DNA of 36,887 bases from Natronolimnohabitans sp. A-GB9 (GTDB lineage Archaea; Halobacteriota; Halobacteria; Halobacteriales; Natrialbaceae). Each line of letters begins with the position of its first letter. Position 1 is the first letter of the stretch. The notes beneath the pieces were generated by a model. The model was not told the DNA's origin and made no database searches. It saw only the letters and a list, made by a program, of their open reading frames with translations. The stretch covers positions 1 to 36,887 of the forward strand of contig NZ_JAVDDV010000027.1 of NCBI RefSeq assembly GCF_030848565.1. The letters run 5' to 3'. The position numbers were made by a program, and so were the translations under genes. Below are positions 1 to 36,887 of this stretch, one piece after another.

Positions 1-1
1 T

Positions 2-367
2 CCAAACGCCACCGTCCGCGGGGCGACCGTGATCGGAGAAAATGCGACGATCGGGGACAGTGTCGAAGTGAAAAATAGCGTCATCTCTCGAGGGTCGGCG
101 ATCGATCATCGCTCGTCAGTCAGAGACAGCGTCCTCGGTCGGAACGTCGAGTTCAGGGACGAAACGAGCGTCGCGAACTGTCGCGAAGACGAAGCCGACG
201 TCTCGTTTACCGTCAAGGGCGAACGCGTCTCGACTGGTCGACGCGAGTTCGGCGTCGTCGCGGGCGACGGAGCCGAGACAGAGGCCGGCGCGAACCTACC
301 GCCAGGACTGAAATTGACGGCCGGTGAGACGGCTCAGTCCAGCGAAGTCGTCAAACGGGATCAATAA
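2..367 (+). CDS. Sugar-1-phosphate nucleotidyltransferase, C-terminal part (partial at left edge)
   Basis: The reading frame is open from the first bases of the window, so only the last 121 residues are seen and the true start lies outside. The visible part begins with imperfect hexapeptide repeats (NATVRG, ATVIGE, NATIGD, SVEVKN, SVISRG) typical of a left-handed beta-helix, followed by a tail containing GVVAGDGAETEAGANLPPG. This is the usual C-terminal half of archaeal GlmU-like nucleotidyltransferases, whose N-terminal Rossmann domain would make an NDP-sugar such as UDP-GlcNAc. It converges with glmS, which makes the glucosamine-6-phosphate that feeds such an enzyme; this supports a role in amino-sugar activation but does not prove the substrate. 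It could instead be a mannose- or glucose-1-phosphate enzyme. The family is fairly certain, the exact activity is not. Confidence 0.75.
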   Translation, partial: PNATVRGATVIGENATIGDSVEVKNSVISRGSAIDHRSSVRDSVLGRNVEFRDETSVANCREDEADVSFTVKGERVSTGRREFGVVAGDGAETEAGANLPPGLKLTAGETAQSSEVVKRDQ

Positions 368-702
368 CGGCCACGTTCGATCTGTACGATCGGACCGACA
401 CGCGTCGGTTCGGTAACAAACCGTCGTTCTCAAGTACGAGCTTTATACCACGGCGAATCGCTAGACCGACTGGAGGGAGTCGATCAAATCCGATACGATC
501 GCGGCAGTACCCTCCAGAACGGCTCCGACACGTCGAGTGCGGGTCGTGGGAATCACCCGACGATGCCGTCTGGATCCGGGACTATGGGGGTGGTCTCGGC
601 TCCGACGGCGTCGTCGACTCGTACTCAACGGTCGCATCGGCCGATTCGTGTTCTCAGATGGTCAAATGCTACAGTAAGCGGAAAGACAACGGAGAGCGAG
701 AG
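368..702. other. Intergenic gap between convergent genes
   Basis: This is the 335-bp space between the 3' ends of the nucleotidyltransferase gene and glmS. A TATA-like string, GCTTTATACC, lies near position 442 on the + strand, but no convincing gene follows it: the only + strand frame there runs on into glmS as a shadow. No strong hairpin terminator and no RNA gene were found. Confidence 0.4.
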
Positions 703-2517
<1,815 letters not shown>

Positions 2518-3427
2518 GGCTCGATCACCCACCGTCGAATCGTTTGGGGACGGTCAGTTTCGGATACGATGCGTCGGTCGTCGAACGCGGACTCACACCA
2601 ACAGGGTATCGAACGGTCGGCGGAGAGTCGACCGTCGAGAGCTGCTCGGCCGTAGTGACTGTCCGGGACGGCAAACGGTGTGCGGACATGATAGAGACCT
2701 GCCCACCAGCGTCCATTACTATAGACGGACTATGGAGCAGTAGTTATCGGGTAATAGACCGTCTGTGGCCGCTCTAGCCGGATGTTCCGTCCGATGATAA
2801 TCATAGCTTCAAAACCAATTACCAGATGTTTATACAATTAACCGATGGGAGAGAACGATAGTTCGTTCAAAACCCTTCGATAACCAGAGTATGTAAAGCA
2901 AACAGCGGACCAGATATTCGTATGTTCACTGGAACAGAGAGTATGGACAGTCAAACAGTCGGTCCGAATAGAGACTCGTGTTCCACGTGAACAATCAGCA
3001 ATATATAACGTCCAATACAGCATCGAACAAGAAAGGTACGTCGTCGAAATCGACGGTTTCGAGCGGAATCGGGGGCTCGGATGTTCGCCGATACTGATTG
3101 TAAACGCGTGCCCACTCGCATCACCGCATTCGAATTCGAACTGAACGAATATCCGCATTCATTGCATCGAATCGGACATTTTATTACCCCACCGCTCCCT
3201 TTTCGACAGTGATCACGCTGTTCCGAGCAGATAGTCGCAAAAAGCTGCACCGTTTGCCGGAGCTGGTGTCGATACCGCATCGACACCGGCTGATACTACC
3301 GGATAGAACGATCGGGAGAGTTCGCCGCTCCAGATCGGCGGGTTCTCTTCGGTGACTGCTGTGTGGCAGTCCGAGCGTTGTCCAGCAGTATAAACGACCG
3401 ACAGAGAACCGGGATCGAATCAGATCG
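2518..3427. other. Long intergenic stretch with an AT-rich core and a possible gene relic
   Basis: About 910 bp lie between the divergent starts of glmS and the antiporter. From about 2790 to 3190 the base composition is clearly lower in GC than the flanks. Within it a + strand frame from 2884 to 3144 stays open for 86 codons and encodes protein-like text (for example RYVVEIDGFERN) but has no ATG or GTG start and a stop directly before it. Minus-strand open frames over the same bases look like its shadows. It may be a decayed gene or chance. No transposase motif, tRNA or clear terminator was recognised. Confidence 0.35.
3388..3395 (+). promoter_or_regulatory. TATA box of the antiporter gene
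   Basis: GTATAAAC sits about 33-40 bp before the antiporter ATG at 3428. At the usual archaeal spacing of some 25 bp transcription would start near 3415, giving a leader of about a dozen bases. Inferred from spacing and sequence only. Confidence 0.5.
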
Positions 3428-5488
3428 ATGATCACACCACTCGTCGTCACTGGCCCCGACGTCCCCCTCGAGCAGCCGGTACTCGTGTTCGCGCTAGCGA
3501 TGGTGATCTTCCTGGTCGGACCGCTGCTGGTCAAACGTCTCGGCCAACCGGGCATCGTCGGAATCGTCGTCTTCGGCGCGCTCATCGGTCCGGGCGCACT
3601 CGAGGTCGTCGAACACTCGGATGCGATCGAACTGCTCGGTGAGGTCGGACTGATCTATCTGCTGTTTACCGTCGGCCTCGAACTCGACATTCAGGGGTTC
3701 CGGGAGGCCCCCGAGAACGCGGCCCTGTTCGGACTGGCGAGTTTCTTCATCCCGTTTCTGCTTGGAACCGCCGCGACGCATTCGGTTCTGGGACTCGATA
3801 TCTGGGCTGCGCTGTTGCTCTCGGCAGTGTTTGCTTCCCACACGCTGTTGGCGTATCCGATCGTCAACCGGCTCGGTGTGACGAAAAACCGTGCAGTAAC
3901 GGCCGTCTTCGGCGGGATTCTCTTTACCGACACGCTCGCGTTAGTCGTGTTAGCGATCGTCACCGGCGCCGTCGAGGGCGAACTCACCGGCTGGCTGTTC
4001 GCTCAGGTCTTCGGTGCGCTCGTCGTCCTGTTCGGGGTCGCCTGGTTCGTCATCCCGCCGGCCTCACGGTGGTTCTTCCAGAGTTTCAGCGAGGAGAGCT
4101 ACTTCGAGTTTCTGTTCGTGATGGTCGCTATCTTCGCCGCCGCCAGCCTCGCAGAACTCCTCGGTCTGGACCCGATTCTGGGTGCGTTCGTCGCCGGACT
4201 GGCGTTGAATCAGTTGATCCCCGCGGGTGGGACCCTCATGAACCGGGTCGAATTCGTCGGGAACGCCTTCTTCATCCCCTTCTTCCTGTTACACGTCGGG
4301 ATGCTCGTCGATCCAAGCGTCATCTTCGACGGCCCCGAAACGCTGCAGGTCGCCGCGCTCATCGTCGGCGTCATGGTCGTCACGAAAGCCGGTGCGGCCT
4401 GGCTCGTCGCCGAGATCCAAGACTACACGCCAAACGAGCGCAACGTCATCTTCGGCCTCTCGATCGGCCAGGCCGCGGCCGCGCTCGCGATCACCCTCGT
4501 CGGGTTCGAGGCAGGTCTGTTCGGGGCCGAGATCCTCAATGCCGTCGTCCTCATGTTGCTCGTGACCGCACTGGCGAGTCCGTGGGTCACCGAACGGGCG
4601 GCGACGGAACTCGCCCTCGAGCGCGACGTCGGCGAGGGCGAGACGGGCGCGAAAGATCCGACCGTCCTGTTGCCGCTCTCACACAACGCCGAACGCCAGC
4701 AGCGACTGCTGGAACTCTCGTTTCTCATCAAAGGCGGTCAGGGAACGAACCCGGTACATCTGATGCGGGTCGTCCAACCCGACAGCAGCGGCTCGACCGA
4801 AGCCAACGTCGCCGAAGTCAACGACGACCTCGAGGCGTTAGCCGCCGAAGGGAGCGCGGCCGAGATACCCATCGAGACCGAAACCCGGGTCAACCACAAC
4901 GTCGCCTCCGGCATCGTCCAGGGCAGCGTCGAGGTCGAGGCCGACAAGATCCTCATGGGGTGGGATGCGGGCTCGACGTTCCGTCACCGGATCTTCGGGA
5001 GCATCATCGATCAGGTCCTCGAACGGACCACGCGTCCCGTCCTCGTCTCCCGGCTGGGTCACCCCATCAACACGACGAGACGGATCTTCGTCGTCGTCCC
5101 GATCGGGGTCGACCACCACGAAGGGTTCTACGAGGCCGTCCACACCGTCAAGCGAATCGCCGCGAGCCTGGGCGCGGAGTTGAACGTCATCGTCGTCGAG
5201 GGATCGGCCCACCAGTTCGAGCAACTGTTCGGCCTCGTCGAGGAAGACGCAAGCGCCGAGTTCGACGACCTCGACGACTGGGGACGACTGCTCCCGACCC
5301 TCGAGCGCGAGACCGACGACGACGACCTGATCGTCGCCATCTCGCCGCGTCGTGGCGACGTCGGCTGGCACGACGAACTCGAGGACCTCCCCAGGCGCCT
5401 GTCCGAACTGCCGCCGGAGTCGTTCATCACGATTCACCCGCGCCAGGGCGAACCCGAGTACGACCGACAGTATCTCCGACTGGAGTGA
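3428..5488 (+). CDS. CPA2-family cation/proton antiporter with cytosolic USP-like tail
   Basis: A 686-aa membrane protein likely to exchange Na+ or K+ for H+ across the cell membrane. Residues 1 to about 395 hold roughly a dozen hydrophobic helices with the Na+/H+ exchanger signatures KRLGQPGIVGIVVFGALIGPG (first helices), GLDPILGAFVAGLALNQ (discontinuous core helix) and FFLLHVGMLVD. Residues from about 400 to the end are soluble and look like two weak universal-stress-protein-like repeats (ILMGWDAGSTFRHR in the first, VVPIGVDHHEGFYEAV in the second), a layout common in haloarchaeal antiporters and thought to sense nucleotides or pH. There is no TrkA-N domain, so it is not a classic KefB/KefC. 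It stands alone with its own TATA box. The family is well supported; ion preference cannot be read from sequence. Confidence 0.9.
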   Translation: MITPLVVTGPDVPLEQPVLVFALAMVIFLVGPLLVKRLGQPGIVGIVVFGALIGPGALEVVEHSDAIELLGEVGLIYLLFTVGLELDIQGFREAPENAALFGLASFFIPFLLGTAATHSVLGLDIWAALLLSAVFASHTLLAYPIVNRLGVTKNRAVTAVFGGILFTDTLALVVLAIVTGAVEGELTGWLFAQVFGALVVLFGVAWFVIPPASRWFFQSFSEESYFEFLFVMVAIFAAASLAELLGLDPILGAFVAGLALNQLIPAGGTLMNRVEFVGNAFFIPFFLLHVGMLVDPSVIFDGPETLQVAALIVGVMVVTKAGAAWLVAEIQDYTPNERNVIFGLSIGQAAAALAITLVGFEAGLFGAEILNAVVLMLLVTALASPWVTERAATELALERDVGEGETGAKDPTVLLPLSHNAERQQRLLELSFLIKGGQGTNPVHLMRVVQPDSSGSTEANVAEVNDDLEALAAEGSAAEIPIETETRVNHNVASGIVQGSVEVEADKILMGWDAGSTFRHRIFGSIIDQVLERTTRPVLVSRLGHPINTTRRIFVVVPIGVDHHEGFYEAVHTVKRIAASLGAELNVIVVEGSAHQFEQLFGLVEEDASAEFDDLDDWGRLLPTLERETDDDDLIVAISPRRGDVGWHDELEDLPRRLSELPPESFITIHPRQGEPEYDRQYLRLE

Positions 5489-5704
5489 GGCTGTCGCTGG
5501 TGGACAGCCGTCTATACGGGACGGCGGCCGATCGATCGCCACCCGAACACACCGCGGTTCCGGTCGAAACCGCAACCCGAAAGCGACGTGGAGGGGATCC
5601 GGAAACGACGTCCGATCGGCAGTGACGCCTCGACGGGCCGAAATTTGGGGTCAATACACAGAGCTGAATCGAACCGGCACACCTTTGACAGTGGCTACTC
5701 AACT

Positions 5705-5893
5705 ATGAGTATGGGTTTTGGTAGCTACGACGAATCCGAGCAGCAGCAACAGACGGCCGACGACGAGGAGGACGTAGAGGCCGTCAACGTCCACGAGAAC
5801 GACCACGACGGGCAGCTCTCCTTCGAATCCAACGCGTCCACCGACGAACTCGTCTCGCAGCTGGGCGCGATGAAAGACGACGACGAGGAGTAA
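5705..5893 (+). CDS. Small acidic haloarchaeal protein (DUF5786-like)
   Basis: A 62-aa protein starting MSMGFGSYDESEQQQQ and rich in Asp and Glu (about a third of residues). The open frame extends further upstream, but the product there is Arg-rich and unlike coding sequence, so the ATG at 5705 was chosen. It resembles short conserved haloarchaeal proteins of unknown function, sometimes labelled DUF5786; I recall the GSYDESE start from that family but cannot confirm it here. There are no cysteines, membrane segments or signal peptide. It is monocistronic, 216 bp after the antiporter and convergent with the HTH gene that follows. Function unknown. Confidence 0.75.
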   Translation: MSMGFGSYDESEQQQQTADDEEDVEAVNVHENDHDGQLSFESNASTDELVSQLGAMKDDDEE

Positions 5894-6073
5894 CCGCTGG
5901 GTCACCGGCCGTCGAGACACGGGCACCGACGACGGCCGACCCGTCCGGATTCCGCGACCGATTTTCACTTTTCTCGCGTATGGCGACGACGACAGCGAAA
6001 TAGCGACGGCTGTCCGACGACAGCGGCGTCAAAAACGAACCTGACAGCGATCCAAACCGGCGTGCTCAGCCGA

Positions 6074-6787
6074 TCAAGACAGCTTCGACGCACAGAGCTC
6101 GCCGATCGCGCGACGGAGCCGCTGTGAGACCGCCGACTTCGAGACGCCGAGTCGGTCGGCCAGTTCGTCCTGTGAAATCCCTCTCGGAACGTCGAAGTAA
6201 CCCTCCTCGTGGGCGACGGCGAGCAGTTCCTGCTGTTTCTCGGTCAGGGCGACGACGCAGTCGTCCTCGTCGTCGGAGAGTCGCAGTCGATCGACCGTGA
6301 CCGAAATATCTCGCTCGCGACAGTAGTCGTTGAACTCGACGAGATCGTCACGGCTCGGAAACTGCAACTGGAGCTGCCAGCCGGTACGGGTACTCGAGAG
6401 GTCCAGCAGACGCCCGCCAGCTTCCGCCGTAGCTGAGATAAAGGTCACCGCGCAATCCGTGAGTTCGACCCGGTAGACGCGCCGGTCGGCGTACCGGTCC
6501 GTAAGAACCGGATCAGTGATCGTCGGGTCGATCTCGAGGGCGGTCTCGAAGCTCTCGAAGGAGTCAGCGTAGACGCTACAGAAAACGAGCGTCCGACCGG
6601 TTCCGACCGTTGTCCAGTACTCGGGTTCGACGGTGACGTCGGGGACACGTCGCAGCGTCGGACGCAGGAACAGCGACGCGTGATCGAGCCGAAGCTGGGT
6701 GACGATGCCGCCGTCGGCCTGCGATCGGATCCCGGTGCGCTCACCTTCGTAGTCGGAGATTTCGATACTCACAGGTCGACCCCCCAT
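6074..6787 (-). CDS. Bat-like helix-turn-helix transcription regulator
   Basis: A 237-aa regulator of the bacterio-opsin-activator (HTH_10) type. Residues from about 15 to 165 form the mixed sensor-like region often seen before this HTH, with no recognisable PAS or GAF domain. The C-terminal 65 residues carry LTEKQQELLAVAHEEGYFDVPRG followed by DELADRLGVSKSAVSQRLRRA, the classic HTH_10 layout in which a first helix pair precedes the recognition helix. It binds DNA in the cytosol; target genes are unknown. The first ATG (6787) is used; a GTG five codons inside is an alternative start. Next to it on the same strand, 217 bp upstream, is a much larger regulator of the same class, so the two may be a regulatory pair, each with its own promoter. 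Confidence 0.88.
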   Translation of the reverse strand: MGGRPVSIEISDYEGERTGIRSQADGGIVTQLRLDHASLFLRPTLRRVPDVTVEPEYWTTVGTGRTLVFCSVYADSFESFETALEIDPTITDPVLTDRYADRRVYRVELTDCAVTFISATAEAGGRLLDLSSTRTGWQLQLQFPSRDDLVEFNDYCRERDISVTVDRLRLSDDEDDCVVALTEKQQELLAVAHEEGYFDVPRGISQDELADRLGVSKSAVSQRLRRAIGELCASKLS

Positions 6788-7004
6788 CCGAGCGGATACC
6801 GGTCGTAACTCCTCGTTACCGCGAACTCGCTCATCGAATACTGAATTCGACCGCGACTACATGGTGGTAGCAGCTATACAGAAAAACGAGTGGTCGTACG
6901 AGCGCTATATCTATTCATGCATTCTCCTTCGAGAGTGTTCGACTCGGGAAGAAACACCCGGTTACCAGCCGGCCGAGAGAGACGAGTGGGGTGGTAAGGA
7001 GAGA

Positions 7005-10000
7005 CTACTCCGCTGTTTCGGGACTGTTCGCGTTTCGCTCGTCGAACAGCAACGCGTAGACCTTCTGTTGGGCGAGCCGGAGGTGTCGACTGAACGTCGG
7101 CTGAGAGACGCCAAGCGAGTCGGCGACTTCCTCGCCGGTGCTCTCACGGGGCCACTCGAAGAAGCCGCTGTAGTAGGCCGTCTCGAGGGTCCGAAGCTGG
7201 CGCTCGGAGAGTTGACTCCGAAGTTCGGCGTCGAAGGCGCGTGCGGGCTGGACCGATCGATCGCGCTCGCGACGGGCAAGGAGACTCGCGTCTGCCTGTC
7301 GTCGTTCGATCGCGCGCACGAACGATCGAACGTCGACCGTACTCGAGAGATCGACGACGAGCCGGGTTCGGTCGTCGCTCGGCAACACGGACCGTAGCAT
7401 GCCGCCGTGGTCGGCCAGTGACGTCGCGATAGTCGACTCCTCGACGACGAACTCGATCATCGATGCAGTGCCGCGGTCAGCGACGAGACGGGCCGACTCG
7501 AGTTCGGAAACGGAGTCGACGGCCGATCGAATTACGTCGTCGTCGACGTCCGCGACGGTACAGAACACCGTCGACCCGCCCGACGATCGGGGGACGACCG
7601 CCGCCACGTCGAGTTGACGGTCGAGTTCGTGGACGATCGCCGATAGCGGGTCGTCATCGTCGCGGAGTTCGATCTCGAGTTCGGTGACCGAGTCGGACAG
7701 CAGCGCGCGTTTCCGTTCGAGATTGGCGATCGCGTGGCCGGCGACGGTCGCGAGATGGAGACAGGCCCGACGCGTCTCGTCGTCGAACGTCGACGGCCGA
7801 TCCGCATACAGCGTGAGCGTGCCGTAGCAGAACTCGCCGACGGCAATCGGAAGCGCCACGACCGACCGGAAGCCCCGTTCGCGGGCTCGGCGGCGCCACT
7901 CAGTGTCACCCTCCACGGACGTCTCACGCTCGAGATCGTCGACGACGACCGGTTCGAGCGTCGCGGCCGCTTGTGCCGTCGGATGTGTCGCGTCGTCGAT
8001 TCGTTCGATCGGAATCGAGATCGACTCGAGATAGTCGCCGTTGGAACCAGCCCAGGCGTCGGCCGTGATCCGATCGGAGCCGGACGTGACGTCGCCGGTC
8101 CAGGCCAGTTCGATCGTCCCGACGGATTCCTCGAGCGGCATGTCGACGAGGTCCATACAGAGTCGCCGTTCGATCTCCGTGCGGCTCTCAGCGTCGAGCA
8201 TCGCCCGCTCGGTCTCACGGAGTCGCGTACACCGATCGACGACCGTCTCGAGGCGTTGAAGAGCCGATCGACACTCCCGAACCGCCACAGTCTGCTCGAG
8301 ACCCTCGAGTGCGGTCGCGGCCGCCCCCGTGGCGGCTTCGACAGGAAGTCGATCCCGCTCTCCGAAGGCCAGTGGCTCCGTACTGGTCGCGATCACCAGC
8401 CCGTGATCGGCAGCCGGAACGGCGAGGACGCGCTCGGCTCGCACGCCCAGCCGATCGAGGACGGACTCGAGGTCGGCCCGATCGAGGGCAACGCCGGAGC
8501 CGACGGTGTCGGTCTCGACGTGCTCGAACAGCGTCGTCTCGTCGCGTTCGATCGCGGGTAGCTCGACCGAGTCGGTCGCTGTCGTCGTTTCGACGGCCGC
8601 CGGCTGCAACGCGTCGCCCTCGGGCCGGTACCAGGCCGCGAGATCGGCGTCGGTACAGGAAAGCGTCGCGTCGACGACGGCCCGACGAACGGGAGCCGCC
8701 GACTCCGCCGCCTGGATCTCCGCGATTGCCCCCTCGAGCGTCGAGAGGGCAGCAGCCGCCGATCGGCTCCGATCGCGGACGACACAGAGCGTTTGCGTCG
8801 CCGACAGGGGCGTCACGAAGACGTCGACTCGCTGCTCGGTTCCGGCGAGCGTTCCCGTAACTGGTTCCATCCACCGGACGATCGGCGATGCCGCCCGCTC
8901 GCGGATCGCAGCCGCGAGATCGTCGTCGAAGACGACGTCTAGCTCCCGGCCGACGATCGGCTCCGTCTCCGCCAGCTCGTACACGGCTGGATTTGCGAAC
9001 CGAACCGTCGATTCCTCGAGAACGACGACCCCGTCGGCGAGCGCGTCGACGACGTCCTCGAGGAGGTCGAACCGCTCCCGATCGACGGCGGCGTCGGTTT
9101 CGGAGACCTCACGTGCGGTCACCGTGAGGCCGTCCTCGCTCGGATGGACCGAGACGACGAACCGGTCCTCGAGCGACGGGGGTGACGTCTCGAACTCGAC
9201 GAGCCGGTCGGTCGTCTTCGCCTCGCGGAACCGTTCTGCAAACCGGCCGCGGACGGCGTCGTCGAGGAGTTCCCAGACGACGGTCCCGGGAGACGGCTCG
9301 TCGTCGAACAGTCGGCTCGCCGCCTCGTTGGCGTAGCGAAGCTCCCACTGTGGGCCGAGTTCGAACAGCGGTCGGGAGAGCCGATCGACCGCGTTCCGGG
9401 CGAGCGAGTCGGACTCGGTCGCCACGTCCGTAAGTGTGAGGACGATCCCCTCGACGACCGGATCGGCGAGACGGTTCGCGACGGTCAGTTCGTAGGCTCG
9501 CCAGCTGCCGTCGGCGTGACCCAGCCGCAGGGTCTGCCGTTCGGTCGCGCCGAGTGGGGCCGTCGAGACGTCCTCGAGCGTCTCGCCGATCGTCTCGCGA
9601 TCGTCCGGATGGACGAGCCGCGCAAGCGGCGTTCCCTCCAGTTCGGCCGGCGTATACCCCATCCGCGATTCGACGGCCGGGCTGGCGTACTCGAGGCGCC
9701 CGTTCGCGTCGGTCACCCAGACGAGGGCATCGGATCGTTCGAGGATCGACCGACTACGACGGTCCGACGTGTGTTCCTGGCGATATCGCTCGGCCGTGTT
9801 TCTGACTCGCGTCGCGACGAGGACGTTCGGCATCTCGGGGTCGACGACATCGGCGGCACCTGCCTCGAGGGCAGCGGTGATCGTCTGCTCGTCGGTCGTG
9901 GAGTCGATGACGGCGACGGCCGGGACCGTCTCGTCACGGTCGTGTAACTGCTCGAGTGTCGTCCGATCGCCGGTCTCGGAGTCGAACGGAGCGACGATAC

Positions 10001-10208
10001 AGTGAACGTCGAGTTGTGCAAGTCGGTCGAGAGCCGTCGAGAGCGACCGTTCCCGCAACAGCGACACTGACTCGAGTCGCGATGAGAGTGCATCCATCGC
10101 GGCGTCGGACGACGGCTCGTCGCCGACCACGAGCACACGCAGCACGTCGCCCGTGGCGGTCGCAGTCCCGTCGCTCACCGGCCGACCACCGCCGTTCGGG
10201 ACGGCCAC
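7005..10208 (-). CDS. Large PAS/GAF sensor with Bat-type HTH (bacterio-opsin activator-like)
   Basis: A 1067-aa cytosolic sensor-regulator. In order it shows a receiver-like N-terminus (about 20-140, beginning VLRVLVVGDEPSSDAAM), a PAS domain (about 155-270, with GRLEYASPAVESRMGY and HPDDRE), two more PAS-like segments (WELRYANEAASRLF; STVRFANPAVYELAE), two GAF-like regions (about 520-830), a Bat-type domain and a C-terminal HTH_10 (LSERQLRTLETAYYSGFFEWPRE, then EEVADSLGVSQPTFSRHLR). It thus joins signal input directly to DNA binding without a kinase. The receiver-like segment lacks the usual phosphoacceptor: where families read SD it has AP (CIVAPFDSE), so phosphorylation is unlikely. The start is the first ATG; a GTG 11 codons inside is possible. 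No membrane segment. Ligands and targets are unknown. Confidence 0.9.
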   Translation of the reverse strand: MAVPNGGGRPVSDGTATATGDVLRVLVVGDEPSSDAAMDALSSRLESVSLLRERSLSTALDRLAQLDVHCIVAPFDSETGDRTTLEQLHDRDETVPAVAVIDSTTDEQTITAALEAGAADVVDPEMPNVLVATRVRNTAERYRQEHTSDRRSRSILERSDALVWVTDANGRLEYASPAVESRMGYTPAELEGTPLARLVHPDDRETIGETLEDVSTAPLGATERQTLRLGHADGSWRAYELTVANRLADPVVEGIVLTLTDVATESDSLARNAVDRLSRPLFELGPQWELRYANEAASRLFDDEPSPGTVVWELLDDAVRGRFAERFREAKTTDRLVEFETSPPSLEDRFVVSVHPSEDGLTVTAREVSETDAAVDRERFDLLEDVVDALADGVVVLEESTVRFANPAVYELAETEPIVGRELDVVFDDDLAAAIRERAASPIVRWMEPVTGTLAGTEQRVDVFVTPLSATQTLCVVRDRSRSAAAALSTLEGAIAEIQAAESAAPVRRAVVDATLSCTDADLAAWYRPEGDALQPAAVETTTATDSVELPAIERDETTLFEHVETDTVGSGVALDRADLESVLDRLGVRAERVLAVPAADHGLVIATSTEPLAFGERDRLPVEAATGAAATALEGLEQTVAVRECRSALQRLETVVDRCTRLRETERAMLDAESRTEIERRLCMDLVDMPLEESVGTIELAWTGDVTSGSDRITADAWAGSNGDYLESISIPIERIDDATHPTAQAAATLEPVVVDDLERETSVEGDTEWRRRARERGFRSVVALPIAVGEFCYGTLTLYADRPSTFDDETRRACLHLATVAGHAIANLERKRALLSDSVTELEIELRDDDDPLSAIVHELDRQLDVAAVVPRSSGGSTVFCTVADVDDDVIRSAVDSVSELESARLVADRGTASMIEFVVEESTIATSLADHGGMLRSVLPSDDRTRLVVDLSSTVDVRSFVRAIERRQADASLLARRERDRSVQPARAFDAELRSQLSERQLRTLETAYYSGFFEWPRESTGEEVADSLGVSQPTFSRHLRLAQQKVYALLFDERNANSPETAE

Positions 10209-10430
10209 GCGGTCGGATCATAGGACGGCAGCCGTCGGTTCGACCGACCGATCGTCGATCGAGTGTACGACGCCACGAAGTCCACTGCCACGATGAGCCG
10301 CGATTTCACTCCGGACGAGTTAATTATCGATAACGTATCCGCGAGTAGTAGCCGACTAGCGGTTCTCGGAACGGCCAACGAGTCGGTACTCACGCCGACG
10401 CGATGGCGTCACTCGAGTCGCTGAGCCGGG

Positions 10431-10853
10431 TCACGTTCGTTCGCGGACGGTGACGACCGGCACGGGCGCGTTTCGGACGACCTCCTCGGCAACGCTGCCG
10501 ACCACCAGATGATCGAGGCCGGTGCGACCGTGCGTTCCCATGACGATCAGGTCCATCGCGTTGGCCTCGGCGACGTCGACGATCTCTTCCTGGGGGACGC
10601 CGTGGCGGACGGTCCTCGTCGTCTCGACGCCTCGCTGGGACGCCGCCCGTTCGGCCTCCTCGATCGCCTCTTCGGCCTCGCCTTCGGGATCCGATCGCAT
10701 TTCGTCTTGCTTCTCGGAACTGTGGGGGCCTTCCTCGGCGACCGAAAGGACGTGCAGTCGCGCCTCGAGTCGGTCAGCGAGTTCGATCGCGTGCTCGGTC
10801 GCCTGTCGGGCGCCTTCGCTGCCGTCCGTCGCGAGCAAGATATCCTGATACAT
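10431..10853 (-). CDS. Universal stress protein (UspA family)
   Basis: A 140-aa single-domain UspA protein. It starts MYQDILLATDGSEGARQA and ends with the nucleotide-binding loop MGTHGRTGLDHLVVGSVAEEVVRNAPVPVV, the G-x2-G-x9-G-S/T pattern of ATP-binding members. The open frame continues 32 codons upstream, but those residues are unlike the family, so the ATG at 10853 is preferred. Such proteins are small cytosolic stress or energy sensors that dimerise. The gene is divergent from the first glycosyltransferase gene and is not part of an evident operon. Confidence 0.93.
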   Translation of the reverse strand: MYQDILLATDGSEGARQATEHAIELADRLEARLHVLSVAEEGPHSSEKQDEMRSDPEGEAEEAIEEAERAASQRGVETTRTVRHGVPQEEIVDVAEANAMDLIVMGTHGRTGLDHLVVGSVAEEVVRNAPVPVVTVRERT

Positions 10854-11073
10854 TCGTGATCGGACAGTCCACGGACAGCCGGTTACCTCTCGTACTTGCT
10901 GCTGCCGGGACCTGGGACCGACTGCTCCGGAAGAAGACGTCGAGAGCACGGATACGACATCGCGAATACCGGTTAGATAATTTTACAATATGTAGCTGAG
11001 CGTTGAACGCCGGGTTTCGGGATTGCAGGCTGGATAACAAACGGGACTCGGTTCGTCTAGGCTGCCAGTCCAG

Positions 11074-12051
11074 ATGCACGTTCTCACACTCACGACACAC
11101 GCCGACGCGCCCTTCATGAGACGGCAGATAGCAGCCCTCGAGGAGCGCGGCGTCTCATTTACTCTGGTGTCCATCGCCGGCGAGGGTGCCGATGGGGCCA
11201 CACGAAGTCCCATCGACTACCTCCGAACCGTTCCGAAAGTCATCAGGGAATCCCGTAGCGGTCCCGACCTGGTTCATGCACAGTACGGGCTGGCAGCACC
11301 GGTCGCGCTGGCCCAGCTGCGAACGCCCGTCGTCCTCTCGCTGTGGGGATCGGACGTCCACGGCCCAGTCAAACCGGTCAGCCAGGCGTGTGCACCGCTG
11401 TGTGACGAGGTCGTCGTCATGTCCGAGGAGATGCGCGAGGTGCTCGGGCGGGATTGTCGGGTGATCCCCGACGGCGTCGACCTAGAGCAGTTCCAGCCGG
11501 AACCACAGAAGCAGGCCCGCGAGAAGGTCGGCTGGGACGACGTCGGCGACGCCTACCAGGTCCTGTTCCCCTACCCGCCGGACCGCGAGGTCAAGAACTA
11601 CCCACGAGCACGGCGAATCGTCAACGCCACCGACAACCTCCTCGAGCGACCGGTCGAACTCCGGACGATCTCCGACGTCCCCCACGACGCGGTCGCCGAC
11701 TACATGAACGCCGCCGACGCGCTCTTGTTGACCTCTCACAGCGAGGGATCGCCGAACTCGGTCAAAGAGGCGCTGGCCTGTAACCTGCCCGTCGTCGCCG
11801 TCGACGTCGGCGACGTCCGGGAACGGCTCGCCGGCGTCGATCCCTCACACGTCGCGACCGACGACGCCGAATTGGTCGACGGGCTGCTCGACGTGTTGCG
11901 ACGCAGAGAACGCTCGAACGGCCGCGAGGCCGCTCGCGAGGTGAGCGTCGACCGAACCGCAGCACAACTGCTCGAGGTCTACGAGCGCGTCACTGGTGAG
12001 ACGGCGGATCGTGTACAGGAACGAGAGCCAAAGCCGATCCAAATCGAGTGA
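11074..12051 (+). CDS. Family 4 (GT-B) glycosyltransferase
   Basis: A 325-aa GT-B enzyme expected to add a sugar from a nucleotide sugar to a growing glycan on the cytosolic face of the membrane. The N-terminal acceptor half starts MHVLTLTTHADAPFMRRQ and includes LSLWGSDVHGP (90-99). IPDGVDLEQF (131-140) and the C-terminal donor-site motif SEGSPNSVKEALACNLPVV (223-241), with Glu224 and Glu232 in the EX7E spacing, identify GT4. It is shorter than the usual 350-400 aa, mainly in the linker. The stop codon lies inside a 43-bp repeated element shared with the deacetylase at 17,469 (see findings). It opens the glycan region and is divergent from the stress-protein gene. Confidence 0.9.
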   Translation: MHVLTLTTHADAPFMRRQIAALEERGVSFTLVSIAGEGADGATRSPIDYLRTVPKVIRESRSGPDLVHAQYGLAAPVALAQLRTPVVLSLWGSDVHGPVKPVSQACAPLCDEVVVMSEEMREVLGRDCRVIPDGVDLEQFQPEPQKQAREKVGWDDVGDAYQVLFPYPPDREVKNYPRARRIVNATDNLLERPVELRTISDVPHDAVADYMNAADALLLTSHSEGSPNSVKEALACNLPVVAVDVGDVRERLAGVDPSHVATDDAELVDGLLDVLRRRERSNGREAAREVSVDRTAAQLLEVYERVTGETADRVQEREPKPIQIE

Positions 12052-12091
12052 GACGGTCCGCTGTCGTCACGTCCCGCCGATTGCCGACCTG
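12049..12091 (+). repeat. Post-stop repeated element, copy 1
   Basis: Forty-three bases beginning with the TGA stop of the glycosyltransferase match, at 37 of 43 positions, a segment on the other strand at 17,429-17,471 that likewise begins with the TGA stop of an unrelated gene. The invariant core is TGTCGTCACGTCCCGCCGAT. Most differences are transitions. Function unknown. Confidence 0.6.
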
Positions 12092-12354
12092 TGTTCATTG
12101 CGTTCGTTTCACCCCCGCAGACCGCCGTTCCGCTCGGCGACGACCCTGCGAAGTGCTTGCCGACCGGTGCGCGCGTCGTCGCGTTCGAGGAACGTGGTTC
12201 TCGTGCTGGAACCATGGACTAGTTGGCGGCTGAGGGAATGTCTAAAGAACGACCAGCGGACTGAGTCGCCAGAATACACGCACCACAGGCCTGCTAAATC
12301 CACTGTAGTCTCAACTTCTCGTCGTGATTGAGGGGAGAGTGGGGTTCCGCTGTT
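12052..12354. other. Intergenic gap between convergent glycosyltransferase and initiator genes
   Basis: Apart from the repeated element at its left end and an origin-recognition-like repeat at its right end (12,334-12,356), this 303-bp gap shows nothing I can name. No convincing gene, tRNA or strong hairpin was seen. Confidence 0.4.
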
Positions 12355-12356
12355 CT
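12334..12356 (+). repeat. Origin-recognition-box-like repeat, copy A
   Basis: A 23-bp repeat consisting of a G-rich half (GGAGAGTGG) and the core TTCCGCTGTTC. It differs from copy B at three positions and has the same orientation. It lies exactly at the 3' end of the initiator gene, overlapping the first two bases of its stop codon on the + strand reading, so the gene is bracketed by copies. Confidence 0.65.
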
Positions 12357-13542
12357 AGTCGCGGGGTGCAGCTTCGAGCACGATATCGGCCCGCATGGAA
12401 CATTCGTAGACGTGGTATTTGCCGCCGGACCGGCCCTCATTGCGGAGGATTTGGTCGGCGAAGCCTTGCATGGAGAGTTTATCGAGGTGGTCGCGGACGC
12501 TCCGGGTTGTTGACAGCGGGTCTAGCCCGGATTGTTCGCAGACGTCGGTGTAGAGGGAGTAGATTTCCTTTGTTCTGGCAGGGGTTTTATTGTCGATTTC
12601 GAGGAGTGCCAAGGTGTGGAGGATGTGACGCTGTTGGACGGTGAGGCTGCTGATGCGTTGTTCGAGGTTGCCGCGTTCAACGGTCTTCTGGGCATCACGG
12701 ATGTGGTCTTCGGTGACCACATCGTCGCCGTAGTCGTCGGCGGTTTTGCCCGCTGCTTTCAATATGTCGAGGCCCTGCCTGGCGTTTCCACTGTCTTGGG
12801 CGGCGAGTGCGGCGCAGAGTTTGATTGCGGCATCGGTGATCGCATCATCATTAAACGCGATCGCGGCCCGGTCGGAGAGGATGACTTCGAGTTCGTCTGC
12901 GTTGTACGGAGTGAAGTCAATTTCTTCTTCGGCGAACGAACCTTTCGTTTTCGCTGACAAGGTATCGCGAAAGGTGTAGTCGTTGGAGATGCCGATGATG
13001 CCGACATTGGCATGTTCGAGGCGGCCGGTCGCTTGGCTGCGACTGAGATCGTAGAGGAGGGAATCAATGTGTTCGATGTGATCGATCTCGTCGAGGATGA
13101 GGAGGACCGTGCCGTCCCGTTTATCGATCTCTTCGTAAAGTGCGTCGAGGGCGTCACGGGTTGAAAGGCCCCGGGCCGGGAACTCGTCGGCACTACTGTC
13201 GCGGAGATCGTTGACGAGGGTGCGGACGACTTTGAACGCGGTCATCTCGTTACAGTTGAGTTGGACGGTAGAAAGCGGCGTGTCGGTGGTGTCGCACGCA
13301 TCGTACATCATGTCGATCATGTACCGGGTGACCGCAGTTTTCCCGGCCCCGGTATTGCCGTAGACCATGATGTTGTCCGGCGTATCCCCTTCAACGACGG
13401 GCCGCAGCGCTGCCGCATACTGATCGATCTCTTCATCCCGCTCGAGGATGCGTTCTGGTTCGTACGATTCAGCAAGTGCATCCCGGTGTGAGAAGACGCT
13501 GTCCCCGAAGTCCAGCAGCGGATTGTCCTCAGCGTCAGGCAT
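12355..13542 (-). CDS. orc: Orc1/Cdc6 replication initiator
   Basis: A 395-aa AAA+ initiator that binds origin repeats and starts replication. Walker A GNTGAGKT is at 62-69, Walker B LLILDE at 147-152, sensor 1 in GISND at 185-189, and the sensor-2 arginine in GNARQGLDIL at 252-261. The winged-helix domain covers about 295-395, with QQRHILHTLALLE, the helix STTRSVRDHLDKLSMQGF and a wing at GRSGGKYHVYE (369-379). Length and order are standard. Codon use and GC are lower than in the neighbouring glycan genes, which hints at separate acquisition. It is flanked on both sides by 23-bp origin-like repeats, and its promoter is overlapped by tandem copies of their core, suggesting that the protein recognises this set and controls itself. 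Which Orc subfamily it belongs to cannot be told here. Confidence 0.96.
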   Translation of the reverse strand: MPDAEDNPLLDFGDSVFSHRDALAESYEPERILERDEEIDQYAAALRPVVEGDTPDNIMVYGNTGAGKTAVTRYMIDMMYDACDTTDTPLSTVQLNCNEMTAFKVVRTLVNDLRDSSADEFPARGLSTRDALDALYEEIDKRDGTVLLILDEIDHIEHIDSLLYDLSRSQATGRLEHANVGIIGISNDYTFRDTLSAKTKGSFAEEEIDFTPYNADELEVILSDRAAIAFNDDAITDAAIKLCAALAAQDSGNARQGLDILKAAGKTADDYGDDVVTEDHIRDAQKTVERGNLEQRISSLTVQQRHILHTLALLEIDNKTPARTKEIYSLYTDVCEQSGLDPLSTTRSVRDHLDKLSMQGFADQILRNEGRSGGKYHVYECSMRADIVLEAAPRD

Positions 13543-13582
13543 TCACGCTGCACATTCAATTCACGAAACATAAATCACCGTG

Positions 13583-13618
13583 TTTCCGCTGTTTCCGCTG
13601 TTTCCGCTGTTTCCGCTG
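13583..13618 (+). repeat. orc: Four tandem TTTCCGCTG repeats in the initiator leader
   Basis: Four perfect, directly adjacent copies of TTTCCGCTG, followed by a broken fifth (TTCCACTC). The 9-mer is the core of the origin-like 23-bp repeats. The array starts 9 bp after the TATA box when read with the initiator gene and spans its predicted transcription start, so binding here would block transcription. Confidence 0.85.
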
Positions 13619-13626
13619 TTCCACTC

Positions 13627-13634
13627 TATTTATA
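13627..13634 (-). promoter_or_regulatory. orc: TATA box of the orc gene
   Basis: Read on the - strand this is TATAAATA, a strong archaeal TATA box. At the usual distance transcription would start near 13,600-13,605, leaving a leader of about 60 bases to the ATG at 13,542. Repeat B begins 7 bp upstream and the 9-mer array begins 8 bp downstream. Confidence 0.7.
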
Positions 13635-13641
13635 CGAAGAG

Positions 13642-13664
13642 GGAGAGTGGATTTCCGCTGTTCC
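13642..13664 (+). repeat. Origin-recognition-box-like repeat, copy B
   Basis: G-rich half GGAGAGTGG followed by core TTTCCGCTGTTCC. It matches copy C, which is inverted, at 21 of 23 positions. It lies directly upstream of the initiator TATA box, with its G-rich end pointing away from the AT-rich segment. Confidence 0.8.
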
Positions 13665-13807
13665 AGCCACGAAGGTGGGGACCAAGGAAACCGGCAAAGA
13701 GAACGAATGCAGTCGCAGAACAAGGACCAGTGGACAAATCGGGTGACAGCGGCCGGTCGCGGCCGGTCATTCTTCCCATTGCTCCCTCAAAAGATCCAGT
13801 ACGGCTC

Positions 13808-13860
13808 TTGTTTTTGGTAAGGAAATATAAAAGTTAGTATTGGTTAGCTATCTTTCATGA
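13808..13860. other. AT-rich candidate duplex-unwinding element
   Basis: A run of about 50 bp with strikingly low GC, including GGAAATATAAAAGTTAG, inside an otherwise GC-rich chromosome and lying between inverted recognition repeats B and D/C. This is the position and composition expected of the unwinding element of a haloarchaeal origin. Confidence 0.65.
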
Positions 13861-13887
13861 GCAGGAACAGAAGGTGATTCAGAGAGA

Positions 13888-13910
13888 AGAACAAAGGAAA
13901 CCTACTCCCC
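13888..13910 (-). repeat. Origin-recognition-box-like repeat, copy D (diverged)
   Basis: On the - strand it reads GGGGAGTAGG then TTTCCTTTGTTCT. It keeps the G-rich half and TTTCC of the repeat but has TT in place of GC in the core and differs at the last base. It has the same orientation as copy C, 28 bp further out. Confidence 0.55.
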
Positions 13911-13938
13911 TTCTTTCACGGGCGGGGGGTTACGGACA

Positions 13939-13961
13939 GGAACAGCGGAAACCTACTCTCC
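13939..13961 (-). repeat. Origin-recognition-box-like repeat, copy C
   Basis: On the - strand it reads GGAGAGTAGG then TTTCCGCTGTTCC, a near-perfect inverted partner of copy B (2 differences in 23). The B-C pair encloses 274 bp that include the AT-rich element. Confidence 0.8.
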
Positions 13962-14047
13962 GTCTGTCCACTCAGCTGTTGGAGACCAGTTGCTCCCGGT
14001 AGGGCTCAACCGACGAAAACGACTGACGAGGAGCGCCAGCGCTGCTA

Positions 14048-14218
14048 TCAGCGAGAATCGGGCTGAGTCGTGAACTCAGCGAAATTTGGACTGAGCCATG
14101 AAGCGAGATTATACCCGAACCTCTCGGGAGATTCCCTCACGTGCTTCCGCTCTTCCTGACGCTCGAGCAGATCCCGTAGCGCCCACTCGCCGTGACCACG
14201 GCCTCTCGAGTCAGTAAC
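14048..14218 (-). pseudogene. Possible gene relic beside the origin
   Basis: A minus-strand frame of 56 codons with protein-like content (GEWALRDLLERQEERKHV, then FGYNLASWLSPNF) ends at a TGA. It has a stop just before its first codons and no ATG at its beginning, so it cannot be an intact gene. I do not recognise the family. It may be the remnant of a gene broken when the origin cassette or the neighbouring operon arrived, or a chance frame. Confidence 0.25.
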
Positions 14219-14269
14219 CTGTCAGTACGAACCCAAGCGAAAATCCACTGGAACTGCGTCCGGGCGGCG

Positions 14270-15244
14270 CTACTGCAGTTCCTCTCGGTACCACTCCATC
14301 GTCTCCGGTAAATGAGCCTCGAGCGGCTGGTACTCGTAGCCCAGTTCCGACTGGGCCTTCTTCGACGTGTAGAAGAGCCGCTCGGTCGCTAACTGGGCCA
14401 TCTGGCGGTCGAACGGGAACATCCGCACGCCGGCGACGGCACTCGCTGCCTCGGCGACTGGACCGGCGGCGTGGATCGCCGTCGCCGGGACCTGAATCCG
14501 TGCGGGTGTGCCGTCCAGGGTATGTGAGAGACGTGCAACCGCCTGGCGGTAAGTGAGGTTCTCGCCGCCGAGGATGTAGTGTTCGCCGTTGCCACCGCGG
14601 TCGGCAGCCAGCAACAGGCCGTCGACGACGTCCGAGACGCCGACGATGCTCAGTCCGCCCGGAAGATACGCTGGCATCGTCGGCTCGAGGCCCATCGAGA
14701 GCAACTGGGCGGTAAACGCCTCGTCACCGGGACCGAAAATCGACGTCGGGTGGGCGGTGACGGCCTCACCGTCCGCTTGGGCGTACTCGTCGACCAGTCG
14801 CTCGGCGATCGCTTTCGATTCCTGGTAGGCGCCGATCGGTTCGGCGACGTCGGTCTCGTCCGCAAAAGAGGCGTCGCCGTCGGGCCGTCGCGTCCCCGAC
14901 GTGCTCGTAAAGACGAGTCGGCCGATCTCACGGTCGCGACAGGCCTCGAGGACGTTTTCGGTGCCGTCCACGTTGACCCTGTGGACGGTCTCGGGACCCG
15001 CAGACCAGAGACCGATGCCGGCCAGATGAAAGACGACGTCGGCGCCGTCGACGAGATCACGTAGCGTCTCGCCGTCGAAGAGGTCGCCGACGTACCACTC
15101 GATGTCGCGGTCCTCGAGATCGCCCCGATCTGACGTCGGCCGACTCAGTCCACGAACGTCCCAGCCGTCCGCGAGCAGCTGTGTACAGAGATGCGAGCCG
15201 AGAAATCCCGTCGCGCCGGTAACGGCTGCGATGTTCCCCGTCAT
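14270..15244 (-). CDS. NAD-dependent epimerase/dehydratase (extended SDR)
   Basis: A 324-aa extended short-chain dehydrogenase acting on a nucleotide sugar or a similar substrate in the cytosol. The NAD-binding loop GATGFLG is at 10-16, the active-site serine region is VFTSTSGTRR near 111-120, and the catalytic pair YQESK gives Tyr140 and Lys144. The family includes UDP-sugar 4-epimerases, dehydratases and dihydroflavonol-reductase-like enzymes; which reaction it does cannot be read. It is the last gene of a three-gene operon: its ATG overlaps the stop of the DUF362 gene (ATGA), so the two are translationally coupled. Together with the Gfo/Idh oxidoreductase it suggests stepwise oxidation and epimerisation of a sugar. 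Confidence 0.9.
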   Translation of the reverse strand: MTGNIAAVTGATGFLGSHLCTQLLADGWDVRGLSRPTSDRGDLEDRDIEWYVGDLFDGETLRDLVDGADVVFHLAGIGLWSAGPETVHRVNVDGTENVLEACRDREIGRLVFTSTSGTRRPDGDASFADETDVAEPIGAYQESKAIAERLVDEYAQADGEAVTAHPTSIFGPGDEAFTAQLLSMGLEPTMPAYLPGGLSIVGVSDVVDGLLLAADRGGNGEHYILGGENLTYRQAVARLSHTLDGTPARIQVPATAIHAAGPVAEAASAVAGVRMFPFDRQMAQLATERLFYTSKKAQSELGYEYQPLEAHLPETMEWYREELQ

Positions 15245-16179
15245 CGTGGCTGCTCGAGCTGTGGCGGGACGGCGTCGCCGGCCACCGCGGCGTACAGTCG
15301 ATAGGCGGCCGTGACGGCCGGATGTGTCTCATCGCGTGGCGGAAGCTCGCCATCGGGCAACCGCCGGCGAAGCGACGCGAGGTCGACGGTCGCGTCGTCG
15401 GTCACGCTCTCGACGGTGATCGAGGAGATGTCCTCGTCGAGAAGCCGTCGGAGGGCCGGATCCAACTCGATCGAACGCTCGAGCAGCGACGAGCCGACGG
15501 CGTCGACCTGTGGTGTCGGGCCCGCAAACAGCGCGTCCGCCGCGACCGGATCGCCGCTGTAGACAGTCGTCGCGTCGAGCACCGAGAGGGCGGGGTCGAC
15601 AGCCCGCGTCGTCGCGATCGCGGTCTCGTCCGCGCCGGCGACGCTGGTCGCGAGTCGACCGAGCGTTCGCGTTCCGCCGGCGACGGGGCCGTCCTCGGTC
15701 GGTCGAAGCGTCGGCACGACGACGACGGTGCTCTCGAGGAGGCGATCGGGGACCGTCACGGACACCTGCTCGTCGTCGACGGGTACGACCACGTTCTGCC
15801 GGTCGTCGTCGGCGAGGTCGACGAGTTCGAGATCGAACCGCTCGGCGATTCCCGGATATCCCAGATAGTCAGCCGTTCGGTCGAAGGCGATCCGATCGTC
15901 GGTCGCGCCAGCGACGGCGACGTCGGCATCGGTCCAGTCGGCGAGCTGTCTGGCGATCGATCCGACGACGGCCGGATCGGTCACCATCCCCGTCGACGGA
16001 TGGAAGGGGTAGTGGGTGTCGGGAACCAGCGTGAGCCGATCGCTCGCCGTCAGCGAATCCACGTAGGGTTCGAGGACCCCTCGAGTCGGCGACGCAAGCG
16101 TCACCAGTCGGCGATCGATATCGGGTGTCCAGCCGCCCCGTCGCTCGGGAGCGTCGACGCCAGCGACGTGGACGCTCAT
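15241..16179 (-). CDS. DUF362 domain protein without cysteines
   Basis: A 312-aa cytosolic protein. The ATG at 16,179 (MSVHVAGVDAPERRGG) was chosen because it overlaps the stop of the upstream oxidoreductase as ATGA and because longer versions are Arg-rich and not protein-like. The segment DTHYPFHPSTGMVTDPAVV, followed by LADWTDADVAVAGATDDRIAFDRTADYLGY, resembles the DUF362 family, whose function is unknown. Many DUF362 proteins carry iron-sulphur ligands; this one has no cysteine at all, so it cannot hold such a cluster. It lies between an oxidoreductase and an epimerase with 4-base overlaps on both sides, so it probably acts in the same sugar pathway. Confidence 0.75.
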   Translation of the reverse strand: MSVHVAGVDAPERRGGWTPDIDRRLVTLASPTRGVLEPYVDSLTASDRLTLVPDTHYPFHPSTGMVTDPAVVGSIARQLADWTDADVAVAGATDDRIAFDRTADYLGYPGIAERFDLELVDLADDDRQNVVVPVDDEQVSVTVPDRLLESTVVVVPTLRPTEDGPVAGGTRTLGRLATSVAGADETAIATTRAVDPALSVLDATTVYSGDPVAADALFAGPTPQVDAVGSSLLERSIELDPALRRLLDEDISSITVESVTDDATVDLASLRRRLPDGELPPRDETHPAVTAAYRLYAAVAGDAVPPQLEQPR

Positions 16180-17279
16180 GGCGTCACCTCCGGCGTCTCG
16201 AGTTCGTCGCTCTCGTTCGTTTCGGCCAGTTCGTAGGCGGTCTCGGCGAGTTCGAGCGTGCGGCGCCCGAGGGCACCGTCGACCGGCGGTTCCTCGTCGT
16301 TTCGAATCGCCGTACAGAAGTCCGCGAGTGCGTCGTAGTGGGCCTGGAGGTAAAGCGTAGGGCCGAAGACGTCCGGCTCGCCACCAGTGAGCCGGCTCGC
16401 GACGTTCGACAGCGCCGACCGGGCCGCGCCGGCGTAGAAGTCCTCGGGGATGTGGTCCTTGTTGCTGATCGTGCCCGTGACGCCCTCGAGTCGCAATCGT
16501 GTGTTGACCTCGGGGAGCTGTTCCCACTGATAGGTGCCACAGTGGAGTGTGATCGTGGTGTTGGTCTCCGGCGCCCGAAGCAAGACTGTCGCGGCGTCCT
16601 CCGCGGGGATATCAAGCGACTGTCCTGTCGTCGCGTCTCGAACCTCGAGGTCGCCGAACAGCCACTCGAGGACGTCGAAACAGTGGACGCCGAGTTCGAC
16701 CAGCGAGCCGCCGCCGGCGGTGTCGGGATCCATCGGCCACTCCGGCGGCGCCTCGTCGGCCGGTGGCTTACCAAGTGGGTGGTCGTTGAGTCGCGTGATC
16801 GAGGCGTAGGGAACATGGCCGACACTCCCCTCCTCGTAGGCGTCTTTGACCCCCACCATGTCCGGCTGATAGCGCAGCGTGTGATCGACACCGACGGCGA
16901 TCCCCGCGTCGGTGGCCGTCTCGAGTAACTCGTCGGCCTCCTCGGTCGAGCGGGCCAGTGGCTTCTCGACGAAGACGTCGATCCCCTCCTCGGCGGCGCG
17001 TTCGACGGCGTCGGCGTGGAGAAACGGCGGCAGTGCGACGACCGCCGCGTCGAGATCCTCGTGTTCGAGAAGCGTCGTGTAGTCGTCGTACGTCCGCGCG
17101 GCGCCGGCGCGTTCGGCCCGGTCACGGTTTGCCGGGACCGCGTCGGCGGCCGCGAGAACCTCCACGTCGGGCATCGCGACCGCTGACTTCAAGTGAACCA
17201 TGCCGATGTTACCGACGCCGAGTACGCCAAGCGAGAGCGCACTCGAGTCGGTCCACCGGCCCAGAACTGTCGGTGGCAT
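16176..17279 (-). CDS. Gfo/Idh/MocA-family oxidoreductase
   Basis: A 367-aa NAD(P)-dependent sugar or sugar-nucleotide dehydrogenase. The Rossmann loop GVGNIG is at 21-26, EKPLAR at 105-110 carries the catalytic lysine of the family, and GGGSLVELGVHCFDVLEWLFG (189-209) holds the conserved His199 and Asp202. The start at MPPTVLGRW is the nearest ATG before the Rossmann fold; the open frame goes further, but the extra residues are Arg-rich. It is the first gene of a three-gene operon (this, DUF362, epimerase), joined by ATGA overlaps. Enzymes of this type make keto, amino or uronic intermediates of surface sugars; the substrate is not known. Confidence 0.9.
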   Translation of the reverse strand: MPPTVLGRWTDSSALSLGVLGVGNIGMVHLKSAVAMPDVEVLAAADAVPANRDRAERAGAARTYDDYTTLLEHEDLDAAVVALPPFLHADAVERAAEEGIDVFVEKPLARSTEEADELLETATDAGIAVGVDHTLRYQPDMVGVKDAYEEGSVGHVPYASITRLNDHPLGKPPADEAPPEWPMDPDTAGGGSLVELGVHCFDVLEWLFGDLEVRDATTGQSLDIPAEDAATVLLRAPETNTTITLHCGTYQWEQLPEVNTRLRLEGVTGTISNKDHIPEDFYAGAARSALSNVASRLTGGEPDVFGPTLYLQAHYDALADFCTAIRNDEEPPVDGALGRRTLELAETAYELAETNESDELETPEVTP

Positions 17280-17428
17280 CTGTCCCAGAACGGACCGGGA
17301 GCGGGCTTTGTTATCATCGCCATACACGCGAACAAGAGGAGCCAACACGGTCGATCGATGTCTCGAACGATTCCGACCGGCGGCGGATCGTACGGACTGC
17401 TGTACCGCTGTCCTGCCGATTGCCAGGG

Positions 17429-17471
17429 CAGATCGGCGATCGGCGGGACGTGACGACAACAGACTGTGTCA
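17429..17471 (-). repeat. Post-stop repeated element, copy 2
   Basis: This begins with the TGA stop of the deacetylase gene and matches copy 1 (12,049-12,091) at 37 of 43 positions, in inverted orientation on the chromosome. In the frame one base after the upstream gene's frame both copies encode CRHVPPIADL, preceded by TV. It lies between the deacetylase and the start of the oxidoreductase operon. Confidence 0.6.
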
Positions 17472-18434
17472 GTTCCGACTCGCTTTTCGTCGGCTATCGA
17501 GAGTCCCCGCGGCGCCGTCGATCCCGCGTGATCGACCCACACGTCGTGCGACGTCGGCCATCGTCTCGACGACGAGATCGGTCTCTGCGCGGCGCCGCTC
17601 GAGATGGGAGAGTATCGCCCGCATCCGGCGGTCGTCGCGTTCGCTCGTCAAGTTGTTGGGGTGGAGCCACATGTGAAAGATCCCATCGGACCTGGCCGCT
17701 TCGTCGATCCCCCGACAGGCGAGTTCGAGCATCGGATCGGTCCAGACTGACTCGGCGACGGTCCGAGCGGGCCCCTCGAAGCCGAAGAGAAACAGCGACG
17801 CCGGGACGTCGACCAGACCGTACTCGTCGATGTGGGGGTCGACCAGCAGTGACCGATCGCGAACGAGCGAGTCGAAGACAGCCCGGACGCCGTCTCTGTG
17901 TGGGGATCGGCCCCGATACGCTGAGAGGCCATACTCCGCCAGCACGTCCCGGTGGGCGACGTCGTTACGCGGATAGATGAACGAGTCGACGGTCTGGTCC
18001 CACTCGTCGGCGAGTTCGGTCGCACGCTCGAGTTCCGCGGCGGCGAGGTCGCGATCGGTCCGTTCGTCGCCGAAGAGGACGTGGGAAAACGAGTGGCTCG
18101 CGAACTCGTGGTCGGCGTCGGCCTCGAGGAGTGCGGTCACGAGATCCGGACAGAACCGCAGTTCCTCCCGGTCGGCCCAGGACGTCCGTTCACGCTCGAA
18201 CCAGCCCGGCGGCGCGGGATGGTCGTCGTGACGTCCGTCACAGTCCTCGAGCATGAGGTGGCCGACGACGGCCCACGTTGCGGGAACGTCGAACTCGTCT
18301 AAGAGTTCGAGCATCACGGTCCAGCCACGACGACCGGACTCGACCCGTTCGGACGGAGGGTCCTCGAAATCGTGAAACCCCCAGCCGAGTTCAGCATCAA
18401 GCGAGAGGACGACGCTACCCACGGCACCCACCAC
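17469..18434 (-). CDS. Polysaccharide deacetylase-like protein (NodB fold)
   Basis: A 321-aa protein of the carbohydrate esterase 4 fold, likely to remove N-acetyl groups from an amino-sugar polymer or intermediate. The first strand VVLSLDAELGWG (8-19) carries Asp13 in the place of the family's catalytic Asp, SHSFSH (113-118) gives metal ligands His114 and His118, and FIYPRNDVAHRDVL near 155 is the conserved RPPxG/FxYPxN-like motif 3. A late WLHPNNL is consistent with the last motif. There is no signal peptide, so it acts inside the cell or on a lipid-linked precursor. It is 190 bp upstream of, and on the same strand as, the oxidoreductase operon. Its stop codon is the first three bases of the repeated element. 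Confidence 0.87.
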   Translation of the reverse strand: MVGAVGSVVLSLDAELGWGFHDFEDPPSERVESGRRGWTVMLELLDEFDVPATWAVVGHLMLEDCDGRHDDHPAPPGWFERERTSWADREELRFCPDLVTALLEADADHEFASHSFSHVLFGDERTDRDLAAAELERATELADEWDQTVDSFIYPRNDVAHRDVLAEYGLSAYRGRSPHRDGVRAVFDSLVRDRSLLVDPHIDEYGLVDVPASLFLFGFEGPARTVAESVWTDPMLELACRGIDEAARSDGIFHMWLHPNNLTSERDDRRMRAILSHLERRRAETDLVVETMADVARRVGRSRGIDGAAGTLDSRRKASRN

Positions 18435-18722
18435 CGGACATAACCCGATGTGCGCGTCTCATACTCCCGATCCAGTCGAACGACCGGTTTTGTTATGGAT
18501 CTCCTTTCGGTCCCGCTGGTCGGCGTAACGACGGGTATATGTATCTTGCTCACACCCCTCATTGGAGTGTCCCGATACGGGTGTAACGACGACAAAACCG
18601 ACAGAAAACCAACTGAATCGTCCGAATACAGCGATCTGGTTCCCTGAAATCTCCCCATAACAAAGCGGTCATCTCGGGATTCCACGGACAGCAGGCGTTT
18701 CCGACGTCACACCTATCCAATC

Positions 18723-20315
18723 ATGAGCAGGTCTACCCCGACAGCCGAGCGAGCGTTCGTGCTCGGATTCGACGGTGTTCCGTGGCGACTCATCGAACAA
18801 TGGAGCGACGAGGGCGAACTCCCAAACTTCGCCCGGATGCGCGAGGAGGGTGCCGCCGGTATCCTCGAGAGCACACAGCCAGCGACGACACCACTGGCGT
18901 GGCCCTCCATCGCGACCGGCGTCTGGCCGGACAAACACGGCGTCTACGGCTTTCAAAATCTCTCGTCGGATTACACCCACGAGATGTATACGAGCCACGA
19001 TATCCAACAGCCGACGCTGTGGGAGCAGGTCACGCCTGCCCACGTCGGCAACGTGCCGATGACCTACCCTGCCCAGGAGATCGACGGCACGATGGTAACC
19101 GGGATGATGACGCCGTCGACGGAAAAGGAGTACACGCATCCACCCGAACTCAAAACTGAGATCGAATCCCGCGTTCCGGACTACGAGATCAGCCTCGACT
19201 ACCCCGACTACGCCGGTCGACTCGACGAGTTCGAGACGGCCGTCGACGAGATGCTCGCAAAGCGCCGCGAAGTGATGCGACTGCAGATGGACGAGGCCGG
19301 CGACGACTGGGAGCTGTTTTTCTTCGTCTTTACCGCACCCGACCGGTTCCAACATCTCGTCTGGGATATGGACCGGCTGCTCGACCACTACAAGAAACTC
19401 GACGATATCCTCGGCGAAGTGATGGCCTACACCGACGACCACGACGCCGACCTCTATACGGTCTCGGACCACGGGTTCGGTCCGCTCGAGGAACTCGTCT
19501 ACGTCAATCACATTCTCGAACAGGATGGCTACCTCTACGAACAGGAAGACGAAGGCGCCCGCGGCGCGCTCTCGAGTCTTGGGATCTCCCGGGACCGAAT
19601 CACGGACGCGCTCGATCGGGTCGGCATCTCGGAAGAGAAGATCGTCGACACGCTGCCCCGCTCGCTCGTCGACAGGGTCGCCGAGCAGATCCCCGGCGAC
19701 CACGCCCTCTACGACGTCGACTACGAACGGACCGTCGCGTTCGTCCACGGCGCTGGCTGTCTATACATCAACGACACCGAGCGGTTCGACAGCGGCGTCG
19801 TCGAGCCGAGCCAGGTCTCTGACCTAAAGACCGAACTCACCGACCTCTTCGAGTCGGTGACCGACGACGACGGCGAGGCGATGCTGACGGTGTTCGACGG
19901 CGACGAACTGTTCCCGACCGACGACGGGTCGCCGGACCTGATCGTCAACGGCCGGGGCGTCTACGAATCGCGCAACGGCCTCACCGACGAACCGACCGGC
20001 GACACCGGTACTTACGCGGCAAGCCACGGCAAGGACGGCATCGTGCTCTGTCGAGGTCCATCGATCGAGGACGGAGCGAATCTACGGGGTGCTCGAGTCG
20101 TCGACATCGCGCCGACACTGCTCCACGGTATCGGGGAACCGGTGCCGAAAAACGCCGACGGACGAGTGTTGTTCGACGCCTTCGACGAAGACGCCTCGCC
20201 GGCAGAGACGAAAGTCGAACGAACGACAGTCACACAGACCGAACGCGGCGAGGAAGTCGACGACGACTTCGACGACGTCGAAGATCGACTGAAGGGGCTC
20301 GGCTACATGGAATGA
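18723..20315 (+). CDS. Alkaline-phosphatase-superfamily hydrolase (phosphodiesterase-like)
   Basis: A 530-aa metal-dependent hydrolase of the type I phosphodiesterase/nucleotide pyrophosphatase branch. Metal ligand Asp17 lies in LGFDGVPW, the nucleophile Thr55 or Thr56 in PATTPLAWPSIATG, and further ligands in DRFQHLVWDMD (near 211-221) and VSDHGFG (near 246). There is no signal peptide or membrane helix, so it acts in the cytosol. Such genes recur in haloarchaeal glycan clusters, where they may cut nucleotide-sugar or lipid-phosphate bonds; the substrate here is unknown. The C-terminal 40 residues are acidic and end GLGYME. It is divergent from the deacetylase and followed at once by a hairpin. 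Confidence 0.88.
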   Translation: MSRSTPTAERAFVLGFDGVPWRLIEQWSDEGELPNFARMREEGAAGILESTQPATTPLAWPSIATGVWPDKHGVYGFQNLSSDYTHEMYTSHDIQQPTLWEQVTPAHVGNVPMTYPAQEIDGTMVTGMMTPSTEKEYTHPPELKTEIESRVPDYEISLDYPDYAGRLDEFETAVDEMLAKRREVMRLQMDEAGDDWELFFFVFTAPDRFQHLVWDMDRLLDHYKKLDDILGEVMAYTDDHDADLYTVSDHGFGPLEELVYVNHILEQDGYLYEQEDEGARGALSSLGISRDRITDALDRVGISEEKIVDTLPRSLVDRVAEQIPGDHALYDVDYERTVAFVHGAGCLYINDTERFDSGVVEPSQVSDLKTELTDLFESVTDDDGEAMLTVFDGDELFPTDDGSPDLIVNGRGVYESRNGLTDEPTGDTGTYAASHGKDGIVLCRGPSIEDGANLRGARVVDIAPTLLHGIGEPVPKNADGRVLFDAFDEDASPAETKVERTTVTQTERGEEVDDDFDDVEDRLKGLGYME

Positions 20316-20321
20316 CGTTCT

Positions 20322-20341
20322 CCCCAGGGCAAACGCTGGGG
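20322..20341 (+). terminator. Hairpin just after the phosphatase-superfamily gene
   Basis: CCCCAG and CTGGGG form a 6-bp stem with an 8-base loop starting seven bases after the stop codon, followed by GATTTACTCC. It is a plausible transcription end, though the following T run is weak. Confidence 0.45.
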
Positions 20342-20475
20342 ATTTACTCCGAGAGTGCTCGTGTCGACTGTTCTCGAATATTGTTAGCTCAGTAATACGT
20401 CAAGTCATAATTTTTCCACACAGTGTCTGTAGGTGTTATTTCCTCGTTGTGTTCGGTCGAACGGTGCTACATACA

Positions 20476-20521
20476 CGTAAACCACACTATAATTAAGGAT
20501 ACCAGTGATGTGTGGTTCACG
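20476..20521. promoter_or_regulatory. Inverted repeat around a TATA-like sequence
   Basis: CGTAAACCACAC (20,476-20,487) and GTGTGGTTCACG (20,510-20,521) are inverted copies with 11 of 12 bases matching, and between them lies CTATAATTAAGG. This is the layout of a promoter with an operator dyad. The nearest downstream gene candidate is the small ORF at 20,597. Confidence 0.45.
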
Positions 20522-20596
20522 TACGTATGCTGCGGTGGGTGTCGACACGGACGGTCACCGATGGACGACGCTCTCGCACATACGACATGTGAAAGT

Positions 20597-20833
20597 ATGT
20601 CACGAACCCAGGTGCTCTTCGGGGTTGGAATGGCAGCGATCGGAGCGAGCGCAGTCGTCAAGTCCACCGTGTGTTCGTCGAATCATCAGCAAAGCGACGA
20701 TCAGGCGGCACCGACTGAAACGACCGTTCCGCTCAGGAGCGACGACGATGAGTCCACGAGACGGCGGCTTCGGTCCCTTCGACACCGGTTCGAGCCGAAG
20801 CGATACATCGATCCGATGTTTCGATCCCCGTGA
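20597..20833 (+). CDS. Possible small membrane-anchored protein
   Basis: A 78-aa frame starting MSRTQVLFGVGMAAIGAS and ending in a basic tail (RRRLRSLRHRFEPKRYIDPMFRSP). Residues 5-21 are hydrophobic and could anchor it; the middle is Gln/Thr/Asp-rich. The frame is open further upstream, but the ATG at 20,597 gives the only sensible N-terminus. There is no clear ribosome-binding site. I do not recognise a family. It lies in an otherwise empty 868-bp gap with a TATA-like dyad 80 bp ahead, which favours it being real, but chance is possible. Confidence 0.4.
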   Translation: MSRTQVLFGVGMAAIGASAVVKSTVCSSNHQQSDDQAAPTETTVPLRSDDDESTRRRLRSLRHRFEPKRYIDPMFRSP

Positions 20834-21183
20834 CCGACGGCTCCGCGTCTCCGCCCTCGCGCTCCCGGTGATTCTCGACGCGACGGTCGGCTTCGTTACT
20901 CGAGTCCGGAAGTCCGAATCGGTCCGAAAATATCACTGATCGAATGCACTATCTCATCCTGACTCTCCGTTATTCGATTATTTACTAATATCGTGTCGCT
21001 ACCGAATCGAAACGATCAATCGGACTATGAAACAGTGCAGTCAGGATCCGGTCCTCATCGACCGCGAAACGGGATTCGAATCGGTCTCGGCAAGACGGGC
21101 CGTCAATATACTGGCGACACGACGACCAGGCACCACGGTATCGGCTCGAGTCACCAACCGATTCGAACGAGCGAGGAGCCACG
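20834..21183. other. Intergenic stretch before the second deacetylase
   Basis: About 350 bp with no gene I can support. A moderately AT-rich part is near 20,940-21,000. A TATA-like CAATATACT near 21,100 could serve the following gene. No RNA gene was found. Confidence 0.35.
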
Positions 21184-22206
21184 ATGACTAACGAGACGGG
21201 CCATAGAACCGAATCGCCTTCGCAAAGCCGCGGTGACGAGACGATCAATGAATCGACCGCGACGGGCGATCCCAGATACAGCGAGTTCCCGCGTGATCGA
21301 TCGCCGCTGCCGGGGGATTCGACGTTCGCGCTCTGTCTGACCCACGACGTCGATCGTCCCTACAAGGGGCTGCGGGCGCTGTACTACGCCACACAGGGAC
21401 GGCCGGGATATCACCTCCGAACGGTGTTCTCGTCGGCGAACCCCTACTGGCAGTTCGAGGAGATCATGGCCCTCGAAGACGAGTTGGGCGTTCGCTCCGC
21501 GTTTTACTTCCTGAACGAACAGCATCTGCTCGCCGAACGGCCGGTTCGCGACTGGGTCTCGCCCGCAAACTGGGTCCAGCACCTGGGTCGCTACGATATC
21601 ACCGCGCCCGAGATCGTCGACGCCGTTCGTGATCTCGACGACGGCGGCTGGGAAGTCGGGCTCCACGGCTCGTATCACACCGCGGACGATCGGACGCGAC
21701 TGCGCGAGGAGAAGACGACACTCGAAGACGTCCTCGAGCGACCGGTCGTCGGCTGTCGACAGCACCACCTGAACCTCTCGGTCCCCGAGACGTGGCGCCA
21801 CCACCGGGCGATCGGTCTCGAGTACGACACGAGTCTCGGTTCGGGAACGGAATGTGGATTCCACGCGGGATATCGGCCGGTACGGCCGTTCGACGACGAG
21901 TTTCTCGTCTTCCCGCTGACGATCATGGAGCAGGCACTCCCGAATCCGGGAACCCGACTCGAGGATGCACGCGAAACGTGTGACCGCCTCCTGATGGAAG
22001 CAGCCAAAAACGACGCCGTGATGACCGTGCTCTGGCATCCACGGTATTTCAACGAACGGGAGTTCCCCGGCTACCGCACGCTGTATCGGGAGCTCGTCGA
22101 GCGAGCGCTCGAGCTCGGCGCGTGGGTTGGTCCGCCACGTGAACTCTACACCGAACTACAGCGAACGGACGACGTGGAACGGCCCGATACTAGAGTGAGG
22201 CTATAG
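21184..22206 (+). CDS. Polysaccharide deacetylase-family protein
   Basis: A 340-aa protein with the NodB-type fold. After a polar N-terminus of about 45 residues, LCLTHDVDRPYKGL (50-63) carries the paired aspartates Asp55 and Asp57, GLHGSYH (159-165) gives metal ligands His161 and His165, and VVGCRQHHLNLSV follows at the motif-3 position. A final TVLWHPRYFNE matches the last family motif. The THDVD form is typical of a prokaryotic subgroup found in surface-polysaccharide clusters. There is no signal peptide. It differs clearly from the deacetylase at 17,469, so the two probably act on different intermediates. It converges with the DUF1616 gene, and a palindromic element lies in the gap. Confidence 0.88.
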   Translation: MTNETGHRTESPSQSRGDETINESTATGDPRYSEFPRDRSPLPGDSTFALCLTHDVDRPYKGLRALYYATQGRPGYHLRTVFSSANPYWQFEEIMALEDELGVRSAFYFLNEQHLLAERPVRDWVSPANWVQHLGRYDITAPEIVDAVRDLDDGGWEVGLHGSYHTADDRTRLREEKTTLEDVLERPVVGCRQHHLNLSVPETWRHHRAIGLEYDTSLGSGTECGFHAGYRPVRPFDDEFLVFPLTIMEQALPNPGTRLEDARETCDRLLMEAAKNDAVMTVLWHPRYFNEREFPGYRTLYRELVERALELGAWVGPPRELYTELQRTDDVERPDTRVRL

Positions 22207-22221
22207 TCGCTATCGCGTTTT

Positions 22222-22301
22222 ATACTGCCGGACAAAACCATTGTGAGCAGTCGCCGCTCCAGCCCGGAAAAATCTCTTCAGCGACTGCTGTCCGGCAGTA
22301 T
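22222..22301. repeat. Palindromic element 1 with ATACTGCCGGACA ends
   Basis: The ends ATACTGCCGGACA (22,222-22,234) and its exact inverse complement (22,289-22,301) bound 80 bp. Nested inside is another exact inverted pair, GCAGTCGC (22,247-22,254) and GCGACTGC (22,281-22,288). The ends nearly match those of the element at 31,183. It lies between two converging genes and could be a small non-autonomous mobile element or a two-way terminator. Confidence 0.7.
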
Positions 22302-22363
22302 GAGAGTCCGGAATCGTCTCGCAGTAACTGACATCGACGCTTCGATCCGGTCAGCGGTCACCG

Positions 22364-23599
22364 TCAGTCGTCGTCCTCGCCATCGTCGTCGGCTTCCTCT
22401 TCAGTCTCGTCATCGTCGTCGGCTTCCTCTTCAGTCTCGTCATCGTCGTCGGCTTCCTCTTCAGTCTCGTCATCGTCGTCGGCTTCCTCTTCAGTCTCGT
22501 CATCGTCGTCGGCTTCCTCATCATCACCGGCTTCGTCACCGTCGTCTACGTCGAGATCACCATCGATTTGCGACGCCGTCTCAGTGGACTCGGCCACGTC
22601 AGTCCAGAAGTAGGTATCACGATACGCGTTGTCGTTCGTCGGCGTGTCGGGAACCGACCCATCGTACAGTAGCACGGAGAACCGAACGGTTCCGTCGTCG
22701 GCCGTCGGCGTGATCTGCAATTCTTCGGTTTCGTTCTCGCCATCTGCGACCGTGACCTCCGTACTGTCGGTCGTCGTTCGCTCGAGCACCTCGCCGTCGT
22801 CGATCCATTGCTCTTGGACGACGATCGTGTACTCCGTCGACTCACCCTCTCGGTTTTCGATCGCTGCGGTGACCGTCGCCGTCTCGTTCGACTCGAGCGC
22901 ATTCGGATAGTCAGCAGCGACGAGTTCGCCCGATTCGTTCTCGGTGAGCAGTTGGAGATCCGTATACTCCTCGCCCTGTTGTGGAGCGATGAGTGCATAC
23001 CCGACGGTCGTTATCGCGATCAGAATGCTGAGGACGAGGACGATATTGACGGCGGTATGGAGTGTCGATTTCGTATCGAAGATCGCGCTGTGAGCAACTC
23101 TGAGTCGGCGTCCGAACTCGACCTGGTACCGTTGTGTGGGCGGGACGGCGAGCCGTCGGCCGACTGCGAGGGTGGCAGTGATTAGCGCGAAACAGCTCAC
23201 CGTTCCGACGACGGCACCGGTCGTGTAGCCCCACGGCGTCACTGCAAGCGCCAGCCCCAGAAGGGGAAGCAGCGCAACGCTCAAACCGAACGAGAGGGCC
23301 ACACGCTCGACGTCACTTACGTGTCGTACCTGTGCGATCCGAAGCGAAGACTCGGTGTCCGAGACGGGTGCCGCTCGCGGAAAGAGCAGCGAGACGGTGA
23401 CGTATCCGGGAACGAGAAACAACAGCGGAAACCCGACCGCTGCTCGAGCGACCGTCGACGAAACGTCGACGACCGCCAACAACACAGCCGCACCGATGAC
23501 GAACGCGGCAACACCGAACAAGTCGACCGGAGCGCTCGCGACGAGGTTGCTGTTTCGCCGCCGCAGGGCAGCAACCGGTTTGGTGAGAATGTCTTTCAT
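22364..23599 (-). CDS. DUF1616 membrane protein with acidic repeat tail
   Basis: A 411-aa membrane protein. Four hydrophobic segments in residues 24-160 and one near 185-208 (NIVLVLSILIAITTVGYALI) surround the typical DUF1616 start (PVDLFGVAAFVIGAAVLLAV, FLLVPGYVTVSLLFP). Residues 210-340 form a beta-rich domain with IENREGESTEYTIVVQEQW and FWTDVA, expected outside the membrane. The C-terminus is an acidic tail in which residues 367-406 are a perfect tandem repeat of ten residues (EADDDDETEE-like), from a 30-bp DNA repeat. DUF1616 proteins are common in archaeal surface-glycan regions but have no proven function. Convergent with the deacetylase and divergent from the PGF-CTERM gene. Confidence 0.85.
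   Translation of the reverse strand: MKDILTKPVAALRRRNSNLVASAPVDLFGVAAFVIGAAVLLAVVDVSSTVARAAVGFPLLFLVPGYVTVSLLFPRAAPVSDTESSLRIAQVRHVSDVERVALSFGLSVALLPLLGLALAVTPWGYTTGAVVGTVSCFALITATLAVGRRLAVPPTQRYQVEFGRRLRVAHSAIFDTKSTLHTAVNIVLVLSILIAITTVGYALIAPQQGEEYTDLQLLTENESGELVAADYPNALESNETATVTAAIENREGESTEYTIVVQEQWIDDGEVLERTTTDSTEVTVADGENETEELQITPTADDGTVRFSVLLYDGSVPDTPTNDNAYRDTYFWTDVAESTETASQIDGDLDVDDGDEAGDDEEADDDDETEEEADDDDETEEEADDDDETEEEADDDDETEEEADDDGEDDD
22381..22500. repeat. Four perfect 30-bp tandem repeats in the DUF1616 gene
   Basis: A 30-bp unit beginning CATCGTCGTCGGCTTCCTCT occurs four times without a mismatch and begins again at 22,501. Each unit codes for ten residues, so copy-number change would keep the frame. 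Confidence 0.95.
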
Positions 23600-23949
23600 T
23601 GGAACTGGTAATTATCGAGCGTTCAACTGAATCCGGTATTGTTACTTCTCGGTTACCGAATACGTCGTTCAGTTAGGACAGTCATTACTCCCGAACTCGT
23701 TTCTCGTCCGATAACGCAACGTACCCGTGACTCGTCCACGGTCGTACCGTCCGTCGAGTTCGGTATCGGCGCTCGAGACGGTCGCTGTCTCGTCACAGCT
23801 CTCGTGATCGTCAGTACAGTACGACGGAAATGGAATCGTAACAAAGTCGTCTGAATAGAACAACGGGGTATGGAGACGCGAATGGTTCAATGCATAGGTT
23901 TTCGGAGTGAAACGAATCTTCGGGACGGGCGGAGGCTTACGGTGTGGCC
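23600..23949. other. Divergent promoter region
   Basis: These 350 bp separate the starts of the DUF1616 and PGF-CTERM genes and must hold both promoters. TATA-like AT stretches occur near 23,634-23,645 (GGTATTGTTACTT) and 23,830-23,860. No gene or strong dyad was recognised. Confidence 0.35.
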
Positions 23950-25272
23950 ATGAGGAGGAGTTCGCTGTCCGTCGTCGCAATCGTTTTTCTGCTGGTGGTC
24001 AGTGGGACTGCCGGCGTCGCACAGCCGACTGGGATGGAAACCGACGTGGACGCACAACTGAGTACACAGTCGGCAGACAGCTACGTCGTCGAGCAGGGAG
24101 ACGTCTGTCAGGAGATCGAACCGTTGTCGACTAGCGAAACGGTCGAGTCGTTCTACGACTATCGAAACCACGACACAGAACCCGAAGGACTGTACAGTTC
24201 CTACGGCACAACACATCTCCAGGAAGACGAGACGAGCATCCTCTTCCTCCACGAAGGAACCGACGGGATGAGTCTCGTCATGGTCCACGACCAGCTCGAG
24301 GGAGACTCCGACGGCGGCTACGTAACGTTCGATATCGTCGGTCTCCCCGGCGAATCCGAGTGGGTCGTCGAGAACGACAACTACTCCGCCGAGACGAACA
24401 TCGACGAGTTCCACCGCGGCGACGGCTGGGCCGAGGCATCCTGGATCTGGCGTGGCGCTCGAACCGGCGGCGGCGCGATCCAGGGCGGACTCAACGACGA
24501 GTTCGGCGTGACGATACAGCCGGCGTTCAACGAGGATGCCCGCATCACGCACGAGAACCACGACCACCCCGATTCCGACTTCTACGACGAAGGCGAACTC
24601 GAGGACTGGGAGGTCCTCTCCGGTGACGCCGACGATCCCGACCGAACGACTCTCCCATCGCTCGAGGAGCCGGTCACGATTCGAACCGGCACGTGTGGTG
24701 ATCCGTCGGTGACGTACGATCGAACGGACGACGGAATTACCGCCAGTATCGACGGCGCAGCGGCCGACGACCAAATCGCGCTGCAGCCACCGTCCGGAAC
24801 GGCCGACAACGCTACCTTCGAAGCAGTCGAGGTGACCGGCGTCGACGGCTCCGGGACAATCGCGTTCGAAAACCAACAGCCAGCGGACCTGCCGGCGTCA
24901 CCACCTGGCGTCGAATCACTATCGTATCTGACGATGACCAGTGACGAAATAGAGGACGGATCGGCGACCGTAACGGTCAGCGTCGACGCGGCCCTCCTCG
25001 AGGAACACGGACTCGAGCCCGAAGACGTTGCACTCTACGGAGCGGACGGCGACGAGTGGATCGAAGGAGAGACGACGGTGAGCGACGAGTCTGGCGCGAC
25101 GTATCAGTTCACCGGTGAGGTCGCCTCGCTCGAGGCCGTGACCGTTGCGGAGCAACAGGAGCCAGAGTCCGAGTCCGAATCAGAGTTCCCGATGCCCGGG
25201 TTCGGCGTTCTGGGGGCGCTCGTGATGCTCCTCTTGGCTGCGCTGTGGGCAGTGCGAAGAACCGACGAATAA
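23950..25272 (+). CDS. Exported surface protein with PGF-CTERM anchor
   Basis: A 440-aa secreted protein. The ATG at 23,950 starts a Sec-type signal peptide (MRRSSLSVVAIVFLLVVSGTAGVAQ). The mature part is acidic; residues around 50-240 contain VCQEIEPLSTSETVESFYDYR and aromatic/Gly-rich beta text, and later parts look like immunoglobulin-like beta domains (VTYDRTDDGITASIDGAAADDQ; SATVTVSVDAALLEEHGLE). The end is a PGF-CTERM signal: a SESESE spacer, PMPGFG, a hydrophobic stretch LGALVMLLLAALWAV and basic RR. In haloarchaea this is cleaved by an archaeosortase (ArtA) and the protein is attached to a lipid. Two NNYSAE/NAT-like sequons could be glycosylated. It may be a target of the surrounding glycan genes. 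Function otherwise unknown. Confidence 0.85.
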   Translation: MRRSSLSVVAIVFLLVVSGTAGVAQPTGMETDVDAQLSTQSADSYVVEQGDVCQEIEPLSTSETVESFYDYRNHDTEPEGLYSSYGTTHLQEDETSILFLHEGTDGMSLVMVHDQLEGDSDGGYVTFDIVGLPGESEWVVENDNYSAETNIDEFHRGDGWAEASWIWRGARTGGGAIQGGLNDEFGVTIQPAFNEDARITHENHDHPDSDFYDEGELEDWEVLSGDADDPDRTTLPSLEEPVTIRTGTCGDPSVTYDRTDDGITASIDGAAADDQIALQPPSGTADNATFEAVEVTGVDGSGTIAFENQQPADLPASPPGVESLSYLTMTSDEIEDGSATVTVSVDAALLEEHGLEPEDVALYGADGDEWIEGETTVSDESGATYQFTGEVASLEAVTVAEQQEPESESESEFPMPGFGVLGALVMLLLAALWAVRRTDE

Positions 25273-26173
25273 TCGCACCACGTGACCGGGACAGGGGACG
25301 ATCAACAATACCGGTTACGACTCAAAACGAGATACCTGTCTCGCCGATGTAGGATCGAACCCTACAAGAGGATCTGCTCGTCGGTGAGGCACTCGCCGAC
25401 TATTCGTGGAAACTCGAGGATTCCAATCCTGAATGGTCGGCTCATGTGTGGATGCTCGCTTCAGGCACTGTCTAGATCCGTCGAGAAGCCGTTGTACAGC
25501 ATTCCCCGGGAGAATCATCGCACAGACCGTGGAACCCGAACGTGCTATCCGAAAAACGCCAGACGGGACGGTGTTACGGCAGATTTGAGTTTGCTGTAAC
25601 ACTGCTCTTTCGACGAGGTGATGCCATACGTTCTGTAGAGGCGTTCCAGCACAGGAATTCTCCCGATTCGGGGGTTCTGTTACGGCAAAAACCAAGTGAG
25701 AAAGAACGGGGGGTACCCATTGGAACTGCTGTTGATCGATCGAAGAGGGAAGAAACTACGTCGAACGGTAGTGCAACCTCGAGTGCGTATTCTGTGAGGC
25801 GGCCACTTGGTGTGCGGTTTGTTGGACTGGAGAACAGTGGCAGCCAGAGCACTGGAATAGAGTGTCGGTACTTCCCGAAGGTCGCTTCGTGAGTTGTGTT
25901 GAGTCACGGGAAACTCGAGCAAACGCTGATGTGGTAGCTGAGTGAAGGTCGAAATAGAGTTCACAGGTGAAGGAATCCGCGGTAAGAAGGCTGGGATACG
26001 CTGTTCTAGGCGAATGCTGTTGCTCGTTAGATCGGGCACCGGACCCCAATAGTATGGCCGTTACAGCGGCGACGGGGGTGTCCCCCTGTTGTCGATGAAG
26101 CGTAGAAGGTCTCGAGAGAAGCGCACGGACCTCACGGCTACAGCAGCGACTTCACGATCAGTCCGACGTCCGA
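25273..26173. other. Long gap of decayed sequence
   Basis: These 900 bp have no intact gene I can defend. GC is lower than in the neighbours and the open frames on both strands look like mirror shadows. A short + strand frame near 25,352-25,470 reads protein-like (EALADYSWKLEDSNPEWSAH) but has a stop just before it and no start. A hairpin (25,571-25,602) and repeats of TGTTACGGCA suggest remnants of an insertion element. No transposase motif survives that I can name. Confidence 0.4.
25571..25602. repeat. Hairpin with GTGTTACGGCA arms
   Basis: GTGTTACGGCA and TGCTGTAACAC pair over 11 bp with one G-T wobble and a 10-base loop. The arm sequence TGTTACGGCA recurs directly at 25,678-25,687, and CTGTAACGGC occurs inverted near 26,053-26,062. 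Confidence 0.6.
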
Positions 26174-27292
26174 TCAGTCCCCGCCGACACCGATCGGTTT
26201 CGCTGGCTCGGGTTCGGGCGGCTGGCCGAACTGATAAAGCGCCTCGAGGTCGGCGACACGGCCCTGGACGAGCGCCACGTCGACGATTACGTCGGTGAGG
26301 TTTACCGTATCCCGCAGGAACTCGGTTCGTCGCCGTTGCCAGGTCTCGCGAGTGTCGTCGGCCGTGAGCAGCGAGACCGATCGCTCGACGATCTCGTCGG
26401 CCGACGTAACGTTGTGGATCAGCCCCTGATTCTCGAGTTCGACGAAATTACCCATATCGTCGTCCCCGACGAACGAGTTCGAGCGGATCGCCGGCGTCCC
26501 GAGCAGCGCCGCCTCGGTGACCATCGTCTGCGTGTCGGCGACGAGCAGTTCGGCCTCGGCGAGGGCGTCGTGCATTAGTGCGGGATGGAGGTCGAACGAT
26601 CGAGCAGGGAGAGACTCGAGGTCGACGTCACCGCTTTCGTCGGAGACGAGCACCGTCGCCTTCTCGCTGAGTCGCTCGACGATACGACGCCGATCGGCGC
26701 TCGTGATCCCCCGTTTGCCGACGTCGTGTTGCGATCCGAAGGCGTTGAGCCGGAGAATGACGTACGGTTCGTCACTCTCGAGTCCGAGTTGCTCTCGGAT
26801 CGAGTGGTTTCGCTCGTAGATCTCCGGATGGAGGTACGCACACTCCTTGAACCCGGCGAACGTGTAATGGTGATCCCCGAGATCCTTTCGGAAGGTATGT
26901 GGCGTGAGGACAGCACGCGCAAACGGCGTCGAGATCGTGTGATCGAACGACGCCGGCTCGGAGTCGATGAGCAGGACCGTCGGCGTCCGGGTGACGGCGC
27001 CAGTGTGGGCCGCATAACACCCCATCCCGAAGACGAGGTCCGGATCGTAGTTCCGAGCGTGGCGGATCGCGCGGGTGTAGTGAGCCGGCAGCCGACTCAG
27101 AAGCGACCCTTTCGAGGTGTCACACGCACCGTAGGTCACGTACGGGAGATCGTACCACTCGAGTAGATCCGTCGTGCAGGTGTAATCTCGAGCGAGGACG
27201 AGCGTCTCGTGGCCACGGTCACGTAACCGTTGGACGGCGTGTTTGTACAGATGGACGTGCGCCGGGGTATTCGTGAAAAACAGGTATTTCAT
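26174..27292 (-). CDS. DUF354 family protein (GT-B-like fold)
   Basis: A 372-aa cytosolic protein. The ATG at 27,292 (MKYLFFTNTPAHVHLYK) is chosen because the first beta strand begins there; twelve more residues upstream are possible. TNTPAHVHLYK (8-18), DLVFGMGCYAAHTGAV and the late SNSFVGDDDMGNFVELENQGLI match the DUF354 family, which has a GT-B-like fold related to UDP-GlcNAc 2-epimerases and some glycosyltransferases and is common in archaeal glycan clusters. No function is proven for the family. A LLVADTQTMVTEAALLGTPAI segment corresponds to the nucleotide-sugar-binding half. It is divergent from the toroid-protein/GT4 operon. Confidence 0.85.
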   Translation of the reverse strand: MKYLFFTNTPAHVHLYKHAVQRLRDRGHETLVLARDYTCTTDLLEWYDLPYVTYGACDTSKGSLLSRLPAHYTRAIRHARNYDPDLVFGMGCYAAHTGAVTRTPTVLLIDSEPASFDHTISTPFARAVLTPHTFRKDLGDHHYTFAGFKECAYLHPEIYERNHSIREQLGLESDEPYVILRLNAFGSQHDVGKRGITSADRRRIVERLSEKATVLVSDESGDVDLESLPARSFDLHPALMHDALAEAELLVADTQTMVTEAALLGTPAIRSNSFVGDDDMGNFVELENQGLIHNVTSADEIVERSVSLLTADDTRETWQRRRTEFLRDTVNLTDVIVDVALVQGRVADLEALYQFGQPPEPEPAKPIGVGGD

Positions 27293-27426
27293 GCTGAGCA
27301 GCACCCTCTTGTGTACTGATGGTTTCAAAGAGAGTGAGTTTGTTATCTAGCTCATACCGACCAGTGCGAACAAGCGACTCGAAACCGTCCGATCCTCACA
27401 GTTCGAGGGCGAGACCGGTAGCGAGC

Positions 27427-27437
27427 GTATAATAATG
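27427..27437 (+). promoter_or_regulatory. TATA box of the toroid-protein/GT4 operon
   Basis: GTATAATAATG lies 26-36 bp before the ATG at 27,463, so the transcript would be almost leaderless, a common arrangement in haloarchaea. Confidence 0.55.
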
Positions 27438-27462
27438 TGAATATGTCCTGAAAACTGGATAG

Positions 27463-28749
27463 ATGCAACCGCATGGACTCGTCGAACCGGACGGAGAGGC
27501 CGAGACAGCGGCGCATGCTCGTGAATTCGACTACTACTTCTCGACGCTCGATTCGACTCTCGAGTACGCTCGCCGCCGGGATTACACCGGCCCGGATTAC
27601 GGAGACGGAATGAGTAGCCAGCTCCTGCAACGGCTTCCATTCGAAAACCGATTTCTCAATCTAGCCGTACAGGAAGTCGTCAAGCGAACACCGGTCGACG
27701 TCAGACCGCTGTTGCGCGTCGAGCACCGGCGAAACTACAAGGGGGCCGCACTGTTTACGATGGCCAACCTCAACTATCACGAACTGGCGAGCCACCGTGG
27801 AAGCGACCGCACGCTCGACTTCGATCCCATCGACGAAGCCGAACAGCTCGCCGACTGGCTTCTGGAAGAACGTGTCACTGGCTACAGTGGGTTCTGTGGC
27901 GGCCACCGCCACGAGATGCAGCATCTCCATACGAAAGGGGTGCCGAGCGATCCCGACATCGTCTCGACCGCGTTCGCAGTCAAAGCACTGCTGCGTGCCG
28001 CGGAGTTAGACGAACGGTACGCCGAGATCGCGCGAACGGCGACCTCGTTTCTGGTCGAGGACTTGAACTACCGAGAAGTCGAGGAGGGCGCAAAGATCGA
28101 CTACCACATGAACCACCCCGAGGACTCCTACACCCTCAATTCCGCCGCGCTCGGCGCAGGGATGCTCGTCGATCTCTACGAATACTTCGGCGACGACGAA
28201 CTCCGCGAGCGCGCAACGAAGATCCTCGACCATCTCGCCGCCCACCAGACCGATATCGGCGGCTGGCCCTACCGACTCCCGGCGGATGCATCCCATCTCT
28301 CGATGGACAGCCACCACAACGGATTCATCATCGAGTCCTTCCAGCGATATCGCGACGTCGTCGACGCGGATCGGTACACAGAGACACTCGACGACGCCCT
28401 CGAGTTCTATCGCGAGGAACTGTTCGAACTCGACGGCGCACCGAACTTCGACGAATCGAACGCCTATCCACGGGACATCCACGCCAGCACGCAGGGACTA
28501 CTAGTGTTTACGCGCGAGGGCGACCTCGAGTTCGCCGAGCGGATCCTCCGGTGGGTGCTCGCGAACCTGCAGGTCGAAGACGGCCAGTTCTACTTTCGGA
28601 AACACCGCCACCACACGAAGCGTGTGACGCTGATGCGGTGGTGTCAGGGATGGATGTCGTATGCGATGTCGGAGTTTCTGCTGGCGTGTCAAGACTCGCA
28701 GTCCTGGACTCGAGTCCGTGCTGATCGATCCGCGACGCTGCAGTCATGA
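27463..28749 (+). CDS. Alpha-helical toroid (six-hairpin glycosidase-like) protein
   Basis: A 428-aa soluble protein made almost wholly of helices. Repeated hairpins with motifs such as GYSGFCGGHRHEMQHL (about 140-155), DIVSTAFAVKALLRAAEL, DSYTLNSAALGAGMLVDLYEYF, GGWPYRLP and HHNGFIIESFQRYRDVV indicate an alpha/alpha toroid, the fold of six-hairpin glycosidases, uronyl epimerases and polysaccharide lyases. The His/Asp-rich loops could form an active site. Database names for such proteins vary and some are misleading, so I do not assign an activity. No signal peptide. Its stop overlaps the start of the next glycosyltransferase gene (ATGA), so the two are coupled and probably act on the same glycan. 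Confidence 0.75.
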   Translation: MQPHGLVEPDGEAETAAHAREFDYYFSTLDSTLEYARRRDYTGPDYGDGMSSQLLQRLPFENRFLNLAVQEVVKRTPVDVRPLLRVEHRRNYKGAALFTMANLNYHELASHRGSDRTLDFDPIDEAEQLADWLLEERVTGYSGFCGGHRHEMQHLHTKGVPSDPDIVSTAFAVKALLRAAELDERYAEIARTATSFLVEDLNYREVEEGAKIDYHMNHPEDSYTLNSAALGAGMLVDLYEYFGDDELRERATKILDHLAAHQTDIGGWPYRLPADASHLSMDSHHNGFIIESFQRYRDVVDADRYTETLDDALEFYREELFELDGAPNFDESNAYPRDIHASTQGLLVFTREGDLEFAERILRWVLANLQVEDGQFYFRKHRHHTKRVTLMRWCQGWMSYAMSEFLLACQDSQSWTRVRADRSATLQS

Positions 28750-29939
28750 GCCGCACTGCTGGGGAACGGGCGGATTCCAATGGTCCGCTCACGAACGAGT
28801 CAACAGCAACGAAAGGGGAGCAGGAAGACCACGAGCCGATCGATTCGAGATCGCGGTGGCGAGATCCAGTCGAGAGGGAACGCTGTTCCCAGGACGCTCG
28901 CGTACTCGTTGTTACTGGCCTAGGACACAAACACGAACGTCATTACGGACCGCTCGCGGCCGTCGCCGAAGAGACGACACTTGTCTGTCTCGATCCGACC
29001 AGCGACATCGACGACGCCAATTACGTTCAGGTCCCCGAAATCGGGCCACGAATCCTCCGGGTCGTACTCCTCTTTTTCGTCGCTCTGTACGAGGGGTATC
29101 GAAACGAATACGACGCCGTCGCGTCGATCTCGCTGCTTCCGTACGGGCTCTACGCGCTCGTGTTGAAAGCCGTCTACGGCTATCCAGCACATCTGGGGAT
29201 CATCGGGATCGATCTCGACCATCACGCCCAACAGTGGTACAGCGCCGGCCCGAAATGGGCGTTCAGACGGTTCGATGCGGTCTCCGTTCCTGGCTCCGAC
29301 CACGCCGAGCGACTCGCCGAGTGTGGCGTCTCGCCCGACCGAATCGAAATCCTGACGAACGCGATCGATATCGATCGGTATCGGCCAGTTCAGGACGGCG
29401 TCGAGACCGACTACGATTTCGTCTGGGTCGGCCGATTCGGCGAGGAGAAAGATCCGATTCGGTTCGTCAGGGCACTCGCGGAACTCGATGCAAACGGTCA
29501 TGAATTCACGGCAGCGATGGTCGGTGACGGGCAGCTCCGAACCGAGGTCATCGACGAAATCGAGCGTTCAGGGCTCGCCGACCGTGTCGATCTCACCGGC
29601 TGGGTCGACGATCCACAGTCGTACTATCGACGCTCCGAGACGTTCGTGCTCACCTCGCGTCGCGATGCGCTGCCGCTTGCGATGCTCGAGGCGATGGCTT
29701 CGGGTCTCGCACCGATCGTTCCACGCGTCGGATCAGTTCCGGACGTCGTCACCGACGGCCACAACGGTCTCGTCGTTCCGAATCGGGAACCGACGTCCAT
29801 CGCTGCGGCGATGGAACGGTGCCTGGACGAAGAGTTCCGGGAGCACATTGCGACGAACGCGACAGCCGTCCGCTCGTCGTTCTCGATGGACGACGCGAGT
29901 GCGGATTGGTATCGGATCCTATCGACGCTCGAGGGTTGA
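28746..29939 (+). CDS. Family 4 (GT-B) glycosyltransferase
   Basis: A 397-aa GT4 enzyme. An unusual polar N-terminus of about 50 residues precedes the first strand ARVLVVTGLGHKHERHYGPL (51-70). ILTNAIDIDRY (202-212), WVGRFGEEKDPIRFV (227-241) and TSRRDALPLAMLEAMASGL (303-321) are the GT4 hallmarks; in the EX7E motif the first acid is Asp307 and the second Glu315, a common variant. A hydrophobic patch (ILRVVLLFFVALYEGY) may touch the membrane. It should transfer a sugar to a lipid-linked glycan on the cytosolic side. Its start overlaps the previous stop by four bases. The long polar N-terminus may mean that the true start is later, but coupling supports this ATG. Confidence 0.9.
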   Translation: MSRTAGERADSNGPLTNESTATKGEQEDHEPIDSRSRWRDPVERERCSQDARVLVVTGLGHKHERHYGPLAAVAEETTLVCLDPTSDIDDANYVQVPEIGPRILRVVLLFFVALYEGYRNEYDAVASISLLPYGLYALVLKAVYGYPAHLGIIGIDLDHHAQQWYSAGPKWAFRRFDAVSVPGSDHAERLAECGVSPDRIEILTNAIDIDRYRPVQDGVETDYDFVWVGRFGEEKDPIRFVRALAELDANGHEFTAAMVGDGQLRTEVIDEIERSGLADRVDLTGWVDDPQSYYRRSETFVLTSRRDALPLAMLEAMASGLAPIVPRVGSVPDVVTDGHNGLVVPNREPTSIAAAMERCLDEEFREHIATNATAVRSSFSMDDASADWYRILSTLEG

Positions 29940-30083
29940 GTCGCCATTTCGAAGTTCGATTTTCACTCTTGGTCATCTGGCCTGTTCGTTCGAAGATCCC
30001 TTCGGTCTCGGATCAATTCACTCGTCGTTACCTTCCGGTAACAACGAGATAACAAAACGAATAGTCATCTCACGAAGAAGCAA

Positions 30084-31103
30084 ATGGATATCGAACGACT
30101 GACGCTCGAGGAGTGGGACTCGGCGTTACCAAACTCCGGGTTTGAAGTGTTTCACGATCCAGATGCACTGGCTGTCCTCGACAACCACGTCGACAGCGAA
30201 TTACGGCTGTACGGTGCCTTCAAAGGACAGCAAGCCGTCGGCCTCTTGCCGGTGTTCGTCGACGAGAAGGCAGTCGGTCGAACGGTCTTTTCCCCGCCTG
30301 TCTCGCTCGGCGTCCCTCGACTCGGTCCACTTATCAATCCGAACAGTCCGAAGCGTCGGAAATGGGAGCGAATCAACAGCGAGCTCGCCGAAGGCGTCAT
30401 CGACGATCTCGAAATTGAGAAACGCTCGACGTTGTTCCGGATGACCTGTCCGGTAGGGTATACGGACCCGCGGCCGTATGGATGGAACGAGTTCTCGATC
30501 GAGCCGAAGTTCACGTACGTCGTCGATCTCGAGGGCTGTACCGACCTCGAGGACGCGATGAGTGGGTTCAGCAAGAGCCTTCGAAACGAGATGCGACGGT
30601 ACGACGATCTCGATCTCACGATCGAGACCGAAGGGATCGATTCGGCACTTCGGATCTACGACGATGTCGTCGAACAGTACGAAGAGTACGACGATACCGC
30701 GCCCATGTCCAGGCTGTTCCTCCGCGACCTGCTCTCGGGTCTGGACGACGACCGCTGGCGGGTCTACGTCGCGCGCACGCCCGACGGAGAGTACAAGAGT
30801 GGCATCATCACGCTGTTTTCGAACGACCTGGCTTACTACTGGCAAGGCGGTGTCATTGCGTCCTACAAGAACGTCAGCGTCAACAACCTTCTCCACGGTG
30901 TTATCTTAAACGATCTCGTCACCGATCCCGAACTCGAGTCGGTGACGGGCTACGATCTCGTCGGCGCGAACACCGAACGACTCTGTGAGTACAAGGGGAA
31001 GTTCAACGGAGAGTTGCGACCCTACTACGTGGTCGAGTCGGAGGGACTTGAGATGACGCTCGCGAAATCGGCATACCAGAAGGTATCGGGATCACTGAAA
31101 TAA
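30084..31103 (+). CDS. FemAB/GNAT-like acyltransferase
   Basis: A 339-aa protein with two GNAT-like halves as in FemAB and BioF2-like acetyltransferases. The first half contains GAFKGQQAVGLLPVFVDEK and the PPVSLGVPRLGPLI stretch; the second contains FSKSLRNEMRRYDDLDLTIE, a long helix pair, then GIITLFSNDLAYYWQGGVIASYKNVSVNNLLHGVILNDLV and YDLVGANTERLCEYKGKFNGELRPYY, which is very typical of the group. Such enzymes add an aminoacyl or acyl group to a glycan or glycolipid. It acts in the cytosol and has no membrane helix. It stands alone 144 bp after the GT4 gene and converges with the beta-helix protein gene, with a palindromic element in the gap. The acyl donor is unknown. Confidence 0.85.
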   Translation: MDIERLTLEEWDSALPNSGFEVFHDPDALAVLDNHVDSELRLYGAFKGQQAVGLLPVFVDEKAVGRTVFSPPVSLGVPRLGPLINPNSPKRRKWERINSELAEGVIDDLEIEKRSTLFRMTCPVGYTDPRPYGWNEFSIEPKFTYVVDLEGCTDLEDAMSGFSKSLRNEMRRYDDLDLTIETEGIDSALRIYDDVVEQYEEYDDTAPMSRLFLRDLLSGLDDDRWRVYVARTPDGEYKSGIITLFSNDLAYYWQGGVIASYKNVSVNNLLHGVILNDLVTDPELESVTGYDLVGANTERLCEYKGKFNGELRPYYVVESEGLEMTLAKSAYQKVSGSLK

Positions 31104-31182
31104 CACGAATCTCTATCGAAGCCGTCGCTCTCGAGCCAGCGACGCGCAGAAAAGGTAGCGAACTTCGGTGCGTTCGGGAGTC

Positions 31183-31292
31183 ATACTACCGGACAAAAGT
31201 CAGTAAACACCCGATCGCGTCTCGACGCCTGTCGCGTTCCGCGACAGCGTCTCGAGTGCGATCGGTGTGTGCATCGTTTTGTCCGGAAGTAT
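31183..31292. repeat. Palindromic element 2 with ATACTACCGGACAAAA ends
   Basis: ATACTACCGGACAAAA (31,183-31,198) and TTTTGTCCGGAAGTAT (31,277-31,292) are inverted with one mismatch in 16. Inside, ACACCCGATCGC pairs almost fully with GCGATCGGTGTGT, and CTGTCGCG with CGCGACAG, so most of the 110 bp can fold into one long hairpin. The ends match element 1. It too lies between converging genes, 14 bp from the stop of the right-hand one. Confidence 0.75.
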
Positions 31293-31305
31293 CAGTACTC
31301 GGGAC

Positions 31306-33273
31306 TTAGCGAGCGTCGTACTCGACGTCGACGTATGCGTTCCCGTTCAGGTGGAAATCGACGATGTCACCGCTGAACCAGTAGGCGTCACGGGAGTCGT
31401 CGACTGAACCTTCGACTTTGTTGCCGTCGATAATGTCACTGTCCTCGATCGACGAGTCCCGATGAGTCGACTTCTCGACCTCGCCGGAGACTTCGAACGA
31501 GTAGGCTGCCGAGTCATCAGTTCCGGTCGCATCGATGACGATCGCGTTAGACGGGCCGTCGCCCGTCTCGTCCTCGTCGTCAGCGTCTTCGGCAGTTTTC
31601 TCGATGATCTCCTCAACGGTCATCTCCTCGCCGTTCAGTTCGGCCCACATTACGTCCGGCTGGTCGATGTCGATCTCCTTGATCGGACCGTCGACGAGGA
31701 ATGCGTCGCCGAAGCCGCCGCCGGACAGTCCCTCGGTGTGCCAAACATCGTCCGCCTTCTCGACCGTGACGTTCGATGAATTACTCGAGATTTCGTTCCC
31801 GGATGGACTCTCGTAGGGCGCCACCGTCATTTCGACCGGGCCGTCAGCCGTGAACTCGTACTCGGCATAGCGGGCGTCGGGCTCGGTCACGAACGCGAGG
31901 AGGTTCTCTTCGACGTCATCATCGTCATCGTCCTCACCACCCTCGGACGTCTCCTCGATGATTTCCTCGACAGTCATTTCTTCGCCGTCGAGTTCAACCC
32001 ACATCACGTCGGGTTGTTCGATATCTATCTCCGTGATCGGGCCGTCAACGAGGAACGCGTCGCCGAAGCCGCCGCCGGACAGTCCCTCGGTGTGCCAAAC
32101 ATCGTCCGCCTTCTCGACCGTGACGTTCGATGAATTACTCGAGATTTCGTTCCCGGATGGACTCTCGTAGGGCGCCACCGTCATTTCGACCGGGCCGTCA
32201 GCCGTGAACTCGTACTCGGCATAGCGGGCGTCGGGCTCGGTCACGAACGCGAGCAGGTGTTCGTCCGCATCGATGTCATCGTCGGCCTCGTCTTTGTCAT
32301 CGCTTCCATCATTACCGTCGCTCGGCGGCGATCCGCCGCCGCTCGAGGAGCCGGCCGCCGCCTCCTCTGGCGTCAGCGGTACGCCCTCGACCTCGTCGGG
32401 CTCGGTTCGGGGCGTCCGATCAGCCGATTCGCCGATAATTTGGGCGCCCGAGCTGTGGCTGCCGGTGCTTTCGAAGTATGTGTTCGTGGCCGTCACTGTC
32501 GCATCGTGTTGCCAATGTCCGTCACTGACGACGATGTCACCGAACTGCGTCGAGGCGCTCAGGTCACAGTCGATGACCTCGGTGTCATGGTAGAAGCCCC
32601 AGTAGTTGCGGGTACAGTCGGTGACGACACAGTTCTCGAGATACGATCCATCGGAACCAAGTCGGAAGCCAGCCGGCGCACAGTCGGCTGCGTAGGAGTC
32701 GCGGATGATGACCTCACCTTGCCCGCCGCGGCCGCTGGAATGGCTGGGCAGGTCGCCGGGCGACGAGCCGTAGACGGCGTTATCGGAGAAACCCTGCAGA
32801 TTCAGGTTCTCCATAATTAGCGTCCCGGCGTGGGAGTTGCTGACGTAACAGCCGGTTGCCGCGCCGCCGTAGGTCGTCTGCTCGTCAAACGGCGCGGTTC
32901 CGTCAGCCCAGTAGAAGTTCTCGACGCGACCGGTCCCACCGGAGTTGACGCTGACGATGAACGGCTCCTCTTTCGTATCGTCGTCCCACGTCCCCTTGAT
33001 CCCGACATTGCGGACGGTCCAGTCGCTACCGGTCGCACGAATGTAGAACTTCGCGTGCGGAGCGGAGATGTCGATCAGCAGATTCTCGAGTGTCTCGCCG
33101 CTGCCTACGCGGTAGGTAACGGAGTCGTGTGCATCAACGACTACCTCGTCGTAATCGCCGTCGCTTGCAGCCACACCCATGCTCGCAGCGATCGTCGCAC
33201 CGACGCCCGCAACCCCCTTTAGATACGTTCGTCGATCGACAATTTGGTCAGATTCGCTATTTCGGTTACGCAT
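31306..33273 (-). CDS. Tat-exported right-handed beta-helix protein with duplicated C-terminal domains
   Basis: A 655-aa secreted protein. The N-terminus DRRTYLKGVAGVGATIAAS (13-31) is a twin-arginine signal. Residues 40-300 look like a parallel beta-helix of the pectate-lyase-like type (NVGIKGTWDD, GCYVSNSHAGTLIMENLNLQGFSDNAV, YLENCVVTDCTRNYWGFYHD). A Ser/Gly/Asp linker follows, then two near-identical domains (about 335-450 and 453-570), each starting LLAFVTEPDARYAEYEF, and a third related one (NAIVIDATGTDDSAAYSFEVSGEVEKS) at the end. DNA of the two copies is identical for about 197 bp. The acidic linkers suit high salt. Such proteins can bind or cut surface polysaccharides; no catalytic residues were confirmed. 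A dyad operator candidate lies upstream. Confidence 0.85.
   Translation of the reverse strand: MRNRNSESDQIVDRRTYLKGVAGVGATIAASMGVAASDGDYDEVVVDAHDSVTYRVGSGETLENLLIDISAPHAKFYIRATGSDWTVRNVGIKGTWDDDTKEEPFIVSVNSGGTGRVENFYWADGTAPFDEQTTYGGAATGCYVSNSHAGTLIMENLNLQGFSDNAVYGSSPGDLPSHSSGRGGQGEVIIRDSYAADCAPAGFRLGSDGSYLENCVVTDCTRNYWGFYHDTEVIDCDLSASTQFGDIVVSDGHWQHDATVTATNTYFESTGSHSSGAQIIGESADRTPRTEPDEVEGVPLTPEEAAAGSSSGGGSPPSDGNDGSDDKDEADDDIDADEHLLAFVTEPDARYAEYEFTADGPVEMTVAPYESPSGNEISSNSSNVTVEKADDVWHTEGLSGGGFGDAFLVDGPITEIDIEQPDVMWVELDGEEMTVEEIIEETSEGGEDDDDDDVEENLLAFVTEPDARYAEYEFTADGPVEMTVAPYESPSGNEISSNSSNVTVEKADDVWHTEGLSGGGFGDAFLVDGPIKEIDIDQPDVMWAELNGEEMTVEEIIEKTAEDADDEDETGDGPSNAIVIDATGTDDSAAYSFEVSGEVEKSTHRDSSIEDSDIIDGNKVEGSVDDSRDAYWFSGDIVDFHLNGNAYVDVEYDAR
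31703..31899. repeat. Duplicated segment, copy 1 (354-bp period)
   Basis: These 197 bp are identical, as far as I can compare by eye, to 32,057-32,253. The offset of 354 bp is a whole number of codons (118), so the duplication is in frame. Flanks differ at scattered positions, so the identity has sharp edges. Confidence 0.9.
32057..32253. repeat. Duplicated segment, copy 2 (354-bp period)
   Basis: The partner of 31,703-31,899, coding for residues about 341-406 of the beta-helix protein; the other copy codes for about 459-524. Confidence 0.9.
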
Positions 33274-33616
33274 ACACTCCTGTTTTCCTGACTTACTGCC
33301 GAGTAAGATTGTATTAACCAGTGTTCGCTTTATGGTCAGGGAAACACGATAGTGTAGTTTCCCTGAATATCATGGTTGTCCGTACCACTCTCCGCAAACT
33401 CATCGATTCTCATTGCGTCGAAAGCCGAACCCCGACGAGTCCGGGTCGACAGTAGCGTGCTGGGGAAGCGGTCGCGTTCGACGGTCGACTTGTGCTTCCG
33501 GCGTGCGCGTTCGGTCTCGTATACGATATCGACCGCTGCTCCGATAACGACGGAACGGCCTCAAAGGTTCGTAAACGCGGTCATAGTAAAGGGTCGGGTC
33601 GCAGTTGCTCAAGATA
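33274..33616. other. Divergent promoter region with a dyad
   Basis: These 343 bp hold both promoters of the beta-helix protein gene (leftward) and the GT61 gene (rightward). The left half is AT-richer, with a TATA-like TTAATACAA on the - strand near 33,310-33,318 and the perfect dyad at 33,336-33,366. No gene was found in it. Confidence 0.5.
33336..33366. promoter_or_regulatory. Perfect inverted repeat upstream of the beta-helix protein gene
   Basis: TCAGGGAAAC and GTTTCCCTGA form a perfect 10-bp dyad with an 11-base spacer. A third half-site, GTTTTCCTGA, lies at 33,282-33,291 close to the start codon, with 9 of 10 bases matching. The set brackets the likely TATA box, which suits a dimeric regulator. 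Confidence 0.6.
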
Positions 33617-34789
33617 ATGAGTGTGAAATCACTCGGTCGCCGGCTCGGTGAACGCTGGTTTCCATTCGCGACCAGAATCACTGGATCGAAATACAATCGC
33701 GTTACGCGTGACGAATTGTACGACCGCGCCAAGCGTAACGGATCGATGATCGACTACGGCGAGTTCGAGTCGGTAACCGTTCCGGAGCCCGACGCCTACA
33801 CCACCGAACTCCCCAACATGAACCGCTGGATCGGCACACATCCGATCTCGAAACCGTTCGTCGGAACGGTCTCCGACGTGCGGCTCGTCGGTTCACCGCC
33901 GCTGGCGCTTACTGGTTCGAAGTACATCGGAGATGCCTCGGTAAGTCGTAATGTTCAGACCCTCAATATAATCGAATCGATTCAGGAAACACCTCGGCGG
34001 GTCCTCTCCGGAAATGGGACCGGCGAGCAGCTTGAGGAGGCGGTGCTGCTCCACCACAGTTGGGTCGACGGCTACTTCCACTGGGTCGCAGAGTCGCTGA
34101 CACGCCTAGAAGGCGTCGAACAGTACGTGGCCGAGACCGGCCGGAAGCCGAAGCTAATCGTCGGACCGGATCTGAACCCCTTCCAGCGAGAGTCGCTCGA
34201 GTTGCTCGACTACGATGAGGACGACCTCGTGAACTGGCGCGCCGCCCACTGTACGGTCGATCGGCTCGTCGTGCCGTCGATGCGCCGAGAGATCAACCCA
34301 CCGAACCCATCCCCGTTCTCCCATGGGTGGCTCCGCGACCAGTTGCGTGAGCGGGCGCTCGAAAGCGTCGACACATCGCGCTTCTCAGACCGGGTCTACA
34401 TCAGCCGCAGTGACGCGGCGACGCGCCGCGTTATCAATGACGAGGCTGTCAAGGGTGTTCTCAAGGAGTACGGGTTTGAATCATACCGGCTGACAGAGAT
34501 GAGCGTCAAGGAGACGATCGCACTGTTCGCTCAGGCCGACTGCATCGTCGCACCTCACGGGGCTGGACTGACGGATCTCATCCACACCGATGACATCGCT
34601 GTCATCGAATTCATGCCAAACGATCGGATCAACGGGATCTATTTCATGCTCGCGAAGCAGGTCGGCGGCTGGTACGGCTATCTCGACTGTGAGCGGCCCG
34701 ACGACGATATGATCGTTGATACCGGCGATCTCGAGGCGATGCTCGAAGCCGCACTGGATCGCAAGCAGCCGGGCCAACTCTCCAACTGA
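33617..34789 (+). CDS. Family 61 glycosyltransferase (DUF563)
   Basis: A 390-aa glycosyltransferase of the GT61 family. The ATG at 33,617 is used; an in-frame TTG four codons earlier is less likely. HHSWVDGYFHWVAESLTRL (146-164), RVYISRSDAATRRVINDEAV (259-278) and CIVAPHGAGLTDLIHTDDIAVIEFMP (309-334) are the standard signatures, with the invariant PHGAG at 313-317. It should transfer a pentose, hexose or uronic residue to a glycan in the cytosol. It is next to a flippase gene running the other way, and divergent from the beta-helix protein. Codon use is slightly less GC-biased than in the genes at the left of the window. Donor sugar unknown. Confidence 0.92.
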   Translation: MSVKSLGRRLGERWFPFATRITGSKYNRVTRDELYDRAKRNGSMIDYGEFESVTVPEPDAYTTELPNMNRWIGTHPISKPFVGTVSDVRLVGSPPLALTGSKYIGDASVSRNVQTLNIIESIQETPRRVLSGNGTGEQLEEAVLLHHSWVDGYFHWVAESLTRLEGVEQYVAETGRKPKLIVGPDLNPFQRESLELLDYDEDDLVNWRAAHCTVDRLVVPSMRREINPPNPSPFSHGWLRDQLRERALESVDTSRFSDRVYISRSDAATRRVINDEAVKGVLKEYGFESYRLTEMSVKETIALFAQADCIVAPHGAGLTDLIHTDDIAVIEFMPNDRINGIYFMLAKQVGGWYGYLDCERPDDDMIVDTGDLEAMLEAALDRKQPGQLSN

Positions 34790-34887
34790 GATGGACGCTC
34801 GGTTCGAGCTATTTCTGCGCGCGGCGCGTTCTCAGTGCCATCGTTGCCAGTACTGGGCTCGAGGCACGGAGTGGTGCTGCTCCTCTT

Positions 34888-36447
34888 TCAATCGGCAGAA
34901 AGGGAGTCGACGTTCTCGCCGTTCGAGTCGTCCTCAGGCATCCAGCGGCGAACGTACGGAATCGTGACGCCGGTGTTATCCTCGAGCAGATCGATCACAA
35001 CGGCGTCATCCGGCTCGAGACCACCGACGAGGCCGACGATGACGAGTGATGTGAGGCCGACAACGATCAGGGCGGGAAGCAGTGTCAGGAGCGAGAGTGT
35101 GGCCCACGAGGAGAGAGCTGCCGCGATCGGCAGCAAAATTAAGGGAAGAGCAACGTAGCTCCGAAGCGCCTCCGGTGAGAAGGGCGTGATGCCGTATTTG
35201 AACGCGAGGATACCGCAGATGACCACGTGGACAGTGACCAGCGAGGTGACGGACGCAATCCCAGCGCCCATGAAGCCATACCGGGGAATGAGCGCAAGGT
35301 TGATCCCCACGTTCACCACCAGGCCGACGACGTTCCCGATGGCGATCCAAGTGGTCGCGCCGACCGCGGAGAGGGTCTCCCGGTCTCGGCCGGCGGCAAC
35401 GCTCAGGAAGAAGCCAGCGGCGAGGATCGGCAGCACCGATGCAGCGTCGGTGTACGACGCCCCGAAGAACAGCGAGATCATGTCCTGCGGGAAGACTACC
35501 AGCAGGAGAAAGAGCGGAAACGTGACGACGTACACCCACTTCGTCGAGGTCGCGTAGATATCGTCGATCGCATCATGCTCACCGTCGGCGTCGAGTCGCG
35601 AGGCGATCGGCAGGTAGAGGAAACCGAACGCCGACAGCGCGACTGTCAGCCCGGTTGCAAGCGGGTACGCAGCGTTGTACAGCCCGACCTCGTAAGAGCT
35701 GCGGAAGTAGCCGAGCATCAACGTGTCCGTCTGGATGAGCAGGACACCGATCACGCTCGAGACGACCAATGGGAGCGAGAAGGTGAACAGTTCCCGGACA
35801 TGAGTCCGATATTTGCCCCGAAGGGGCATGAGCCGTTGGAGAAACACCAGCGAGACGACGAGCGTCAGCGCGGCCGCGAGGAGGTAGGCGGCACCGGCCG
35901 CGACGATTCCCATACCTGCGACGATCAAGAGGGCGATCAACGCGATGCGAAGGAATGGATCGAGGAAGTTCTGGATAACCGTCCGATAGATCGTGTTCTC
36001 GTATCCCCGAATCGCGGCGACGGCGATCCGGAAGCTGGCAGTAAACGGGATTGCGATCGCCAGCAGCCGGACGAACGACACCGCCTCGTTGGTCTCGAAT
36101 AGTTGTGTGGCGATCGCGTCGGCGAAGACGAACATCGCGCCGCCGAACAGCGCCGATAATCCAGCCGTGATCATCACGCCGCTCAGCCAGACCCCGCGTC
36201 GGTCTTCGACGGCCTTGTACCGGGGGATATACCGCGAGACACCCTGCGGACAGCCGGCGAGCGCGACCGTCAGAGCGAACATCAACAGCGCGAGACCGAC
36301 GCTCACCTCGCCGTAGGCGTCGGGAGAGAGGAGTCGTCCGATAACGATTCGCTCGCCCAAGTTCGCAGCCGTACTCACGATGCCGCCGACCATGACCAGC
36401 GCCGCACTCGAGAGCAATGCCGAAAGTTCTCTTTTCTGGTCTGACAT
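34888..36447 (-). CDS. Wzx-type polysaccharide flippase
   Basis: A 519-aa membrane protein with about 14 hydrophobic segments. It begins with a helix typical of the family (ALLSSAALVMVGGIVSTAANLGERIVIGRLLSPDAYGEVSVGLAL), contains the conserved amphipathic loops GVSRYIPRYKAVED and YNAAYPLATGLTVALSAFG, and IDDIYATSTKWVYVVTFPLFLLL in the second half. This matches the oligosaccharide flippases (MVF/MOP superfamily) that turn lipid-linked glycans from the inner to the outer face of the membrane. The C-terminus (after about 480) is a short acidic cytosolic tail. Convergent with the GT61 gene, about 100 bp apart. A strong TATA box lies upstream. It is the likely exporter for the glycan made by the cluster. 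Confidence 0.93.
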   Translation of the reverse strand: MSDQKRELSALLSSAALVMVGGIVSTAANLGERIVIGRLLSPDAYGEVSVGLALLMFALTVALAGCPQGVSRYIPRYKAVEDRRGVWLSGVMITAGLSALFGGAMFVFADAIATQLFETNEAVSFVRLLAIAIPFTASFRIAVAAIRGYENTIYRTVIQNFLDPFLRIALIALLIVAGMGIVAAGAAYLLAAALTLVVSLVFLQRLMPLRGKYRTHVRELFTFSLPLVVSSVIGVLLIQTDTLMLGYFRSSYEVGLYNAAYPLATGLTVALSAFGFLYLPIASRLDADGEHDAIDDIYATSTKWVYVVTFPLFLLLVVFPQDMISLFFGASYTDAASVLPILAAGFFLSVAAGRDRETLSAVGATTWIAIGNVVGLVVNVGINLALIPRYGFMGAGIASVTSLVTVHVVICGILAFKYGITPFSPEALRSYVALPLILLPIAAALSSWATLSLLTLLPALIVVGLTSLVIVGLVGGLEPDDAVVIDLLEDNTGVTIPYVRRWMPEDDSNGENVDSLSAD

Positions 36448-36840
36448 TAGTTGGAATTCAGAACTGAACTACAATCGTTGATCGGCACACATATTATAAG
36501 ATAGTGTTTACTTCTAATTATAAAATTTGATTGATCATACATTTATTCTGAATATTTGTCGCGCGAATACAGCGGATTGGCGTACCGAGCAATCGGAATC
36601 AAAGCGAGCAACCGAAGTAGAATTCGTTCGATTCATTGATTCGGTCAAGAATACTGTCTGGCTTTGTTATCGATCCGTTTCCCAATGAGTAAACGGGTCA
36701 TACCTCACGAACCTCCTCCTGTCTCTTGAGGTGAAATTCCGAATGATCGATCATCATCATCTAGTTATTTTACCTTATCTATATGTTAAATCCCTTTATT
36801 TAATGTATTATGATACTTCGGCTTGGGCTGGAAAGAGCCC
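36448..36840. other. AT-rich intergenic region at the right edge
   Basis: Nearly 400 bp, AT-rich at both ends, between the divergent flippase gene and the last partial gene. It contains the flippase TATA box at its left end and, near the right, a Shine-Dalgarno-like GAGGTGA followed by a 33-codon frame. The middle (36,560-36,720) shows nothing I can name. Confidence 0.45.
36492..36499 (-). promoter_or_regulatory. TATA box of the flippase gene
   Basis: Read on the - strand the region is CTTATAATATG, about 45 bp before the ATG at 36,447, which would give a leader of roughly 20 bases. Confidence 0.55.
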
Positions 36841-36844
36841 ATGA
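36743..36844 (+). CDS. Possible 33-residue leader peptide
   Basis: A short frame starting MIDHHHLVILPYLYVKSLYL and ending KSP. It is preceded by GAGGTGA, nine bases before its ATG, a seven-base match to the anti-Shine-Dalgarno end of haloarchaeal 16S rRNA. Its stop overlaps the start of the next gene as ATGA. The middle is hydrophobic. Its codons are unusually AT-rich, and a TATA-like TTTATTTAA lies within it, so it may be only chance and part of a promoter. Confidence 0.25.
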   Translation: MIDHHHLVILPYLYVKSLYLMYYDTSAWAGKSP

Positions 36845-36887
36845 AAGGGGTTTTGAACGGCTTCACGAAGCGAGGGTTTAAGATCCG
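36841..36887 (+). CDS. Start of an unidentified gene (partial at right edge)
   Basis: The last 47 bases read MKGVLNGFTKRGFKI in an open frame that runs off the window. A TATA-like TTTATTTAA at 36,795-36,803 would start transcription some 15-20 bases before this ATG, which fits an archaeal gene. A small hairpin (GGGCT/AGCCC) precedes the start. With only 15 residues the product cannot be named; the position suggests another glycan gene. It might also be a chance frame. Confidence 0.45.
   Translation, partial: MKGVLNGFTKRGFKI

Follow-up and report, generated by a model that had tools for sequence, protein, structure and literature searches.

Does an archaeal replication initiator that is bound at its origin also control its own gene? 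The question is raised by a haloarchaeal contig of 36.9 kb (the window, meaning the whole stretch of DNA analysed; it belongs to a 4.30-Mb genome assembled in 72 contigs), in which a run of 9-mers lies just upstream of an orc/cdc6 initiator gene. The original prediction was that initiator bound to these repeats would occlude its own promoter.

The array and the orc promoter

Four exact copies of TTTCCGCTG begin at 13583, 13592, 13601, and 13610 on the forward strand and together span 13583-13618; on the orc sense strand, the same array reads (CAGCGGAAA)x4. TRF, run on the window, reports a repeat at 13581-13620 with a period of 9, 4.4 copies, and a 100% match. The lag-9 identity of the array, 27/27, is the highest in the window, compared to a maximum of 23 and a mean of 17 in 100 windows simulated with a first-order Markov model, and the 18-mer formed by a pair of units has no other occurrence in the 4.30-Mb assembly. 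Given this excess over the simulated maximum and the uniqueness of the 18-mer pair, the array is not a chance repeat; the description of it as four perfect copies was correct. Other repeats in the window lie within reading frames on the reverse strand: a 354-bp unit repeated about 1.9 times (93%) at 31600-32258, in a 655-aa ORF without a Pfam match (31306-33273), and about five copies of a 30-bp repeat (98%) at 22376-22565, in the C-terminal part of a DUF1616 protein (ORF 22364-23599).

The product of the orc gene has an AAA+ ATPase domain, a Cdc6 lid, and a C-terminal winged helix, the architecture of Orc1/Cdc6 initiators. It matches Pfam Cdc6_lid (E=1.4e-23) and Cdc6_C (E=6.4e-20) and aligns to Sulfolobus Cdc6-1 (2qby_A, E=1.4e-55), and also to 2v1u_A. 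Upstream of the annotated ATG, we found no in-frame ATG, GTG, or TTG before a stop codon. The predicted origin runs upstream of the gene from 13543 to about 13965. The features of the locus are these:

12355-13542, reverse strand: orc/cdc6 initiator gene, 395 aa, with its ATG start at 13542 (Pfam, structure-sequence alignment).
13568-13575, reverse strand: ATTTATGT, the proximal TATA-like box, at a distance that suits a leaderless orc mRNA (conserved position relative to array and ATG).
13576-13580, reverse strand: CGGTG, a G-rich box that separates array from TATA where the BRE would be expected; GGTGG is the family consensus (TATA-anchored columns).
13581-13616, reverse strand: head-to-tail array of four perfect 9-mers GCGGAAACA, a rotation of CAGCGGAAA (repeat scan, exact matches).
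13617-13625, reverse strand: degenerate fifth unit AGTGGAACA, completing a full ORB core GGAACAGCGGAAAC at 13609-13622 (sequence comparison).
13627-13634, reverse strand: distal TATA-like box TATAAATA, which may belong to a second orc promoter or be an AT-rich element of the origin (enrichment across loci).
13638-13664, reverse strand: promoter-side ORB GGAACAGCGGAAATCCACTCTCCCTCT (27-nt inverted repeat with 13939-13965).
13780-13899, no strand: AT-rich segment between the inverted ORBs, a candidate unwinding region (GC 0.32-0.40 versus 0.53-0.62 on either side).
13884-13914, forward strand: diverged second inverted ORB GAGAAGAACAAAGGAAACCTACTCCCCTTCT, the third copy overall (direct repeat D2, 79%).
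13939-13965, forward strand: inverted ORB GGAACAGCGGAAACCTACTCTCCGTCT (27-nt inverted repeat).

On the sense strand, the order is ORB GGAACAGCGGAAATCCACTCTCCCTCT, TATAAATA, AGTGGAACA, (GCGGAAACA)x4, CGGTG, ATTTATGT, 25 nt, and ATG. The proximal box lies 33 to 26 nt upstream of the ATG and directly downstream of the array, a spacing that would put the predicted start no more than 5 nt from the start codon, as in leaderless haloarchaeal promoters. Leaderless transcripts account for 72% of protein-coding transcripts in Haloferax volcanii, and the haloarchaeal BRE consensus is CGAAA (PMC4983044). A scan for sigma-70 promoters returned no hits; the sigma-70 model is not applicable to archaea.

The two arms of the 27-nt inverted repeat (13638-13664 and 13939-13965) are 89% complementary, and both arms share the core GGAACAGCGGAAA with the array, which bears out the claim that the 9-mer is the core of the origin repeat. 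A further exact copy of TTTCCGCTG begins at 13652 and an inverted copy lies at 13943-13951. The array unit is, as judged from its sequence, the ORB half-site itself; the earlier statement that the array is unlike classic origin boxes holds for its 9-bp period and fails for its unit.

Inverted ORBs flanking an AT-rich region beside orc, as seen here, are the layout of haloarchaeal orc-linked origins. A G-string 3' of the ORB half-site is missing: the tail is CTACTCTCC here and TACTCTC in two relatives (L006 and L042), and many other families of this Orc clade do have G-strings. The view that this locus would work like a haloarchaeal orc-linked origin stands; a strict assignment by G-string does not. 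The ORBs of this Orc subfamily (those at 13638-13664 and 13939-13965 in the window, and those of L006 and L042) end in TACTCTC(C), compared to a G-string in most haloarchaeal ORBs, which suggests a different second contact. The number of ORBs also differs strongly among relatives, from two or three in the window to about eight in L042, a 78%-identical orthologue whose inverted cores are mostly 42 bp apart and lie at about -343 to -678 relative to the start of orc.

The array recurs in register with the TATA box

We compared orc upstream regions sampled from the same family, the order, named genomes, and plasmids; the start codons of the relatives were assigned automatically, and the sample is weighted to one family. 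The general layout, as read from these sequences, is (ORB half-site 9-mer)n, GGTGG, TTTTATA, about 25-30 nt, and ATG. Within one large haloarchaeal Orc clade, most of the roughly 77 non-redundant orc promoters show it, and in other clades it is near background: the score is passed by 64 of 77 promoters in the clade and by 7 of 61 more distant ones, and shuffled sequences pass at a rate of 6%. Lag-9 self-identity of the upstream regions peaks only at -80 to -40 from the start codon. In the -95 to -30 region of 51 related-clade loci, lag-9 identity is 0.407 +/- 0.014, compared to about 0.25 at most other lags, with harmonics at lag 18 (0.342) and lag 27 (0.297); 56 more distant orc loci show no lag-9 signal (0.261). 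In a protein tree (FastTree, drawn with midpoint rooting), a fully supported branch divides the rows into 87, of which 60 bear the array, and 54, of which none does; these 54 rows control for what is generic in haloarchaeal orc promoters.

Orthologues of the window's Orc (L034/L041 and L042, 78-81% identical) carry the array with slightly different units (CAGAGGAAA) in 3-4 copies; the unit number varies between species, with three in L042 and four in L034. Differences of 9 bp at the species level occur in the L159/L160 and L034/L042 pairs, and alignments with diverged spacers are too loose for such differences to be counted. Distant paralogues (36-50% identity) have the array with other units, including CGGACAC, CGACAC, TGAAAC, CGAATC/CGTAAC, ACGAAAC, and CTGGAAA. 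The source genome (4.3 Mb) has more than 15 orc/cdc6-like genes, several with an array of their own and of different sequence (C3, C22, and C8).

The module is also present on Haloarcula hispanica pHH400, where GAACAGCGGACACTCCGGACACTGCGGACAGGGGTGGTTTTATG directly precedes the cdc6 gene. According to PMC3936714, oriP-cdc6K of this replicon could not be deleted and is its essential origin; the module thus occurs at an origin for which there is genetic proof of importance.

Anchoring 63 promoters on the proximal TATA box places half-site cores at -10 to -6, -19 to -15, -28 to -24, and -37 to -33, with GGTGG at -5 to -1 (G at 0.68-0.75 in positions -2 and -1) and TTTTA starting at 0. Wherever the proximal box was found, its 5' end and the start codon are, with few exceptions, 29-41 nt apart. 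Because this spacing fits leaderless transcripts and the cores are in register, the array directly adjoins the proximal BRE/TATA on its upstream side. TATA-like hexamers are also in excess 40-60 nt farther upstream than the proximal box, in about 20 of the 63 loci, and are absent just beyond; this distal box may be a second promoter.

A different orc clade (L103, L104, L110, L111, L112, L130, L017, and L020) has TTTCACCGGAAACACGGTGT or a close variant upstream of the orc start. With its end about 7-10 nt short of the start codon, it would cover the expected transcription start; it is a promoter-embedded ORB-like site of another design.

Which protein reads the array

The unit of each array tracks the ORBs of its locus. 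In a permutation test that treats loci as exchangeable, arrays match the ORB region of their own locus above those of other loci (best 12-nt match; z=11.3, 0/5000 permutations), compared to z of 1.5-2.2 for three control segments; the test in a previous form, applied to 51 loci, agrees. Array divergence also correlates with divergence of the winged helix after AAA+ divergence is removed (partial r 0.24, 0/1000), and the reverse control, AAA+ with the winged helix removed, gives a weak correlation (partial r 0.07, 30/1000). Known Orc proteins contact ORBs via the winged helix and, in one complex, a loop of the AAA+ domain (PMC9738581).

Within the genome, the ORB core is nearly private to this locus, which holds six of the seven matches with at most one mismatch. 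Two relatives, L035 and L043, have an orc that is 79% identical to the window's and lacks the first 27 residues; their upstream DNA is unrelated to the window's, and neither the array nor the ORBs were found when we looked for them there. This orc has apparently been cut off from its origin and promoter. Because arrays track the cognate ORBs and covary with the winged helix, because the core matches are private, and because array and ORBs are both absent at L035/L043, the evidence points to the linked Orc as the reader of the array. Cognate initiator sites would then lie inside the initiator's own promoter.

A site for another transcription factor, or a set of tandem BRE elements unrelated to Orc, is very improbable by comparison. 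Some units do resemble the haloarchaeal BRE consensus, but the unit changes with the cognate ORB between families (GGAAAC, GGACAC, CGACAC, CGAATC, TGAAAC); we set both readings aside because a general factor would not follow the ORB in this way. That the array is a functionless product of slippage is scarcely credible: four perfect copies do resemble a recent expansion, but the array recurs in register in orthologues and paralogues across an order.

The predicted operator and its relation to known systems

We favour, with moderate confidence, the reading that the array is an initiator operator built of head-to-tail ORB half-sites, at which Orc exerts negative autoregulation. The half-sites, fused head to tail at 9-bp spacing, would be read by the winged helix of Orc; the operator would sit directly upstream of the orc BRE/TATA and be closed by the G-rich box on the BRE. 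Orc would bind the array, probably as a cooperative head-to-tail oligomer, and occupancy extending to the BRE/TATA would limit the loading of TFB and TBP. Once free Orc exceeded the capacity of the linked ORBs, orc would be shut off. What the sequences show is the anatomy of the site, its conservation, its TATA register, and its tracking of the cognate ORB; that Orc binds and oligomerises there, that the effect is repressive and not activating, and which of the TATA boxes serves orc are inferred from them. Full simultaneous occupancy of the units is uncertain, given that 9 bp is less than the ORB covered by one Orc in known complexes; how Orc could occupy sites only 9 bp apart is a structural question that the array raises.

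The original prediction placed the orc TATA box at 13627-13634 and the transcription start within the array, where bound Orc would block it. The box TATAAATA is present there on the orc strand and is kept distally in about a third of loci, so tandem promoters may exist, both affected by the operator. This start keeps the same reader of the site, is compatible with negative or positive control by Orc, and is somewhat unlikely: the 5' UTR would then be about 60 nt long, against the prevalence of leaderless transcripts in Haloferax volcanii (PMC4983044), and the proximal box ATTTATGT, which the prediction missed, is far more widely conserved. A start from the distal box is one option only.

Positive control through the same operator is unlikely. 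Orc bound upstream could recruit TFB/TBP or couple orc transcription to origin loading, and the array, upstream of and flush with the BRE/TATA, occupies a position that is usual for archaeal activators. The G-rich box stands in place of the expected BRE CGAAA (PMC4983044), so assistance may be required at this promoter. In Sulfolobus, the promoter of Orc1-2 is bound by Orc1-2 itself, whose DNA-binding residues are needed for damage-responsive expression from it (PMC9738581). However, Orc1-2 is a non-initiator regulator, and a self-activating initiator is harder to square with copy control.

The array may instead serve the origin itself, as an iterated ORB that aids unwinding or loading and lies near the promoter merely through the adjacency of origin and orc. 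Its ORB core and its place within the predicted origin agree with this, but lag-9 arrays are found only on the orc-start side, in the -80 to -40 interval, and not at the far ORBs, and the units hold the TATA register across families while ORB number and spacing vary. We consider this reading improbable.

Negative autoregulation of orc via the array thus remains the preferred reading, and the array probably does mediate autoregulation, as was originally proposed: orthologues and distant paralogues alike have it at the promoter, and it follows the cognate ORB, although the promoter geometry first described was incomplete. More tentatively, the module may be lineage-wide, with an Orc filament on tandem 9-bp half-sites reaching the BRE/TATA and providing each origin of a multi-origin genome with private, sequence-orthogonal feedback. 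The subject touched here is how archaea with many origins restrain each initiator; a conserved, origin-specific operator would be a simple reason why several orc-origin pairs coexist without cross-talk.

Plasmid Rep genes, whose products are not homologous to Orc, are under iteron/operator control, with initiator sites in the initiator's own promoter. Surveys of haloarchaeal origins (PMC3528665, PMC3936714, PMC4595724, PMC5350488, PMC4010727), in the portions available, cover ORBs, G-strings, a titration cluster, and a G-rich enhancer; term searches of their open-access text return no mention of promoter arrays, and those of PMC3528665 and PMC3936714 also none of tandem repeats, direct repeats, or a promoter element for orc, though an earlier mention, for example in Norais et al. 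2007, is possible. In its available portion, the review PMC4010727 proposes bacterial-like control and names no promoter operator for initiator Orc proteins.

The closest likeness is to the haloarchaeal ORBs beside orc/cdc6 (Wu et al. 2012, PMC3528665, and Wu et al. 2014, PMC3936714), with which this locus has in common the linked orc, inverted ORBs around an AT-rich stretch, and a family-specific core, here common to ORB and array. It differs from them in that the array repeats the half-site only, every 9 bp, head to tail and flush with the TATA box, and in that its ORBs end in ACTCTCC on the 3' side, not in a G-string. DnaA is a known case of initiator autoregulation, and the DnaA boxes in the dnaA promoter (cited in PMC3936714) are likewise initiator sites in the initiator's own promoter; the systems are not homologous, and here the players are an archaeal Orc and a TATA/TFB promoter. 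Sulfolobus Orc1-2 (PMC9738581) is an Orc-family protein at its own promoter, as is predicted here from sequence, but it is a non-initiator damage regulator that uses an ANTTTC motif and has no tandem ORB half-sites. Finally, in the oriC2D titration cluster of Haloarcula hispanica, as described in PMC3936714, extra ORBs also restrain origin activity; those boxes are complete, lie downstream of the gene, and have been proposed to work by titration, whereas the array described here lies at the promoter.
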